From assembly GCA_016281355.1 (NCBI GenBank), contig JAEEIL010000031.1, positions 1 through 64,000 of the forward strand: a stretch of 64,000 nt of DNA, read 5' to 3'. The notes beneath the pieces were generated by a model. It searched no databases, was not told the DNA's origin, and saw only the letters and a program-made list of their open reading frames with translations. A program made the translations under genes and the position numbers. Below are positions 1-64,000 of the stretch, piece after piece; position 1 is the stretch's first letter, and each line of letters opens with the position of its first letter. Origin of the DNA: Elusimicrobiaceae bacterium (GTDB taxonomy: Bacteria; Elusimicrobiota; Elusimicrobia; Elusimicrobiales; Elusimicrobiaceae).

Positions 1-1
1 A

Positions 2-3000
2 GTAAAACCTACATTAACAAACACGTTTAAGGCACCAAGTAATATATTTAGTTTTATATTACCCGGTGGTTTAAGGGCAGGGGAGACATTAGTTGAAAGG
101 CAACGCAGATTGGAAGTAAGGAAACAATTAGGAAATGCAGCGGCGGCGGCACTTATCGGCGGATTAGCATTAAATACAGTCTTTACACCAGATGCTGATC
201 TTTCTTCGACAATTGGCTTAACTTTATCTGCTTTGCCGCTTTTCGGTGGTTTCAGTCCTTTTTATGTTAAAAACGATATTACTCAATTTTCTTTTGTGCA
301 ACCTGATACCTATTCACCGGCAAAAGCGTATGGCGTAGCCGAATTAACAAATTCTTCAGATGAAACAGAAGCCTACGTCAAATGGACAGGAAATAATGAA
401 ATACGCAGAACAATAAAGTTTAACAAAATCGTAGAAAAAATGGATATGCCAAACAATTATCCTTTATTCATCTTAGAATATCCGCGGGTTATATCTAGGC
501 ATCTTTTTTCTTTGCCACGCTCTGTAGCAAGAGGGCTAAAAACTGAAATAAAAAATATAAAGCCTTTGGTTCGTGATGGATATACAAGAATGAGAAGGCC
601 GATGATAATGACACCGGTAGATGTCACGGGGTTTGTGTTTAAAGAAAGATTATATTTAGACCCAGAATATGATTTCCAATTGCAAGATTTTGAAGATGCA
701 AAAGCAGAGATTATGACTGCTTTGCATGGTAAACCTATTACCGAGGAAGAATGGGCACAAGTTATTAAATTCTTTAAAACCTTAAATGATGAAGGGTTTT
801 ATCATACAGACTTGGGTCAAAATTTATTTTTTAAACGTAATGATGAGGGTAAATTGGTTTTGGGGCTTGTGGATCTTGAAGATTCCTCAGTCGCCCAAAG
901 AGGGTTCCCATTACAAAAAAATGATCGCATTGATATGGAAAGGTTGGGCTTAATACAGGAACAATTAGAAAAAATGGGTGCGAAAATAAAATCCGATAAA
1001 AATATCGGCGTAAGAGATGATAGTGAATCTAATTCTGTAAAAATAGAGCCGATGTCTGTTTCAGAAGAGACGAAAATTCCATCATTAACTCAAACAAATA
1101 AACCTTTTTTAATGAATCCTGTAGATTTTTTGGATATTAATACTGCTTATGATTTTAATAAATCTGTTTTCAAGCTATGGCCATCAGGCGGTGGCGTTGG
1201 AAGTGGTTTTTTGATTGAAATCCCATGGTTTGGTGCAAAAAGACAAGCTATCATTACGGCGGGGCATTGTGTTAGCCACTGTCCTAATGATCCTGTTAAA
1301 GTTACCAGAGATGGAAATGTCAAAATAACAGACGCAGATGTCTTATTATATAGTTCCCCACTTTATGCTACTGAAGAGAAAACAGAAGATATAGGAGATT
1401 ATGCTTTGTTGTTCCCACGTGACCAGATAACTGATGCAAAACCACTTGACGTTAATTTAGATGAACCTATGAGGCTGTTTCGTCATGAAGATTTTATAAC
1501 CGCAGGATATCCAGATGGCTATTTCTTTAAATTGAGAAAACATAAATATCATGGTCGTTACTTTGAAGGTGTTGATTTCGGAGGTGAAAATACTGTTTAT
1601 TTGGAGAATGATGCAATAGAACCTGGAGATAGCGGAGGGCCGCTATTAATTGAAACTTGGCCAAATCCACGTGAATATAGTGTGTTTGGTATAGTAGTTA
1701 CAGGTGATGGGAAAACAATTACAGGAGTTCAAAATTTAAATTGGTTAAAGAAATTTATACAAGGAGATGTTAAACCGTCAGATATTATCGGGTTTCCTCA
1801 GCCGGGTTATAAGTTCGGAGATAAATTAAAAGCACCTTTTTTGCCAATACATTTTTTATTCCAGTCTTCTCAATTTCCGACTAAACAAGAATCAAATGAT
1901 GTAAATAGGGTTTCTGGTGGATTACTGCAGCCAATGTCTTTATATCCGTTTACATATAGTGGGAGAGATGATTTCCATTCCATCGCAGAAAATTTTGAAA
2001 GCACAGGCAAAGAAGAGAAAGAAAATCAAGGTGTTATAAGCATAAAAATCGGTGAAGATATTACCGAAGATGCCGAAGAATATGAAATAGAAGAAGAAGT
2101 GCCTTATAAAATTGCTGTGGGGCAAGATTTTATGCCGGATTATCGAATTGGAGATAAGGGAATATTGCAAATTATAAATGGCAAAACTTGGTCCCATGGA
2201 CATCCCACTAAAAATCGTAAAGATAGAAATTTGCGATTTGGGATTATAGGTATTAATTCCGATGACTATCTTAGTCCGGATCAAGAATCAGATTTAATAC
2301 TTGGAAAAAAGAAGGAAAAAATTTCCGATAATCAAAAAGAAATTAACAAGCAGAGAAAACGTTTTAATAAAAGAGCAAGTTCACCGATGAGACATGTGGG
2401 TTTTGATAAATGTCGTAAAATTGCTAAAGCACTTGGAATGAAAACTTGGGAAGAATTACAACCTTTTATTTTAGATCATGAATTGGTTGATCTTATAGCT
2501 ACGACAAATATCGATAGTGATCGTATGGATCAGATTGTTAGTAGAATGCAAAAGTTGTATGAAAAATATAAAGTTGAAATAGATAATGCCAGTGAAGGTA
2601 ATTTTACATTTGCTTATATGACCAGATATATTGATTTTGGAAATAATGTTTCGAATATTCATATGGTAAAAGAAGTTAAAGGGAATAATGAAGATTTAAA
2701 GGCATTTCTCAAGTATAAAGATACAGAACAATTAGATTTTCTGTCCCCTTCAGGAAATGCGGGCCCTAATAATTCAGTTCAAACTTTAGCACTTTATACA
2801 CGACTTTTAGGTTGTACATTAGAAAAGCCTTGCTTTGCCAAATTAACTGATGAACCGCCAGTTTTGCGCCTATATAGTAATGATGGAAGCAAACTAATAC
2901 GTGTTTCCCAACATGAATATACGTTAAAAGATAACTCTATGGGATTACATTTTCATTATTACGAAATAGGTGGAGATTTTTCAATTAATTATAGGTTTAA

Positions 3001-3124
3001 TATAGATAAATATACTCAAGTTAATAATATGTTCCCCAAAACTGCCAAAGAAATACAAGATATTATGTTACCTGAAAGAGAAATTTGGATAGAAATTTCA
3101 AATAGTGGTATTATAACAAAATAA
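2..3124 (+). CDS. Large protein with kinase-like segment and trypsin-like serine protease domain (5' end outside window)
   Basis: The frame is open from base 2, so the gene starts upstream of the window and is 5'-truncated here. The TTG at 110 is not a convincing start. A protein-kinase-like catalytic loop, HTDLGQN, lies at 803-823, followed by VDLED at 869-883; together they resemble the HxDxxxxN and DFG-position Asp of the kinase fold. Further on is a trypsin-like (S1) domain with a complete triad: His in TAGHC (codon 1265), Asp in IGDYAL (codon 1397) and Ser in GDSGGP (codon 1631). The last ~500 residues are not recognised; they include a Lys-rich stretch around 2300-2370. A hydrophobic stretch near 130-260 may be a membrane segment. 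The protease call is firm. The kinase-like call rests on one motif pair and may be a pseudokinase or a phosphotransferase of the same fold. Substrates are unknown. Confidence 0.75.
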   Translation, partial: VKPTLTNTFKAPSNIFSFILPGGLRAGETLVERQRRLEVRKQLGNAAAAALIGGLALNTVFTPDADLSSTIGLTLSALPLFGGFSPFYVKNDITQFSFVQPDTYSPAKAYGVAELTNSSDETEAYVKWTGNNEIRRTIKFNKIVEKMDMPNNYPLFILEYPRVISRHLFSLPRSVARGLKTEIKNIKPLVRDGYTRMRRPMIMTPVDVTGFVFKERLYLDPEYDFQLQDFEDAKAEIMTALHGKPITEEEWAQVIKFFKTLNDEGFYHTDLGQNLFFKRNDEGKLVLGLVDLEDSSVAQRGFPLQKNDRIDMERLGLIQEQLEKMGAKIKSDKNIGVRDDSESNSVKIEPMSVSEETKIPSLTQTNKPFLMNPVDFLDINTAYDFNKSVFKLWPSGGGVGSGFLIEIPWFGAKRQAIITAGHCVSHCPNDPVKVTRDGNVKITDADVLLYSSPLYATEEKTEDIGDYALLFPRDQITDAKPLDVNLDEPMRLFRHEDFITAGYPDGYFFKLRKHKYHGRYFEGVDFGGENTVYLENDAIEPGDSGGPLLIETWPNPREYSVFGIVVTGDGKTITGVQNLNWLKKFIQGDVKPSDIIGFPQPGYKFGDKLKAPFLPIHFLFQSSQFPTKQESNDVNRVSGGLLQPMSLYPFTYSGRDDFHSIAENFESTGKEEKENQGVISIKIGEDITEDAEEYEIEEEVPYKIAVGQDFMPDYRIGDKGILQIINGKTWSHGHPTKNRKDRNLRFGIIGINSDDYLSPDQESDLILGKKKEKISDNQKEINKQRKRFNKRASSPMRHVGFDKCRKIAKALGMKTWEELQPFILDHELVDLIATTNIDSDRMDQIVSRMQKLYEKYKVEIDNASEGNFTFAYMTRYIDFGNNVSNIHMVKEVKGNNEDLKAFLKYKDTEQLDFLSPSGNAGPNNSVQTLALYTRLLGCTLEKPCFAKLTDEPPVLRLYSNDGSKLIRVSQHEYTLKDNSMGLHFHYYEIGGDFSINYRFNIDKYTQVNNMFPKTAKEIQDIMLPEREIWIEISNSGIITK

Positions 3125-3155
3125 CCCCCGCTTTAATTAAGAGGGGGTTGTTTTA
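3123..3155. terminator. Hairpin terminator between the protease gene and rplS
   Basis: A 7-bp stem, AACCCCC at 3123-3129 with GGGGGTT at 3143-3149, overlaps the stop codon and is followed by GTTTT. It separates convergent genes and probably works in both directions. Confidence 0.75.
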
Positions 3156-3175
3156 AAACAAATTATTTTACTAAT

Positions 3176-3607
3176 TTATTTTGTTTCGGTTTCTTTTGCC
3201 GGGGCTTCAGCTGCAGGGGCAACTGTTTCAGCGGTAACTTCTTCTTTAACAGTTTCTGCACCGGGGATTGCTTTTGCTTTTTCTTGGAGTCTTGCTGCTT
3301 TACCGGAAAGTGCCTTAAGGTAATTAAGTTTAGCGCGGCGTACTTTGCCATTTCTTAATACTGTAATGCTTTCAATTCTGGGGCTGTTGATGGGGAAAAT
3401 TCTTTCCACACCGACGCCGAAAGAAATCTTGCGAACGGTAAAACTTTCGCTGATTCCATGACCGCGGCGTGCAATAACAACACCGTCAAAATTTTGGATT
3501 CTTTCATTGTCGCCTTCTACGACTTTTACGGCAACACGTACTGTGTCACCTGCTTTGAAAAAAGGAATATCCTTTTTTAATTGTTTATTTACTTCTTCAA
3601 TGTTCAT
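3176..3607 (-). CDS. rplS: 50S ribosomal protein L19
   Basis: L19 lies at the 30S-50S interface of the ribosome. The N-terminal ~115 residues match the family well ([46 protein letters not shown]). The protein has 143 residues; the excess is a low-complexity Ala/Glu/Thr/Lys tail after about residue 115, beyond the usual family length. The start overlaps the trmD stop by 4 bases, as expected for translational coupling in the rpsP-khpA-trmD-rplS operon. It is the last gene of that operon. Confidence 0.97.
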
Positions 3608-4326
3608 TTTTTTCTCCTCTTGAGTCTTTTTACTTCATCGCTTGTTTTGAGAGGTCTATTATCAAGCATATCTGGCCGAAATTGTTTTGTAATTTCTAAC
3701 GCCATTTTTTGTTTCCAGGCCTCTATTTCTTTATGGTTTCCGCTTAGTAAAACTTGCGGAACCCGCCTTCTATGCCAAACCTCCGGCCTAGTATATTGGG
3801 GGGCTTCCAGTAAGGAATTTTCAAAGCTTTCTTCCGTTGTAACGGTTTCTTTTTTGAATGTTCCTTTTTGCAAACGGGTTATTGCATCTGTAATGCTTAA
3901 TGCTGCAAGTTCGCCGCCTGTGAGGATAAAATCCCCTAAAGAAATTTCAAGGTCTATTTCAGGGTATATTCTTGCGTCCACACCCTCATAATGCCCGCAT
4001 ACAATAATTAAGTGTTTCTTTTTAGCAAGTTTTTTTGCTAAATCTTGCGAAAACTTTTTGCCGCGGGGGCTTGTTAAAATGACTAAAGAATTTGTTTTCT
4101 TAACTTTCTTTATTGCCTTATAAAGCGGATCTGCTTTCATTAACATTCCGGCACCGCCGCCGTAAGGCCTGTCATCAACAGTTTTATGTTTATCTTTTGT
4201 AAACTCTCTTGGATTTGTGCAACTGATATTTACTGCTTTTGCTTCACGCGCCCTTTTTAAAATACTTGTATTTAAATACGGCGTTATAACTTCCGGAAAC
4301 AAGGTGATAATATCAATTTTAAGCAT
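3604..4326 (-). CDS. trmD: tRNA (guanine-37-N1)-methyltransferase TrmD
   Basis: TrmD methylates G37 next to the anticodon using S-adenosylmethionine, which prevents frameshifting. The 240-residue length is typical. The knotted SPOUT-fold signatures are present: the N-terminal DIITLFPEV, the [11 protein letters not shown] loop, the [10 protein letters not shown] motif and [15 protein letters not shown]. The gene sits between khpA and rplS in the common bacterial order, overlapping khpA by 1 base and rplS by 4. It has no promoter of its own in the overlaps, so it depends on operon transcription. Confidence 0.97.
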
Positions 4327-4556
4327 TAGTCCTCAAGTTTAAGTGTTACTTTGCGTTTTTCTTTTGCCGCATAAGCGCCTAATACGGTACGAACAGCTTT
4401 AATAATACAGCCATCCTTCCCTATAATGCGCCCTTTATCGGCTTCATCGACACGCACAGTAAGATAAACATTATTATCTTCTTCTTTAGCATCTATAACT
4501 ACTGCATCCTTGTTTTGTGCTAAAGATTTAAGCAGGTAATTTGCCAATTCTTTCAT
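4326..4556 (-). CDS. khpA: KH-domain RNA-binding protein KhpA (YlqC family)
   Basis: This 76-residue protein is essentially a single type II KH domain. The GxxG RNA-binding loop is visible as IIGKDG, followed by a helix (IIKAVRTVLGAYA). In other bacteria, small KH proteins in this operon position bind RNA broadly and act with KhpB/Jag; that partner is not in this window. It lies 10 bases after rpsP and overlaps trmD by one base. The family call is secure; the precise role here is inferred from other bacteria. Confidence 0.92.
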   Translation of the reverse strand: MKELANYLLKSLAQNKDAVVIDAKEEDNNVYLTVRVDEADKGRIIGKDGCIIKAVRTVLGAYAAKEKRKVTLKLED

Positions 4557-4566
4557 GGTCTATTAC

Positions 4567-4809
4567 CTATTTGCTTGCTTTTTTTATTAAGGCTGCAACA
4601 GTCTTAGAAGGCAATGCACCGACTTTGACCCATTTATTAACTTTTTCTAAGTCAATATGGAGTTGCTCGTTTTCTTTTAAGCAAGGATTGAAGGTGCCAA
4701 GCACTTCTTTAGCTTGTGCGCCAACGGCACTCCTCTTTTCCGCTACGATAACGCGGTATTGAGGCTGTGTCCTTTTGCCTGTTCTTTGCAGACGAATTAC
4801 TACTGCCAT
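4567..4809 (-). CDS. rpsP: 30S ribosomal protein S16
   Basis: S16 is an early-assembly protein of the small subunit. The 80 residues include the family N-terminus (AVVIRLQRTGKRTQPQYRVI), VAEKRSAV and the LGTFNP motif. A good Shine-Dalgarno (GGAG) lies a few bases before the ATG. It is the first ribosomal gene of the rpsP-khpA-trmD-rplS group and follows rpe by 46 bases, so it may be read through from the fmt promoter or from an internal promoter I could not identify. Confidence 0.97.
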   Translation of the reverse strand: MAVVIRLQRTGKRTQPQYRVIVAEKRSAVGAQAKEVLGTFNPCLKENEQLHIDLEKVNKWVKVGALPSKTVAALIKKASK

Positions 4810-4855
4810 ACATACTCTCCTTTATTAGATTGCGCATAATGCGCGATAAAATTAG

Positions 4856-5527
4856 CTATTCAATAGCATCTTTTAAATCTTTATATGCTTGTTTTATGTT
4901 GTCGGTACCAAATAACGCATTACCTGCAACGAAAGCATTTGCACCGGCCGCTTTGGCTATTTTGATAGTATTTTTATTGATACCACCGTCAACTTCAAGC
5001 CAAATAGGGCGGTTTGCAATTATTTTTTTTACTTCTTTGATTTGTTTCGGTCCGTTTTCTAAAAATGCTTGTCCGCCGAACCCTGGGTAAACCGTCATAA
5101 CCAAAACCAAATCTATAACGTCTAAAAACTGTTCCAAAACTTGCGGTTTTGTGTCCGGCTTTATTGAAATACCTGCACACAAACCTGCATTCTTTATTTG
5201 TTTCAAAAGGTTTTTTAAATTTCCTTTTGATTCTACATGTAAAGTCAAAGAACTTGCACCTGCTTTTATAAAAGCATCTAAATATTTTTGCGGATCTTCT
5301 ACCATTAAATGCACGTCTTGTGCAAGTTTCGTGACAGTGTTAATCCACTTAACCGTCGCCGGGCCGAAACTTAAATTTGGTACGAAATGTCCGTCCATAA
5401 TATCAATGTGCAACCAGCTCGCTCCAAGTTCCGTAACAGCCTTAATCTGTTCACCCAAAATTAACTGATTTGCAGATAGTATTGAGGGTGCAATGGCATT
5501 AAAAGGCGGTTTCGGAAGTGGTATCAT
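4856..5527 (-). CDS. rpe: Ribulose-phosphate 3-epimerase
   Basis: Rpe interconverts ribulose 5-phosphate and xylulose 5-phosphate in the pentose phosphate pathway, in the cytoplasm. The 223 residues show the TIM-barrel signatures: APSILSAN near the N-terminus, HIDIMDGHFVPNLSFGP carrying metal-binding His and Asp, HLMVEDP, the VYPGFGGQ phosphate loop and VDGGI. The gene starts 5 bases after the PASTA-protein stop and belongs to the fmt-PASTA-rpe transcription unit. Confidence 0.96.
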   Translation of the reverse strand: MIPLPKPPFNAIAPSILSANQLILGEQIKAVTELGASWLHIDIMDGHFVPNLSFGPATVKWINTVTKLAQDVHLMVEDPQKYLDAFIKAGASSLTLHVESKGNLKNLLKQIKNAGLCAGISIKPDTKPQVLEQFLDVIDLVLVMTVYPGFGGQAFLENGPKQIKEVKKIIANRPIWLEVDGGINKNTIKIAKAAGANAFVAGNALFGTDNIKQAYKDLKDAIE

Positions 5528-5532
5528 AGATA

Positions 5533-6528
5533 TTATTTCAATTCCTTTTGGCGTACCAAAATACCGTCAACATAAATTCTTACGGTTGCTTCACCGCCGT
5601 AAGGAATATTTAAGTCAATTTTACTGCCGGCTTGTTTAAGTTCATTCAAAATTTCTTTTTCGCCCAAATTGTCAATCAAAATTATACGAACACGATTATC
5701 ATTTTTACCTTGCGGTAATTCATAGTGTATGCGGTGTAGTTTTTCACCCATAACTTCTTTATTGGAACTTATGACAACTTCCAAAGTTTCTCCGGTATGA
5801 AGTTCCTCATCAGCAAGAGGTTTTTGTGAAAGTACTGTTCCGCTTGGGAAGAAAGATGCCGGGTTTTCTGTTACGCTGATTTCAATATTGTTATTTGAAG
5901 CCCAGTTACTTGCATCCGCAAATTTTTTGTGGCGAAAATCAGGTACTAAAATCACACCACTGTTTGGGGCACCATTTGAGACGATTAAATCAATTTTCTC
6001 ACCTTTAACAACCAAAGTTGCAGGCGCAGGTGTTTGGCTGATAATATTGCCTTTTTCCACTTCAACTGAATAGGCAGTATCTGTCTTACCTATTTCTAAA
6101 TTAGCTTGCCTCAAAGTAAATTCTGCGTCTCTTAAAGGCATAGAAGTAACATCCGGTACTTCAACATTTTCCTTACCTTGGCTTACCCAAACACGCACGA
6201 CCTTACCTTCGCGAACTAAAATACCAGCGGGTGGAAGTTGCCTTATGACTGAACCGGCAGGAATATCCGGTTGATATTCTTCCCCGGCTTTGCGCATAGC
6301 CAGATTCACATTTGCGAGCAAATCAAGTGCGGTGTCAACAGTTTTATTTGTTAAATCCGGGACAGGTTTTTCTTTTCTAGTGTGAACCAGTGCGGAAAAA
6401 GCCCAATTAAAAGAAAAAAAGGCTATTGTACCGATAAATGCAATAACCAAAATTAAAGCGGAAATTGCTTTCAAAACTTTTACTGTGATAGATCGTTTGC
6501 TTTCTAAAATTTCGTTATTATCTTGCAT
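5533..6528 (-). CDS. Membrane-anchored protein with three PASTA domains, no kinase domain
   Basis: The protein has 331 residues. A short cytoplasmic N-terminus is followed by one transmembrane helix (about residues 18-42) and three consecutive PASTA repeats, each opening with a VPD-type motif (about residues 58, 124 and 195), then a C-terminal segment without recognisable repeats. PASTA domains are known to bind peptidoglycan fragments or lipid II, usually as the outer part of Ser/Thr kinases or penicillin-binding proteins; neither is fused here. The gene starts 2 bases after fmt and lies just before rpe. A role as an envelope sensor or scaffold is inferred. The only Ser/Thr kinase in this window (61129) has no PASTA repeats. 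Confidence 0.85.
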   Translation of the reverse strand: MQDNNEILESKRSITVKVLKAISALILVIAFIGTIAFFSFNWAFSALVHTRKEKPVPDLTNKTVDTALDLLANVNLAMRKAGEEYQPDIPAGSVIRQLPPAGILVREGKVVRVWVSQGKENVEVPDVTSMPLRDAEFTLRQANLEIGKTDTAYSVEVEKGNIISQTPAPATLVVKGEKIDLIVSNGAPNSGVILVPDFRHKKFADASNWASNNNIEISVTENPASFFPSGTVLSQKPLADEELHTGETLEVVISSNKEVMGEKLHRIHYELPQGKNDNRVRIILIDNLGEKEILNELKQAGSKIDLNIPYGGEATVRIYVDGILVRQKELK

Positions 6529-6529
6529 A

Positions 6530-7477
6530 TTATTTAAAAATTATATTTCCTTTCTGATATTTCTTGCCGTTTATATAAGCAAAAGCAGGCATCAAAGACT
6601 TACCTGCCGGGCGAACTGTTTCAACCAATAAAACACCCTCTTTACATTTTACAAAAAAACCGACATTCCTTTCAATAGAAACTAATGCCCCGGCCTCATA
6701 ACTTACTGCATTTTGATTTGAGGGGGGAATAGAAGTTTTAATTATTTGCACAATTTGACCATCAGTTGTATTGGCTTTTGCAAAACCCGGCGCGCCGGCG
6801 GCAAGTGCGCGAACTAAATTATTTATTTGCTCTGCTGTTTGATTTTTAAAATTTATTAGTGTTTGTTCCTTGCTGATTAAGGGCGCAAAGGACGGAGTTC
6901 CGCTTTGAGGTGTTTTTGAGTATGTTTGACTTTCGGCCTTAGTTAAAAAATCTTTTAAAACTTGCGTTGCGATATTTGTTAATTTTTCAAATAAAGTTAC
7001 GGCATTGTCTTGCGGTAAAATATCAACTTCTTTAGTAGCAATTATTGCGCCGGTATCCATGCCTTCATCGATAGAAAATAAGGTTATGCCGGTTTTTGTT
7101 TCACCGTTCATTAAAGCAGATTGTACAGGTGAAGCACCGCGATATTTCGGCAGTATTGAAAAATGCACATTTACTATACCTTGTTTTAGAGCATCTAAAG
7201 CAGGTTTGCGGAAAATTTTACCATATGCTACACAAATACCGATATCGGCGTTCAGCGCAGCTATATTGGAAACAAAATCTTTTAATTTTTCCGGACTGGC
7301 TACGGGTAAATTATTGTTTATTGCAAATTCCTTTACGGGGCAAGGTGTCAAAACAAGCCCGCGGCCTTTTGGCCTGTCGGGTTGCGTTACAACTAATTTG
7401 ACATCCGTTTGTTTTGCAAGCACTTCCAAAAAAGGAACTGCAATTTGCGGAGTACCGAAAAATACTGTTTTCAACAT
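6530..7477 (-). CDS. fmt: Methionyl-tRNA formyltransferase
   Basis: Fmt formylates initiator Met-tRNA with 10-formyl-tetrahydrofolate. The 315 residues include the formyltransferase N-terminus (VFFGTPQIAVPFLEVL), the catalytic Asn-x-His block VNVHFSILPKYRGASPVQ and the TGITLFSIDEGMDTGAI segment with the catalytic Asp, followed by the C-terminal tRNA-binding OB-like domain. There is no Shine-Dalgarno; a TAAAAT box lies exactly six bases before the ATG, so a leaderless transcript is predicted. It is the first gene of the fmt-PASTA-rpe unit. Confidence 0.96.
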   Translation of the reverse strand: MLKTVFFGTPQIAVPFLEVLAKQTDVKLVVTQPDRPKGRGLVLTPCPVKEFAINNNLPVASPEKLKDFVSNIAALNADIGICVAYGKIFRKPALDALKQGIVNVHFSILPKYRGASPVQSALMNGETKTGITLFSIDEGMDTGAIIATKEVDILPQDNAVTLFEKLTNIATQVLKDFLTKAESQTYSKTPQSGTPSFAPLISKEQTLINFKNQTAEQINNLVRALAAGAPGFAKANTTDGQIVQIIKTSIPPSNQNAVSYEAGALVSIERNVGFFVKCKEGVLLVETVRPAGKSLMPAFAYINGKKYQKGNIIFK

Positions 7478-7483
7478 GCTTAT

Positions 7484-7492
7484 ATTTTATCA
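7484..7492 (-). promoter_or_regulatory. Extended -10 promoter of fmt (leaderless type)
   Basis: On the minus strand, TGA-TAAAAT ends six bases before the fmt ATG (at 7477). No clear -35 is visible; the TG dinucleotide makes it an extended -10. Transcription should start at or within a base or two of the start codon. Confidence 0.6.
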
Positions 7493-7523
7493 TTTTTGAC
7501 GGTGCACATAAATGGTTTTAATA

Positions 7524-7532
7524 TGCTAAAAT
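7524..7532 (+). promoter_or_regulatory. Extended -10 promoter of the small lipoprotein gene
   Basis: TGC-TAAAAT at 7524-7532 lies about 31 bases before the start codon at 7564. The intervening leader carries AGGAG, so this transcript has an ordinary Shine-Dalgarno leader. It is divergent to the fmt promoter 35 bases away. Confidence 0.55.
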
Positions 7533-7563
7533 GTAGGTGTAAGTAAATTTACAGGAGATTAAT

Positions 7564-7878
7564 ATGAAAAAAACGACCTTAATTGCATGTGCAGTAGTTG
7601 CTTTAACTTGCTGCGCTTGCCAAACTGCAGAAAAAACCGAGAAAACCAACATTGATTATTCAAAAATTACTGTTCAAAATGTGTTAGATCAATCTGCACA
7701 AATGCGTCAAAATGTAAATGATTACAAAGCAGCGCAAAAGGCAGCTGATTCCCAAAATGCTAACACCGGTAAAACCGTAGTTAACAATATTAAAGATTCA
7801 GCAAAAACACAATATAATGAAGTAAAACAGCAACTCAAAAATGAAAGAGATGCTTGGTCTGATACTTTAAAGAAATAG
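7564..7878 (+). CDS. Small lipoprotein of unknown function
   Basis: This is a 104-residue protein with a lipoprotein signal peptide: a Lys-rich start, a hydrophobic core and the lipobox LTCCAC, with lipidation expected on a Cys near residue 19. The remainder is hydrophilic, rich in Gln, Asn, Lys and Ala, and is predicted to be helical or coiled-coil, reminiscent in style of Lpp-like envelope proteins without detectable homology. AGGAG precedes the ATG. It is flanked by its own promoter and a hairpin terminator, so it is probably monocistronic. The stop codon is TAG. Confidence 0.8.
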   Translation: MKKTTLIACAVVALTCCACQTAEKTEKTNIDYSKITVQNVLDQSAQMRQNVNDYKAAQKAADSQNANTGKTVVNNIKDSAKTQYNEVKQQLKNERDAWSDTLKK

Positions 7879-7884
7879 ATTATA

Positions 7885-7918
7885 AAATCCCCCGGATATT
7901 CCGGGGGATAATTGTTTT
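7885..7918 (+). terminator. Intrinsic terminator after the small lipoprotein gene
   Basis: CCCCCGG at 7889-7895 pairs with CCGGGGG at 7901-7907 over an ATATT loop, followed by a T-rich tail ending in TGTTTT. The tail includes GATAAT at 7907-7912, exactly six bases before the next ATG at 7919. Confidence 0.85.
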
Positions 7919-9886
7919 ATGAAAGAAAATCGCTATAGCTTATTTATTAATAATTTTGTTCAAGATTTTTTACTTTTGATTTTTTTCATTCTGCTTATAT
8001 CCCTTTATAGAGTGCTGTTCATTTATTTATTTAGAAGTAATTTGCCTAATGGATTATTTGACAATGAAGTATATCTTGCTTTATGGTATGGTTTTAGGTT
8101 AAGTTTGAAAACAGCGGTTTCTTTTTGTTTACCGTCATTTATTTTAGGAACTTTGGTAAATCAGATTTTTACATCATATAATGCTTATAAATTTAGATTT
8201 ATTTGGGCAGCCGTTTGTGTATTTATCTTATCTTTATTATTTCAAACTAGGATTCCTTATTATCAAGAGTTTAACGTCGCATTCAGTCCGTTTATTTTTA
8301 ATACGTTTAATGATGACGTCGGGGCTATTACAAAAACTGCGATAAGTCAATATAATGCTTTTTGGCGTTTAATTGCAGCTTTAATAATATCCGGTATTTT
8401 AATTATTGTGTTAAAATATTGGCTTAAATTTAATACTTTTTTAGCAAAACCGTTTTTAAGAGTGAAAAATAAATTTATTGTAATATTAAGTATTTGTATC
8501 CTTATAGTTCCTTTTTCTGTTTTTATGCGTTTTGGGGGGAGTTTAAGTTATAAACATTCAATTTATTGGAAGAATTCTGCCCGTTTGCAAACGGCTTTGC
8601 TTAATGAGGCTATTTTAGACGATATACAAGCCCTATATAAAGCCCGAAAAATATATAAAGGGTTAAAGAAAAATGCTTCAAAAATTACTGCTGATCAAGT
8701 TAAGCAGAGCATAAAATTGTTGGACAATAAAGAAGATACAGATATTACAACATTATTGCCATTTTTTACACAAAAAGCGCAGGGTATTTTAACTAAAAAA
8801 CCAAGCCATATTTTTGTAATTGTCGGCGAAACTTATATGCTTTGGCCTTTGCTGGAAAAATATAATAATTTGCCAATTGCAAATGGTTTAAAAAGATTAA
8901 AAAATAAATATGATAATGTATTTTTAACAAAATTTTTGCCATCAAGCAGTGGAACTATGTTTGGGTTAACATCGGTTTTGCTAGGATTTCCGGAAGTGAA
9001 TTTAACCACTGCCTCAAGGCCAACTGCACAAAAACCTTATGAAACAGCGCTTTCTGTTCAATTGAAAAAATTGGGTTATACGCCTCATTTTTTCTATGGT
9101 GGTTTTCCATCTTGGGAAGATGTCGGGCGTTTTATATCAAATCAAGGGTTTGAAGAAAACTACTACTATTCATCCTTCTCAAGGAACAATGCTGTATGGG
9201 GGGTTGAAGATAAAATTTTCCTTGATGGGGTTTTTAATAAAATTTCTGAGGAGCCTTCTTTTAATCTGATTTTAACTAGCAGTAATCATCCTCCTTATGT
9301 CATTGATATGACTGATGAGCCTGTAAGCAAGGCTGAAGATTTATCTCAATTTTTATCTTCAAAAGCTAATCAAAAATTAATGATTGAGAAAATGCAAAAT
9401 TTTGAATATGCAGATCATTATTTAGCAAGTTTTGTAGAGCGTGTTTTGGAAAAATTTCCGGACAGTTTGTTTGTTATTACGGGTGATCATGCCGATAGAT
9501 GGACTTTAACTTCTACGCCTACTTTACAAGAGCGTATAGCCGTACCTTTACTTATAATTGGTAAAGGACTAAATCAAAAAATGATATCTCAAAACATAGC
9601 GGCGAGCCACCAGGATATAGCAGCTACCGTATTAGATTTGGTTTCACCGAAAGGTTCACAATATTTTGCTTTGGGCAAGAGTATTTTTGACGGGCAGGAT
9701 TTATCCGTAGGCGCGTATTATTGGGCTACGGCAGATTATATAGGTGAAATAAATTCAAATACTTATGAAAAATTAAATAATAATGCAGCTGATTTAACAC
9801 CTGAGAATTTAGAGCAAATACATAGTAAGGTTAAAGCATATCATAATATCGCTTCCTGGAGAATTTTGAAAGGAACTGAATTATAA
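7919..9886 (+). CDS. LtaS-like membrane sulfatase/phosphoglycerol-transferase family protein
   Basis: The protein has 655 residues. The first ~210 residues hold about five hydrophobic segments; the rest is an extracytoplasmic alkaline-phosphatase/sulfatase-fold domain. Visible features are VGETYM with a metal-binding Glu (about residue 303), SSSGTMFGLTS containing the presumed Thr nucleophile, SSNHPPY with a His, and ITGDHADRW with metal-ligand Asp and His. This is the architecture of lipoteichoic-acid synthase and of phosphoglycerol/phosphoethanolamine transferases of Gram-negative envelopes. The donor and acceptor cannot be told from sequence. In a cell with LPS genes, modification of an outer-membrane or periplasmic glycan is more likely than teichoic acid synthesis. 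No Shine-Dalgarno is seen. Confidence 0.88.
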   Translation: MKENRYSLFINNFVQDFLLLIFFILLISLYRVLFIYLFRSNLPNGLFDNEVYLALWYGFRLSLKTAVSFCLPSFILGTLVNQIFTSYNAYKFRFIWAAVCVFILSLLFQTRIPYYQEFNVAFSPFIFNTFNDDVGAITKTAISQYNAFWRLIAALIISGILIIVLKYWLKFNTFLAKPFLRVKNKFIVILSICILIVPFSVFMRFGGSLSYKHSIYWKNSARLQTALLNEAILDDIQALYKARKIYKGLKKNASKITADQVKQSIKLLDNKEDTDITTLLPFFTQKAQGILTKKPSHIFVIVGETYMLWPLLEKYNNLPIANGLKRLKNKYDNVFLTKFLPSSSGTMFGLTSVLLGFPEVNLTTASRPTAQKPYETALSVQLKKLGYTPHFFYGGFPSWEDVGRFISNQGFEENYYYSSFSRNNAVWGVEDKIFLDGVFNKISEEPSFNLILTSSNHPPYVIDMTDEPVSKAEDLSQFLSSKANQKLMIEKMQNFEYADHYLASFVERVLEKFPDSLFVITGDHADRWTLTSTPTLQERIAVPLLIIGKGLNQKMISQNIAASHQDIAATVLDLVSPKGSQYFALGKSIFDGQDLSVGAYYWATADYIGEINSNTYEKLNNNAADLTPENLEQIHSKVKAYHNIASWRILKGTEL

Positions 9887-9923
9887 TTTGAATTTACTTT
9901 ATTAAATATCTTAAAATTTGTAT

Positions 9924-9964
9924 ATAAAAAAAGGGCGGTTTAAAAATTTTACAACCGCCCTTAA
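9924..9964 (-). terminator. Terminator of the rplM-rpsI operon
   Basis: A 10-bp stem, AAGGGCGGTT at 9931-9940 with AACCGCCCTT at 9953-9962, is followed on the minus strand by a run of T. It also closes the plus-strand gene ending at 9886, though without a good T-run in that direction. Confidence 0.88.
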
Positions 9965-9984
9965 ATATTGTCCAAGTTCCAAGA

Positions 9985-10380
9985 TTAACGTTTTGAGAAT
10001 TGGAAACGTCTTCTTGCTTTTGGTTGGCCTGGTTTCTTTCTTTCTACCATGCGTGGATCGCGGGTTAAGAAACCGGCTTGTTTCATAACTTTATGATATT
10101 CTTCTGACATTGCTGCCAAACCGCGTGCTAAAGCGTGGCGAACGGCACCTGCCTGTGAGGCAATACCACCACCGTAAACTTTAACGACGGCATCAAAAGT
10201 TTTTTCCGCTTTAAGTTCAAGTAAAGGGGACATAGCAGTATGTTGATAGCGGTTATTTGCGCTGAAATACTCATTTAAAGGTTTGGTGTTAACAACAATG
10301 TTACCTTTACCTTTTGTAAGTTTCGCTTGCGCGATGGAAGTTTTCCTTCTACCTGTTTTTATTTCACTGTTTTGTGCCAT
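9985..10380 (-). CDS. rpsI: 30S ribosomal protein S9
   Basis: S9 reaches the P-site tRNA with its C-terminal tail. The 131 residues include the family motifs GRRKTSIAQAKL, GKGNIVVN, YGGGIASQAGAVRHALARGL, the LTRDPRMVERKKPGQPKARR block and the characteristic SKR C-terminus. It lies 8 bases after rplM, the usual pairing, and is followed by a strong terminator. Confidence 0.98.
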   Translation of the reverse strand: MAQNSEIKTGRRKTSIAQAKLTKGKGNIVVNTKPLNEYFSANNRYQHTAMSPLLELKAEKTFDAVVKVYGGGIASQAGAVRHALARGLAAMSEEYHKVMKQAGFLTRDPRMVERKKPGQPKARRRFQFSKR

Positions 10381-10388
10381 ATTATCAC

Positions 10389-10814
10389 CTATTTAGAAAA
10401 TCTACCTGCAAAAGCATGTTCCGCTTCAGCAAAGATTCTGAGGCGTTTCATCCTTCTTGCGCGCAATTTATTGTTATCAAGCATACGATAGACAGCAAGT
10501 TCAAGAACTCTTGTAGGGTTCTTGGCGAGCATATCTTTAAAAGGAGTTTCTTTACCGCCTTTTGCGTAACCTGAGTGTGAGAAATAAACCTTTTCAATGT
10601 CTTTATTTCCGGTAACTTTTATTTTAGCCGCATTGGTTACTACGACGAAATCGCCACAGTCAATATGCGGGGTAAAAGTTCTTTTATTTTTACCCATTAA
10701 GCACACCACAATTTGTGTCGCGAGGCGGCCTAATGTTTTACCTTCGGCATCAAAGTGATGCCATTTTCTTGTTGATTCCACTTCTTTAACTGAAGGGAGT
10801 GTTGTTTTTGTCAT
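10389..10814 (-). CDS. rplM: 50S ribosomal protein L13
   Basis: The 141 residues show L13 signatures: WHHFDAEGKTLGRLATQI, HIDCGDFVVVTNA, KVYFSHSGYAKG, and the conserved core ending in the A-M/A-R-V-L-x-L-A-VYRML-type helix. An AAAGGT ribosome-binding site precedes the ATG. It forms the standard rplM-rpsI pair and lies downstream of tRNA-Tyr in the same direction. Confidence 0.98.
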   Translation of the reverse strand: MTKTTLPSVKEVESTRKWHHFDAEGKTLGRLATQIVVCLMGKNKRTFTPHIDCGDFVVVTNAAKIKVTGNKDIEKVYFSHSGYAKGGKETPFKDMLAKNPTRVLELAVYRMLDNNKLRARRMKRLRIFAEAEHAFAGRFSK

Positions 10815-10869
10815 TTTATACCTTTGTGTTTTATAGGATTTGACTCGGGTCCTATTATCACAATTTTAC

Positions 10870-10890
10870 TTCGCGCGACCACAGCGCGAA
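10870..10890 (-). other. GC-rich hairpin in the tRNA-Tyr/rplM intergenic region
   Basis: TTCGCGC at 10870-10876 pairs perfectly with GCGCGAA at 10884-10890 over a 7-base loop. On the minus strand it falls between the tRNA and rplM but is not followed by a T-run. It could be an RNA-processing or leader structure for rplM. No function is assigned. Confidence 0.45.
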
Positions 10891-10933
10891 AAATTTGTTA
10901 AAATATTCAGCACTTTATTTTTACATAAAAATT

Positions 10934-11017
10934 TGGTTGGGATAGGATTCGAACCTATGTAGGGCGTAGCCCGACGGTTTTACAGACCGTTGCTTTTGAC
11001 CACTCAGCCACCCAACC
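10934..11017 (-). tRNA. tRNA-Tyr (GTA anticodon)
   Basis: The minus strand folds as a class II tRNA. The acceptor stem is GGTTGGG/CCCAACC with discriminator A, the anticodon stem is ACGGT/ACCGT with loop CTGTAAA, giving anticodon GTA, and a long variable arm and the TTCGAAT T-loop follow. The CCA end is not encoded. Long variable arm plus GTA identifies tRNA-Tyr. Confidence 0.96.
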
Positions 11018-11081
11018 TTTTAAATTTATAAAAAACAAAGAACTAAATTTAAGTTTAATTACTTCCTAAACTTGATAATTA

Positions 11082-11111
11082 ATTATAGCAAATATTTTAG
11101 TTTAAGTGCAA
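11082..11111 (-). promoter_or_regulatory. Sigma-70 type promoter of tRNA-Tyr (and probably rplM-rpsI)
   Basis: On the minus strand, TTGCAC (11111-11106) and TATAAT (11087-11082) are separated by 18 bases. The -10 lies 64 bases before the tRNA 5' end. Confidence 0.75.
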
Positions 11112-11185
11112 ATAAAATAAATTTTCAGACGGTAAAAATTTTTTCGTGTTTTGTTTTAAGAGGGGGAAAAAACAAAAATAACAAA

Positions 11186-11215
11186 ATAAAAATCCCCCGC
11201 GTTTTGCGCGGGGGA
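11186..11215 (-). terminator. Terminator of the large Cys-rich protein gene
   Basis: An 8-bp GC stem, CCCCCGCG at 11194-11201 with CGCGGGGG at 11207-11214, is followed on the minus strand by ATTTTTATTTT. Confidence 0.9.
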
Positions 11216-11233
11216 AATTTTAATTAAACACCT

Positions 11234-14200
11234 TTATGCTTGTGGGTTAGCATTTTGGTCAACAGATTCTGTTCTCATCACTTCAGCAATTTCTTCTGCA
11301 GAGATGAAATCTGCATCAGATTGTGTTACAGTTGCAAAGGCTGTTGCTCCGTTTGATCTTGAAGAAGATTCCAAAGTACTAATACCTTTGCGTGATAATT
11401 TCTGTTTGATGCTTCTTTCAATAGCAGTCATTTTCTTGTCGGCCATATCACAAGTCATTCTGTTTTCACAGTAATCATCACCTTCATTTATCGGCGTTAT
11501 CAAAACGAGTCTATCAGGTGCTTGAACATCTTTAGAGGCCGTATATTCAGCAGCTGCACCGAGAGAACCACAAGGATAAGAGATAAATGCAAACTCTGTG
11601 CCGCTTGCGCTAGGCTGCTTGATAAGACGATATGAAGGCTTCTTACCTGCTTTGCTTACAGGGCCAAGAGTGTTTGTGAAACCTCTGTAACCAGGATAAG
11701 AAATTTCCTTTTTAACATCTATTTCGAACTCTGACAAGTTACCAATAACTTTATCCATGATGTACAAGTTGCGGTCTTCACTCAATGCCTTATTACAATC
11801 ACCCAATTCCTCAAAACCGGAATCCCACATGGTGTTTTGGCGTTTCGGTTTCTTTAATGCACCGTTACCGTGTACACTTGTTGTACACCCTACGCTGTCT
11901 GCACCAGGTATCATGTACGGATCGTGTGAACCGCGTTTACTTGCATAACCATAGTAGTATACACTCTTTAATTGTTGTATATCCGGATCATCAGAACCCA
12001 ATATTGCTTCTAATTGTTTTACTTGGTTAAAGCAATTTCTGATTTTACCGGTTATATCATTTATAGTTCTTTGGCCTGCCCTAACGTCAGCATTGTCATA
12101 CAAGGAAGGTCCGCAGAAGTTGCAGGCATTTACTAGGTTAACATCCACTTCACCCGGTAATACGAGCCTCGGGAACAATTTAAACAATGTCGGATCTCCG
12201 GATGGATTGTATTTAGTGTTAAAAGATTGACCTCTAATAGTTATAAACAAGCTAGATTGTTCCAAATAGTTCAATCTTGTTGTATACGTGTTATGGGTTG
12301 CCAATGTCGCATCCATTAATTGGTTCGGTATTAACGAAAGTTGTGTATCATCGTATTCATCGACAAAGTCATAAATTCTGAAGTCACCATTTTCCCATGC
12401 CCAAGCAAGAGGTGAACATTTCGGTATCTCAGGGTAATCTACGTGGCGTTCTTCAGCATTGATGATATAATACTTCCTACCTATTAAAGTAGCATCATAC
12501 ACTTTACCTTTATATTCACAATACGGAACACATAACGGTATCTCATCAATCAAGCCAGCCGGGAGAAGATTATTATCTTCTACATCTTTGATTTTTACCG
12601 TCTTGTTATTGGGACAATGAATATCATCCACCCCTCTGCACAATTCTGTACAAGGAGGTTCATTATTTGTCGGGGTATAGTTCGATTCTTCCTGTAAGGG
12701 GAATAGTATTCTTTCACCGGCTAAGGTATATGTTTGGTAAGAATAATACTTCCCATTACTGTGCTTACATACCTTATCCCTATTCCTTCTCTCAAGACTA
12801 CAACTATCAACGACATTACACCATTGATAGTGGCAGATACCGCTGTTTGCATAATCATCAACGAAGTCTGCAGGTGTAATTTCGTTTAGAGAAATACCTT
12901 TGAATTTGCTAGACCCGGTTATTATATCTTTGTTTAACTTAGATTGAGATGTAACAATCCAGAATATTCTACCATCACCGCGTACAGTATCGGATGATTG
13001 CATAGGATCAATAGCAATACTATATTCTTTATTGATACCTTCAACTGCTAAGTTAGTTTTATAATAGAAATGATATGCTTTCTTAGTCTCATCATATTCA
13101 TATCCTGTATGCCTAACATCTCTACTGGCTTTCTCTAGTGAAATTAATCCGTATTCCTTAATGTCACGAATTTCAGGATCTTTCATGCTTGTTAATTGTT
13201 CAACAGCAATAGCAAATACATATTTACCTGCTGGATTAGGTATAAATGCTTCTGCTTCAGGTCTTGAATCAATGTTTATTGCAACGGATGGATATTTAAA
13301 GCACTCTGTTCCATCTAATATCATTTCTTCAACGAATTGTTCAGGGGAAGGAACAGCACATGAGTTAAATGAACCTTTCTTAGGATATAAATGTCCTCTC
13401 AATTCATTTATTGTCAATGCATATTTCTTTGCTGTAGGTTTACCTTCACAAATTTCTCTGGAAAATGCTGCACGAGAAGGCATATCAACCAAGGTCGGAT
13501 GTACTTCCTTATTCTTGTTCTTATACTCAGGATCCTCAGATTTTTCCGTAAAGGATTTGATGAAAGAACCTGATCTAATGTTTCTTGGAACAAAGGATAC
13601 AACCTTAGTTAATTTGCAGTTTGGATATTTGTTATCTCTGAAATCCTTTGCAATCTTTAAACCTTCTTCGCTTAAGTCTTGAGAATTTTCAGCCCAAACA
13701 ACATATTCATTGCTATCGTAATCTTTGCCTGTACCGTTGTATTTGGCAAGTAATGCGATAACAACCCTGCTGTTAAGACGGTCACTATTTTTATATTCAC
13801 TGCTGAATAAGCCTTTTTTCAATACATCAACGGAATAATAGGATATACCATCAACTGTTACACCATCACAGCCTTGATGATATTCTTTTCCGGTTAATGA
13901 TTTCATCCAGTCAATTACAACATCCAAACCGACACATTCCATACGAACATCTAAGAAACTTTTTGCCTCTTTCTCTTTTTCTATGATATCACCTTTAGCT
14001 ATGTTTATACACTCATTTACCCAAGAAGAATCAACGGTTTCTTCAGTTTTATTACCGTCTTTATCTTTGGTGTTTCTTGTCTTTTGTTTGTTATAGCGTG
14101 GCATTACTTCTTTACCGTCTTTAACACAAGCCCAGTCGGAATCGGCAGCACCTTTACCGAACATAGTGCTTACGTCACCGTCCTTATTGCCTGTGAATAA

Positions 14201-15337
14201 ACAGTTCATAAGTTGGGATAAATAGTTGTACATATTGGTGTACCAAATTCTGCGTGGTTCATAATAGAGTAAGTCCCACATCTTTTGGCTGCGGGCTTGC
14301 ATCATGTCCCACCACCACGGTTTATCAACGTGATAACCGTTTTGGTTGTTCGGACCACCACCGCCGGGGAGCCTTGAAGCTGCACCACCACCGCTGGGGC
14401 CACCGAAACCGGGGCCTTCACCAACAGGTTTGCCATCTATATCACGCATTTGTGCGGCAAGCAAGTTTGCTTTTGCAGGGCCACCGGCGTTCATTTCGCG
14501 GATAGAACGGTCAGCCTCTGCACGGAGGCCTTCAGTACCACGGCCTACGCCACCGCGTGATTCCATACGTTGCAAAGCAACCGGCCTGATGCCTTCTCTA
14601 AAAGCAGTACCCGGAGTTCTTGACGGGCCTTGGCCTAAAGGCAAGGCATGGCTAATACCTGAGCCACCTCTATGGCCGGGCATTTGGGAAATACGTAAGT
14701 CCTTGTTAATATTAGTAGGTTTTCTTTCAAAACTTTTGCGGACTGACGATCGTGTCGTTTTTGCATATTGAGCAGTAGCAGGTTTTTTAGTTGTTCTTGT
14801 TGTGTACTGTTCATCATAGCTTTTGCGTGTGTTATAATCAGGGGTTTTTGAAGATGATGTGGTTGTTTTTCTACTACCATATCTGCTGCTATAACCGCTA
14901 CTACTGTCACCGTAACCGTCATCGGAAGAGCCGGAACCGTAAGCGCTTTTGTTTGCATCAGTGCCCATTGTTGCACCTGACTCTTTAACATCACTTCTGG
15001 CGCCGATAATCCATTTCATCGGATCTTCCATAGATCCTTCAGGCATGATATCACGCTCGCCTTCAATCCAACGGTTTTGGTCATCGGGATTTACAATACC
15101 CCAATCACCCATGCCGCCACTGGCGATATCATCGCTACCGGTTCTGCTTAAAAACGGTAACAAAAGCAAAGCAAGTGCCGCTACCAAGATGAACGGTAAA
15201 TCGCGTTGCGCGCGCTGCACTAATGTACGCTTTTGCTTGTTCTGGCCCCCAACTATTGAGGGCAAACGTTTAGAGAGAGGTACAGATTTACTCTTCCTCA
15301 ATTTATCACTAAACGTGAAACTATCTTTATTTGGCAT
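11234..15337 (-). CDS. Very large membrane-anchored, Cys-rich exported protein of unknown function
   Basis: I do not recognise a family. I place the start at 15337 because AGGAGG lies 7 bases upstream; this gives 1367 residues. An upstream in-frame ATG at 15367 has no such site. The N-terminus is basic (about 45 residues) and followed by one hydrophobic helix (about residues 47-63, LPFILVAALALLLLPFL), so the bulk should lie outside the cytoplasm. Residues ~90-250 are Ser/Tyr/Gly/Thr-rich, and a Gly/Pro-rich linker follows near residue 310. The remaining ~1000 residues hold roughly 30 Cys, several in pairs (CNFCG, CTELC, CVPYC), suggesting many disulfides. Flanked by its own promoter, a ~290-base leader and a strong terminator, it is monocistronic. 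A surface or envelope structural role is a guess. Confidence 0.8.
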   Translation of the reverse strand: MPNKDSFTFSDKLRKSKSVPLSKRLPSIVGGQNKQKRTLVQRAQRDLPFILVAALALLLLPFLSRTGSDDIASGGMGDWGIVNPDDQNRWIEGERDIMPEGSMEDPMKWIIGARSDVKESGATMGTDANKSAYGSGSSDDGYGDSSSGYSSRYGSRKTTTSSSKTPDYNTRKSYDEQYTTRTTKKPATAQYAKTTRSSVRKSFERKPTNINKDLRISQMPGHRGGSGISHALPLGQGPSRTPGTAFREGIRPVALQRMESRGGVGRGTEGLRAEADRSIREMNAGGPAKANLLAAQMRDIDGKPVGEGPGFGGPSGGGAASRLPGGGGPNNQNGYHVDKPWWWDMMQARSQKMWDLLYYEPRRIWYTNMYNYLSQLMNCLFTGNKDGDVSTMFGKGAADSDWACVKDGKEVMPRYNKQKTRNTKDKDGNKTEETVDSSWVNECINIAKGDIIEKEKEAKSFLDVRMECVGLDVVIDWMKSLTGKEYHQGCDGVTVDGISYYSVDVLKKGLFSSEYKNSDRLNSRVVIALLAKYNGTGKDYDSNEYVVWAENSQDLSEEGLKIAKDFRDNKYPNCKLTKVVSFVPRNIRSGSFIKSFTEKSEDPEYKNKNKEVHPTLVDMPSRAAFSREICEGKPTAKKYALTINELRGHLYPKKGSFNSCAVPSPEQFVEEMILDGTECFKYPSVAINIDSRPEAEAFIPNPAGKYVFAIAVEQLTSMKDPEIRDIKEYGLISLEKASRDVRHTGYEYDETKKAYHFYYKTNLAVEGINKEYSIAIDPMQSSDTVRGDGRIFWIVTSQSKLNKDIITGSSKFKGISLNEITPADFVDDYANSGICHYQWCNVVDSCSLERRNRDKVCKHSNGKYYSYQTYTLAGERILFPLQEESNYTPTNNEPPCTELCRGVDDIHCPNNKTVKIKDVEDNNLLPAGLIDEIPLCVPYCEYKGKVYDATLIGRKYYIINAEERHVDYPEIPKCSPLAWAWENGDFRIYDFVDEYDDTQLSLIPNQLMDATLATHNTYTTRLNYLEQSSLFITIRGQSFNTKYNPSGDPTLFKLFPRLVLPGEVDVNLVNACNFCGPSLYDNADVRAGQRTINDITGKIRNCFNQVKQLEAILGSDDPDIQQLKSVYYYGYASKRGSHDPYMIPGADSVGCTTSVHGNGALKKPKRQNTMWDSGFEELGDCNKALSEDRNLYIMDKVIGNLSEFEIDVKKEISYPGYRGFTNTLGPVSKAGKKPSYRLIKQPSASGTEFAFISYPCGSLGAAAEYTASKDVQAPDRLVLITPINEGDDYCENRMTCDMADKKMTAIERSIKQKLSRKGISTLESSSRSNGATAFATVTQSDADFISAEEIAEVMRTESVDQNANPQA

Positions 15338-15624
15338 AGTTATGCCTCCTTGTGTCTTTTCGCCCATTAGGGAAAATTACCCGAGCAAAAAGTTATTTAC
15401 TGCCCTAAGGCAGTTTGTGCGACTGTTGCAAATCATGTGGGCTTTACTGTTTTGTTTCACAGTTGCTTGATGTGTTGCTTGACTTTTTCTTTCTGCCACC
15501 TAGTGATTAGATGGCACAAATTTTTAAATACCAAAAGAATAATGCTCATGTTTTCTACACTCTAACCGAAAGGTTAAAGTTAAAAATACAATAACACTAC
15601 CAACGGCTTAACTGATACTACTAC
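15338..15624 (-). other. Long structured 5' leader of the large Cys-rich protein gene
   Basis: Between the predicted promoter and the start codon lie about 287 untranslated bases. On the minus strand several hairpins can be drawn: a 9-bp stem with a TTTC loop (about 15561-15582), one around the TGCCA/TGGCA arms near 15497-15519, ACTGCC/GGCAGT near 15400-15415, and a final stem CTTTTTGC/GCGAAAAG just before AGGAGG. A 9-base direct repeat (TCAAGCAAC) occurs at 15474-15482 and 15462-15470. It matches no riboswitch class I know. Confidence 0.5.
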
Positions 15625-15630
15625 ACTTAT

Positions 15631-15659
15631 AGTTTAACATACAATTCTTAATTTTTCAA
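15631..15659 (-). promoter_or_regulatory. Predicted promoter of the large Cys-rich protein gene
   Basis: On the minus strand, TTGAAA (15659-15654) and TAAACT (15636-15631) are 17 bases apart. The -10 match is moderate. Confidence 0.5.
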
Positions 15660-15686
15660 GGGGGGTACCCAAAAGTCCTATTTATT

Positions 15687-15695
15687 TGTTATAAT
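15687..15695 (+). promoter_or_regulatory. Extended -10 promoter, leaderless type
   Basis: TGT-TATAAT ends exactly six bases before the ATG at 15702. There is no Shine-Dalgarno and no clear -35. A leaderless transcript is predicted. Confidence 0.65.
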
Positions 15696-15701
15696 GTCCT
15701 T

Positions 15702-17222
15702 ATGTTAACATTATTCTTTATATTACTAGCGCTACTAATAATATTACTCAATGCTTTTTTTGTGTTAGGGGAATTCGCTTTGGTTAAAGTGCGCCATACC
15801 CGTTTGCAGGAACTTGCTAAAAACGGTGGATACAAAGAAAAACTGATGCTCAAAGCACACGAAAATATTGATGAATATCTTTCCGCTATACAAATAGCTA
15901 TAACAATGACAAGCCTTGCCCTCGGTTGGGTAGGGGAGCCGAGTATCGGTAAAGTTCTTTCTTGGTTAATGCCAAATATTGTACCCATGCTCCCGGCTGC
16001 CGCTTTGCATATAATTTCTTTCACACTAGCATTTTTAATAATTACATCTTTACATGTTGTATACGGGGAGCAAGTGCCCAAACTCCTTGCCATAAAGTAC
16101 CCTGAGCAGGCCCTAAAATATATAATTGTTCCGTTACACTATTTCTATATAGTTACAAATGTTTTTAAAAACATGTTAGTTTGGGCAGCATATCAGACTT
16201 TAGATTTAATAGGTGTAAACCCTCATAAACAGGAAACTCCTCTTTCCCAGGAAGAACTTAGAATGATGTTTTCAAAATCTCAGGAAGGGGGGAAGTTTTC
16301 CTTGCGCCGCTTGATGATGTTTGAAAACTTGTTTGATTTCGAACAAGTGAAAGTCAAAGAAATTATGACACCGCGTGAAAAAATTTCCGCATTAAAAAAA
16401 TCTAATACTTGGCCGCAAAATTTGGAAATTATAAACAAACGCAAATTTTCCCGCTATCCGCTTTATACTGAAACTATCGACGACGCAAAAGAATATGTTT
16501 TAATTAAAGAAATGTCACTTGAATCTTTAAGTGAAAAGTCTCTGCAGCCGATTGAAGAACGTTTTACTTATAAACTTTTAACACTTGATGAACACACACC
16601 CGTTGAAGCCGCTTTAAGGGAATTTCAGACGAACAGAAACCATCAAGCTTTAATTAAAAATGATAAAGAGGAAGTTATCGGACTTCTTACTTTGGAAGAT
16701 GTTTTAGAGGAACTTGTCGGCGAAATTCGTGATGAATATGAAAAACCAAATGCTTTGTTAATCAGTAATTTTTTGGTGCCGGGTGCTTGTGTTATCAATT
16801 TAAAATCTACAAAAAAAGAAGAAGTCTTCGACGAAATGTTAAATGCTTTGTATAAACAAAAACCGACATTTGCAAAAGAACAGGCAAAAGAATTTATTTT
16901 AAAACGCGAGCAAATAATGTCTTGCGCTTTGGAAAAGGGTGTGGCTTTCCCACATGCCAGGGTGGCTTCTTTAGCGAAACCTTTGGTAAGTGTAGGTATA
17001 TCAAAAAAAGGTATTTTGTTTGACGGTACAAACAATAATGTTAAACTTGTCTTTTTAATTTTGACACCGTTTAAAGAGCCTGCCTTTCAACTTAAAATAC
17101 TTGCGGAACTAGCTGCGGTTTCATCTACAAAATTTGTGCGTGATAGATTAATATCTGCTAAAACCCCGGAAGAAATTGCTGAAATTTTTCTTGCTTTTGA
17201 AAATACTGTTCCGGCTGATTAA
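15702..17222 (+). CDS. CNNM (DUF21)-CBS membrane protein fused to a PTS EIIA-type domain
   Basis: The protein has 506 residues in three parts. Residues 1-190 form a CNNM/DUF21 membrane domain with about four hydrophobic segments and the family motif VLGEFALVKVRHTRLQEL; this family is linked to Mg2+/Co2+ transport or efflux. Residues ~205-335 form a CBS pair, opening with IMTPREKI and ending in EVIGLLTLEDVLEELVGEI. Instead of the usual CorC/HlyC C-terminal domain, residues ~350-500 resemble the EIIA-fructose/Ntr fold, with GVAFPHARV placing the phospho-acceptor His at residue 418. The fusion suggests ion transport gated by PTS phosphorylation and adenine nucleotides; this is inference. The gene is monocistronic between a leaderless promoter and a bidirectional terminator. 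Confidence 0.88.
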   Translation: MLTLFFILLALLIILLNAFFVLGEFALVKVRHTRLQELAKNGGYKEKLMLKAHENIDEYLSAIQIAITMTSLALGWVGEPSIGKVLSWLMPNIVPMLPAAALHIISFTLAFLIITSLHVVYGEQVPKLLAIKYPEQALKYIIVPLHYFYIVTNVFKNMLVWAAYQTLDLIGVNPHKQETPLSQEELRMMFSKSQEGGKFSLRRLMMFENLFDFEQVKVKEIMTPREKISALKKSNTWPQNLEIINKRKFSRYPLYTETIDDAKEYVLIKEMSLESLSEKSLQPIEERFTYKLLTLDEHTPVEAALREFQTNRNHQALIKNDKEEVIGLLTLEDVLEELVGEIRDEYEKPNALLISNFLVPGACVINLKSTKKEEVFDEMLNALYKQKPTFAKEQAKEFILKREQIMSCALEKGVAFPHARVASLAKPLVSVGISKKGILFDGTNNNVKLVFLILTPFKEPAFQLKILAELAAVSSTKFVRDRLISAKTPEEIAEIFLAFENTVPAD

Positions 17223-17248
17223 TTGATTTAGTAAATAATGTAACCAAT

Positions 17249-17280
17249 AAAAAACCCCGTCTTAACGACGGGGTTTTTAT
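17249..17280. terminator. Bidirectional terminator between convergent genes
   Basis: AACCCCGTC at 17253-17261 pairs with GACGGGGTT at 17267-17275, with a T-run on either strand. Confidence 0.9.
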
Positions 17281-17297
17281 GTCAGTTAACATCTTTG

Positions 17298-17942
17298 TTA
17301 TTTCATATAAGGTGCTTCATCAGCAATTGCTTTACCTACTAATTGTAAATATTGGACGAAAGTATTGTTTGTTTTCTTTGCACTTTTATCCGATTGTTTA
17401 CTATTTAAAGTTACACGGTGATTTGTAGCAACTGTGTCAAGATCTCTAACATGATTCGGTACTGCTGGGGTTGTATCGTGTCTTGCATCTCTTACAGCGT
17501 TTCCAATGGCAGCCCTGTGACCTTCGGGGCCGACATAAGGGTTATAATTGTTGCTTGTTTTATGAGTGCTAGAAACCGTAGGTGTATTTTGGGTTTTTTC
17601 TCTCTTTTCCTGCGGTTTAGCGGTTTGGTTTTTGCCGAGATTTTCAAGTGCCAACATATGTCCTTCGCGGCCGCCATAAGGATAATAGGCCGGGACCGGG
17701 GTTGTATCAGCCGGTTTTGCTTGTTGTACCGTTTGTTGTTGAGGTTCAACAGTTTGTTGATTTTTTACCGGGTTTTGGTCTTGCGGATTGCTCTCTTTAT
17801 GATTTTGTCTGATTCTTGCAAGGGCATTATCTGCGATATATGACATTTTACTGCCTGGGCCGCCAACATAATCTTGTGCTGATAATACGGCTGGTGTTAC
17901 TGCTACTAATGCTAACGCTAATACTATTTTTTGTGTTTTCAT
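17298..17942 (-). CDS. Small secreted protein with three PY-G-EGH repeats
   Basis: The protein has 214 residues with a clear Sec signal peptide cleaved after VLSAQ or nearby (about residue 23). The mature part holds three related motifs separated by Gln/Pro/Thr-rich linkers: DYVGGPGSKMSYIADNA (residue 24), YYPYGGREGHMLALEN (86) and YNPYVGPEGHRAAIGNA (133). The consensus is PY-x-G-x-E-G-H followed by a short helix ending in N. I do not recognise the family. There are no Cys residues and no membrane segment, so it is probably periplasmic or released. An AAAGGA site precedes the ATG, and a long leader with hairpins lies upstream. Confidence 0.78.
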   Translation of the reverse strand: MKTQKIVLALALVAVTPAVLSAQDYVGGPGSKMSYIADNALARIRQNHKESNPQDQNPVKNQQTVEPQQQTVQQAKPADTTPVPAYYPYGGREGHMLALENLGKNQTAKPQEKREKTQNTPTVSSTHKTSNNYNPYVGPEGHRAAIGNAVRDARHDTTPAVPNHVRDLDTVATNHRVTLNSKQSDKSAKKTNNTFVQYLQLVGKAIADEAPYMK

Positions 17943-18190
17943 TTTATTTTCCTTTATTTAATAGTTTCAGGTTGGCTATGCCTTTTCTTTAACGGGAAGA
18001 TTGACCGTTAAAAATATTATTTAGTTTCCCTTACTTACTACTACTCTTCATTTTATAGGTTAGGTTCGATTTTTAATATAGTTTTTTTGTCCTAACCTTT
18101 ACTACATTTACTACTTGAACTACTTTACTGCTTTACTACTTTTACTGCTTTAAATTTTTTGCCCTTGTTTATAAGTTGGCGGCAACCTCC
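17943..18190 (-). other. Leader/intergenic region with hairpins and a degenerate 8-9 bp tandem repeat
   Basis: Upstream of the secreted repeat protein there are two 8-bp hairpins: TTTAACGG/CCGTTAAA at 17988-18012 and AGGTTAGG/CCTAACCT at 18057-18098. Next to them are six degenerate copies of an 8-9 base unit, TTTACTAC on the plus strand, at 18098-18149. No convincing ORF is present. The promoter was not identified with confidence. Confidence 0.6.
18098..18149. repeat. Six degenerate copies of TTTACTAC
   Basis: Read on the plus strand, the units are TTTACTAC, ATTTACTAC, TTGAACTAC, TTTACTGC, TTTACTAC and TTTTACTGC. The array lies beside the CCTAACCT hairpin arm. Confidence 0.7.
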
Positions 18191-18224
18191 AAAATAAAAA
18201 CCCCGCTTTTTTATCAGCGGGGTC
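18191..18224 (-). terminator. Terminator of the 48-residue protein gene
   Basis: CCCCGCT at 18201-18207 pairs with AGCGGGG at 18216-18222. On the minus strand it is followed by TTTTTATTTT. The T-run exists only in the minus direction, and the hairpin lies about 30 bases after the small ORF. Confidence 0.88.
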
Positions 18225-18253
18225 TTAAAAAATAAAATTTAAAATTTGTTTTG

Positions 18254-18400
18254 TCAAGGCCTCGCTGTTATTGGAATAAATTTAATAAACATGTTAAGCA
18301 TAAACATACCAATAATAGAAAGGCTAATAAAAGAAACACCTGCGCTTTTTAAAACTAAAGCGTTGTCAAAATTTTTAAAATTTAAAGTGTTCTTTTTCAT
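18254..18400 (-). CDS. 48-residue single-pass membrane protein, unannotated small gene
   Basis: This ORF begins with ATG at 18400 and ends with TGA at 18254. It encodes 48 residues: a polar Lys/Asn-rich N-terminus (MKKNTLNFKNFDN), then one hydrophobic segment (about residues 20-42, GVSFISLSIIGMFMLNMFI) and a short tail. A consensus promoter (TTGACA-17-TACAAT) ends nine bases before the ATG and a minus-strand intrinsic terminator follows the stop, so the whole forms a compact ~210-base transcription unit. No Shine-Dalgarno is present, which fits leaderless translation. An alternative is a non-coding small RNA of about 200 nt using the same promoter and terminator. Confidence 0.62.
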   Translation of the reverse strand: MKKNTLNFKNFDNALVLKSAGVSFISLSIIGMFMLNMFIKFIPITARP

Positions 18401-18409
18401 AACAAAAAA

Positions 18410-18438
18410 ATTGTATAACATTTTTTTATGTTTGTCAA
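18410..18438 (-). promoter_or_regulatory. Consensus promoter of the 48-residue protein gene
   Basis: On the minus strand, TTGACA (18438-18433) and TACAAT (18415-18410) are separated by 17 bases. The predicted transcription start falls 2-4 bases before the ATG. Confidence 0.85.
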
Positions 18439-18555
18439 CACTTTTTTAAAAAAATATTTTTTTACGTCGGAAAAATTGTTAAAAAATAATTTGCAATTTC
18501 CAAAATTTTTTTGTAACAAAATTAAATTTGATATTTTTTTGTGATAAAAAATTTA

Positions 18556-18587
18556 ATAAAAAACCCCCGCATTTTGTGCGGGGGGAA
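18556..18587 (-). terminator. Terminator of the hydrogenase operon
   Basis: CCCCCGC at 18564-18570 pairs with GCGGGGG at 18578-18584. On the minus strand it is followed by TTTTTTATT. Confidence 0.9.
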
Positions 18588-18602
18588 AATATTTTTTGCA
18601 AT

Positions 18603-20348
18603 TTATTTTTGGTATTTCTTTCTAGCTGTGTAATGTGTATGCAATAACTCGTGTGCTTTACCATGTAAAGGTTCACCTAAGAAATCTTTATATAATTTCT
18701 TAACTGCTTCATTATCATGGCTGCAGCGGAGTTTCATGTGTGAATCTTCACTGTATAACCCTTTTGCTCTTGCAGCACGAAGTTCATTTGTTACACCAAA
18801 CGGCTGACCGCCGCCGGCAACACAACCGCCTGTGCAAGCCATAACTTCAATAAAGTGATAAGGAAGTTCTTTGCCTTCCTCTCTGGCTTTCCTGACGATT
18901 TCTAAAAGTTTACCGACATTGCCAAGCCCATGTGCAACCGCAACGCGGACTTCTGTGCCTTTGACGTCGATTTTGGCTTCTTTAATACCTTTTAAACCGC
19001 GGACTTTTTTGAAGTCAATGCTTTTTGCATTTTCACCTGTAACTAAAAAGTATGCGGTCCTTAAAGCCGCTTCCATAACACCGCCGGTCGCACCGAAGAT
19101 TGTGGCTGCACCGGTGTATTCAGCTAAGATATGATCACCTTTGCGGGGGGTAAGTTTATTAAACTCAATACCTGCTTGTTTGATCATGCGGGCAATTTCG
19201 CGTGTGGTTAAGGAAACGTCAACATCAGGGTAACCGCTGCTTGCTAATTCTTTGCTGCGGCCGATTTCAAATTTCTTCGCTGTGCAAGGCATAACTGAAA
19301 CTACAAAAACATTTTTCGGGTCTAAATTATGTTGTTTTGCATAATAAGTTTTTGCAAGTACGCCGACCATTTCATGCGGTGATTTTGCACTTGAAACATT
19401 ATCTAACATATCACTATGATATTTTTCAAGGTAATCAACCCATGCAGGGCAGCAGCTTGTAATCAAAGGTAAAACACCTTTATTTGTAAGGCGGTGTTTA
19501 AACTCTGAAGCTTCTTCCATAATTGTTAAATCAGCACCGAAGTTGGTATCCAAAACTGCATTAAAACCAAGTTCATAAAGTGCAGCGGTAAGTTCGCCGG
19601 TTAAATTTTTACCGACGGGGTAACCAAATGCTTCACCGATTGCAACACGTACTGCCGGTGCAAATTGTACAACACAATGTTTATTAGGATCGCGTAAAGC
19701 ATCCCAAACTTTTTGTGTGTCATCTTGTGCTACGATTGCACCCACAGGGCAGTGTGCCGCACATTGACCGCAGTTAACGCAAGGTGAATCTTTTAAATCA
19801 ACGCCTGCGGGGCGAAGTGTGGTTTTGATACCTCTGTGTTGGAAAGATAATGCCCAAACATTTTGAACTTTTTGGCAAACTTGGACACAGCGACCGCATT
19901 GTATACATTTTGCGGTATCAATGCAAATACCTTTTGCGCTGTTATCTTTATAAGTAGGGCGGATATTTAAAATATTGGGGTAATGATTTTCCCTAATACC
20001 GAATTCCGCACATAAATTTTGAAGTTCGCATTGTTGGTTTTTTGCACAAGTCAAACAATCTTTGGGGTGGTTTGACATAATGAGTTCAAGGACACTTTTT
20101 CTTACTGCGATAAGTTCCGGATCATGGGTAATAATTTTCATACCTTCCGTTATTGCAGTTGTGCAAGCGCGGAGCATTTTGTTGGAGCCTTCTACTTTAA
20201 CAATACAAAGCCCGCAACCGCCGGTTGCTTCAAGGTCCTCGTGGTGACATAAAGTAGGAATTTTAACATTCGCTGCTTTAGCTGCTTCTAAAATTGAAGT
20301 GCCTTCTTTTACTTCTACAGGTTTTCCGTTTATAGTTGCTTTAATCAT
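18603..20348 (-). CDS. hydA: NADH-dependent [FeFe] hydrogenase, catalytic subunit (HydA/HndD type)
   Basis: This subunit makes or oxidises H2 at the H-cluster. The 581 residues run as follows: a 2Fe-2S ferredoxin domain (CHHEDLEATGGCGLC), the His-Cys3 cluster region (HPKDCLTCAKNQQC), two 4Fe-4S sets (CIQCGRCVQVC and CVNCGQCAAHCP), then the H-cluster domain with L1 TSCCPAW (residue 297), L2 MPCTAKKFE (353) and L3 MACTGGCVAGGGQP (503). The C-terminal small-subunit-like region is included. It is the last gene of hydC-hydB-hydA. With HydB and HydC it should form the electron-bifurcating enzyme coupling NADH and ferredoxin to H2 in fermentation. The hydEFG maturases are not in this window. Confidence 0.96.
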   Translation of the reverse strand: MIKATINGKPVEVKEGTSILEAAKAANVKIPTLCHHEDLEATGGCGLCIVKVEGSNKMLRACTTAITEGMKIITHDPELIAVRKSVLELIMSNHPKDCLTCAKNQQCELQNLCAEFGIRENHYPNILNIRPTYKDNSAKGICIDTAKCIQCGRCVQVCQKVQNVWALSFQHRGIKTTLRPAGVDLKDSPCVNCGQCAAHCPVGAIVAQDDTQKVWDALRDPNKHCVVQFAPAVRVAIGEAFGYPVGKNLTGELTAALYELGFNAVLDTNFGADLTIMEEASEFKHRLTNKGVLPLITSCCPAWVDYLEKYHSDMLDNVSSAKSPHEMVGVLAKTYYAKQHNLDPKNVFVVSVMPCTAKKFEIGRSKELASSGYPDVDVSLTTREIARMIKQAGIEFNKLTPRKGDHILAEYTGAATIFGATGGVMEAALRTAYFLVTGENAKSIDFKKVRGLKGIKEAKIDVKGTEVRVAVAHGLGNVGKLLEIVRKAREEGKELPYHFIEVMACTGGCVAGGGQPFGVTNELRAARAKGLYSEDSHMKLRCSHDNEAVKKLYKDFLGEPLHGKAHELLHTHYTARKKYQK

Positions 20349-20357
20349 AATTCACCT

Positions 20358-22217
20358 TTATTTTTTAACTATTGCTTTAAATTTGCAATTATTGAAACAA
20401 AGACCGCATTTAATACATTTTTCCTGATTAATTACGTGTTTTTGTTTGACTTCGCCGGTAATAGCACTTGCAGGGCAAGCACGTTTACACATACCGCAGC
20501 CGATACATTTATCGGTTATTTCGTAGCGGACGAGTTTAGAGCATTTACCTGTTTTGCAATGTTTTTCATTGATATGTTCTGCATATTCTTCCGGGAAGAA
20601 TTTTAAAGTTGATAATACCGGGTTCGGTGCTGTTTGCCCTAAAGCACAAAGTGATGCTTTTTGCATTGCATGTGCAATGTCTTTAAGTTTTTCAACATCT
20701 TCCGGTTTACCTTTACCTTCGGTGATTCTGTTAAGAATTTGAAGCATTTGATATCCGCCGATTCTGCATGGCGCACATTTACCGCAAGATTCATCAACAC
20801 AGAAATCAAGATAGAATTTTGCGATATCAACCATACAATCGGTTTCATCCATAACGATAAAACCACCTGAACCCATGATCGCACCGATTTCTTGTAAAGA
20901 TTCATAAGTAATATGCATGTCAAAGTGTGCCGGGTCAATAACACCGCCGGACGGACCGCCGGTTTGAACAGCCTTTGCTTTGTCACCTTTTAATGGACCG
21001 CCACCGATATCGTAAACGATCTCCCTAACGGTAATACCCATAGGAACTTCAACAAGGCCGGTATTTTTAACCTTACCTGTCATGGCAAAAACCTTGGTAC
21101 CTTTTGATTTGCCTTCACCCATCTTGGAGTACCAATCGCCACCATTTACCATAATATAAGGTATATTAGCAAGTGTTTCTACATTGTTAATAGCCGTTGG
21201 TTTACCCCAAAGCCCGCAAGTAGCCGGGAATGGTGGTTTCGGTCTGGGTGTACCGCGGTTACCTTCAATAGAAGTAATCAAAGCGGTTTCTTCACCGCAC
21301 ACGAAAGCACCTGCACCGTATCTGATTTCAAGGTCGTAATTAAATTTTGAACCTAAAATATTTTTACCTAAAAGGCCCATTTTGTAGCAGTCATCAATTG
21401 CTTTTTGAATGCGTTTAATGGCAAGGGGGTATTCGGCACGGATGTAAAATAAACCGCGTGTTGCACCGATTGTATAACCGGCAATAATCATACCTTCTAC
21501 TACTGAGTGGGGGTTACCTTCAAGCAAAGAACGATCCATGTAAGCACCCGGGTCACCTTCGTCACCGTTGCAAATCATGTATTTAACTTTGCTTTTTGGT
21601 TTTCTGGTTAAATCCCATTTAAGCCAGGTAGGGAAACCTGCACCGCCACGTCCGCGAAGGCCGCTTTTCTTCATTTCTTCAATTACGCCTTCCGGGCCGA
21701 TTTCAAAAGCTTTAAGTAAACCTTGATAACCGTTGTGGCCAATATATTCATTGATATCTTCCGGGTTAATTTTACCGCAATCTGCAAGTAAGATACGATG
21801 TTGTTTTTTGTAAAAAGGAATGTCTTCATGTGTTTTGCAGTGTTTTCCGTCAACAGGGTTCGTGTAAAGTAATCTTTCAACGACTTCACCTTTCAAAACA
21901 GTTTTTTCAACAATTTCCGCGACATCTTCCGGTTTAACTTTTGTATAAAAAATTTCACCGACGCTTACAAGCGGCCCTTGTGCACAGAACCCTTGGCAAC
22001 CGCTTTTTGAAATATAAGTAGAATTTTCACGGCAACCGTCTGTAATTTCTAAGCAGAAGTCCAAACCGCGTTTTTTATATTCTTCTTGGAAGGCCTCATA
22101 AACTTTTTGAGAACCGCCTGCGATACAACCTGTACCGCCGCAAATAACAACACGGTTTTTAATTTTTGCGTATTGTTTATTAAAGTTTTCTTTAATTTTA
22201 TTAATTTTATTGTTCAT
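20358..22217 (-). CDS. hydB: Electron-bifurcating hydrogenase, NuoF-like NADH/FMN subunit (HydB)
   Basis: The 619 residues contain, in order, an N-terminal thioredoxin-like 2Fe-2S domain (CGGTGCIAGG, then CRENS and SGCQGFCAQGP), the NuoF-like FMN/NADH-binding core (GLRGRGGAGFPTWLKW, CNGDEGDPGAYMDRSLLEGNP), the 4Fe-4S motif ESCGKCAPCRIG with its distant Cys in SLCALG, and two C-terminal ferredoxin clusters (CIGCGMCKRACP, CIKCGLCFNNCK). This layout is that of HydB/HndC, which exchanges electrons with NAD(H) in trimeric bifurcating hydrogenases. It lies 9 bases upstream of hydA. Confidence 0.96.
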   Translation of the reverse strand: MNNKINKIKENFNKQYAKIKNRVVICGGTGCIAGGSQKVYEAFQEEYKKRGLDFCLEITDGCRENSTYISKSGCQGFCAQGPLVSVGEIFYTKVKPEDVAEIVEKTVLKGEVVERLLYTNPVDGKHCKTHEDIPFYKKQHRILLADCGKINPEDINEYIGHNGYQGLLKAFEIGPEGVIEEMKKSGLRGRGGAGFPTWLKWDLTRKPKSKVKYMICNGDEGDPGAYMDRSLLEGNPHSVVEGMIIAGYTIGATRGLFYIRAEYPLAIKRIQKAIDDCYKMGLLGKNILGSKFNYDLEIRYGAGAFVCGEETALITSIEGNRGTPRPKPPFPATCGLWGKPTAINNVETLANIPYIMVNGGDWYSKMGEGKSKGTKVFAMTGKVKNTGLVEVPMGITVREIVYDIGGGPLKGDKAKAVQTGGPSGGVIDPAHFDMHITYESLQEIGAIMGSGGFIVMDETDCMVDIAKFYLDFCVDESCGKCAPCRIGGYQMLQILNRITEGKGKPEDVEKLKDIAHAMQKASLCALGQTAPNPVLSTLKFFPEEYAEHINEKHCKTGKCSKLVRYEITDKCIGCGMCKRACPASAITGEVKQKHVINQEKCIKCGLCFNNCKFKAIVKK

Positions 22218-22219
22218 GG

Positions 22220-22705
22220 TTATTTAGCCTCACCTTTTGTGGTTTCTTCTATAATACCTTTAATATCGGCAGGTTTAACTTGCCCGTGAATATGGCCGTT
22301 AATTGAAATTACAGGTGCAAGACCGCAACAACCGATACATCTAAGTGCTTGAACGGAAAATTTACCGTCTTCTGAAGTTTGCCCGGCTTTAACATTGATA
22401 ACTTTTTCAAGTTCTGCCAAAAGTTGTGGTGCGCCTTTTAAATAACAGGCAGTACCTGTGCAAACAGAAATTTGATATTTTGCCGGAGGAGTTAATTTAA
22501 AGAAGTGATAAAAAGTTAACACTTCATAAATTTTTGCTAAAGGAATATTTGTTTGTTTTGCAATTTCCATAGCAGTTTCCCTTGGAACATACCCGCATGC
22601 ATCTTGAACAGAATGCAGCATCATGACTAAACTGCCTTCAACATTTTTCCATTTATTGATTATGGCAGTCAAGTCTACTTTTGAAGCTGTAGTTTCATTT
22701 GACAT
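22220..22705 (-). CDS. hydC: Electron-bifurcating hydrogenase, NuoE-like 2Fe-2S subunit (HydC)
   Basis: The protein has 161 residues of NuoE/HndA type. The thioredoxin-like domain carries the 2Fe-2S ligands in CTGTACYLKG and CIGCCGLAP. The N-terminal helical part (MLHSVQDACGYVP, YEVLTFYHFF) is typical. A strong AGGAGG site precedes the ATG. It is the first gene of the hydCBA operon, 2 bases before hydB, and its subunit passes electrons between HydB and HydA. Confidence 0.95.
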   Translation of the reverse strand: MSNETTASKVDLTAIINKWKNVEGSLVMMLHSVQDACGYVPRETAMEIAKQTNIPLAKIYEVLTFYHFFKLTPPAKYQISVCTGTACYLKGAPQLLAELEKVINVKAGQTSEDGKFSVQALRCIGCCGLAPVISINGHIHGQVKPADIKGIIEETTKGEAK

Positions 22706-22727
22706 TTAATGTCCTCCTAATTTTAAA

Positions 22728-23183
22728 TTATTTATCCGATCTCGCAAAAACTACCGGTAAAGGTATTTCACCGATCGGTGTTTCAAAATAAATCGTTCCG
22801 ACAACTTTATATTTTACGGATTGAGAATTTGCTACCACAAGCCCTATAATGTTTTTACCGACCTGTGAAAAAGGTACATTTATTGTAGCTTTTTGAACTT
22901 GTGTGGTTTGCGGTGCTATTACAAATTCTCCTAAATTAATGTCGCTAATAGGTGAATCATTTAAATAAACTTTCCCTACAAAACGTTTCATTCTCGCATT
23001 TGTTGTTTTACTTTTGTTTGTAATAGCAAGGGAAACATCCGCTGAAAGGTTATTTAAGGAATATTCTGTTACTTCAACGCCGGCTAAATCATATTGGCAA
23101 TTTGCGGTTTGTTGCATTTCTTGGACGGTGGTACAAGCACATAAGAAAGTAACGGAAAGCAAAAAGAAGAATAGTTTTTTCAT
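22728..23183 (-). CDS. LEA14/WHy-like lipoprotein
   Basis: I choose the ATG at 23183, giving 151 residues, because it begins an ideal lipoprotein signal peptide (MKKLFFFLLSVTFLCAC) and is preceded by TGAGGT; the longer reading frame to 23243 has no ribosome-binding site. After the lipidated Cys comes a ~125-residue beta-rich domain of the LEA type 2 (WHy) kind: a Val-rich N-terminal strand (LAGVEVTEYSL), then ISDINLGEFVIAP and IPLPV. Such lipoproteins are widespread and of unclear function. It lies just upstream of hydC in the same direction, but a functional link to the hydrogenase is not implied. Confidence 0.75.
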   Translation of the reverse strand: MKKLFFFLLSVTFLCACTTVQEMQQTANCQYDLAGVEVTEYSLNNLSADVSLAITNKSKTTNARMKRFVGKVYLNDSPISDINLGEFVIAPQTTQVQKATINVPFSQVGKNIIGLVVANSQSVKYKVVGTIYFETPIGEIPLPVVFARSDK

Positions 23184-23257
23184 TTTAACCTCAAAATGTT
23201 TTATAATATTACTATATACATTATACGAAATTTTTAAACACATTAGTAGAGGGTTTT

Positions 23258-24502
23258 ATGATTAACTTTAAAAAGCAGGTACTTGAAACATTTACAAAAT
23301 ATGCACAAATTGAAAGCGGTAGTGATTTTAAATCACAGTCCACACCTTCCACACAAACACAAGTGGAATTTGCAAAAATACTTAAAGCAGATTTGGAAAA
23401 GTTAGGTTTACAAGATATTAAATTGGCATCAACTTGCCATTTGACGGCTAAACTTCCGGCAAATGTTGACGGAAAATATCCTGTCGTTGGTTTTCTTGCC
23501 CATATGGATACTTATCCGGAAGGCACAATCGGCCGCCAGGTTAAAGTTTGTTTACACCCAAATTATAAAGGGGGGGATCTTGTAATAAATAAGGAACTTG
23601 GTGTTATTTTGAAACCGGAACTTTCACCGGCTTTAAAAAAATGTATAGGGCATGATTTGATAACTTCTGCTGGGGATACTTTACTGGGTACTGATGATAA
23701 AGCCGGCATTGCCATAATAATGGAAATGTTAAAGTATTTGATCGCACACCCTGAAATTAAACACGGTGATATAAGAATTGCTTTTACCCCTGATGAAGAA
23801 ATTGCACGCGGTCCGGATAATTTCGATGTTCCTGCATTCGGTGCCGATTTTGCTTATACATTAGACGGAGAATGCGGTGACGGCATCGCTTACGAAAACT
23901 TTAATGCCGCAACAGTTAATATTTCCGTAAAAGGTGTTTTGGCACACCCAGGGCAAGCAAAAGGAATAATGGAAAACCCTGTTAGAATTTTAGCTGACAT
24001 TATTTCCAAATGGCCTGAAAATAAACTTGCTGAAACTACTGAAGGCCGCCAAGGTTTTTTAACTTTTATCGATAGTAAAGCAGATTTTACTACTGCCACA
24101 GCAAGTGCTATGGTTCGCTCTTTTGAAGAAACTGAATTGCACGCCATGGTAAAAGAACTTGAAGATATTATTGCAGATATCCGCAAAAAATATCCCGGTT
24201 CGGAAATAAAGGCTGATACAACGTATACTTATAAAAATATGCGCCCTGTAATTGATAAAAACCCTATGGCAGTCAAACTGGCAAAAGAGGCTTTTAAAGA
24301 ATGTGGCCTTGTTAGTGAAGGTTCCCCGATTCGCGGTGGTACAGATGGTGCCCGTTTAACTTATATGGGTTTAATAACTCCTAATTTGGATGCAGGTTAT
24401 GCAACGCCACATGGACCTTTCGAATGGGCCTCTTTGGATCAAATGAGTAAAATTATAAATGCGCTCATTTGTTTATGTGAGAAAATAACAAAATTAGGTT
24501 AA
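23258..24502 (+). CDS. pepT: Peptidase T (tripeptide aminopeptidase)
   Basis: PepT removes the N-terminal residue from tripeptides in the cytoplasm with two Zn ions. The 414 residues match M20B peptidases: HMDTYPEG with the first metal His, GTDDKAG with the bridging Asp, TPDEEIARG with catalytic and metal Glu, LDGECGD, and the C-terminal GGTDGARLTYMGLITPNLDAG with ATPHGPFEW supplying the last His. AGAGGG precedes the ATG. It is divergent from the LEA-like lipoprotein gene. Amino-acid release for fermentation is a plausible role. Confidence 0.95.
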   Translation: MINFKKQVLETFTKYAQIESGSDFKSQSTPSTQTQVEFAKILKADLEKLGLQDIKLASTCHLTAKLPANVDGKYPVVGFLAHMDTYPEGTIGRQVKVCLHPNYKGGDLVINKELGVILKPELSPALKKCIGHDLITSAGDTLLGTDDKAGIAIIMEMLKYLIAHPEIKHGDIRIAFTPDEEIARGPDNFDVPAFGADFAYTLDGECGDGIAYENFNAATVNISVKGVLAHPGQAKGIMENPVRILADIISKWPENKLAETTEGRQGFLTFIDSKADFTTATASAMVRSFEETELHAMVKELEDIIADIRKKYPGSEIKADTTYTYKNMRPVIDKNPMAVKLAKEAFKECGLVSEGSPIRGGTDGARLTYMGLITPNLDAGYATPHGPFEWASLDQMSKIINALICLCEKITKLG

Positions 24503-24539
24503 TTAAATTATTGTTATTTTAGCACAATGCAAAAAAATT

Positions 24540-24548
24540 TGCTATTAT
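24540..24548 (+). promoter_or_regulatory. Extended -10 promoter, leaderless type
   Basis: TGC-TATTAT ends exactly six bases before the ATG at 24555, with no Shine-Dalgarno. Confidence 0.5.
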
Positions 24549-24554
24549 AGATGT

Positions 24555-25049
24555 ATGATAACATATTCACTTGCTTTATTATTTTGTTTGGGATTACTTT
24601 TTTACTTTATAGCAAAGTATAAAGAGAATGACTTGCAAGAAGAATTTTCTTGGGAAGATGAATTTGAACGCGCAGAAAAGGAATCTGACGACGAAGGGAC
24701 ACCTGTTTCTGATAAGGATCCAGAACAAACTTCCGTACAAAATTTCTTTGAAGATGTAAAAGAAGAAGCCAGTGCAGTTCAGCAAGTACAAAAATTATTT
24801 TCGAAAACAGATGCTTTACCCGCTCGGGATATTTTTGATCTAAAAGATAAAGTTAAAGATTTTTCTTATACTTTAGAGGAAAATCGCTTATTGGAAGAAA
24901 AACATTATAATGAATTAAAAACTTCAGTTGAAAATCTTCAAAAACGTTTTTCTTCTTTTGAAAACGAGTATATTAACAATCTTTATCCTATACTGAATAA
25001 TTTGATCAAAGAACTGGAAAATTTGCAAAATAAAAATACAAACAATTAA
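24555..25049 (+). CDS. Small membrane-anchored coiled-coil protein of unknown function
   Basis: The protein has 164 residues. Residues 3-20 form one N-terminal hydrophobic helix, followed by a very acidic stretch (Glu/Asp-rich, residues 25-70) and a C-terminal predicted coiled coil from about residue 95 (LEENRLLEEKHYNELKTSVE). I recognise no family. It lies 100 bases upstream of the histidine kinase gene and is oriented with it. The layout resembles membrane-tethered scaffold proteins. Confidence 0.7.
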   Translation: MITYSLALLFCLGLLFYFIAKYKENDLQEEFSWEDEFERAEKESDDEGTPVSDKDPEQTSVQNFFEDVKEEASAVQQVQKLFSKTDALPARDIFDLKDKVKDFSYTLEENRLLEEKHYNELKTSVENLQKRFSSFENEYINNLYPILNNLIKELENLQNKNTNN

Positions 25050-25152
25050 TTTGTTTGAGATAACTTTCCCAGAAAAACTGCTTCAAATAAATTACGGAAT
25101 ATTATAAAATAGATTATATTTCCTAATCAAAATATAGTAAAATATTTTATAT

Positions 25153-26226
25153 ATGAAATTAAATAAGAAAATTGCTAACGGGGGGGATTTGCCCTCTAAA
25201 AGTATTCCTTATATAGTAAAAGATGGGGATGTAAATTTAGCTTTATCCGGGCATTACATCTGTGTGTATATTTTGGACAAAGCAGGCAATTATTCTTATG
25301 TTTACGGATCACATCGTATTTTTGAGGATCATTTTAAAAATAATATTAAAACTAATGATGTCCATCGCTATGCACGGGATGTCGCTTTTACCGGCAAAAG
25401 TGTTTCATATGAATGGTTTGAAAGTTCTTCTGTTCCGACATTTTTTCGTACGGTAATTATGCCGTTGAGCGATGAAAAGGGGAAAGTATCTTCCTTACTT
25501 TTTGTTATCAGTGAATTAGATGAAGTATTTATACGTAATGATAAAATGATTTTGGCAGAAAAAACCGGTGAAAGTTTTGTTCGTATCATAATGAGGGCAA
25601 GGGAAGAAGAAAAACGTTTAGTAACATCTGCTGTGCACGATCAGTTGGGAAATTTTTCAATAAGAACAAATGCTTTAATTGAGATTTTAAAGGAAGATAT
25701 ACTTAATAAAAGTTCTAAGGATGCCCTTAAAAGTTTACATGCATTAGAGTTGACCGTACAAGAATCTGTAAGATCTATGAGGGAAATTATAACTTCTTTG
25801 CGCCCTCTTCAATTAGATTCGGTTGGGCTGGATGCTTCTATTAAAGAATTGTTAGAAAAGATATCACAAACAGAAAGTATAAAAATAAAGTATTCCTATA
25901 AGATTAAAGAAAAGACTGTGCTATCCAAGCACATAAAACTAGTATTGTACAGAACAGTACAAGAGGCTTTAAATAATACCGTTAAGCATGCTAAAGCAAA
26001 AAATTTGACGGTAGAATTAAAAGAAGATAAAACCTACCTTTATCTAACAGTAAAGGATGACGGCAAAGGTTTTAGACCTCAAGTTCAAAGGAGTGTTAAA
26101 AGCTTAGGGCTTGAAGGTATGAAGGAAAACATTGCATCTATAAAAGGTACAATGAAATTAACTACTAAAATTGGGAAAGGTACAGCAATCTTCGTGAGAT
26201 GTCCCAAATTTAATTATGAAAGGTAA
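25153..26226 (+). CDS. Cytoplasmic sensor histidine kinase, NarL/DegS type
   Basis: The protein has 357 residues with no transmembrane segment. The first ~145 residues form a PAS/GAF-like sensor (ICVYILDKAGNYSYVYGSH). A HisKA_3 dimerisation helix follows, with the phospho-accepting His in VHDQLGN (residue 162), then a HATPase_c domain with the N-box (VQEALNNTVKHAKA) and DDGKGF. The reading frame ends 3 bases before a NarL-type response regulator, its obvious partner. The signal is unknown; the sensor is intracellular. No Shine-Dalgarno is visible, and TAAAAT at 25138-25143 may be the -10. Confidence 0.9.
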   Translation: MKLNKKIANGGDLPSKSIPYIVKDGDVNLALSGHYICVYILDKAGNYSYVYGSHRIFEDHFKNNIKTNDVHRYARDVAFTGKSVSYEWFESSSVPTFFRTVIMPLSDEKGKVSSLLFVISELDEVFIRNDKMILAEKTGESFVRIIMRAREEEKRLVTSAVHDQLGNFSIRTNALIEILKEDILNKSSKDALKSLHALELTVQESVRSMREIITSLRPLQLDSVGLDASIKELLEKISQTESIKIKYSYKIKEKTVLSKHIKLVLYRTVQEALNNTVKHAKAKNLTVELKEDKTYLYLTVKDDGKGFRPQVQRSVKSLGLEGMKENIASIKGTMKLTTKIGKGTAIFVRCPKFNYER

Positions 26227-26229
26227 ATT

Positions 26230-26877
26230 ATGATAAAAGTAATAATGGCTGATGACCACGTCATCGTTAGGCAGAGCATACGCGCTGTGCTGGAAAGAAA
26301 AAGATCAGATATAAAAGTTGTCGCCGAAGTTTCAAACGGTAAAGAACTTTTACAAGCGGCAAAACAATATAAAGCAGATGTTTATATCGTTGATATCTCT
26401 ATGTCCGTTTTAAACGGTATTGACGCAACACAAAAATTAACCAGAATGCAACCCAACGCAAAAGTTATAATATTAAGCATGTTTGACGATAGAGTTTCTG
26501 TAGAAAATGCAGTCAAAGCAGGTGCTAATGCTTTCGTGGTTAAAGAAGCAACAATAAATGAAATAATTGAAGCAATAGATGAAGTTTGTGCAGGGAAATT
26601 CTTTCTTTGCTCACAAGTTTCGAAATATTTAATCAGAGGATTTTTAGATAATTCAACAGACGGCCGCCGTGTGCCTAAAGGGCATTTAACACATAAAGAA
26701 CGCCAAATTTTACAGCTGATTTCCGAAGGTTACAGTAGTAAAACTATTGCCGAAGAATTTAAACTTTCCTTAAACACTATTCACGTCCACAGAAACAATA
26801 TTATGAGGAAACTTAATATTCATAAGCAAGCGGAACTTATTCGTTACGCAATTAAAGAGGGCATTGCCCATATTTAA
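26230..26877 (+). CDS. NarL/LuxR-family response regulator
   Basis: The protein has 215 residues. The receiver domain (1-120) has acidic residues D8-D9, the phospho-accepting D55 in IVDISMS and a conserved Lys in VVKEA; the usual Pro after the DxxM motif is Ser here. The C-terminal GerE/LuxR helix-turn-helix is clear (LTHKERQILQLISEGYSSK, then FKLSLNTIHVHRNNIMRKL). It is paired with the preceding kinase. Targets are unknown. Confidence 0.94.
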   Translation: MIKVIMADDHVIVRQSIRAVLERKRSDIKVVAEVSNGKELLQAAKQYKADVYIVDISMSVLNGIDATQKLTRMQPNAKVIILSMFDDRVSVENAVKAGANAFVVKEATINEIIEAIDEVCAGKFFLCSQVSKYLIRGFLDNSTDGRRVPKGHLTHKERQILQLISEGYSSKTIAEEFKLSLNTIHVHRNNIMRKLNIHKQAELIRYAIKEGIAHI

Positions 26878-26880
26878 TTT

Positions 26881-27456
26881 ATGAGAATTATCGCCGGTAC
26901 GGCACGCGGAAGGAAGTTGTTTTCTGTTTCAAAGAAACTCCCCGTTAAGCCGATTTCTGACAGGATAAAACAATCCGTTTTTGATATTTTACGTCCAAGA
27001 ATAACGGGTGCCGTATTTTTGGATCTGTTTGCGGGAACGGGTAATGTTTCTATGGAAGCATTATCTCGCGGAGCTTTAAAAACCGTTTCTGCAGAAAAGG
27101 AAATTGCCTGCCTAAAAGCCATTAAAAAAAATGCAGATCATCTTGGTTTTACCGATAGGGCAACTATTTTAAAAGCGGATTTGCTAAAACCACTTGCGTG
27201 GCTTGCATCTTACTCGGAAGGTGAAGGTTTTGATATCATCTTTATGGGCCCACCGTATAGGGATATAAAAAATACGCCTTTGTTTTTTACAGGACCGGTT
27301 TTACAGCAAATTGCCGATTCAAAATTACTTGCACCGAAAGGTTTGATAGTAGCCCAGCATCATAAAAAAGAAACATTCGCTGTGCCCGAAACTCTTCAAA
27401 TTATACGGGAGGAAAAGTACGGGGACACCACTGTCCACTTCTTACAATATAAATGA
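26881..27456 (+). CDS. rsmD: 16S rRNA (guanine-966-N2)-methyltransferase RsmD
   Basis: RsmD methylates G966 of 16S rRNA. The 191 residues show the family N-terminus MRIIAGTARGRKL, the conserved PISDRIKQSVFDIL, the SAM-binding LDLFAGTGNVSMEALSRGA and the catalytic motif region. There the usual (D/N)PP(Y/F) reads MGPPYRD, with Gly in place of the acidic or amide residue. The ATG lies 3 bases after the response-regulator stop. The family call is firm; activity with the altered motif is uncertain. Confidence 0.9.
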   Translation: MRIIAGTARGRKLFSVSKKLPVKPISDRIKQSVFDILRPRITGAVFLDLFAGTGNVSMEALSRGALKTVSAEKEIACLKAIKKNADHLGFTDRATILKADLLKPLAWLASYSEGEGFDIIFMGPPYRDIKNTPLFFTGPVLQQIADSKLLAPKGLIVAQHHKKETFAVPETLQIIREEKYGDTTVHFLQYK

Positions 27457-28202
27457 TACCCAATAATTATCACGAACTTAATTATTCAAAGATAGCGACA
27501 TATCAGTTCTGCCCTTTCTTGTATAAATTAAAATATATTGAGGGCAAACGTGAAGGCCTTGTGCCGGTAACTTCGCTAGGAGTATCAATTCATAGAACTT
27601 TGGAACAATATCACACAAATAGTAATGATCCTGACAGCTTGCTTGTTTATTATAATCGTTGTTTTCTTGGGGCAGGTTACTCAAGTGCTGCCGAACAGAT
27701 GGAGTATTATTTAAAAGGTAAAAGAATAATTGAAGAGTATGCAAAGCATGATAAGGATAGAAAAAGTGAAATTTTAGGTTGTGAAAAAGAATTTATTTTT
27801 GAACATCAAGGTTGGAAGTTCAGAGGTAAAATTGACCGTTTTGAAAAGTTGCCTGATGGAACTTACCATGTAATTGATTATAAAACAGATGCCAAAATAA
27901 ATGAAAATTTCGATGTAACAAAATCCCTGCAACTTGCACTTTATAGTATCGGTGCAAAACGAGCCTGGGGGAAAACGGAAGGTAAAGCAAGTATTTATTT
28001 TGTAGCATTAAATAAAATATTTTCTATTCCTTTCAAAGAAATAGATGAAAACTCAGTTTTAGATAAATATATAGAAATAGGTAACAAGTTAGAAGGGGCG
28101 GAATTCCCGCCTTGCACAAAATCTTGTGCACAATGTTTGATGCGTATGCGTTGCCAACATTCTAGCCATCCGGAAAAATATGTAAAACTTGATAATTTAT
28201 AG
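27453..28202 (+). CDS. RecB-like PD-(D/E)XK nuclease with probable Fe-S cluster
   Basis: The protein has 249 residues and resembles stand-alone PD-(D/E)XK proteins related to AddB, Cas4 and the RecB C-terminus. Motifs seen: YSKIATYQFCPFLYKLKYI with the first Cys, GVSIHRTLEQYH with a His, GKIDRFEKLPDG with the first catalytic Asp, VIDYKTDAK with the second Asp and Lys, and SLQLALYSIGA with the Gln-Tyr motif. The C-terminal CTKSCAQCLMRMRC supplies further Cys, consistent with a 4Fe-4S cluster. It overlaps rsmD by 4 bases. There are no CRISPR genes nearby, so a DNA-repair role is more likely than Cas4. Confidence 0.86.
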   Translation: MIPNNYHELNYSKIATYQFCPFLYKLKYIEGKREGLVPVTSLGVSIHRTLEQYHTNSNDPDSLLVYYNRCFLGAGYSSAAEQMEYYLKGKRIIEEYAKHDKDRKSEILGCEKEFIFEHQGWKFRGKIDRFEKLPDGTYHVIDYKTDAKINENFDVTKSLQLALYSIGAKRAWGKTEGKASIYFVALNKIFSIPFKEIDENSVLDKYIEIGNKLEGAEFPPCTKSCAQCLMRMRCQHSSHPEKYVKLDNL

Positions 28203-28210
28203 GTGATAAT

Positions 28211-30052
28211 ATGAAAAAATTTATTTTAGGTGTTTTAATAGGTATCATAATTGCGCTTAGTGCTTTCATTGCTTTGAAGCAAGACGGGCAAAATATCTCA
28301 TCTTCTGGAAATAATTCCAGTAGTGCATTAAATAAAATAAGGCTTCAAAAGAATTATCAAAATGATACAGAAGAGAAATTACAAGAAGCTGTTTTAAATT
28401 TATCTAAAGCAAATAAACCAGAAGACATTTTAAAATCACTTGATGAAATTTTAAAATACCGCCCACAAGATGCAAATGTTTATGCATTAAAAGCGCAAGT
28501 ATTACAAAAACAAGGTAATTTACCTGCGGCACTTGAAGCCATAAATAGAGCAATTTCCATAGATCCTAAAAATCCAAATTATTATCAAATGCGTGCAGAA
28601 ATAGAATTTAACGCCGGTAATTTTAGTAAAGCCGAACGAGATTTTACCACTGCGGCGCAACTTTCCGGTAAAGCTGACAACTATTATAACCGCGCAATAG
28701 CAAACTTAAATTTGGGTAATTATGCGGCGGCAAATAATGATTTTAAAAAAGCAAGTGACCTTTATAGAAAAGAAGGCAATTTGGGTGCTTCAAACCAGGC
28801 ACAAAATATATCTCAAATGTTGACTAAGAATATGCCTAAACAAGCAACTAAAATAAAAGCAAATAGTGCTGCAACAAATAAACCGAAGAGAAAAGCACCA
28901 GATAATGCTGTAGTGAACCAAAAGGTGATGAACCAAATTTCTAAATCTTTAAAACATTTTTCGGAAAGTGAAACTTTAAAAGAATTCAAAGATTATTTTC
29001 CGGAAAGCGGTGATGCTATATCTTCTTTGTCAAATTTACCTATAGAAATGCCTAAAACAGAAACTCCTACGCCACAAAAGGAGGAAGCCATACCGACTTT
29101 GGAAGAAACGATTAAGCAACAAAATATTAAGGCTCCTAAAATAAATAAAAAAGACTTGCTAAAAGGCTCTGCCTTGGAAAGCCTTACTAAAGCTAAAAAA
29201 ATGTTGGCTAATAAAGATTTTGAAGGTGCTAAATCTGTATTAGATTCGGCAATAAATAATTATCCGGATAATGACTCTTTATATTATCAACGTGCCCAGG
29301 CAAATTATCAAAACGGTGATTATAAAGCCGCATTAGCTGACTTAAATAAAGCACTGGAATTAAATCCCAACAACTATCAAGCAGCTTTAAGTAAAGGGGA
29401 TTTGTTTAATAGTTTGGGCCAAAGCAAACAAGCCAAAAAAGCTTATTTAGAGGCAGCTGATCTTGCTGCACAGGCAGGTAATGCAAGAGCTGCGGAAGAT
29501 GCTCAAACCAGATATCAACTGCTTGAAGGTAAAGAAATTTCAGCACGCAATAATCAACGGTTTGCTGAAGCTTCAAATGCATATAAAAACGGTGATTATA
29601 GTACGGCAATAAATTTATTTAATCAAATTTACCAGGAAAACCCTGACGGTGCTAATGCTTTTAATTTAGGTTTGGCTTATATGGGCCAAGGTAATATGCA
29701 AGAAGCAAATAAAATGTTTGTACGTGCTGCCGAAGATAAACCGAAAGATTTAAATGTACAGTTAGCTGCGGCACACTCATCAGTAGGAATTGAGGATTTT
29801 GATAGTGCAAAAGAATATTTAGATAAAGCTAAGGAAATCAATGATAATAGCCCTGATGTGTGGGCATTATCTGCACAGGTTAATGTACATGACGGGAATT
29901 ATGCCGAAGCAAAAAATGATCTTAAAAAAGCTTTGGTCGGTTTTGAACAAAAACTAGGTGAAGTAACTAATGAGAACGAAAGGCAACAAATTGAAAAACA
30001 AATTTCCGAAATTAATGCTTATCTGGAGCAAATGGCGCAAGCAGGAATTTAA
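28211..30052 (+). CDS. Membrane-anchored tetratricopeptide repeat protein
   Basis: The protein has 613 residues. The N-terminus is one hydrophobic helix (residues 3-22, ILGVLIGIIIALSAFIAL) and may be a signal anchor. About ten TPR units follow in two blocks (about residues 70-200 and 320-610), each with W/Y-G-A-P-type spacing such as ANVYALKAQVLQKQGNLPAA and DSLYYQRAQANYQNGDYKAA. They are joined by a Lys/Pro/Thr-rich linker near residues 205-310. TPR proteins are protein-protein scaffolds; the partner is unknown. It lies 8 bases after the nuclease gene. Confidence 0.9.
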   Translation: MKKFILGVLIGIIIALSAFIALKQDGQNISSSGNNSSSALNKIRLQKNYQNDTEEKLQEAVLNLSKANKPEDILKSLDEILKYRPQDANVYALKAQVLQKQGNLPAALEAINRAISIDPKNPNYYQMRAEIEFNAGNFSKAERDFTTAAQLSGKADNYYNRAIANLNLGNYAAANNDFKKASDLYRKEGNLGASNQAQNISQMLTKNMPKQATKIKANSAATNKPKRKAPDNAVVNQKVMNQISKSLKHFSESETLKEFKDYFPESGDAISSLSNLPIEMPKTETPTPQKEEAIPTLEETIKQQNIKAPKINKKDLLKGSALESLTKAKKMLANKDFEGAKSVLDSAINNYPDNDSLYYQRAQANYQNGDYKAALADLNKALELNPNNYQAALSKGDLFNSLGQSKQAKKAYLEAADLAAQAGNARAAEDAQTRYQLLEGKEISARNNQRFAEASNAYKNGDYSTAINLFNQIYQENPDGANAFNLGLAYMGQGNMQEANKMFVRAAEDKPKDLNVQLAAAHSSVGIEDFDSAKEYLDKAKEINDNSPDVWALSAQVNVHDGNYAEAKNDLKKALVGFEQKLGEVTNENERQQIEKQISEINAYLEQMAQAGI

Positions 30053-30055
30053 TTT

Positions 30056-31594
30056 ATGGAAAATACTTCTTTGTTTCAGCAACTTTTTAATACTTTCAGC
30101 GCAGGCAGAACACCTGGTAGTCAAGATCTACCCGCCGGGAAAATGTACCAGATTTTGGAAGATCCTTTCGGGCTTTGGTGCCATTTCCACGCACCTAAAA
30201 ATGAGGCCGTTGAAGAACCTAATTTATACGAAAATTTACGCGGTAAAACCGATAGATTAATACGTGAACATTGGATTTATGATCACTGCAAAAACCCTGT
30301 TATAATCACAGGAGTGGATAATGAAAAATTTTTAAAAACTTTAGAGGCCATGCAAGACGGTGCGGAGGGTATTATCGGCGGCACTTTATGGGATTTACGC
30401 CAAGAAGACGGCCTTTACGGCGGTGTAAATTTTTTGTTAAAAGTCCCGCAGGGGAAAAGTGTTTTTGGGGCGTATCACTATAAAATCGTGCAACTTAAAC
30501 GCGCCGGGGAAATGAAGGAACATTATGCTTTGCAAACTGCACTTTTAAATAAAATTTTAACGGAAATTCAGGGTTATGATGCAGGTGAGGCTTTGTTTAT
30601 TTTTAAAGCAAAAGAACAAATTTTAACTTGCGCGCGCGTTATGGAGCGTGCAAAAAATGCGGCAGCACTTTATCACTCAATAAGAAGAGGGGAAACAGTA
30701 CCCGAAGCCAATAAACCCCCAAAGGGTGCACTTTCACCTTGGCGAGTTTATGCAAATAAATATGTTTTTGAAAAACATGATTTGGTTTTAATTCCGCATT
30801 TAAATAATACCATGCGTGCGATTTTGCGCGCTAATAATATTAATACTTATGATGATATTGTTGCTGTCGGTTTTGAAAAAATAAAAGAGTTACTTTCCGA
30901 TCCTACTTACCCGGAAAATACCCCTGTTTTAACATATGCGCATGCTTTGGCTTATGTTAAAAATAAACCTGTTTTGAGGGCAAAAGGTAAATTCCCGCCA
31001 CCGACTAAAAAACGCAATTTGTATTTTGATTTTGAGGCAACCGAAACTTTCCAGGAAAATAATGTATCTTTCATTTACCTAATAGGTGTTTGGGATAAAG
31101 AGGAAGATAAATTTGTCCCGTTTGTTGCAAAAGAAGAAAAGGAAGAAGAAATAATTTTCAAACAATTTGCAAATTATGTTGCAGATTGCGGGCCGGATAC
31201 GGTTTTGTATCATTGGACGGAATATGAAGTCAAAAAAATGAAAGCGCTTTGCAACAAATACCCGAATATTAAGGCGGAACTTGAATATCTTGTTTCCGTT
31301 TGCCTTGACTTAAAAATTGAAGTGGAAAAAGCTTTTTATTTACCTTCACCGAGTTTATCTTTAAAGGCGGCCGCGCCGGCTTTGGGTTTTAATTGGCGCC
31401 AAAAAGACTGCGGTGCGATGGATAGTATGGTTTATTTCACCAAGTGGCTTAAAGACGGCGATGAAACCGCACTCAAAAAAGTTTTGATGTATAATGAAGA
31501 TGACTGCATTGCAATGCTAAAAGTTGAACTCGCGTTGTGTGATTTATTGAAGCGCGGTGAAGTGTTAGAAATCCACGAACTGTTGCCTAATTAA
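30056..31594 (+). CDS. TM0106-family nuclease-like protein with RNase H-like exonuclease domain; N-terminal nuclease site degenerate
   Basis: The protein has 512 residues. The N-terminal ~280 residues follow the layout of the RecB-like domain of TM0106-family proteins, but both Asp positions seem replaced: GGVNFLL has Asn125 where GRADF-type Asp is usual, and AYHYKIV has His141 before Lys143 where DxK is usual. The C-terminal ~180 residues form an RNase H-like/DEDD exonuclease domain with LYFDFEATE, YHWTEYEV, a CLDLKIEVEKAF segment and YNEDDC. The active enzyme is therefore probably the exonuclease domain. The start lies 3 bases after the TPR gene, and a terminator follows. Confidence 0.82.
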   Translation: MENTSLFQQLFNTFSAGRTPGSQDLPAGKMYQILEDPFGLWCHFHAPKNEAVEEPNLYENLRGKTDRLIREHWIYDHCKNPVIITGVDNEKFLKTLEAMQDGAEGIIGGTLWDLRQEDGLYGGVNFLLKVPQGKSVFGAYHYKIVQLKRAGEMKEHYALQTALLNKILTEIQGYDAGEALFIFKAKEQILTCARVMERAKNAAALYHSIRRGETVPEANKPPKGALSPWRVYANKYVFEKHDLVLIPHLNNTMRAILRANNINTYDDIVAVGFEKIKELLSDPTYPENTPVLTYAHALAYVKNKPVLRAKGKFPPPTKKRNLYFDFEATETFQENNVSFIYLIGVWDKEEDKFVPFVAKEEKEEEIIFKQFANYVADCGPDTVLYHWTEYEVKKMKALCNKYPNIKAELEYLVSVCLDLKIEVEKAFYLPSPSLSLKAAAPALGFNWRQKDCGAMDSMVYFTKWLKDGDETALKKVLMYNEDDCIAMLKVELALCDLLKRGEVLEIHELLPN

Positions 31595-31605
31595 AATTGA
31601 ATATA

Positions 31606-31636
31606 AGAAAGGGCTGTTTAAAACAGCCCTTTTTTA
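31606..31636. terminator. Bidirectional terminator between convergent genes
   Basis: AAAGGGCTGTTT at 31608-31619 pairs with AAACAGCCCTTT at 31621-31632, with T-runs on both strands. It ends the plus-strand operon and the hrcA-dnaJ operon. Confidence 0.92.
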
Positions 31637-31660
31637 GTGTGTAAACTTGGCAAAAACTAT

Positions 31661-32797
31661 TTACAAAAACCAACCGAATAACTTGTCAAATAAACCCTTT
31701 TTTGTTGTGTTTACTTGTTCGTCAAATGTCTTGGCAAGTTCTTCCAAAAGTTCTTTTTGGCGGGGGGTAACTTTTTTAGGTACTTTTATATTGAGCACAA
31801 CACGCATTACACCTTTTTTATTCGGTTTACCCAAAACAGGCATGCCTTGCCCATCAAGCGAAAGCACGCTACCGTCAGTTGAACCTTTAGGGATTTCTAC
31901 GGTTATTTCTTCTTTCATCAAATTGTTTATTTTGATTTCACCGCCCAAAACCGCTTGTGGGTAAGAAATTTCCGTATTCAAAATTAAGTCGGCATCATCA
32001 CGTTCAAAAATTTTGTGTGGTTTAACTTTAACCTGCAAATATAAATCGCCGTAACCTCCGTCAAGTGTACCGATATCTCCGCCGTTTGCAACACGCAAAA
32101 CACTGCCTTCTTTTATGCCGGCAGGTAGTTTGATTTTTAAAGTGTTTTTCTTTTTTGTGCGGCCGCTGCCTTTGCATGCTTTGCAAGGGCGTTCCAAAAT
32201 TGTGCCTTGGCCACCGCAGTCGGGGCATGGTTGGCGCATGGAGAAAAACCCTTGGCTGAATTGCACTACACCTGAACCCTTACAAGTCGGGCAAGTTTTT
32301 GTGCTTGAACCTTCTTCCGCACCTGTTCCGTGGCAAACATCGCAAGTATCAATACGGGAATAAGTGATTTCTTCTTCTTCCACGCCGGTATAAGCTTGCT
32401 CTAAAGTAACTTCAACTTTTTGTTGTAAATCGTTTCCGCGGCGCGCACGTTTGCGCTTTCCGCCAAAACCTCCGCCGAAAGAGCCACCGAACATATCACT
32501 GAAAACGGAACTGAAAATATCTTCAAAGCCGCCAAAGCCACCGCCTTGGAAACCGCCGCCGAAACCTGCACCGTTATTTACGGCATCAGCACCGTAAGTA
32601 TCATAAATTTGTTTCTTTTTAGGATCTGATAAGACCTCATAGGCTTCATTAATTTGTTTAAATTTTTCTTCCGCCTCCGGGGATGGATTACGGTCCGGAT
32701 GGTATTTTAATGCCAAACGGCGGTATGCCTTTTTTAATTCTTGTTCGCTTGCGTTTCTGCTAACGCCTAAAGTTTCATAATAATCTGCTTTTGCCAT
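31661..32797 (-). CDS. dnaJ: Chaperone protein DnaJ
   Basis: DnaJ delivers unfolded clients to DnaK and stimulates its ATPase. I start at ATG 32797 ([10 protein letters not shown]), giving 378 residues; two extra codons beginning with GTG are possible. Domains: the J-domain with HPD in KYHPDRNPS, a Gly/Phe-rich linker, four CxxCxGxG zinc motifs ([32 protein letters not shown]) and the C-terminal substrate-binding domains. It is the last gene of hrcA-grpE-dnaK-dnaJ, separated from dnaK by a long hairpin. Confidence 0.97.
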
Positions 32798-32814
32798 AAT
32801 CACACACTCAAATA

Positions 32815-32848
32815 AATAGCCCCTGCCTAATGTTCGGCAGGGGCTAAA
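32815..32848 (-). other. Strong hairpin between dnaK and dnaJ
   Basis: An 11-bp perfect stem, TAGCCCCTGCC at 32817-32827 with GGCAGGGGCTA at 32836-32846, has an 8-base loop. On the minus strand it is followed by TTTATTTGAG rather than a T-run, so it may be a partial terminator or an mRNA-stabilising or processing site that lowers dnaJ relative to dnaK. Confidence 0.75.
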
Positions 32849-32854
32849 TTACAC

Positions 32855-34723
32855 TTATTTACCGTCAACGACTTCTGCTTCAACTACATCATCTTTCTTT
32901 TGCTCGCCTTGCGGGTTTGCTTGTGCTTGTGCATTTGCTGCACCTGCATTGGCTTGCGGGTTTGCCTTTGCTTGGGCTTCTTTATAAATAATTTCACCCA
33001 ATTTTTGGCTTGCCGTTAAGGCTTCATCTTTTGCCTTTTTGATGCGTTCTGTATCATCAGTCTTGAGGGCTTCTTTAAGTTCGGAAAGAGCCTGGTCAAT
33101 TTTAAGGCGTTCGTCTTGGCCGATTTTGTCGCCATGGTCTTTTAAGGCCTTTTCGGTTGTGTAGAGGACTGTATCAGCCTCATTCTTGGCTTCAATTCTT
33201 TCCTTGGTTTTCTTGTCTTCGTCTGCGAATTTTTCCGCTTGCTTGACGAAGTTATTTACTTCTTCTTCGCTAAGTTTATTCGGGGCGCTGATAGTGATAT
33301 GTTGTTCTTTATTAGTGCCCAAATCTTTTGCGGAAACTTTTAAGATACCGTTTGCGTCAATATCAAAAGTAACTTCAATTTGCGGAACGCCGCGCGGGGC
33401 TGGCGGAATACCGTCAAGGTCAAATTTACCGAGTGGTACATTGTCCTTTGCCATAGGGCGTTCACCTTGCAAGACATTGACTGTTACTGCCGGCTGATTA
33501 TCTGCTGCGGTTGAAAATACTTGGGTTTTCTTTACAGGGATTGTGGTGTTTCTATCAATAAGTTTTGTCATAACACCGCCCAAGGTTTCAAGACCGAGTG
33601 AAAGTGGAGTAACATCGAGTAAAAGAATATCTTTAACATCACCCGTTAAAACACCTGCTTGAATTGCGGCACCGTCTGCCACGCATTCCATAGGGTCAAT
33701 ACCGCGTTCAATTTTCTTGCCGACATGTTTTTCAACATATTCTTGAACAATCGGCATACGTGTTGGACCGCCGACCATGATGATTTTATCAATATTGTTC
33801 ATTGAAAGTTTACTGTCGCTGACTGCTCTATCGATTGAAGCACCGCAGCGTTCAACTGTCGGGCGGACCAAACTTTCAAGTTTAGCACGTGAGAGTTTTG
33901 TTTCCAAGTGCTTCGGGCCGTTTTGGTCAGAGGTGATGAAAGGCAAATTAATATCGGTTTCCATTGTGGTGGAAAGTTCAATTTTTGCTTTTTCAGCGGC
34001 ATCTTTTAAACGCATCATGGCTTGTTTATCATTAGCCAAGTTAATGCCGGTTGTTTTCTTAAAGTCATCAACTAACCAATCAATTATGGCATTATCCATA
34101 TCGGTACCGCCGAGTTTTGTATCACCTGAAGTTGCAAGAACTTCAAAAGTACCTTCACTGCTCATTTCCATAATTGTAACATCTAGTGTACCGCCACCAA
34201 GGTCAAATACCAAGATTTTTTGGTCGCGCCCTGTTTTATCAATACCGTAAGCAAGTGCGGCTGCGGTCGGTTCGTTTAATAAGCGGACGACTTCAAGCCC
34301 CGCAATTTTACCAGCGTCTTTTGTTGCCTGACGTTGGTTATCGTTAAAGTAAGCAGGCACTGTAATAACTGCTTTTTCAATAGTTGTACCCAAAAATGCT
34401 TCAGCATCTTTTTTAACTTTTTGTAATACGAAAGCTGAGAGTTGTTGGGGGGTAAACTCATTACCTCTTAAATTAAATTTATAGTTTTCACCCATACGGC
34501 GTTTAAAAGCGGTTGCGGTGCCTTCCGGGTTTAAAACTGCTTGCTTTCTTGCCGGTTCACCGACTAAGCGTTGATTATCTTTTGTAAATGCTACATAAGA
34601 GGGGAAAGCTTTACCGCCGATAGAGTTACCTTCCGCTGATGGGATAATGGTCGGTTTACCGCCTTCCATAACGGCTGCTGCCGTGTTTGATGTTCCTAAG
34701 TCAATACCAATAATTTTAGACAT
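32855..34723 (-). CDS. dnaK: Chaperone protein DnaK (Hsp70)
   Basis: The protein has 622 residues, the usual length. The ATPase domain shows [36 protein letters not shown], the phosphate motif [14 protein letters not shown] and MVGGPTRMP. The linker [18 protein letters not shown], the substrate-binding domain and an Ala/Gln/Asn-rich C-terminal tail ending in EVVDGK follow. AGGAGA lies before the ATG. It is third in the heat-shock operon hrcA-grpE-dnaK-dnaJ. Confidence 0.98.
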
Positions 34724-34741
34724 AATTTCTCTCCTTAAATC

Positions 34742-35365
34742 TTAATTTTGTTTTTCGTTTTCTTCTTTGTTATCTTCTTGTGCTTTACCTTCTTTAGTGT
34801 CGGCACATTTGCAAACTACAACTTGCGCGGGCCTTATAATTTTACCGTCAAGTTCCACCGCTTTTACAAGTTCCTGCAAAACTTTGCCGTCATCTTTTGC
34901 CGGGCAAGGTACAGTTGTGATAACTTCTTGGGTCATTGGGTTATAGGGCTTACCTACGCCGTCTAAAACCTTTAGGCCTTGGGCTTTAAAAGACTTTTCA
35001 ACTTCTTCCAAAATCATTGAAAGCCCGTGTTTTAAATGTTTGAGTTCTACACCTTCTTTGTTAAACTCCCCCTTTGCTTTAAGTAAATTATCGTACATCG
35101 GCAAGAGTGATTTTAAAACCTCCGCTTTACCAAAAGAGATAAGTAAAGGTTTTTCCTTTTCCGTACGCTTTCGGTAATTTTCAAAGTCAGCCTGAAGGCG
35201 AAGAAGTTGATCCAAATAATTTTGGCTTTTTGCTTTTTCTTCCTCAAGTGCTTTGTTAAGAGGTTCTTGATCTTCTTGCATTTGTTCTTCACTGTCATCT
35301 TGAAGAGGTTCATGTTCTTCAACAAGTTCTTCTTCAAGTTCCTCTTTAAGTTTCTTTTTTGACAT
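34742..35365 (-). CDS. grpE: Nucleotide exchange factor GrpE
   Basis: GrpE releases ADP from DnaK. The 207 residues have a long acidic N-terminal coiled-coil (Glu/Gln-rich) with LLRLQADFENYRKRTEKEK, then the beta-wing domain with the conserved GVGKPYNPMTQEVITTVP. The usual HEAV-type motif reads TQEVITTV. It overlaps the hrcA stop by one base and lies 18 bases before dnaK. Confidence 0.95.
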   Translation of the reverse strand: MSKKKLKEELEEELVEEHEPLQDDSEEQMQEDQEPLNKALEEEKAKSQNYLDQLLRLQADFENYRKRTEKEKPLLISFGKAEVLKSLLPMYDNLLKAKGEFNKEGVELKHLKHGLSMILEEVEKSFKAQGLKVLDGVGKPYNPMTQEVITTVPCPAKDDGKVLQELVKAVELDGKIIRPAQVVVCKCADTKEGKAQEDNKEENEKQN

Positions 35366-36465
35366 TACTTACCTTCCTTTTCCTCTAGTTCCGTGCGCCA
35401 ATTTGTAATTGTGCTGCCGAGCATTTGGCCTATAAAGTTTACAAGAGAAATCATTTTTGTATATTCCATGTGCTTCGGCCCTACTATGCCGATAAGCCCC
35501 ACAGTCTTGCCACCCACTTTACAGGCTGAGGATATTATGCTTAAATTTTTAAGTTCATGCATTTTGTTTTCTTCCCCGATTGTGACGGATACTTGGTTGT
35601 TTGCATCTGCTTTTTGCAAATTTTGCATTTTTTCATTTAAAAGCAGTGCGAATTTGTCGCGTTCTTCCATGACGCGCATCATTTGCCCAAAGTCCATAAA
35701 ATCTTCGGGGGAAACTGCATCAATAAGTTCGCTTAAACCTTCAATATATAATTGGTCCGCATTTGTTTGATGTTCGGACAATTCCTTTAATATATTGTAG
35801 GCAAGTTCGGTTAAGCCTTCAGGGTCGCATTGCCCTTGGTTCAAGGCCGTCCATAAAATGCGTTGGGCAGAGCGGTAATTTTTACCTGAAATCTCATCAT
35901 TAATAAACGCATTTATCATAACAAGGCGTGCGGGGGAAATCGGTTTTCTAATTCTCACCGGCCAATGTTTGATGGTGCCTTCTTCCGTTACCAAGACGGC
36001 AAGCACATTATAAGGCCCAAGCGGAATAAAATCAAGGCGTTGTACGGTGGAATCTTCCACACTGTTTTGCAGGACAAACCCTGCCGAGTGAGTTAATGCA
36101 GACAGCATTTTGCAAGTCTGTGTCATCAGGCGGTTAACTTCGCCGACATTTTGTTTATACTCCTCTTCAATTCTTTGACGCTCTTTTACCGCTAATTTTT
36201 GTATTTTTGAAAGGTAATCTACATAAAACCTATATGCTTTATCGGTGGGTATTCTGCCACCTGAGGCATGCGGCTGATATAAAAAGCCGTCCTCTTCAAG
36301 CTTTTTCATTATATTTCTTATAGTTGCGCTGGACACACCTTTTAAGCCCTTTTGGGCTACAAGTTCCGAGCCGACGGGTTTTCTGTTTTCCACAAATTCC
36401 TGGATAATCATCCTAAGGATTTTTTCTTCCCTGTCTTTAACAACTTCCGGTTTTAGTATTCTCAT
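35365..36465 (-). CDS. hrcA: Heat-inducible transcription repressor HrcA
   Basis: HrcA represses class I heat-shock genes by binding CIRCE and needs GroEL for activity in the species studied. The 366 residues show the winged-helix N-terminus (REEKILRMIIQEFVENRKPVGS, KGVSSATIRNIMKKLEEDG, HASGGRIPTDKAYRFYVDYL) and the GAF-like/IDD core ending in GIVGPKHMEYTKMISLV. It is first in the operon and is preceded by a consensus promoter with an imperfect CIRCE, so autoregulation is expected. Confidence 0.97.
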   Translation of the reverse strand: MRILKPEVVKDREEKILRMIIQEFVENRKPVGSELVAQKGLKGVSSATIRNIMKKLEEDGFLYQPHASGGRIPTDKAYRFYVDYLSKIQKLAVKERQRIEEEYKQNVGEVNRLMTQTCKMLSALTHSAGFVLQNSVEDSTVQRLDFIPLGPYNVLAVLVTEEGTIKHWPVRIRKPISPARLVMINAFINDEISGKNYRSAQRILWTALNQGQCDPEGLTELAYNILKELSEHQTNADQLYIEGLSELIDAVSPEDFMDFGQMMRVMEERDKFALLLNEKMQNLQKADANNQVSVTIGEENKMHELKNLSIISSACKVGGKTVGLIGIVGPKHMEYTKMISLVNFIGQMLGSTITNWRTELEEKEGK

Positions 36466-36525
36466 AATTAACCTTTCTTTTGGGCCGGGGTTTATTTTAT
36501 TTTCCCTCGTGCCTTGCCACTTATT

Positions 36526-36552
36526 TTAGCAACCTCTTTAAGCGACTGCTAA
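36526..36552 (-). promoter_or_regulatory. CIRCE-like operator of the hrcA-grpE-dnaK-dnaJ operon
   Basis: On the minus strand, TTAGCAGTC-N9-GGTTGCTAA matches the known CIRCE consensus TTAGCACTC-N9-GAGTGCTAA at 15 of 18 positions, with the exact 9-base spacer. It begins next to the -10 box and covers the expected transcription start. A further perfect half-site (TTAGCACTC, minus strand) lies upstream at 36594-36602 without a partner arm. Confidence 0.88.
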
Positions 36553-36553
36553 T

Positions 36554-36582
36554 ATTGTAACAAATATTTTCAAAGTTGTCAA
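36554..36582 (-). promoter_or_regulatory. Consensus promoter of the hrcA operon
   Basis: On the minus strand, TTGACA (36582-36577) and TACAAT (36559-36554) are separated by 17 bases, directly upstream of the CIRCE-like element. Confidence 0.92.
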
Positions 36583-36642
36583 TCCCCTTTTTAGAGTGCT
36601 AATTTAGAATATTATTTTTTAGAGGTAAATTTACATAAACTT

Positions 36643-36651
36643 TGCTATAAT
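36643..36651 (+). promoter_or_regulatory. Extended -10 promoter, leaderless type
   Basis: TGC-TATAAT ends six bases before the ATG at 36658, with no Shine-Dalgarno between them. Confidence 0.68.
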
Positions 36652-36657
36652 ATTAGT

Positions 36658-38379
36658 ATGAAAAATATACTAAAATTGTTTGCAGTTGTGCTTTGTTTAT
36701 TGTTTTCTTTACCAAGTTTTGCGGAAGAAAAAATAAATAATTTTGAAGTCCATTTTGATTTACATGATGATAATTCCGCAACGGTAAAAGAATATATAAA
36801 TTTTACGGCGGAGCATAACCAAATTTTACATGGTTTATATCGTGTTTTACCTAAAGACATAGGCCAAGATATTAAAGTAGAAAGTTTAACTTTAGATGGT
36901 GAAAAACACCCTTATAAAATAGAGAAGGGGGGAGATGTTTTAAAAATAAATTTTGGCACAAATGACCTTTTGGAAATTGGTGAACATAATTATGTATTAA
37001 CTTATACTTTAAATAAAGTAATTGGAACAACGCTTACACATGATGCTTTGCTTTGGCCTGTTACGGGTGCCTCTTGGGTTTTACCGATAGATAAAGCATC
37101 ATTCTTTTTAACAATTCCATATTCTGTTAAGCCAATAACAAAAAAAATCAATACTTATATTGGCAATAAAAATGAACAAAAATTTAATTGTGTAGGTGAA
37201 AATATTTTTAGTTTTGAATCTGATAAACCTCTAAATCCGGGGCAACCTTTCAGTATATATTTCCCGGTGAAAAAAGGTGTTTTTAAATTTAAGTGGTACG
37301 AAGTAAAATATATGCCGGTTTTTGTTTGTTTGCTGGTTATTATATATTACTTTATTATATGGTATCTTGTTGGGCGCGACCCGGAAAAAAAGAATTTACC
37401 CACCATGTTTAAACCGCCAAAAAATATTTCCGCAGGGTTTGCAAGTTATTTTCTAAACGGACCATTTAGTTCAAAAAATTTAGCGACGGTATTAGCATCC
37501 TTAATAGTAAAGAAAAGAATGAAAATTACTTTCCCCAAAAAGGGTGCACCCCAATGTGAAAAACTTGACGGTGGCGGTGCTGTATTAGATGAAGATGAAA
37601 TACGTTTGCTTATGTGTTTTCCGTCTGAATTTAAACTAAATAGAAGTTCCTATATATATTTGGAAAAAGGTTTGTTGACAATAAACCACTATTATGAAAG
37701 CCAAATAGATAGTTATGTAATAAATAATTTTGCTTATATGCTTTTCCCAGTGCTATTTTTCGGTGCAATTATTTTTTACTTTTATATGCAGGGGGTTGTG
37801 TCCGGCGTTTTGTTTTGGGGTATAATAAACTTTTTAATACCCCTTGCCATAGGGATATATACCAAAAATATTTGGCGTGTTATTATCATTGTAGGTTCGG
37901 TTTTGATATTAAATATGATTGGTATCTCCACATTGTTATCCCCCAGCGTTTTGGCAGATCCTAATGTAATTGCTATAATAATAACTTGCTTTTTAACTGC
38001 TCTTTTTGAACATCTTGTAAATAATTTAATGCTTGATGGGGCAATTTTACGCGATGAACTTGCAGCATTTAAGAGATATATGTTTACTGCGGAGAAACAC
38101 CGGGCTGCCATTTCAAAACCTTCGCTGGCAGGCCATATATTTTGTGATTATTTGCCCTATGCTTATGCCTTTGGTATGGAAAGCGAATGGTTCGATAAAT
38201 TTAGAAATAAAATTGATTTCCGCTTGCAGGATATTTATGGGCCGCTGGTTTCTTCAACGGCATTAAATGTCGGTTTATTATTTACTATTTCTGCAGTGTT
38301 GCAAACTAATACCATGCTTGGTAAAGTTCCTGTTATTCCAATAGGTAAGGGTGGTCTTGGCGGTGGCGGCGGAAGATAA
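36658..38379 (+). CDS. DUF2207 family membrane protein
   Basis: The protein has 573 residues: a signal peptide (about 1-22), an extracytoplasmic beta-rich DUF2207 domain (about 25-215; NNFEVHFDLHDDNSATVKEYINF, HGLYRVLP), one transmembrane helix near 220-240 followed by VGRDP, a cytoplasmic part, then about four more membrane helices (about 360-460). It ends with a Gly-rich tail (GGLGGGGGR), which is common in this family. Function is unknown across the family. It is divergent from hrcA and has a leaderless-type promoter. Confidence 0.88.
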   Translation: MKNILKLFAVVLCLLFSLPSFAEEKINNFEVHFDLHDDNSATVKEYINFTAEHNQILHGLYRVLPKDIGQDIKVESLTLDGEKHPYKIEKGGDVLKINFGTNDLLEIGEHNYVLTYTLNKVIGTTLTHDALLWPVTGASWVLPIDKASFFLTIPYSVKPITKKINTYIGNKNEQKFNCVGENIFSFESDKPLNPGQPFSIYFPVKKGVFKFKWYEVKYMPVFVCLLVIIYYFIIWYLVGRDPEKKNLPTMFKPPKNISAGFASYFLNGPFSSKNLATVLASLIVKKRMKITFPKKGAPQCEKLDGGGAVLDEDEIRLLMCFPSEFKLNRSSYIYLEKGLLTINHYYESQIDSYVINNFAYMLFPVLFFGAIIFYFYMQGVVSGVLFWGIINFLIPLAIGIYTKNIWRVIIIVGSVLILNMIGISTLLSPSVLADPNVIAIIITCFLTALFEHLVNNLMLDGAILRDELAAFKRYMFTAEKHRAAISKPSLAGHIFCDYLPYAYAFGMESEWFDKFRNKIDFRLQDIYGPLVSSTALNVGLLFTISAVLQTNTMLGKVPVIPIGKGGLGGGGGR

Positions 38380-38415
38380 TTATATTTGATTTTGTTCGCA
38401 TGTCTTGTTTAAATT

Positions 38416-38424
38416 TGATAAAAT
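38416..38424 (+). promoter_or_regulatory. Extended -10 promoter of cdsA-dxr, leaderless type
   Basis: TGA-TAAAAT ends six bases before the cdsA ATG at 38431. No Shine-Dalgarno is present. Confidence 0.6.
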
Positions 38425-38430
38425 ATCTTT

Positions 38431-39252
38431 ATGTTATTACCAAGAATATTAACCGCACTAGTCGGTATACCACTAGTTATTGCTGCCATTTATTATGGCG
38501 GTATTTTCTACATGGCACTTATTGCTGCCATCACCCTACTTTGTTTATATGAATATGGGGTCATCTTATTTACGGCAAAAAAACCTGTAAATAGAATTTC
38601 TTTAATAGTGTTTGGCTTTTTGATGATGATAGGGGCCACAGTCGGCACTATGCCCATTGTTGAAGGTAGCGCCGCAGTTTATTTACCTAATTTCTTTATA
38701 GCCCTTACATTATTCGGCGTTTTGTTTGTAGAAATTTTATCACCGAAGCGTTCTCTTGAAAGAGTTGCAAATACTTTCCTTGGCGTAATGCTCATACCTT
38801 GGGCTTTGGTGCATTTGGTATCTATCCGCGAACTTGAGCCTTACGGCGAATATTTCACATATATTTTATTTTATACCATTTGGATTGCTGATGTTTGTGC
38901 ATATTTTATCGGCACCTGGCTTGGTAAACATCGTCTTAATAAAGCGGTAAGCCCAAAAAAGAGTTGGGAAGGTGCAATTGCGGCAGTTGTTTTCGGAACA
39001 CTTGCTACTTTGTTCTTTTGGGACTTATTTATACCCGCTTATTTAACATTAAATCAAGCATTGATTTTGGGTGTTTTAATATCCGTAATCTCCCAAATTT
39101 CAGATTTAGCGGAAAGCCTTATCAAACGTTCTGCCGGGGTTAAAGATTCCTCAAGTATCTTACCCGGACACGGCGGTATTTTTGATAGATTTGACGGTTT
39201 TATTTTAACAGCGCCGATTATCTATTATGTAGCGCTTTATATGTGTAAATAA
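38431..39252 (+). CDS. cdsA: Phosphatidate cytidylyltransferase
   Basis: CdsA makes CDP-diacylglycerol from phosphatidate and CTP at the inner membrane. The 273 residues have about seven hydrophobic segments and the C-terminal family signature SPKKSWEGAIA, ISQISDLAESLIKRSAGVKDSS and LPGHGGIFDRFDGF. It overlaps dxr by one base, the familiar cdsA-dxr pair; rseP, which often follows, is absent here. Confidence 0.95.
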   Translation: MLLPRILTALVGIPLVIAAIYYGGIFYMALIAAITLLCLYEYGVILFTAKKPVNRISLIVFGFLMMIGATVGTMPIVEGSAAVYLPNFFIALTLFGVLFVEILSPKRSLERVANTFLGVMLIPWALVHLVSIRELEPYGEYFTYILFYTIWIADVCAYFIGTWLGKHRLNKAVSPKKSWEGAIAAVVFGTLATLFFWDLFIPAYLTLNQALILGVLISVISQISDLAESLIKRSAGVKDSSSILPGHGGIFDRFDGFILTAPIIYYVALYMCK

Positions 39253-40445
39253 TGAAGAACATTGTTGTTTTGGGGTCAACAGGGTCAATAGGTGTATCGG
39301 CTTTAGATGTAATTAAAAACCTCGGCCCTGATTTTAAGGTTGTTGCTATAACTGCAAACAAAAACATAAAATTGTTTTTGGAGCAAGTTAAAACTTTTGC
39401 ACCGATTTATGCAGTTGTTTACGATAAAGAAAGTTATAAGCAAGTTAAACCTGAAATGCCCAAAACAACAAAACTTCTTGTCCCGGATATTGAAAGTTTA
39501 AATTTCCTTGCAGCTTTGCCTGAAGCAGATTTAATTATAAACGGTTTAGTCGGTAGTATCGGTTTTACGCCTTTGATTTCCGCAATTAAAGCAGGCAAAA
39601 CAATAGCACTTGCAAATAAAGAGCCTATTGTAATGGCCGGTGCCACAATAATGCAAGAATGTCAAAGGTGGAATGCAACAATTTTGCCGGTTGATTCCGA
39701 GCCTTCCGCCGTTTTTCAATGCCTTGAAAATGTCGATAGCCATAGTTATCAAAAAGCGCAAGGTGTTTCAAAAATTTTGCTTACAGCTTCAGGTGGACCG
39801 TTTTTTAAATATCAGGGTTCTTTAGATGAAGTTACCCCTGAACAAGCCTTAAAACATCCGCGTTGGAAAATGGGTAAAAAAATTACTGTTGATTCCGCCA
39901 CTTTAATGAATAAAGGTTTTGAAACTATTGAAATTATGCACCTTTTTAATTTACCGCTTGAGAAGGTAAAAATTGTTATACATCCGCAATCAATAGTTCA
40001 CTCCGCGGTGGAATATCAAGACGGCTCAATTTTGGCAGATTTATCTAACCCCGATATGCGTTTACCGATACAATATGCAATAACTTATCCGCAAAGATTA
40101 CCATCCCCTGTTAATAAACTCAGTTTGCTTGAAATGCAACATCTTGATTTTTATGAGCCTGATTTTTCGCGCTTTCCTTGCCTTGCGATTATGCTTGATG
40201 CGATAAAGAAAGGGGGGGCTTACCCTGCCGTTGTCAACGGTGCTGATGAAGTTGCAGTTGCCGCATTTTTAGATGGCAAAATTCTATTTACAGATATTGC
40301 TAAAGTTATTGCTCATACAGTTAATTTATTTAAACCTACGGATGGCCCTTTAACATTACACGGCGCAGCCGAAATTAATGAATGGGCCAAAATTACCGCC
40401 GAAGAAAGTATTAAAACTCTTTCATATAAAAAAGAAAACATATAA
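39252..40445 (+). CDS. dxr: 1-deoxy-D-xylulose 5-phosphate reductoisomerase
   Basis: Dxr carries out the first committed step of the MEP isoprenoid pathway, making 2-C-methylerythritol 4-phosphate with NADPH. The 397 residues show the NADPH loop VLGSTGSIGVSALDVI, NKEPIVMAG, the metal-binding PVDSEPSAVFQCL, SGGPFF and HPRWKMGKKITVDSATLMNKGFE. It overlaps cdsA and ends the operon. Confidence 0.97.
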   Translation: MKNIVVLGSTGSIGVSALDVIKNLGPDFKVVAITANKNIKLFLEQVKTFAPIYAVVYDKESYKQVKPEMPKTTKLLVPDIESLNFLAALPEADLIINGLVGSIGFTPLISAIKAGKTIALANKEPIVMAGATIMQECQRWNATILPVDSEPSAVFQCLENVDSHSYQKAQGVSKILLTASGGPFFKYQGSLDEVTPEQALKHPRWKMGKKITVDSATLMNKGFETIEIMHLFNLPLEKVKIVIHPQSIVHSAVEYQDGSILADLSNPDMRLPIQYAITYPQRLPSPVNKLSLLEMQHLDFYEPDFSRFPCLAIMLDAIKKGGAYPAVVNGADEVAVAAFLDGKILFTDIAKVIAHTVNLFKPTDGPLTLHGAAEINEWAKITAEESIKTLSYKKENI

Positions 40446-40507
40446 TTTAACACTTCTTCTTAAAGGCTTTAACTTCATTGGAATAACAAAAAATTATTAA
40501 ATTTTTA

Positions 40508-40536
40508 TTGACGTTTTTTTGTTGTTTTTATAAAAT
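40508..40536 (+). promoter_or_regulatory. Promoter of the pilin-like gene
   Basis: TTGACG (40508-40513) and TAAAAT (40531-40536) are separated by 17 bases. A ~40-base leader with AGGAGA follows. Confidence 0.8.
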
Positions 40537-40583
40537 ATATATGTAATTAGATGTAACGTTATAAAAACAAATTAGGAGAAATT

Positions 40584-41903
40584 ATGAATAAAAAAGGTTT
40601 TACCTTGATAGAATTAATGATATGTATTTTAATTATCGGTGTATTGACAACCATTGCCATACCGGTATATACAAGAGCTAGTGAAAAAGCAAAAACAACG
40701 GAAGCAATAGAAACTCTTGGAACAGTGGCCAGTGCGGAACAGAGATATGCTTTGGAAAACAACTGGTATTCAAGTGACTTTACGGATTTAGATGTTAATA
40801 TAGTCAACAAGTTGGGGGAAGTAGTTGATGATGAAACTCTCAAATTAAATAATTTTGATGTTACGGTATCGGAAGGGGTAAGGGGCTTAAAAGATACAGC
40901 GTTTGTTCGGGCAGACAGGATAAAAGATAACAGGACTTCCTATGTTATATACAGATGTATAGAGAACGGTAATGTTCTATGTTTGGATCAAGATGAAACA
41001 GATAGGATAACATGTGCAGATTTAGGTTTTGAAAATGAAGCCGATTCTATGGATCCGTGTGGTGGGAATCCTGTAAATGATGCCTCAAGTTGTGGAAGGA
41101 ATTCCGGTTTTTGGTCAACAGCAACCGGAACATGTTATACAAGTGCGGAAGAAAGGTGTGCCGCACTTTCCGGAACAATGGATAATGGTATTTGTAAATA
41201 TACTGATAATGATAACTCAATTAGTAATCAAATTCTTGATGATGGTATGGCTTGTTATGGTAATGCAGTAGGTACTCAAACAGTTACTAACTCCGGAGAA
41301 GTATATAGACCGCAAAATGGAGATCATGCATCATATTCCGGATCATCTTGTTATCACTCAACTGTTAATGAAGGCGGAGTTTGTTACGGTAATGGGAAAT
41401 GGGGGTGTTCGGAGAGTATAATTCAAAATGGAGGAAAATGTATAGCTTTAGATCAAGCGACATGCGTTGGTACTCACATTAATGAAGGAGGGATTTGTAC
41501 CGGTCAAAATGTAGATAAAGCATGCTATTATTCAGAGATAAACCAAGGTGGGGAATGTCAGGCAAACGGTTATCAATCTTGTTTCGCCAGCACCATAAAC
41601 GAAGGAGGTATATGTAGAGATACTCCTAACGTTACTTACGGTTGCAAACAGAGTCTTGTTAAGTCCGGTGGAGTGTGCATAGGTTCAGGTTATCAAAGTT
41701 GCAGACAACTTACTATTGAGGCGGGCGGTATTATGGTGGCAAAAAGTGCTACTGCTGGATATCTTAATAATTATGCTCCTGCAAGTGGGGATAAACCGGC
41801 AGGTTGTTGCGTAGATTGTGTAAATTCAGGATATTGTGCTTCTTCCGGACATAAATGTACCCATTTAACTGCCAAACAAATAGAAGATTATTGTGCAATG
41901 TAA
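40584..41903 (+). CDS. Type IV pilin-like protein with a C-terminal Cys-ladder repeat
   Basis: The protein has 439 residues. The N-terminus is a class III (prepilin) signal: cleavage after Gly5 in KKG-FTLIEL, Glu at position +5, then a hydrophobic helix to about residue 27 and a pilin-type alpha-helix. The globular part to ~residue 250 has scattered Cys. Residues ~256-385 form seven consecutive units of C-x4-[IV]-x2-GG-x-C spaced by 7-9 residues (CYHSTVNEGGVC, CSESIIQNGGKC, CVGTHINEGGIC and so on); the last unit has Met instead of the second Cys. Pseudopilins of this kind are numerous in Elusimicrobia (general knowledge). The repeat suggests a disulfide-stapled solenoid displayed outside the cell. 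AGGAG precedes the ATG; the gene is monocistronic. Confidence 0.87.
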   Translation: MNKKGFTLIELMICILIIGVLTTIAIPVYTRASEKAKTTEAIETLGTVASAEQRYALENNWYSSDFTDLDVNIVNKLGEVVDDETLKLNNFDVTVSEGVRGLKDTAFVRADRIKDNRTSYVIYRCIENGNVLCLDQDETDRITCADLGFENEADSMDPCGGNPVNDASSCGRNSGFWSTATGTCYTSAEERCAALSGTMDNGICKYTDNDNSISNQILDDGMACYGNAVGTQTVTNSGEVYRPQNGDHASYSGSSCYHSTVNEGGVCYGNGKWGCSESIIQNGGKCIALDQATCVGTHINEGGICTGQNVDKACYYSEINQGGECQANGYQSCFASTINEGGICRDTPNVTYGCKQSLVKSGGVCIGSGYQSCRQLTIEAGGIMVAKSATAGYLNNYAPASGDKPAGCCVDCVNSGYCASSGHKCTHLTAKQIEDYCAM

Positions 41904-41922
41904 AAATTATATTTTTGTGATA

Positions 41923-41956
41923 AATATCCCCCGGCAAAACCGGGGGATAATTTTTT
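41923..41956. terminator. Terminator between the pilin gene and the convergent secreted-protein gene
   Basis: TATCCCCCGG at 41925-41934 pairs with CCGGGGGATA at 41940-41949, followed on the plus strand by ATTTTTT. Confidence 0.92.
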
Positions 41957-41976
41957 AAAAATTGTTCAGTTTATGC

Positions 41977-43482
41977 TTAACTATTTACACAATTTTCATT
42001 TAAAACAAAGCATTGCCAATCTTTTTCAGCCAAACGGTCTTTACTTGTTTGGAAGTAACTTGCAAACATTGCTGTTTCAAAATTGTCCAGAGTTTCAAGG
42101 TAGGCCAACTGTTGTTCTTCCGTCAAATTGCCTTCTTCTACATAATTAATAAAGCATTTTGTAAAATCATCGTCATATATTGTATTATAAACTAATTTCA
42201 CATTATTATTTGTGGCAAGAGCATCGGTAATTTCATCGGTTGCATTTAAATATATTGTAGATGGATTATAGCCTGTATAGTATCTCAAAATTTCTTCCGC
42301 TGCTATAAGGGCAATTATTGGGCCTATACCACGCAATCTTTGATTGCCGGATTTTATAGATTTTACTGCCCACTCTTCTAAACTTTGTAACCATCCTTTT
42401 GCATTTGGCATTAGGGCTTCCAATCTTGAAACGGGAACCTCTTTTATAATTTTTGTAAGAGTTTTTGCATTTTCTTTAGAAAGTGTGCCGAATTCTTGAT
42501 GCAATGATTGTTGCCTGAAGATATTTCTTTGCCCACGTATACCAAATCTCGCTTGGCTTTTTATTTCTTCATATGCCGGATCAGCTAATTTTGACATATT
42601 GTCCAAAATATATAGTCTAGCCAATAAATTACGTTCTTCGGCAGGTATGGTGCTGTCTGCATAGGCCATTTCCATTAACTTGGTAAATTTAGATAGGAAG
42701 AATTTTATATTTGTTTTTGATGCAAATAAATCTTTAAGAAGAATGCCGGTATGATCCCTCATAAAAGAATCCCAAGAGAAAATCTTTGTCATTGCAGGTA
42801 TTGTATGCCTTGCTAAACTTTCCGCAGGAACTGAAGTTTCCATTAGTTTTAAAGGTAAATTATTATGTGTGAGTTCAGATAAAAACAAATTTAAACTTCT
42901 TGACATCGGGCCGTATTTGTTTGCTTGTTGAGTGAATCCTTCAAGGAAAGTTTCAAGTAATTTTTTGTCACCTTGGGATACTAATTTTATAAGATCTTCT
43001 TTTAATGATCTTGTTATATGATCTATGATGTGCGGATTGTCGGAGAAGAAAGATAAGTATAAAGTACTTGCCTGGTTTTTTCCTTCTAAGGCAGCTGTTA
43101 TCATATCGAAATCCGGTTTTGCAAAACTTGTTTCTATCAAAAAATACCAATCTGTTTTGGAAATTAATTCCTCACTGCCAAGTTGTTTCCTTAAATAATT
43201 TAAAAACGGTACTCTTTCTTCTTGGGAAAGTATTTTCATGTTCTCTCTCATCGATATACCAAAATCCATTATTCTGTCTGTATCTCTTATTTGGTTTGGT
43301 TCTTTCATCTTATTTAATGCTGTCAGCATTTCCTGTTTTGCTTGCTCTACCGGTATATTGGTTATAATATTTGCAATTTCTGCTTGTTCTTGTTTAAGGT
43401 CTAAATCAAAATTTATAGCATAGGAAGGCACAATAAATTGTGTTGTAATAAGTACAGAGAAAATGATATGTTTTAATTCCAT
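41977..43482 (-). CDS. Exported, mostly helical protein of unknown function
   Basis: I start at ATG 43482, giving 501 residues, because it opens a signal peptide (MELKHIIFSVLITTQFIVPSYA) and is preceded by GGGG four bases upstream; the longer frame to 43509 would overlap the -10 box. The mature part is almost entirely amphipathic helix with no recognised domain. It has two Cys near the C-terminus (CFVLNENC) and one further on that side (CFINY). It lies downstream of the ORF6N gene in the same direction but has its own promoter and an inverted-repeat operator candidate. Confidence 0.72.
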   Translation of the reverse strand: MELKHIIFSVLITTQFIVPSYAINFDLDLKQEQAEIANIITNIPVEQAKQEMLTALNKMKEPNQIRDTDRIMDFGISMRENMKILSQEERVPFLNYLRKQLGSEELISKTDWYFLIETSFAKPDFDMITAALEGKNQASTLYLSFFSDNPHIIDHITRSLKEDLIKLVSQGDKKLLETFLEGFTQQANKYGPMSRSLNLFLSELTHNNLPLKLMETSVPAESLARHTIPAMTKIFSWDSFMRDHTGILLKDLFASKTNIKFFLSKFTKLMEMAYADSTIPAEERNLLARLYILDNMSKLADPAYEEIKSQARFGIRGQRNIFRQQSLHQEFGTLSKENAKTLTKIIKEVPVSRLEALMPNAKGWLQSLEEWAVKSIKSGNQRLRGIGPIIALIAAEEILRYYTGYNPSTIYLNATDEITDALATNNNVKLVYNTIYDDDFTKCFINYVEEGNLTEEQQLAYLETLDNFETAMFASYFQTSKDRLAEKDWQCFVLNENCVNS

Positions 43483-43496
43483 AAGATCCCCATACT

Positions 43497-43515
43497 CATA
43501 TAATGACATTATATG
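43497..43515. promoter_or_regulatory. 19-bp perfect palindrome over the promoter of the exported helical protein gene
   Basis: CATATAATG-A-CATTATATG is a perfect 9-1-9 inverted repeat that overlaps the -10 box and the expected transcription start. It is a candidate operator. The regulator is unknown. Confidence 0.6.
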
Positions 43516-43534
43516 GAAATTATTTCAAGTGCAA
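43508..43534 (-). promoter_or_regulatory. Promoter of the exported helical protein gene
   Basis: On the minus strand, TTGCAC (43534-43529) is followed after 15 bases by TATAAT (43513-43508). The spacing is short; shifting the -10 to TAATGT gives 17. Confidence 0.55.
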
Positions 43535-43566
43535 AAGGACCCTAATTAAAATAGGCCTTAAGACCT
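43535..43566 (-). terminator. Hairpin element after the ORF6N gene, similar to one at 58104-58132
   Basis: Read on the plus strand, AAAGGACCCTA-x-AAAATAGGCCTT forms an imperfect hairpin. On the minus strand it is followed by TTTTGC. A near-copy occurs at 58104-58132. It probably terminates the flippase-receiver-ORF6N operon. Confidence 0.5.
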
Positions 43567-43567
43567 A

Positions 43568-43921
43568 CTATTTTAAGAGATTATTTATAATATTTTCTTG
43601 GTTATTTAAAGCAAGCAGTTTGTTGCGCAGATCGGCAGCTTTTTTGCATTTTTTCAATAAGAACACACAAAGTACAACGCCGTTTGGTGTAAAGACATAA
43701 GGCAAACGTTTTGCATAACGTAAACGTTCTGCATGGGTTACACAATAATTTTTTACTAAATCCTGTTTTTCTTCTTCGTTTAATTTAAAATATGTTTCCT
43801 TTGGGAAGACGGTAATGTTTCTTTTAAAAAAAGAAATAAAACTTTTAGGCAGTAAATCTAAAGCTTTTGCCAAATCTGAATCAGTTATTACTTGATTGTT
43901 CCTTATTATTCTAAAATTCAT
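43568..43921 (-). CDS. ORF6N-domain (KilA-N related) DNA-binding-like protein
   Basis: The protein has 117 residues. The sequence follows the ORF6N layout: a start of ITDSDLAKALDLLPK, then FFKRNITVFPKETYFKLNEEE, then LPYVFTPNGVVLCVFLLKKC, where the phage family has VxRNxxRFPxDFxFQL and YAFTEQGV. ORF6N domains are known mainly from phage and plasmid regulators and antirepressors. Here the gene overlaps a CheY-like receiver gene by 4 bases, with no phage genes around, so it is likely a domesticated regulator. The recognition is by eye from motifs. Confidence 0.75.
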   Translation of the reverse strand: MNFRIIRNNQVITDSDLAKALDLLPKSFISFFKRNITVFPKETYFKLNEEEKQDLVKNYCVTHAERLRYAKRLPYVFTPNGVVLCVFLLKKCKKAADLRNKLLALNNQENIINNLLK

Positions 43922-44292
43922 TTATTTTCCTTGGGAATAAATTTCAAAATTTCCGCCAAAGTTTGTTTTAAGTCGTAAGGTTTTGAAATAAAATGGTCTG
44001 CCCCTGCATTTTTCGCGCGTTCAATATCCTCCGGTGCGGTTAAAGTGGACATTATTATAACAGGTATTTTCATTAAAGCCATATCACTCTTTACCGCCTG
44101 ACAAATTTCAAAACCGTTTACATGTGGCAGCATCAAATCTAGTAAAATGATACTTGGCTTGTATTTTTTTATTTCAATAACGGCACGCCTACCGTCATTA
44201 ATCCACAAAACCTCATGCCCTTTCATTTCCAGAGCAGGTTTAATAATTTGTGCCAAAGTTTTTGAATCTTCAATTAAAATTATTTTTGCCAT
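43918..44292 (-). CDS. Single-domain CheY-like response regulator
   Basis: The 124 residues form one receiver domain: E8-D9 in the acidic pocket, phospho-accepting D52 in LLDLMLPHVNGFE, Ser/Thr in IIMSTLT and Lys in ISKPYD. It has no output domain. It starts one base after the flippase-like gene and overlaps the ORF6N gene by 4 bases; the tight coupling suggests that the ORF6N protein is its output partner. No histidine kinase is adjacent. Confidence 0.94.
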   Translation of the reverse strand: MAKIILIEDSKTLAQIIKPALEMKGHEVLWINDGRRAVIEIKKYKPSIILLDLMLPHVNGFEICQAVKSDMALMKIPVIIMSTLTAPEDIERAKNAGADHFISKPYDLKQTLAEILKFIPKENK

Positions 44293-45363
44293 TTATTCCG
44301 CCTTTTGTGATTGCTTTTCAAGGTATTCCTGTGCACGGTTTTTGCGCATAGGTGTCGGTTCTGAAAGTTTTAAACCCCAATATACAAAAATACTTATAAT
44401 GCCGGGGATAATATAATAAACAACACGGTAAATCAAAGCGGCCATTAATGCGGTGTCCCAATCAATACCCGCTTGGGAGAACACTGTTGCCATGGCAATT
44501 TCCATAGCGCCTATTCCGCCCGGCAAAACCGGTATCAAAGTCGTTGCCATCCCAACGGCAAAACCCGCAAGCAATATGCCTATACCGATTTTTACGCCAA
44601 CTGCCAAAAACGCAAGATATAAAATTAAAATAGTAAATATCCAGTCCCCGCACACATATAAAATAGTAGCAGTCATTTTACTTTTATTTTTGTGTATGGT
44701 TTTTATACCATTATCTAGTTGTGTAGTGAATGCAGAAAAATTATTTTTTGGTATCAATGCTCCGAAAAGTTTATATATTACCTTATTTGTATACATAAAC
44801 ATTTTGCGAAGGCCTTTGTAGCGAAATTCACTGTTAAAGAAAAATGCCGTTATAGCCGCACCGACTAATGCAATACATACAACTGCAATAAAATTTCTAA
44901 CAATTTGTTCCCTAGACATTCCGCTTGAAAGTACCAAAAGTAAAGTGCCCTGCAAAATAATTGCAAATAAAACTACATATAAAAGAACGGTTATAACAAT
45001 ACTTGCCATAACACTAATACCTAAAGGTATACCGCGTTTACCTAGCAAATGCGCACGCAAAGCAAAACCGCTTACACCCATTGTTGAGACCAAATAATTT
45101 ACTGTTGTAGAAACAAATGCTATGCTCATACAAGCGCCGACGCTTATTTTGCGGCCCAGCAATTTTAAAGTTTCCCATAAAGAAAGGCCCATAAAAACAT
45201 AAATTATGCCCGAAGCAAGCATAGACAGTATCAAATAAAATGTATTAACCTCGCGCCAGATTTTGAGGAAATTATCTTTGCCGTTATAAATAAACCATAT
45301 CAATGCCGATACGGAAATAAGGCAACTTAAAATAACCCAAATATGTTTTTTTATGGTGTTCAT
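44293..45363 (-). CDS. Lysylphosphatidylglycerol synthase-type transmembrane protein (flippase-like)
   Basis: The protein has 356 residues with about eight hydrophobic segments, matching the MprF-type/AglD membrane domain (GISVGACMSIAFVSTTVNYL-like N-terminal pattern, later GFAVGMATTLIPVLPGGIGAMEIAM with the typical P-G-G-x-G-x-E motif). Proteins of this family without the aminoacyltransferase domain are thought to move lipid-linked substrates; the substrate here is unknown. It begins a tight operon with the CheY-like and ORF6N genes and is divergent from uvrA by 44 bases. GGGGAG precedes the ATG. Confidence 0.88.
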   Translation of the reverse strand: MNTIKKHIWVILSCLISVSALIWFIYNGKDNFLKIWREVNTFYLILSMLASGIIYVFMGLSLWETLKLLGRKISVGACMSIAFVSTTVNYLVSTMGVSGFALRAHLLGKRGIPLGISVMASIVITVLLYVVLFAIILQGTLLLVLSSGMSREQIVRNFIAVVCIALVGAAITAFFFNSEFRYKGLRKMFMYTNKVIYKLFGALIPKNNFSAFTTQLDNGIKTIHKNKSKMTATILYVCGDWIFTILILYLAFLAVGVKIGIGILLAGFAVGMATTLIPVLPGGIGAMEIAMATVFSQAGIDWDTALMAALIYRVVYYIIPGIISIFVYWGLKLSEPTPMRKNRAQEYLEKQSQKAE

Positions 45364-45407
45364 AAAACTCCCCTTTATAAATTATATAATTTAATTAGAG
45401 GTTTGTT

Positions 45408-48239
45408 ATGGAAAACATTTTAATTTCAGGTGCAAGAACAAATAATTTAAAAAACGTTACTTTAAAATTACCGCGCGGTAAAATGATTGTGATGACCGGT
45501 TTATCCGGCTCAGGCAAAAGTTCCCTTGCCTTTGATACAATTTACGCGGAAGGGCAAAGAAGATATGTTGAAAGCATGTCCGCCTATGCCAGGCAATTTT
45601 TGGACTTGATGCAAAAGCCTGATGTCGATTTGATTGAAGGTCTTTCACCGGCTATTTCCATAGAACAACGCGCACCTGCCCGTAACCCACGCTCCACAGT
45701 TGCAACAGTTACGGAAATTTATGATTATTTACGCCTTTTATTTGCACGTATCGGCAAACGCTATTGCCCGGAATGCGGCAGGCCTGTTCAACAATATTCT
45801 TTGCAGGCTATTTGCGAAGATATCTTAAAAAAATACTCAGGGAAAACAGTTACCGTTTTAGCCCCTTTAATACAAGGTAAAAAAGGGACTTATGAGGAAC
45901 TTTTTGCGCGCCTTAAAAAAGAGGGTTTTGTGAAAATTTTGGCAAACGGGGAAGAATATGATTTGTCTAATCCGCCTGTTTTAGCGCGTTATAAAAAACA
46001 TAATCTTGATTTAATTGTAGACGAAATTTTAATTTCACTTGAGGAAAAAGAACGTTTGACAGAAGCATTAGAGCTTGCAACAAAATATTCAAAGGGTTTG
46101 GTGCGTATTTCGGAAAACGGGAAAGTTTTTACTTATAGCGAAAATAATGCTTGTGCTCATTGCGGTATCGGTTTTACCGATTTGGAACCGCGCTTATTTT
46201 CCTTTAATGCACCGCAGGGCGCTTGCCCGGAGTGTAACGGGCTTGGCCTTAAAATCGAAATTGATGAAGATTTGGTTGTACCGGATAAAAATCTCTCAAT
46301 TTCGGAAGGTGCAATTTATGCATGGAGTTCCCCGGTAACAAATAAAACTAACCGTTGGAAAAATTCCTGGGCAGGTTATTATTACGAAATTTTAAGTTCA
46401 GTTTGCCGCCGCCAGCATATATCAATGACAAAACCTTGGAAAGATTTAACCCGCAAACAACAGGAAATAATTTTGTTCGGCGGTGAAGATGTGGATTATA
46501 AAGTTTCCTGGACGGGTAATGATGCACCTTTTGAAGGCGTAATTAATAATTTAAAACGCCGTAACAGTGATAGCGAAAGCGAATTTGTGCGTGAGGCGGT
46601 TTATGAAAGATTTATGCGTGAAATTGAATGCCCTGTTTGCCATGGCGCGCGTTTAAATAAAGAGGCCCTTGCCGTTAAAATCAACGGTAAAAATATTGCG
46701 GAAATTTCCCAGATGCAAGTTGGGCAAGCGCTTGATTTTATAAACAATTTAAAATTAACAGAGCGTGAAGAACTTATTGCAAAACAAGTCTTAAAAGAAA
46801 TACGCGCACGGCTTGGTTTTTTAAATAGTGTTGGGCTTTCTTATTTAACTTTGAACAGAAAATCTCAAACACTTTCCGGCGGAGAGGCACAACGTATACA
46901 CCTCGCAACACAAATAGGCAGCGGTTTAACAGGCGTTTTATATGTGCTGGATGAGCCGACAATCGGTTTGCATTCCCGCGATAATGATCGTCTTATTGAA
47001 ACACTTAAAAAATTGCGTGATCTGGGTAATACTTTAATTATTGTGGAACACGATAAAGACACTATGCTTGCGGCGGACCATCTTGTTGAACTTGGCCCTG
47101 CGGCAGGTTTAAACGGTGGGCAAATTGTTGCCGAAGGCAGTTTAAAAGAATTTGTTAAAAATAAAAATTCAATTACAGCCGCTTACTTGAACGGAACAAA
47201 ACAAATTTTGCCGAACTTAGACCCTAAAAAACCTTCTAAAAAATGGCTTGAAATTTGCGGGGCAAAACAATTTAACTTAAAAAATATTAATGTTAAAATT
47301 CCACTTGGTTTATTTGTTTGTGTGACGGGTGTTTCCGGTTCCGGTAAATCAACTTTGGTACATAATGTTCTATACAATGCTCTTGCCAAAAAGTTTTACG
47401 GTTCAAAAGAACAACCGGGTGCACACCGCGATATTAAAGGGCTTGAACACATAAATAAGGTAATTATTGTGGATCAAACCCCGATAGGTAAAACACCACG
47501 CTCAAATCCTGCTACTTACACGGGTGTTTTTACTGCGATACGTGAACTTTTTGCACAAATGCCCGAAGCTAAAAGACGCGGTTATAAAGCCGGACGTTTT
47601 AGTTTTAATATTAAAGGCGGCCGCTGTGAAAAGTGTGAAGGCGACGGTATTATAAAAATACAAATGCAATTTTTACCGGATATTTATGTTAAGTGCGAAG
47701 AATGTGACGGTAAAAGATTTAACGAGGATACACTTACAGTTAAATTCAAGGGTAAAAATATTTCTGATGTTTTAGAAATGACTGTGGACCAAGCAGTTGA
47801 CTTTTTTGCCGATATTCCCAAAATCAAAAAGACTTTAAAAACTTTACAAGATGTCGGCCTTGGCTACATTAAATTGGGACAAAGTGCCACCACTTTATCG
47901 GGCGGAGAGGCACAAAGGGTTAAACTCGCAGATGAACTTTCCCGCCGTGCAACAGGGGACACACTTTATATTTTAGATGAGCCTACAACCGGCTTGCATT
48001 TTGCCGATATTGATAAACTCCTAAAAGTTCTGCATCGCTTGAGCGACCAAGGGAATACCGTTTTGGTAATTGAACATAACCTTGATATTATTAAAACGGC
48101 TGACTGGATAATTGATCTTGGCCCCGAAGGGGGGGACAAAGGCGGTTATATTGTGGCGGAAGGCTCTGTTCCTGAAGTCTCAAAGAGCCCAAGTTATACC
48201 GGTAAATATCTGAAAGCCGAACTTGAAAGTATAAAATAA
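45408..48239 (+). CDS. uvrA: UvrABC excinuclease subunit A
   Basis: UvrA recognises bulky DNA lesions in nucleotide excision repair. The 943-residue length is usual. There are two ABC modules, with Walker A GLSGSGKSSLAF near residue 31 and GVSGSGKSTLV in the second half, and signature LSGGEAQR in both. Zinc-finger Cys pairs are CPECG, CAHC/CPEC, CPVCHG and CEKCEG/CEEC. GAGG precedes the ATG. The ORF is followed directly by the promoter of the acyltransferase gene. Confidence 0.98.
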   Translation: MENILISGARTNNLKNVTLKLPRGKMIVMTGLSGSGKSSLAFDTIYAEGQRRYVESMSAYARQFLDLMQKPDVDLIEGLSPAISIEQRAPARNPRSTVATVTEIYDYLRLLFARIGKRYCPECGRPVQQYSLQAICEDILKKYSGKTVTVLAPLIQGKKGTYEELFARLKKEGFVKILANGEEYDLSNPPVLARYKKHNLDLIVDEILISLEEKERLTEALELATKYSKGLVRISENGKVFTYSENNACAHCGIGFTDLEPRLFSFNAPQGACPECNGLGLKIEIDEDLVVPDKNLSISEGAIYAWSSPVTNKTNRWKNSWAGYYYEILSSVCRRQHISMTKPWKDLTRKQQEIILFGGEDVDYKVSWTGNDAPFEGVINNLKRRNSDSESEFVREAVYERFMREIECPVCHGARLNKEALAVKINGKNIAEISQMQVGQALDFINNLKLTEREELIAKQVLKEIRARLGFLNSVGLSYLTLNRKSQTLSGGEAQRIHLATQIGSGLTGVLYVLDEPTIGLHSRDNDRLIETLKKLRDLGNTLIIVEHDKDTMLAADHLVELGPAAGLNGGQIVAEGSLKEFVKNKNSITAAYLNGTKQILPNLDPKKPSKKWLEICGAKQFNLKNINVKIPLGLFVCVTGVSGSGKSTLVHNVLYNALAKKFYGSKEQPGAHRDIKGLEHINKVIIVDQTPIGKTPRSNPATYTGVFTAIRELFAQMPEAKRRGYKAGRFSFNIKGGRCEKCEGDGIIKIQMQFLPDIYVKCEECDGKRFNEDTLTVKFKGKNISDVLEMTVDQAVDFFADIPKIKKTLKTLQDVGLGYIKLGQSATTLSGGEAQRVKLADELSRRATGDTLYILDEPTTGLHFADIDKLLKVLHRLSDQGNTVLVIEHNLDIIKTADWIIDLGPEGGDKGGYIVAEGSVPEVSKSPSYTGKYLKAELESIK

Positions 48240-48266
48240 ATTTTCTGTACGCGCGCGCTATTAGTT

Positions 48267-48275
48267 TGCTATAAT
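48267..48275 (+). promoter_or_regulatory. Extended -10 promoter of the envelope operon, leaderless type
   Basis: TGC-TATAAT ends six bases before the ATG at 48282, with no Shine-Dalgarno. Confidence 0.68.
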
Positions 48276-48281
48276 GTAGAT

Positions 48282-49202
48282 ATGAAGAATTTCTGCCACT
48301 ACCTTGAGTATCTGGGCCTCAGGTTTTTAATTTTCATTTTAAGCCTGATGCCGGAGAGTATCCTCATCAAATTTGGGGAGTTTATGGGCCTTGTTCTCAC
48401 CAAAGTTATGCCCAACAGATATAAAAGGAGTATTGCTGATATTCAAAAAGTTTTCCCAAACAAAACACCGGAAGAATGCCAACAGATTGCTAAAAAATCT
48501 TGGATAAATATCGGCCGCATTGTAACGGAATTTGCACATGCAATAAAATTACCTAAAGAAGAAATAATTAAAAAAATCCGTTTTGTAAATTGTGAAAATT
48601 TCTTTAAAGATAACCAAGAAGGAAAAGGCGGTATTTTACTCTTAGGGCATTTCGCAAATTGGGAACTCCTTGGCCTTGCAACTGCCATAAAAACCAAAAA
48701 AATGGCCTTTGTTGCTTACCCGCAAAATAATAAATATGTTGATGAATATATTACGAAACTCAGAAGTCTGTTCGGTAGCACTTTGATAAGTTCCCATAAC
48801 CCGTTTTTTGCTTCTTTTAGAGCCGTAAAAAAGGGTGCTTTGCTCGCAATTTTAGCGGACCAAAGCGTAATATCTTCAAAATTTTATATGAATTTTTTAA
48901 ATAGGCCGGCAGAAGTTTCCCCAATGCCGGCTGTACTTTCTTTAAAAACAGGTGTTCCTGTGCATTGCTTGGAATTTTACCGCGATGGGGATCAATTAAT
49001 TGCCCATTGCAGTGAAAGTATTTATCCACCGAAAGTAGAATATTCCACACAAGCTGTGGCAGATTATACAAAGGTTTTGCAAGCTAAACTGGAAAAAAAT
49101 GTTCTTGACCATCCTGAAGATTGGCTTTGGGCACATAACAGATGGAAACGTGAGGCCGAGGCCCGTAGAGCTTTAGAGGAGGGTAAAGTCCGTGCCGATT
49201 AA
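48282..49202 (+). CDS. Lipid A biosynthesis acyltransferase (LpxL/HtrB family)
   Basis: This inner-membrane enzyme adds a secondary acyl chain to Kdo-lipid A. The 306 residues include an N-terminal hydrophobic helix, the catalytic H-x4-D/E motif as HFANWELLG (about residue 124), and downstream LADQSVISS and MPAVLSLKTGVPV segments and the C-terminal HPEDWLWAHNRWK typical of the family. It heads an operon with gmhB, heptose kinase and kdsB, which supports an LPS role. Which acyl transfer it performs (LpxL or LpxM) is not decidable. Confidence 0.92.
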   Translation: MKNFCHYLEYLGLRFLIFILSLMPESILIKFGEFMGLVLTKVMPNRYKRSIADIQKVFPNKTPEECQQIAKKSWINIGRIVTEFAHAIKLPKEEIIKKIRFVNCENFFKDNQEGKGGILLLGHFANWELLGLATAIKTKKMAFVAYPQNNKYVDEYITKLRSLFGSTLISSHNPFFASFRAVKKGALLAILADQSVISSKFYMNFLNRPAEVSPMPAVLSLKTGVPVHCLEFYRDGDQLIAHCSESIYPPKVEYSTQAVADYTKVLQAKLEKNVLDHPEDWLWAHNRWKREAEARRALEEGKVRAD

Positions 49203-49767
49203 AGAGAGTAAAACTCCGTTAAATAAAGCTGTTTTTTTAGATAGGGATGGCACCGTTATTTTTGAAAAACCGGGCGTATATTTGGCCGATCCCAAAAAAG
49301 TCCGGCTTTACAAAAATACTCTAATCGGGCTTAAAAAACTTTACAAAGCAGGTTATAAATTGTTCATTGTTTCCAATCAATCAGGTATAGGGCGCGGTTA
49401 TTTTGACGAAGATACCATGCTTTCTGTTATGGCTTCAATGTTAAAAAAATTAAAAGGTGTGAAAATCGAAGGCATAAGTTATTGCCCCCATGCACCTAAC
49501 GAAAAGTGCCAATGCCGCAAACCTTTACCGAAAATGGGTAAACAAATTATTAAAGGTTATAAACTTAACACTAAAAAATGTTTTATGATCGGTGATAAAA
49601 AAAGTGATATGGAGTTTGCTAAAAATATCAAAGTTGAAGGCATTTTAGTTTTAACCGGTAACGGCCGAAAGCAAGCAAAAAAATATAAAGCCGAACTGAA
49701 AAATTTTAAACATTGTACCGATTTAAAAAGTGCCGCGAATTATATTTTAGATAAAGAGGTTTTATGA
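49192..49767 (+). CDS. gmhB: D-glycero-beta-D-manno-heptose 1,7-bisphosphate 7-phosphatase
   Basis: GmhB dephosphorylates heptose bisphosphate in ADP-heptose synthesis. The 191 residues are HAD-type: the nucleophile motif FLDRDGTVI, VSNQSGIGRGYF, a Zn-binding loop CPHAPNEKCQCRKP and the acidic MIGDKKSDMEFA. The start is GTG with GGAGGG upstream; it overlaps the acyltransferase by 11 bases. The heptose kinase gene follows two genes later. Confidence 0.94.
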   Translation: MPIKESKTPLNKAVFLDRDGTVIFEKPGVYLADPKKVRLYKNTLIGLKKLYKAGYKLFIVSNQSGIGRGYFDEDTMLSVMASMLKKLKGVKIEGISYCPHAPNEKCQCRKPLPKMGKQIIKGYKLNTKKCFMIGDKKSDMEFAKNIKVEGILVLTGNGRKQAKKYKAELKNFKHCTDLKSAANYILDKEVL

Positions 49768-50885
49768 GAAAAATTTTATTTGTAGTTTTTTGTTTCATTT
49801 TTATTTGTGCTTGTAAGACAGCACAGAAAGAAATGCCTACGCAAGATGTACAAACACCGGAACAACAAATTGCAGCGCAAGAATTTGTAACACAGGAATC
49901 TACCGAAACTGAAGTTGCAGTAGAAAAACAAGAACCCAAACAAGAGACAAAACCAAAACAAATTACCAAAACTGAAACAGTACAAGAAATTAAACAAGAA
50001 ACAAAAACAACCGTTAAAGAGGAAGTAAAACAAGAAACTACCCCAACGAAACCGACGGAAATAATTACTACCGAAGTTAAACTTGATCCGGCAAACCCAC
50101 CGAAAGAAATTTTAAAAACCGATGACGGACGTTTAACCCACCCTTGGTATTTTATGAAAGTTTCTACTTTCTCACCTGAAGGTAAAGCACCGCTTTGGTT
50201 CGGGGAAGAATTAAATTATAAAATATCCTGGGCTTTTGTTACCGCCGGAGAAGCTACAATTAAAGCAGATAAACTTTTATATAACGGTAAGGAATATGCT
50301 TATCAAATTGAAACGCTTGCCAAATCTTACCCGGTAATAGACAAAATGTTTAAAGTTCGCGATATAAATATGTCTTGGATAAAATCAGATTTATCAAAAT
50401 CTTTGGGTTATTGGCAAAGTGTGCGTGAAGGCTCTTATAAGCGTGACGAGTGGCTTAATTTCGATTATAAAAATAATTATTACAATATGTATAAGCAAAA
50501 TAAGAGAGGGGAACTTTATAAGTTTACCACACCTTTTACCGGAACAGAAGTTTTTGATGTTTTGAGTGCTTTATATTATGTAAGAAACCCTAAGATTTCA
50601 TTGAAAGATACCATTTATTTTGATATAGTTAATGTAAATAAACAATATCCCCTAAAAGTAATTGTTCACGGTAAAGAAAAGATTAAAACCAAAGCAGGTA
50701 CTTTTAATTGCATAGTCGTTGAGCCTATGATAAGCGGGGAAAGTATTTTTGTAGTAAAAGGTAAGAGTTTAAAAGTTTGGTTGACTGATGATGAATACCG
50801 TCTGCCGGTAAAATTGGCGGTGGAAGTTTTTATAGGTTCGGTTAAAGCAGAACTTTATTCTTATAAGAAAGGGGGGAATTTATGA
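49764..50885 (+). CDS. DUF3108 lipoprotein
   Basis: The protein has 373 residues. A lipoprotein signal peptide ends in ICAC (lipid Cys about residue 19). A ~100-residue Gln/Glu/Lys/Thr-rich low-complexity linker with repeated KQE-type units follows, then a DUF3108 domain from about residue 145 (APLWFGEELNYKISWAFVTAGEA). DUF3108 proteins are periplasmic beta-structures of unclear function often near envelope genes, as here between gmhB and the heptose kinase. It overlaps both neighbours by 4 bases. Confidence 0.86.
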   Translation: MRKILFVVFCFIFICACKTAQKEMPTQDVQTPEQQIAAQEFVTQESTETEVAVEKQEPKQETKPKQITKTETVQEIKQETKTTVKEEVKQETTPTKPTEIITTEVKLDPANPPKEILKTDDGRLTHPWYFMKVSTFSPEGKAPLWFGEELNYKISWAFVTAGEATIKADKLLYNGKEYAYQIETLAKSYPVIDKMFKVRDINMSWIKSDLSKSLGYWQSVREGSYKRDEWLNFDYKNNYYNMYKQNKRGELYKFTTPFTGTEVFDVLSALYYVRNPKISLKDTIYFDIVNVNKQYPLKVIVHGKEKIKTKAGTFNCIVVEPMISGESIFVVKGKSLKVWLTDDEYRLPVKLAVEVFIGSVKAELYSYKKGGNL

Positions 50886-51877
50886 AAACCTCAGAATTAA
50901 AAAAGTATAATGCTTTAATAGATAAATTTAAAGGCAAAGAGATTATAGTTATAGGCGATGTCATGCTTGACCATTTTGTCAAAGGTAGTGTAAGCCGAAT
51001 TTCACCTGAAGCACCTGTACCTGTGGTAAGCGTAGATCAGGAAGATTTTGTTGCAGGCGGTGCAGGGAACGTCGCAGTTAATTTGGCGGTTTTGGGGGCA
51101 AAACCAAAAGTGATTTCAGTTTTGGGTGATGATGCAAACGGTATAATCTTGAAACAATTTTTACAAAGTAAAGGTGCTGATGTTAGTAAGATCGTCGTTG
51201 ATGAAACAAGACCTACAACACAAAAAGTACGTATTATCGCAGAACGCCAACAAGTGGTAAGGGTTGATAGAGAATCAAAGGCTCGTATAAATAAAGAAGT
51301 ATCAAACGAGTGCCTTTCAAATTTTAAAGAGGCTTTAAAGACTGCAAAAGGTGTAATAATGTCTGATTACGGTAAGGGTATGCTTTCCGATCATAATATA
51401 CAAGATATTATAAAAGCCTGCCGTGCAAAGAATATTCCTGTTTGCGTGGACCCTAAAATTGATAATTTCTTAAAATATAAAAATATTACCTGTATGACAC
51501 CAAATACCAAAGAGGCTTGGGAAGGCATGGGTCTTCCAGCCAAAAAAGATGAAAAATCAATTTTAGATTTGGGTAAAAAAATTTTAAAAACACTAAAAGC
51601 AGATTCTATTTTAATTACTCGCAGTGCACAAGGTATGACTTTATTTGAAAAAGGTAAAAACCCAAAAATTACCACTATAAAAGCAACAGCAAAAGAAGTT
51701 TTTGATGTCACAGGTGCAGGTGACACTGTTATATCCGTTTTGACACTTGCTTTGGCTTGTAAAGCAAGTTTGAAAGATGCAGCTTTTATTGCAAATGAAG
51801 CGGCCGGCCTTGTAGTAGGCAAACTTGGTACCGCAACAGTTACTGCAGAAGAAATAAAAGGAGTTTTAAATAAATGA
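50882..51877 (+). CDS. rfaE1: D-glycero-beta-D-manno-heptose-7-phosphate kinase
   Basis: This enzyme phosphorylates heptose 7-phosphate at C1 before GmhB acts. The 331 residues are PfkB/ribokinase type: VIGDVMLDHFVKGSV, VAGGAGNVAVNLAVLGA, RPTTQKVRIIAERQQVVRVD and the catalytic DVTGAGDTVISVL. It is the kinase half only; the adenylyltransferase domain found in fused HldE is absent and must be encoded elsewhere. It overlaps the genes on both sides by 4 bases. Confidence 0.93.
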   Translation: MKTSELKKYNALIDKFKGKEIIVIGDVMLDHFVKGSVSRISPEAPVPVVSVDQEDFVAGGAGNVAVNLAVLGAKPKVISVLGDDANGIILKQFLQSKGADVSKIVVDETRPTTQKVRIIAERQQVVRVDRESKARINKEVSNECLSNFKEALKTAKGVIMSDYGKGMLSDHNIQDIIKACRAKNIPVCVDPKIDNFLKYKNITCMTPNTKEAWEGMGLPAKKDEKSILDLGKKILKTLKADSILITRSAQGMTLFEKGKNPKITTIKATAKEVFDVTGAGDTVISVLTLALACKASLKDAAFIANEAAGLVVGKLGTATVTAEEIKGVLNK

Positions 51878-52626
51878 AAGATACTTTAATTGTTATTCCC
51901 GCACGTTATAGTTCAACGCGTTTACCCGCCAAAGTTTTGGCTGAAATTGACGGCAAACCTATCATACAGTGGGTTTACACAGCATGTAAAAATGCAAAAG
52001 TCGGCGACGTTTTGATTGCTACTGAAAACGATAAAATCGTAGAAGCCGCTAAAAAATTTAATGCAAAAGCAGTTTTAACAAGTTCTAAATGCCAAAGCGG
52101 AACAGACAGGGTTTTTGAGGCATACAAAAAAACTAAGCATAATTATAAATACATTGTAAACGTGCAAGGGGATGAGCCTTTTGTTCAAGCATCTACAATT
52201 AAAAATGTTGTTAATCTTTTAAAAAAGGATAAACAAGCTGATATTTCGACAGCCTGTTACCCGACTTTAGATGAAAAAACAGTTATAGAACCAAGCCATG
52301 TCAAAGCTGTTTTAACAGGTAAAAAACAAGCGCTTTATTTCTCACGCTCCGTTATTCCTTTTAAGAGGGAGATAACAAAAGAAACAGCTAAAGTTCCTTT
52401 CTATATACATTGCGGTATTTATGGTTATAAAGAAGCCGCTTTAAAGAAATTTGTTAAACTTCCAAAAAGTACTCTGGAGAATTTGGAAAAATTAGAACAA
52501 CTTCGCGCTTTAGAAAACGGTTTAATAATAAAATCTATTTTAATTGAGAAGGCAGGCCCTGCTATCGATACTCCGTCAGACTTAATTAAAGCTAGGGCTT
52601 ATGCTAAAAAAATTACAAAGAAATAA
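51874..52626 (+). CDS. kdsB: 3-deoxy-manno-octulosonate cytidylyltransferase
   Basis: KdsB activates Kdo as CMP-Kdo for the LPS inner core. The 250 residues show IPARYSSTRLPAKVLAEIDGKPIIQ, CQSGTDRVFEA, VNVQGDEPFV, ALYFSRSVIPF and HCGIYGYK, all family signatures. It lies in the LPS operon and runs 11 bases before pyrG. Confidence 0.96.
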   Translation: MKDTLIVIPARYSSTRLPAKVLAEIDGKPIIQWVYTACKNAKVGDVLIATENDKIVEAAKKFNAKAVLTSSKCQSGTDRVFEAYKKTKHNYKYIVNVQGDEPFVQASTIKNVVNLLKKDKQADISTACYPTLDEKTVIEPSHVKAVLTGKKQALYFSRSVIPFKREITKETAKVPFYIHCGIYGYKEAALKKFVKLPKSTLENLEKLEQLRALENGLIIKSILIEKAGPAIDTPSDLIKARAYAKKITKK

Positions 52627-52637
52627 TGTGAGGGATT

Positions 52638-54221
52638 ATGTCAAAATTTATTTTTATTACAGGTGGTGTAGTTAGTTCTTTAGGGAAAGGTATTTCCGGT
52701 TCAAGTATAGCAAAACTTTTACAACTTCGCGGTTTAAAGGTTAATATGGTTAAATGCGATCCTTATATTAATGTTGACCCTGGCACTTTAAGCCCTTATC
52801 AACATGGTGAAGTTTATGTTACCAAAGACGGTGCCGAAGCAGATTTGGACCTCGGTACCTATGAACGCTTCTTAGGTGTTGAAATGACCCACCATAACAC
52901 AAATACTGCCGGCTCAATTTACCAAACCGTTATTAACAGAGAAAGAAAAGGTGATTATAATGGTACAACCGTGCAAGTAATTCCACATGTTACAAATGAG
53001 ATTAAATCCCGCTTTATTCCTTTTGAAAAAGATTTTGATGTGACTGTTATCGAAATAGGCGGTACAGTTGGTGATATGGAAAGTTTACCGTTCATAGAGG
53101 CAGCCCGCCAATTTAAACTTGAACGCGGTTGGAATAATGTAATGTGTGTTCATGCGACTTTGATACCATATATCGCGAGTGCCGGTGAACTTAAAACAAA
53201 ACCGACACAGCATTCCGTCACAAAATTACGTGAAATCGGGCTTGAACCGGACGTTTTAATTTGCCGCAGTGAACACCCACTCCCTCAAAAGATGAAAAAG
53301 AAAATTTCACTTTTTTGCAGCGTTCCTGTAGAAGCAGTAATTGAAGCAAGGGATGTCCCTTCAATTTATTTACTTCCTGAAAATTTCGAACAACAAAATT
53401 TAACTGACCTTATAATTAAACGTTTGGGTTTAAAACCTAAAACGAAGAATGACGGAAAATGGTTTAATTTCGTTAAAAAAGCAGCAAAGGTCAGTAAAGA
53501 AATAACCATTGCTATTGCCGGTAAATATGCGGAATTACATGACGCATACAAATCAGTTGCAGAATCTTTAAATTTAGCCGGTATGTCTAATGGCGTAAAA
53601 GTCAAAATCAAATATGTTAACACTGAAACTGACACTATACCAGCTGCCCTAAAAGGTGTGCAAGGTATTATTGTTCCGGGTGGTTTCGGCAAACGCGGCG
53701 TAGAAGGTAAAATTAAGGCTATAAAATATGCCCGTGAAAATAAAATTCCGTTTTTGGGGATTTGCCTCGGTATGCAATGCACCGTCATAGAAGCAGCACG
53801 CAATTTGGCAGGCCTCAAAGATGCGGATTCTACCGAACTTAACCCTAAAACTAAACATCCTGTTATTGCTATGATGGAAGAACAAAAAACAGTTAAGCTA
53901 CTAGGTGGAACAATGAGGCTCGGTAATTACCCTTGTAATTTAGAAAAGGGTTCTTTAGCACATAGATTATATAAAAAGAATCTTATTTTGGAACGCCATC
54001 GCCACCGTTATGAATATAATACGGAATTTGTAAAAGAATTAGAGGCAACAGGCTTACATATTACGGGCTGGCATAAAAATACTTTGCCGGAAATTGTGGA
54101 ATATAAAGATCACCCATTTTTTATTGCGGTACAATTTCATCCGGAGTTTAAGAGCAGCCCGATGAACCCTCACCCTTTGTTTGACGGTTTAGTAAAAGCG
54201 GCTTTGAAAGCAAAAAAATAA
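52638..54221 (+). CDS. pyrG: CTP synthase
   Basis: PyrG makes CTP from UTP with ATP and glutamine. The 527 residues have the N-terminal synthetase domain (FIFITGGVVSSLGKGI, KCDPYINVDPGTLSPYQHGE, TGSIYQTVI) and the C-terminal class I glutamine amidotransferase with VPGGFGKRG, nucleophile Cys376 in GICLGMQ and HPEFKS. It follows kdsB by 11 bases; CTP is the substrate of KdsB, so the pairing is metabolically sensible and common. Confidence 0.98.
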   Translation: MSKFIFITGGVVSSLGKGISGSSIAKLLQLRGLKVNMVKCDPYINVDPGTLSPYQHGEVYVTKDGAEADLDLGTYERFLGVEMTHHNTNTAGSIYQTVINRERKGDYNGTTVQVIPHVTNEIKSRFIPFEKDFDVTVIEIGGTVGDMESLPFIEAARQFKLERGWNNVMCVHATLIPYIASAGELKTKPTQHSVTKLREIGLEPDVLICRSEHPLPQKMKKKISLFCSVPVEAVIEARDVPSIYLLPENFEQQNLTDLIIKRLGLKPKTKNDGKWFNFVKKAAKVSKEITIAIAGKYAELHDAYKSVAESLNLAGMSNGVKVKIKYVNTETDTIPAALKGVQGIIVPGGFGKRGVEGKIKAIKYARENKIPFLGICLGMQCTVIEAARNLAGLKDADSTELNPKTKHPVIAMMEEQKTVKLLGGTMRLGNYPCNLEKGSLAHRLYKKNLILERHRHRYEYNTEFVKELEATGLHITGWHKNTLPEIVEYKDHPFFIAVQFHPEFKSSPMNPHPLFDGLVKAALKAKK

Positions 54222-54227
54222 AACTTT

Positions 54228-54236
54228 TGCTATAAT
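54228..54236 (+). promoter_or_regulatory. Extended -10 promoter of the Pal-like lipoprotein gene
   Basis: TGC-TATAAT at 54228-54236 lies about 21 bases before the start codon at 54258. AGGAGA occupies the short leader. Confidence 0.65.
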
Positions 54237-54257
54237 ATTTATGACACAGGAGAGTTT

Positions 54258-54788
54258 ATGAAAAAAATAATTTTTCCTTTAATTGCAGTGCTTATGTTAA
54301 GTGCTTGTGTAGGAAGAGACAAGCCAAGAAAGTATTATGATGAAGAGGAAAAACTGACAAACAGTGCACTCTGCCCTACGAGAAAAAATGAAGCAAAATG
54401 GGCAAAACAAACCCCTAGGGAAATGCTCGAAAGTAATAATATTCCAAGCATTGAGTTTGAGTTTGACAGTACCATAATTAAGCATAAGTCTTATGAAATT
54501 TTAGATAAAGTGGCTGAAGTCTTAAACACCGACAGCAGAATAAAATTGGTCATAGAAGGCCATACCGATCCGGTTGGTACCAATGAATATAATGACTGGC
54601 TATCAGGTGCAAGAACTTCTGCAATAAAAGATTATTTAGTATCAAGGGGCGTGACATCTGAATCTATCAAAACTTTCGGGCATGGTAGCAGAAAACCGAT
54701 AAATGCCACTGATACACCAGAAGGGCGTGCTTGCAACAGGCGTATAACCATGCGCTTCACAACCCGCCCTTGGAGAACAGTTTTTTAG
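54258..54788 (+). CDS. pal: OmpA/Pal-like peptidoglycan-associated lipoprotein
   Basis: The protein has 176 residues with a lipoprotein signal (lipobox LSAC, Cys about residue 17), then an OmpA-C-like peptidoglycan-binding domain: [45 protein letters not shown], and a degenerate end [11 protein letters not shown]. Pal proteins tie the outer membrane to peptidoglycan with Tol proteins; tol genes are not in the window. It is directly followed by clpP. Confidence 0.9.
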
Positions 54789-54796
54789 GAGGACGT

Positions 54797-55378
54797 ATGA
54801 TACCTACTATAGTAGAAAAAAATAATATTTACGACATTTATTCCCGCCTTTTACAAGATAGAATTATCTTTGTCGGGGGACCGCAAGGCGAAATAGGCAC
54901 AGAAATTGCAAATATAATTATTGCACAACTTTTATATTTGGATGCCCAAGATTCTTCCCGCTCAATAAATTTATACATTAATTCACCGGGCGGTGTAGTA
55001 ACTGCAGGGCTTGCAATTTATGATACTATGCAATATATTAAAGCCCCTATTACAACAATTTGTATGGGGCAAGCAATGAGTTTCGGTGCAGTACTTCTTG
55101 CAGCAGGGTCTAAAGGCAAACGATATGCTTTGCCTCATGCAAGAATTATGATACACCAACCCTTGATTTGGGGAGGTTTATCGGGCCAAGTTACCGATAT
55201 TGAAATCGAAGCAAAAGAACTTCGTGAAAATAAAGAACATTTGCTTGATATTTTGGCCCATCATACCGGCCAATCTAAAGAGAAAATTAGGCAAGATAGT
55301 GAACGCAATTATTATATGTCCGCAGAAGAAGCAAAAGCTTACGGCATAATTGATGAAATCTTGCCGCTTAAAAAATAA
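54797..55378 (+). CDS. clpP: ATP-dependent Clp protease proteolytic subunit, Asn in place of catalytic Asp
   Basis: I start at ATG 54797 because AGGAGG lies just upstream; this gives 193 residues, the family length. Motifs: [45 protein letters not shown], nucleophile Ser95 in QAMSFGA and His120 in RIMIHQP. At the third triad position, where ClpP usually has Asp in an ERD motif, the sequence reads SERNYYMSA, giving Asn171. An Asn there is known from Listeria ClpP1. ClpP forms a barrel protease fed by ClpX or ClpA; neither partner is adjacent. Confidence 0.95.
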
Positions 55379-55379
55379 A

Positions 55380-56834
55380 ATGCGTCGTTTGATTTTAACC
55401 CTGCTTTTAAATTGTTTATGCATTAGTGCGTTTTCTAAACAAGAAAGCAGGGTTAATTTTTTGCGTGATTTAGAAAATTCTCCTGCTTTAAATAATTCAG
55501 TTTACAGTGTTTATGCAAAATATGTGGGGGGAAAAGATATTATCGAAAAAAATAAAAATGTCTTGCTTGTTCCCGCAAGTGTTTTGAAACTTTTCACAAC
55601 TGCTGCAGTATTGGAAATTTTAGGCACAGATAAAACTTTTGAAACTAAGGTTTATTTAGACGGCAAAATAAAAGGTAAAACTTTAGAAGGCGATATTTAT
55701 TTAGTTGGTGCGGGGGATCCGTCTTTTGGCAGTAAAGATTTTAATAATGAATCTTTTTATAAAGATTTATTTGCTTCTTGGGCTAGCATACTTAAAAATA
55801 AAGGAATAAGTCAAATAAAAGGCAATATTTATGCTGATGATTCTTTATTTAGCGGTATGCAACTTCCCTGGCAGGCAAATTTTAAAAATATTGGCAATTA
55901 TTTTGCTGCTAAAGCGGATGCTTTGACTATCGCAAATAATAAATATAAAATTATTTTTCCGCCGGTAAAAGATGGGGAAAATAATATCATGCCACTTTCA
56001 ACCGAACCCAAAATTAAAGGATTAAAATTTAAAAGTGATGTTTATTCTTCCCCTAAAATTACGAGGGAAGATGTTTATGCTACTTTTGAACCGGCAAGCA
56101 ATATCATTAATCTAAACGGTGCCTTACCTATAAGTGAAACCGAAACCGAAATTTATGCCTCTTTACCAAATCCTGCTGAATTTGCCGCAGAAAGTTTTGT
56201 GGAATCTTTACAAAATGCTGGTATTAAGGTTTCAGGTAAGGCAGGAATAAAAAAGGGGAGAGATTATTCTCAAAAACAATTGCTGTTTACACATATTTCA
56301 CCAAGTATAAAAAATATTGTTAAACGTACAAACAAAAGAAGTGATAATTTATATGCAGAAGTTTTGGTTAGGGATATTAGTGCGTATACCGGCGGTAATG
56401 GTACGGCTGAAGATGGCCTTAAAAAAGTAAAAGATACTTTAATAAATATGGGTATTTCTGAAGAAGATTTTGATATTTATGATGCAAGCGGGCTTTCTTA
56501 TGTAAATAATGTTTCTTGTAAAGCCACGGTTACTTTGTTGGAACAAATTTTAACAAAACCTTATGTTCAGGAGTTTAAAGACAGTTTAGTTATAGCAGGT
56601 AACCGAGATGAAAAAAGTTTATTTTCAAGTAGAGTTTCAAATAAGCCTTTTGCTCAAAAAACACTTTTAAAAACAGGCGCTTTGGATAAAGCGCGCACTA
56701 TTGCCGGTTATACAAAAGATGAAAAAGGTAAAGATATCATTTTTTGTTTCTTCGTAAATAATTTTAAAACAAATGGGCGCAATATTACTGCTTTGCAAGA
56801 TAAATTTCTAACCTATTTGGCCACTAATAATTAA
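55380..56834 (+). CDS. dacB: D-alanyl-D-alanine carboxypeptidase/endopeptidase (PBP4/DacB, S13 family)
   Basis: This periplasmic enzyme trims peptidoglycan cross-links. I start at ATG 55380, which opens a signal peptide (MRRLILTLLLNCLCISAFS) one base after clpP, giving 484 residues. The active-site motifs are SxxK in PASVLKLFTT (nucleophile Ser), SxN in KRSDNLYAE and KTG in LLKTGALDKARTIAGY. The large inserted domain between SxxK and SxN is typical of S13. Its stop overlaps the convergent gene end by 11 bases, with no terminator seen. Confidence 0.94.
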   Translation: MRRLILTLLLNCLCISAFSKQESRVNFLRDLENSPALNNSVYSVYAKYVGGKDIIEKNKNVLLVPASVLKLFTTAAVLEILGTDKTFETKVYLDGKIKGKTLEGDIYLVGAGDPSFGSKDFNNESFYKDLFASWASILKNKGISQIKGNIYADDSLFSGMQLPWQANFKNIGNYFAAKADALTIANNKYKIIFPPVKDGENNIMPLSTEPKIKGLKFKSDVYSSPKITREDVYATFEPASNIINLNGALPISETETEIYASLPNPAEFAAESFVESLQNAGIKVSGKAGIKKGRDYSQKQLLFTHISPSIKNIVKRTNKRSDNLYAEVLVRDISAYTGGNGTAEDGLKKVKDTLINMGISEEDFDIYDASGLSYVNNVSCKATVTLLEQILTKPYVQEFKDSLVIAGNRDEKSLFSSRVSNKPFAQKTLLKTGALDKARTIAGYTKDEKGKDIIFCFFVNNFKTNGRNITALQDKFLTYLATNN

Positions 56835-57840
56835 AAATTTCAAAACCTATATTGGCATTTTCCAAATTCTTTATGGCTTGCTGTTCTATTTTTCTTTGCA
56901 TACTATCAGCGTGTCTTTGAATTAGATAACCTCGTATATGAATTGATGTTAGAGCTTTTATTTTAGTTTGCATTTCAGGGGTTTTCTCTACTAAACGAGG
57001 CAAAGGTTCGATTTTAATTTCAGCCCCTTTAAAATCGCCGAAATTTACAAAATCTCTGTTTTGCAAAAGGCTTGTTAAATCAAGTAAAGCCCAAAAATAT
57101 TTTTCAGGCTTTTCACCGTATGTTAAATAGGTGTTAACATAATCTAAAGCATAAATTTTTATGATGGCCTCTTTATATCTGGTTTCAATGCGTTGTCGTT
57201 TTTGTACAAGACTCAAATCGGAATTGTTTTGTATTTTTTCTATTTCTTTATCCAAATTAAAATCATGCTTCAGCGCGATATGTAAATCCCTTTGTGTCCC
57301 AAGTGGAGTTTTATCTTTATCAGGAATGTTAAATGCATTTTTTATTAGATCAGTATATTTATCTAGCAATGGAAATGATGCCCCAAACCCTATAAGAGTA
57401 CTGCTTATACGATTAAAATTAGTTGTTGCTACTAATCCCATCGGGTTGGAAAATAAAGTTCTTAAGTTCCAAGCAAGCCCGGATAAAAACGAATATCCGG
57501 CGACAGTAGTTGCCTCAGCCGCTATGTAATCTGAAAGAACTATAAAAGAGGCAATAATTAATGCGTATGTACCTATATCACCGCAATTTGAACCAAAACG
57601 GTCAGATTTATAAAAAGGATTACTTTTTAATTTTTCATATATTTCATTAGATAAAGCATTTATTTCATCACTAATTTCCTTCGAGGTAAAATTTCCGTAG
57701 GGGGAATTTTTCCAATTTTGACCTTTGCGAATGTTATCGTACTCATTATATTTTTTATCTAATAGAATTTGAACCCTTATATCATCTGAAAATATGAATC
57801 TTTTATCAAATTGTGCTTGGGTTTGCGGTAAGTTTTCCAT
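56824..57840 (-). CDS. Protein of unknown function, 338-residue intact part of a signal-peptide-interrupted gene
   Basis: This is the longest uninterrupted reading frame from a Met codon. It is in frame with a further 74 codons upstream that begin with a signal peptide but contain TAG. The 338 residues are polar and helical with one moderately hydrophobic stretch around residues 90-130 (IGTYALIIASFIVLSDYI). No family is recognised. The ATG at 57840 has no ribosome-binding site, so as it stands translation from here is doubtful. Either the gene is disabled by the upstream stop or it depends on readthrough. Confidence 0.6.
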   Translation of the reverse strand: MENLPQTQAQFDKRFIFSDDIRVQILLDKKYNEYDNIRKGQNWKNSPYGNFTSKEISDEINALSNEIYEKLKSNPFYKSDRFGSNCGDIGTYALIIASFIVLSDYIAAEATTVAGYSFLSGLAWNLRTLFSNPMGLVATTNFNRISSTLIGFGASFPLLDKYTDLIKNAFNIPDKDKTPLGTQRDLHIALKHDFNLDKEIEKIQNNSDLSLVQKRQRIETRYKEAIIKIYALDYVNTYLTYGEKPEKYFWALLDLTSLLQNRDFVNFGDFKGAEIKIEPLPRLVEKTPEMQTKIKALTSIHIRGYLIQRHADSMQRKIEQQAIKNLENANIGFEIFNY

Positions 57841-58062
57841 TTCTTGAGTAAATTTGCTGAAAAGAAAATCTTGAATATTTTTGTTTATTCTTTCAATTTC
57901 TTCATCTGTTAATATTCTGCATTCATCTGATTTTTGGGGGATTTTATCAGCAATTAAAGATTTTTGACGTTTTGGAGACGATAAATTCTGCGCTATAACC
58001 TATTGAGGTGCTAAAAGGGTAAATATTACATATAAAGTGAGAAGTTTTCTAATAATCTTCAT
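57841..58062 (-). pseudogene. 5' part of the same gene, with in-frame TAG at codon 21 inside the signal peptide
   Basis: Reading from ATG 58062 on the minus strand gives MKIIRKLLTLYVIFTLLAPQ, then TAG (58002-58000), then VIAQN and an uninterrupted frame joining the 338-residue ORF. The two halves make one normal Sec signal peptide with a VIAQN-type cleavage region. The promoter immediately upstream is intact. TAG is used as a normal stop elsewhere here (genes ending 7878 and 61099), so a nonsense mutation is the simplest reading. Confidence 0.8.
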
Positions 58063-58068
58063 AATATA

Positions 58069-58097
58069 ATTTTACCTGGCTTGCTGATACTTTGCAA
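58069..58097 (-). promoter_or_regulatory. Promoter of the interrupted gene, leaderless type
   Basis: On the minus strand, TTGCAA (58097-58092) and TAAAAT (58074-58069) are 17 bases apart, and the -10 ends six bases before the ATG at 58062. Confidence 0.75.
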
Positions 58098-58103
58098 GGG
58101 TAA

Positions 58104-58132
58104 AAGGACCTAGTAGAAAATAGGTCTTTTGT
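58104..58132. repeat. Small hairpin element, near-copy of that at 43535-43566
   Basis: AAAGGACCTA-x-AAAATAGGTCTTTT forms a hairpin (GACCTA/TAGGTC) flanked by A and T runs. It lies between two divergent promoters, where a terminator is not expected. Confidence 0.5.
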
Positions 58133-58137
58133 AGCAT

Positions 58138-58166
58138 TTGACAAGGGCTGTATATCATTATATAAT
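58138..58166 (+). promoter_or_regulatory. Perfect consensus promoter, leaderless type, before the DUF1232 gene
   Basis: TTGACA (58138-58143) and TATAAT (58161-58166) are separated by 17 bases, and the -10 ends exactly six bases before the ATG at 58173. There is no Shine-Dalgarno. Confidence 0.92.
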
Positions 58167-58172
58167 TATATT

Positions 58173-58538
58173 ATGGGAAATGAAAACAACACTAAGAAAG
58201 ATTTTACCGTTAATCCGTTAAAATTATGGCGTGACGTAAAAGATGCCGCCTTGATGTTTTTTAACGTTTGTTGCGGTAGATATCCTCTACCGAAGAGGAG
58301 TTTGATTTGGATCGCAATATTTTTGGTATATGCCTTTATTCCGTTTGATTTGATACCGGACCCGTTGGTAGCCATGTTCGGCTTGGGTGCTGCCGACGAT
58401 TTATTGGTTTTAGTTTATATTTTAAATAAAATGTCACCCGATTTAGAAAAGTTTAGGTTTTTTAGGAATACCAAGATTAACAAGAAAGATTATGTCGAAG
58501 CCGAAATTGTAGAAGATAATAATGAAAAAGTTAATTAA
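58173..58538 (+). CDS. YkvA/DUF1232 family small membrane protein
   Basis: The protein has 121 residues. The DUF1232 core is clear: a first hydrophobic segment (IWIAIFLVYAFIPFDLIPDP, with the hallmark P-x-D-L-I-P-D), then the GAADDLLVLVYILNKM segment. Function is unknown in the family. It overlaps the AsmA-like gene by 17 bases in another frame and is its operon leader, under a perfect consensus promoter. Confidence 0.9.
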   Translation: MGNENNTKKDFTVNPLKLWRDVKDAALMFFNVCCGRYPLPKRSLIWIAIFLVYAFIPFDLIPDPLVAMFGLGAADDLLVLVYILNKMSPDLEKFRFFRNTKINKKDYVEAEIVEDNNEKVN

Positions 58539-60624
58539 GATTATAAAAGTATTTGTTATTGTTTTGCTAGGGGTAATAATCGTTAGCGGTGGGGCATTAT
58601 ATTTCTTTTTCCCGACGGATAAGGTTAAATCTGCGGCAAAAAATTTTATAAAAGAAAATTATAACCGTGAAATGGATTTCCAAGATGTGTCATTGGCTTT
58701 TATAGGTATAAAAATAAATGATTTTAAAATCTCAGAAGAAGGAACATTTAATAACGGTACCTTTGCCGAAGCAACCGAAGCAACCCTGAAAGTTGAGTTT
58801 CTACCGTTATTAACCGGGAAAATTCGTGTAAATAAATTACTTTTACGCGGAGTCAAAGTAAATGTCATTAAAGATACCGAAGGTAAATTTAACTTTGACA
58901 ATTTTATTTCTAATCAAGCGGAAACTGTAGAAGTAAAACAACAAAATACTTCTTCCTCAAACATTTCGGTGTTTGCTGAAAATATAGATTTACAAAATTC
59001 ATCTTTTCACTATGAAGATAAACAAACAAAAACGGAATTTGATATTGATAACTTAAATATCAATATACAAAATTTTTCCTTAACAGATTTCTTTTCCTTT
59101 CATTTAGATCTTCAAACTTCCTTGAATATGGATGATATCAAACTAACACCGGTTACTTTAGATTTGCAAGGCCGAGCCCATTTGGAAAATTTAAATTTAT
59201 CTAAAGCGTTTATTGAAATTGATCCTTTTACTTTGTCCTATAAGGAAGCAAAAATGATATTTACAGGGAAAATGACAAATTTTGATAATCCTTTGCTTAC
59301 TTTAGAAGGTAAAATTGAGGGTATAAACGATAAAGTTATTAAATCAATTACCCCTATGGACTTGCCTGTTTTTGCTTTACCTGCAGCTGATTTAGCGGTT
59401 AAGGCTAATATAGATTTGGAAACCAATAAAGCTAATATTGCCAAAGCAGATATAGTAATTGGAAATTCTTATATAAAAAATGAAGCGGATATAGATTTCT
59501 CGGCAGAAGATCTTATATATACGGCAAAAACAAACTTTTATTTATCTCTAACTGACATTTATAAAAGTGCAAAAGAAATGCTTAAGGAAATTGCCCCCGA
59601 AGGTGTCATTACCGGGAATATTCAGACTGTCTCTGCTAAACCTGATCCGAAAATTAAAGGTAAAATTACTTTAAAAAATCTTGGTGCAATAATCGCAGAA
59701 AAACAACTTAAAAATTTTAATGGTGAAATTACGATAAATTCGCTAAAGAATATAAAAACAAATGTTATGAACGGCAGTTATAATGACTCTAAATTTGTAA
59801 CCTCACTGGCATACAGCCAACCGGCAAAACCGATTAATATTGATTTCATGCTTGATTTAGATAAATTTACATTGGATGATATAAATTTCGATGAAATATT
59901 AAGTTCTTCATCAGAAACAGCTAAAGGGGGAGAAGTCCAAGAAAAACAAAGTTCTGACTTCGGGACATATAATATCAAAGTGGATGTTAAAGTCAAAGAA
60001 GTTGCAAATAATGTTTTGACGGCAAAAGACCTTATTTTGAAAGCAGATCTTAAAAATTTTGCTAATGACTTAAGTAATTTACAAGGTAATTTAAATTTCA
60101 GTTCTTCTGATGGGGAAATTAGAGATATAAATAAATTGATGAATTCTTCAAAAATAATGAAAGCTACGTTCTCAGTCATAAAAGTGATACAACAGGTATT
60201 TTCAGTCGCAAAACTTGAAAAATTAAGCTTAGGAAATAATAATACAATAACTTATAGCCAGATTGAAGGGGCCTATACGATTAAGGACGGGTTGATAAAT
60301 TTGGATAAATCAACCATAATAAGCAATTTACTTACAGTTAATGCAGGTGGAACAATAAACTTAGTTTCAGAAAAACTAGATATGAAAGTTAACACTCATT
60401 TCGGGAAAGTAACAGAGGGTTCCGGCTTTAAGCCTGTAGTGCTTAAAATAAAAGGCACTATGAATGATCCTAAATATTCCGTAGATGTTCTGTCGACAGT
60501 GACATCTATAGCTAATATGCCCGGGAATATTTTAAAAGGCGGTGTTAAAGCGTCCACAAATACGGCTTCAGGTGTAGCAAACGGTTTGAAAGGTGTAGCA
60601 TCAAAAATAGGAAAATTGTTTTAA
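58522..60624 (+). CDS. AsmA-family protein
   Basis: The protein has 700 residues. One N-terminal transmembrane helix (about 7-30) is followed by a long beta-rich periplasmic part with the AsmA-type N-terminal block (NYNREMDFQDVSLAFIGIKINDFKIS) and the AsmA C-terminal region (about 500-660; LDKSTIISNLLTVNAGGTINLVSEKLDMKV, KIKGTMNDPKYSVD). AsmA-like proteins are thought to move phospholipids between membranes, as part of the VPS13/Mce-like bridge family. The start codon lies inside the DUF1232 gene. The PC4-like gene follows after 16 bases. Confidence 0.88.
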   Translation: MKKLIKIIKVFVIVLLGVIIVSGGALYFFFPTDKVKSAAKNFIKENYNREMDFQDVSLAFIGIKINDFKISEEGTFNNGTFAEATEATLKVEFLPLLTGKIRVNKLLLRGVKVNVIKDTEGKFNFDNFISNQAETVEVKQQNTSSSNISVFAENIDLQNSSFHYEDKQTKTEFDIDNLNINIQNFSLTDFFSFHLDLQTSLNMDDIKLTPVTLDLQGRAHLENLNLSKAFIEIDPFTLSYKEAKMIFTGKMTNFDNPLLTLEGKIEGINDKVIKSITPMDLPVFALPAADLAVKANIDLETNKANIAKADIVIGNSYIKNEADIDFSAEDLIYTAKTNFYLSLTDIYKSAKEMLKEIAPEGVITGNIQTVSAKPDPKIKGKITLKNLGAIIAEKQLKNFNGEITINSLKNIKTNVMNGSYNDSKFVTSLAYSQPAKPINIDFMLDLDKFTLDDINFDEILSSSSETAKGGEVQEKQSSDFGTYNIKVDVKVKEVANNVLTAKDLILKADLKNFANDLSNLQGNLNFSSSDGEIRDINKLMNSSKIMKATFSVIKVIQQVFSVAKLEKLSLGNNNTITYSQIEGAYTIKDGLINLDKSTIISNLLTVNAGGTINLVSEKLDMKVNTHFGKVTEGSGFKPVVLKIKGTMNDPKYSVDVLSTVTSIANMPGNILKGGVKASTNTASGVANGLKGVASKIGKLF

Positions 60625-60640
60625 ATAAGGAGAAAATATT

Positions 60641-61099
60641 ATGCCAAATACAACATTTGAAATTTTACAAATTATAGGTGTTTTACCTATTGACGAGGGT
60701 GCGGAAATAAGGGTTTCCGTAGACTCCTTTAAAGGACACAAATATATTTCCATAAGAAAATATTTAAAGTCAGAAACTTATACAGGCCCGACAAAAGCAG
60801 GCATAACGCTTTCACCGAATATGATAGATAAAGTATCCCAAACGATATCTGCTTTGCCTGATAATATTGCTGAAATTGAAGAAAAAGAACTCGGACGTTT
60901 TGCAAAAAGAAAAGGTTTGAATATAGTTCTTAGAATAAGTTCTTATATGAATTCCAAAGGGCTTGATTTGAGGCAATATCAAGAAGACAGTGCATATACA
61001 GGCTGGACAAAAAAAGGTATACGCCTTCCTTTAGAAAAACTAAAAGAAATAAAAGAACTATTTGCAAAAACTGCGGAATATTTTGTTAATAATAAATAG
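60641..61099 (+). CDS. Protein with two tandem PC4/YdbC-like nucleic-acid-binding domains
   Basis: The protein has 152 residues. Two segments, about residues 21-73 and 92-145, share one pattern: a beta stretch, then SIRKYLKSETYTGPTKAGIT in the first and DLRQYQEDSAYTGWTKKGIR in the second, each ending in a helix. The (R/K)-Y-x-(S/D)-x-Y-T-G-x-T-K-x-G-I-x-L block resembles the transcriptional coactivator p15/PC4 fold, which binds single-stranded DNA. The bacterial version normally has one domain per chain and dimerises; here both are in one chain. AAGGAG precedes the ATG. The stop is TAG. It is followed after 29 bases by the Ser/Thr kinase gene. Confidence 0.8.
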   Translation: MPNTTFEILQIIGVLPIDEGAEIRVSVDSFKGHKYISIRKYLKSETYTGPTKAGITLSPNMIDKVSQTISALPDNIAEIEEKELGRFAKRKGLNIVLRISSYMNSKGLDLRQYQEDSAYTGWTKKGIRLPLEKLKEIKELFAKTAEYFVNNK

Positions 61100-61128
61100 G
61101 TTTGACGTAATATAACGGAGCTGAAAAT

Positions 61129-63429
61129 ATGGAAAATAATAAAAATGTGAATTCTGCCCCTAGTAACACTTCACCGTCTTCAAAGCAAGATTTGAATTTA
61201 ATCGGGCAAGAAATTTCTGGCTGTGTAATTTTAGAAAAAATCAGCCAGGGTGGTATGGGGACAGTTTTTAAAGCAAAACACAAAGCTTTAAACCGTGTTG
61301 TTTGTGTAAAAATTTTGAGTCCTGCCCTAGCTAAAGATAAAAAAGCAGTTGGTTTATTCTTGACAGAAGCAAGGGCTGTTGCCGAACTTGATAATCCTAA
61401 TATTGTGCAGGTTTACAACGTCGGTAAAGAAAAAGGCTTTTATTTTATAGTAATGTCTTTTATAGATGGGGAACCCCTTTCACATATAGTGAGGAAAAGA
61501 CCTAATTTACCTCTTGGATTTATTGTAGATACTTTCATGGGGGTTTTAAAAGGTTTGCAGGCAGCCCATCAGAAAGGTATTATACATAGAGATATCAAAC
61601 CTTCCAATATTTTGATAACAAAAGATTTAAAACCTAAAATTGTGGACTTCGGTATCGCTAAAAAAGTGGACCAGGAAAAGGGTTTTACAAAAACTACAGA
61701 ACTTGCCGGAACGGCTTATTTCTTATCCCCGGAACAAGCGATGGGCAAAGAAATTGACGTAAGGGCAGATTTATATTCTTTGGGTGCCAGTATGTTCTAT
61801 GTTTTAACGGGTAAATATCCTTTTACAGGTAAAAATTCAATGGAAATTATCCAAAAGCACATAAATACGCCTATACCTGATATAAACCAGTATAGAAAAG
61901 GGGTAGCTGCTTGGGTAATTCAAGCAATACAAAAATTGATGGCAAAAAATCCGGATGATCGTTTTCAGAGCGCAGCAGATGCTCTGGCATTCTTCCAAAA
62001 AGGTCGTGCAGATGAACTAATGAATAGTTCTAAAAATATCAATATAGATGATGAAATAGGTTTTACGCTGGGAAAGGACGATATTAAAGAATCACCCAGA
62101 ACTAATGCTCATAGAACATCACAAAATGATAATGTGGTTTTACCTTCCCTTTCAGATATTAATAAGAACAATCGAAAGGCTGCTCGTAAAAAAGAAGAGA
62201 CAGAAAAAAACAGTGCCGTTCAAATGATGTCTTTGGAATCTGTTTCCGGTTCAGGCAGTACTAAAACTGATTCTTATATAAGCGGTAGAAAAAAAGAATT
62301 AAAGAAAATGACTTCAATAACTAATAATTTTATTGATCCTTCAGCTGCATTTTCTTTAAAAAAGACCAGTTTTTTGTTAAAAGCATTCATAAACACTATA
62401 GTTGCTGCAGTTATACTTATAGTAGGTGTTGTATGCTTTTTAAAATTAGGTGTGATATGTTCTTCTGCAATAGGTGATAGTTCCGGTTTTTGGGCCTATT
62501 TTATTAAGCCTTGGCGCTCATCTTATGCTTCAGGCCAAATTATGTGGGGAGGAATTTGTTTCGCTTACCTAATTGCTATGTTTTTAATCAACGCGACTGA
62601 ATTGCTTAGAGGAATTTCCATATATGCTGTCCTTCTTGCAATTGTTTCTTATCTTTTTGGCGTAGCAGGATTGGCTACATTGGGATCTTCTATAGGGGAT
62701 TTCTCAACATATTCTTATCTGCCGGTGCTTGCATTCTTGTTTGTGTTTATGGCAATAATGTTGGATGATTATGATATTCTTCCCTTCTATTTCCGTATAT
62801 TTACGGTTGTTCTTTTTGCCTGTTCCCTTATGGCTTTGTACAAGTTTTTTGCTCCGCCGGAATTCGTTTCAGGTGAAATGATTACAACCTTACTCTACTC
62901 TCTTGTTTTTACCTTGATCGCATTGGCTGTCATGCCTTTTATGAGGGATAGCTTTATAATTAGGATGACTACAATGGTAATATTTGTTTTTGCGGCCATT
63001 TCCGTTTGGCTCTATCAAGGAACCGGTAATGCTTATGCAATAATGAACCATATGCCTACACAAAAATTGGAAGAATATGAGCCTAACACTAATGGTTTGT
63101 CAGAAGATGCTATTAAATTATTAGAAAGTTCTAAAGGATCTTATTTACAATCAACACAATCTTATAGCGATTTAAAAGATCTTAATCCCGAAGAGAGAAG
63201 AAAAGTTTTTATAGAACGTTTAAAAATGAATTATTCAGATGAAAACAAAGAAAAGGTAGATTCTCTTATTTGGAATTATGCTTTAACTGAATCTATTTCT
63301 GAATTTAAATACTATTATAAGACTCAAAATTTATTCTTCTTCATATTGATAATGGGTGTTATGTATGGTATATTTATGTTCATAATCAAAATGTTGGTTT
63401 ATAGAGAGGAAAAATGGAATTTGATATAG
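61129..63429 (+). CDS. Ser/Thr protein kinase with multi-pass membrane C-terminus
   Basis: The protein has 766 residues. An N-terminal Hanks-type kinase domain (about 28-295) has GGMGTVFKAK, catalytic Lys61 (VCVKIL), HRDIKPSN with Asp155, and DFG at Asp173. An Asn/Lys/Ser-rich linker (about 300-415) is a likely phosphorylation region. The C-terminal half has about eight transmembrane helices (from residue 415), so there is no PASTA or other extracellular sensor. GGAG lies before the ATG. The next gene, a PP2C phosphatase, overlaps it by 16 bases, giving a kinase-phosphatase pair. Confidence 0.94.
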   Translation: MENNKNVNSAPSNTSPSSKQDLNLIGQEISGCVILEKISQGGMGTVFKAKHKALNRVVCVKILSPALAKDKKAVGLFLTEARAVAELDNPNIVQVYNVGKEKGFYFIVMSFIDGEPLSHIVRKRPNLPLGFIVDTFMGVLKGLQAAHQKGIIHRDIKPSNILITKDLKPKIVDFGIAKKVDQEKGFTKTTELAGTAYFLSPEQAMGKEIDVRADLYSLGASMFYVLTGKYPFTGKNSMEIIQKHINTPIPDINQYRKGVAAWVIQAIQKLMAKNPDDRFQSAADALAFFQKGRADELMNSSKNINIDDEIGFTLGKDDIKESPRTNAHRTSQNDNVVLPSLSDINKNNRKAARKKEETEKNSAVQMMSLESVSGSGSTKTDSYISGRKKELKKMTSITNNFIDPSAAFSLKKTSFLLKAFINTIVAAVILIVGVVCFLKLGVICSSAIGDSSGFWAYFIKPWRSSYASGQIMWGGICFAYLIAMFLINATELLRGISIYAVLLAIVSYLFGVAGLATLGSSIGDFSTYSYLPVLAFLFVFMAIMLDDYDILPFYFRIFTVVLFACSLMALYKFFAPPEFVSGEMITTLLYSLVFTLIALAVMPFMRDSFIIRMTTMVIFVFAAISVWLYQGTGNAYAIMNHMPTQKLEEYEPNTNGLSEDAIKLLESSKGSYLQSTQSYSDLKDLNPEERRKVFIERLKMNYSDENKEKVDSLIWNYALTESISEFKYYYKTQNLFFFILIMGVMYGIFMFIIKMLVYREEKWNLI

Positions 63430-64000
63430 AATTAGCTTCTTATACAGATATAGGAAAAATAAGAGAAAAGAATGAAGATTCTATCTTGATTTCTCCGGAA
63501 TTATGTCTTGGTGCCGTTGCTGACGGTATGGGGGGGCATAATGCAGGGGAAATTGCAAGTAATCTGGCCGTTAGTATTTTAGAACAAACTTTAACTGATT
63601 TAAAGGAAAAGAAAATTGTTTTGCCTAAAGATTATGAGACTTCTTATTCCCCGGTAGGGCGTAAACTTTTATATGCTTCATCTTTGGCCAATTATAGGGT
63701 ACATGCTTTAGCTACGGAAAACATTAAACGTAGCGGTATGGGTACAACTTTAAGTGCTATTTACATAGAAGACGAAAATAATGCCGCTGTCGTTCATATC
63801 GGTGACAGTAGAGTATATTTATATCGTAAAGGGGCACTTTCCCAAATAACTACGGACCATTCATATGTTCAGCAACAAGTGGCTTTGGGAAATATGACCA
63901 AAGAAGCTGCGGAAAAATCTCGTATACAAAACATATTAATGAAGGCACTTGGTCTTAAAGAAGACGTTAAATGTGACATAATTAATATAAAACCCGAAGT
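63414..64000 (+). CDS. PP2C-family Ser/Thr phosphatase (3' end outside window)
   Basis: The frame opens at ATG 63414, with GAGAGG upstream, inside the kinase gene's end, and stays open to the window edge (195 codons). PP2C motifs are present: DIGKIREKNEDS with the metal-binding Glu-Asp, GAVADGMGGHNAGE, SGMGTTLSAIYI and VVHIGDSRVYLYR followed by TTDHSYVQ. As the partner of the preceding kinase it should dephosphorylate the same targets, and probably the kinase itself. Confidence 0.94.
   Translation, partial: MEFDIELASYTDIGKIREKNEDSILISPELCLGAVADGMGGHNAGEIASNLAVSILEQTLTDLKEKKIVLPKDYETSYSPVGRKLLYASSLANYRVHALATENIKRSGMGTTLSAIYIEDENNAAVVHIGDSRVYLYRKGALSQITTDHSYVQQQVALGNMTKEAAEKSRIQNILMKALGLKEDVKCDIINIKPE

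Follow-up and report, generated by a model that had tools for sequence, protein, structure and literature searches.

Regulation in the Elusimicrobiota is almost unexplored, and a short unit on the minus strand of an Elusimicrobiaceae contig (18191-18438) raises the question of what a promoter, an open reading frame (ORF) of 48 codons and a terminator in close succession are for. In the window, that is the whole stretch of 64,000 nt that was analysed, the unit lies between an [FeFe]-hydrogenase-type operon and the gene of an exported repeat protein (17942-17298), as an initial annotation had stated, and the existence of a promoter-ORF-terminator unit that length cut-offs would miss is likewise supported. 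The same annotation proposed that the unit encodes either a membrane protein or a small RNA; translation is indeed probable, but the choice between the two leaves out the best-supported reading, that of a leader controlling the gene downstream, whose peptide may act as a membrane protein as well.

Promoter, reading frame and terminator

The near-perfect promoter and the clean minus-strand terminator that had been described were both recovered (Table 1), and by reading of the alignment the counterparts of the promoter are TTGCAA-18-TATAAT in G004 and TTGCAA-18-TACAAT in G014, two other genomes of the genus. Promoter sites with at least 11 of 12 matches number six in the 64 kb compared to 2.75 in shuffles, and the 660-nt intergenic stretch that holds the unit has one such site where shuffles lead to an expectation of 0.026. 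The sole 12/12 match to a sigma-70-type promoter in the window is found elsewhere, at 58138 on the plus strand.

Table 1. Features of the small unit and of the gene downstream.
Feature	Coordinates	Strand	Remarks
Promoter, TTGACA-17-TACAAT	18410..18438	-	-35 TTGACA 18438-18433, -10 TACAAT 18415-18410; 11/12 matches
48-codon ORF, near-leaderless start, one hydrophobic stretch	18254..18400	-	ATG 18400, TGA stop 18256-18254
Region 1, GCCTTTCTATTATTGG	18309..18324	-	predicted to pair with region 2; folds in three species
Region 2, CCAATAACAGCGAGGC	18259..18274	-	contains the putative anti-terminator arm CAGCGAGG (18260-18267)
Region 3, terminator 5' arm, CCCCGCTG	18215-18222	-	
Region 4, terminator 3' arm, GCGGGG	18201-18206	-	
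Intrinsic terminator	18197..18226	-	11 pairs, 6 G-C, then a U-run; strong
Degenerate AG(T/C)AGTAAA repeats in the leader	18098..18154	-	length varies between species
Conserved structured leader RNA, 97 nt	17950..18046	-	ends at the ribosome-binding site
Exported protein	17298..17942	-	214 aa, signal peptide, YYPYGGREGH-type repeats; presumed controlled gene

The message would be almost without a 5' UTR because the -10 is only 9 nt before the ATG: with transcription starting 6-9 nt after the -10 the predicted 5' UTR is ~0-4 nt, which bears out the earlier remark that the ATG comes just after the transcription start. Among the start contexts of 44 long ORFs in the window, the genes at 15702, 24555, 36658, 38431 and 48282 lack a Shine-Dalgarno sequence and have their -10 5-8 nt ahead of the ATG, so a leaderless start looks ordinary here and leaderless initiation seems to be common in the genus. 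A frame that stays open for this length from the fixed ATG arises in 2.8% of dinucleotide shuffles, and its product (MKKNTLNFKNFDNALVLKSAGVSFISLSIIGMFMLNMFIKFIPITARP) has a maximum 19-residue hydropathy of 1.98, in keeping with the one hydrophobic helix that had been claimed. The transcript of the unit folds with z = -3.7.

Distribution of the unit

Orthologues of the 48-aa peptide are present in two others of the 18 genomes of the genus (G004 at 80%, G014 at 63%); the five remaining genera of the family have none. The exported protein encoded downstream is found in four of the 18, these being the same three and G013, whose contig starts within the leader (L040), and in all three genomes with the upstream side assembled the small unit is directly upstream of the exported-protein gene. 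What lies beyond the unit changes: the window has the hydrogenase, G004 a 470-aa gene between the hydrogenase and the unit, and G014 a type IV pilin-like gene. On the other side of the module there is always a CNNM/EIIA gene, and members of the genus that do not have the module carry different genes at the corresponding place.

No homologues of the peptide were found in phages, viral contigs, PDB, Pfam or PHROGs. Its size and hydrophobicity, the structured mRNA and the narrow distribution are what would be expected of a type I toxin, whose small hydrophobic peptide is controlled by an antisense RNA. The plus-strand antisense promoter-like site at 18211-18238 is however weak (9/12), with a -10 that is not kept in G014, and a position fixed upstream of one gene together with the lack of any match in phages or viral contigs also speaks against a toxin, which we consider most improbable.

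A number of apparent relatives of the unit were rejected. Against the families of Rfam 15 there was no match at the curated score, only weak ones, including an L10 leader match of 29 bits where the threshold is 44. An MFS transporter gene of G005 gave a match in its 5' region (E 2.8e-4), but what matches is a promoter and 5' UTR read in frame, with no similarity in the DNA, and this was put down to chance. A covariance model of the unit (R2) picked up AT-rich terminators throughout the genus at 27-40 bits, compared to 145-181 for true loci, and thus adds no members. Candidate paralogues on contigs C22 and C24 of G000 both proved to be the N-terminus of another exported protein (MGIKYFKKAISMILIMALLINTMPADLFAQ...), the end of C22 (L003) and the start of C24 (L005) having near-identical starts of this protein, and it is likely that the repeat broke the assembly there.

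Coding signal and constraint on the RNA

Frame-breaking changes in close relatives had been named beforehand as a refuting observation, and none is seen among the three in-frame orthologues. None of the three indels that separate the species breaks the frame, and translation of the ORF, with almost no leader ahead of its start codon, is therefore probable. The comparison of synonymous and nonsynonymous change over codons 1-48, suggested in the initial annotation, gave a divided answer: codons 1-20 look coding in the three species (dN 0.13-0.29, dS 0.69-0.85), whereas in codons 21-48 the synonymous sites are nearly frozen, with dS of 0.06-0.16 and dN of 0.03-0.19, about equal to each other; the neighbouring CNNM gene has dS of 0.98-1.68 for the same species pairs. 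Within codons 22-48 the conserved residues have identical codons in 23/23, 17/17 and 16/16 cases, against 14.5, 9.4 and 9.4 expected from amino-acid-matched resampling of the CNNM gene (P < 0.001 each); codons 1-21 show normal synonymous behaviour in this test, and in the CNNM gene itself no run of 28 codons exceeds 84% identical codons. The frozen synonymous sites indicate that in its second half the ORF is constrained as a nucleotide sequence.

These patterns bear on the possibility that the unit is a gene in its own right, coding for a small membrane protein on a structured mRNA and inherited jointly with an adjacent exported-protein gene that has its own promoter in the gap between them. 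An ORF that is in frame in three species, a hydrophobic stretch that is kept, purifying selection on codons 1-20 and a strong terminator would all fit with such a gene, but a near equality of dN and dS with frozen synonymous sites in codons 22-48 would not, and the last residues are not conserved, the peptide ending ITARP-stop in two species and ISARAL in G014.

It could also be that the nucleotide conservation reflects recent recombination between species of a 5' block and not a function of the RNA. The window and G004 are ~95% identical in the block between codon 21 of the small ORF and codon 35 of the exported-protein gene, with sharp drops to 62-68% on either side. Compared to the outgroup G014, however, the same block is a mosaic in which the arms, the terminator and the last 95 nt of the leader are nearly fixed and the repeats and linkers have diverged; furthermore recombination cannot explain the second genus described below, and it would seem a very remote explanation.

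Predicted alternative pairings within the transcript

The folds predicted for the three species agree and comprise a pairing of the start-codon region with codons 20-25, a pairing of codons 26-31 (region 1) with codons 43-48 (region 2), and the terminator. Covariation is weak for the 1:2 stem, as few pairs vary among the three species. The last codons of the ORF, CAGCGAGG, are complementary to the 5' arm of the terminator, CCCCGCTG, and for the best upstream duplex with this arm the three species give p = 0.010, 0.012 and <0.002. In the window this anti-terminator arm ranks second of 28 terminator-like sites and the terminator is the more stable fold (predicted at -18.8 vs -14.3 kcal/mol for the anti-terminator in the window, -19.9 vs -18.1 in G014), and on these grounds the arm by itself is only suggestive. 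Mutually exclusive 1:2, 2:3 and 3:4 pairings are predicted in all three loci of the window type.

A fold conserved in three species, constraint at the level of the RNA and a promoter and terminator of its own are equally the properties of a small RNA acting in trans, or of an RNA with a dual function, that contains an ORF by chance. Such an ORF would have to have survived three indels in frame, and to have arisen with the low frequency seen in the shuffles. There is no Hfq in the genome, which is 99.95% complete and where the controls were positive, so an Hfq-dependent small RNA is unlikely, whilst one independent of Hfq would be compatible with this. The unit is moreover always in cis to the same gene, and pairing of the RNA with the downstream leader gave diffuse long duplexes only and nothing convincing; all in all we regard a small RNA as improbable.

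The exported-protein gene and its leader

The unit occupies the position of a 5' leader, as the exported-protein gene is directly downstream on the same strand, across a gap of 255 nt from the terminator. No conserved promoter-like site (sigma-70-type) above 9/12 was found in this gap, which argues against a separate promoter for the exported-protein gene; the gap does contain a conserved TATATT/TATACT, which has no -35 and could be a weak or activator-dependent promoter serving that gene, as a free-standing membrane protein gene would require.

The gap also holds the conserved 97-nt RNA next to the start codon, the helices of which are a closing stem, an AGG/CCU stem, a 10-bp hairpin and a GGC-AUA-GCC hairpin. 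Its sequence hardly varies among four species, and five of 31 leader pairs are changed on both sides. The exported protein carries a motif, YPYxGREG(H/K)xMAL, for which a profile finds proteins in 20 of 90 genomes of the family, and the two members that were scanned have no Pfam family. Across this family of exported proteins (window 17298-17942; loci L100-L128) the mature parts diverge fast, and the signal peptides and leaders stay alike.

The same plan in a second genus

Four proteins with the GREG motif in a second genus, of gut bacteria, are encoded directly downstream of a leaderless short ORF that has a TTGACA promoter and a terminator. Starting with these four relatives of the exported protein and then searching with their leader peptide gave ten loci that are complete through the next gene, and all ten show the same plan; the leader loci listed for this genus are L103, L106, L122, L117 and L130-L140. 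Each of the ten has TTGACA, a -10 that ends 6-7 nt before the ATG and an ORF of 32-36 codons, in which TTTGCGAG is invariant at nt 79-85, near the end of the ORF. The order of the layout is a hairpin that covaries, the invariant UUUGCGAG, the terminator and the exported-protein gene. The terminator is 26-35 nt past the stop codon and its 5' arm, CCTCGCA, is complementary to TTTGCGAG, the anti-terminator arm reaching p < 0.05 in six of the ten loci. The exported-protein gene starts 27-44 nt past the U-run, and since this gap contains a ribosome-binding site and no good promoter (best 7-9/12), transcription of the gene should have to pass the terminator.

In these loci the 1:2 stem joins codons 5-11 to the TTTGCGAG region, and about 89-90% of cells pair, compared to 26-54% in slid-partner controls. 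Four pairs are changed on both sides (12 cells) and the covariation score is 0.191, neither of which was reached in 500 shuffles. Ordinary leaders precede some GREG-motif genes at other loci, and the layout therefore does not simply come with the protein family. The leucine codons of the peptides are almost all CTA; at three conserved positions they are CTA in 21/21 cases, where CTA accounts for 3.4% of the leucine codons of genes around these loci. This may be a hint of the signal, but the frozen codons may also reflect constraint on the RNA.

In the second genus the predicted succession of promoter, leader ORF, 1:2 stem, terminator and gene is how a transcription attenuator is built. In the window unit the parts follow one another in the same order, the anti-terminator arm likewise falls in the last codons of the ORF and the next gene is of the same motif family; the comparison between the two genera is architectural, since their leader peptides have no detectable sequence similarity. 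A plan that leaves no room for a second promoter, and that is kept with very different peptide sequences, speaks against a free-standing membrane protein, which we hold to be unlikely, if less so than a small RNA.

A putative attenuator leader

The constraint at the RNA level, the fixed position upstream of the exported-protein gene and the ten loci of the second genus together point to control of the downstream gene by this unit as its leader. We consider it fairly probable that the window unit is a ribosome-controlled transcription-attenuator leader for the exported protein, rather than chiefly a small RNA or the gene of a membrane protein standing by itself; for the second genus we would put the same reading more firmly. 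Confidence for the window is no higher because 255 nt, which include a second structured leader, separate the unit from the gene that it would control. Transcription, translation, competition of the folds and read-through of the window unit are all inferred from the sequence elements, the constraint, the adjacency and the second genus.

In such an attenuator RNA polymerase would start near 18403, and a ribosome would load on the nearly 5'-terminal AUG and translate a leader peptide of 48 codons. Were the ORF not translated, regions 1 and 2 would pair and the terminator (3:4) would form; a ribosome that had reached the stop codon would cover region 2, and again the terminator would form. A ribosome held near region 1 would instead leave region 2 free for the 5' arm of the terminator (2:3), so that the polymerase could enter the exported-protein gene. 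In the second genus it is a ribosome waiting at codon 11 that would cover region 1.

More tentatively, the Elusimicrobiaceae may have their own class of attenuators, with leaderless leader peptides that switch a fast-evolving family of exported proteins, to which the lineage of the window would add a second structured RNA by the start codon, which would give an RNA switch of two stages; translation stress may be the signal, perhaps, in the sister genus, how far a rare leucine tRNA is charged. If true, this would be a family-wide attenuator layout controlling exported proteins and not biosynthesis genes. It would also mean that ORFs of 30-50 codons beside terminators can be regulatory leaders, and that counting them as small membrane proteins is wrong.

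Comparison with known systems

The trp, his and leu type attenuators of Enterobacteria have a promoter, a short translated ORF, alternative 1:2, 2:3 and 3:4 pairings and an intrinsic terminator before the controlled gene. The same parts are predicted for the window unit, but its ORF is leaderless with regions 1 and 2 both inside it, a second structured leader follows the terminator, and the controlled gene would be that of an exported protein and not of an amino-acid pathway. Regulatory codons linked to the pathway are typical of amino-acid attenuators, although not required of all. The window peptide has no obvious regulatory codon, and none that is evidently tied to a downstream pathway; the CTA codons of the second genus are reminiscent of the rare-codon leader peptides of attenuators, but the gene downstream is not a leucine gene.

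Arrest peptides that monitor Sec or YidC, such as SecM, VemP, MifM and ApdA/ApdP, which carry a RAPP/RAGP-like or some other conserved arrest motif at the C-terminus (PMC10987492), resemble the window ORF in being short, upstream and equipped with a hydrophobic segment, and the ITARP-stop ending of the window peptide recalls them further. This identification was rejected, as there is no RAPP/RAGP-like motif, the ending is not conserved in G014 and the gene downstream is not secA, secDF or yidC but encodes an exported protein that has no Pfam family. The leaderless small ORFs of mycobacteria are also short, with 5'-terminal AUG starts in genomes where leaderless starts are common (PMC4633059), as is the case here; they belong to a different phylum, and unlike them the window ORF is separated from the next gene by a terminator and alternative folds.

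The 97-nt leader is similar to riboswitch-type leaders in its shape, that of a compact multi-helix element beside a start codon, and unlike them in that it has no Rfam match and occurs in only four of the 90 genomes of the family.

Finally, contigs break inside the leaders of L133, L145 (G080), L135 (G063) and L040 (G013), and G080 has two leader copies whose upstream sequences differ, which suggests that leaders are repeated within genomes.
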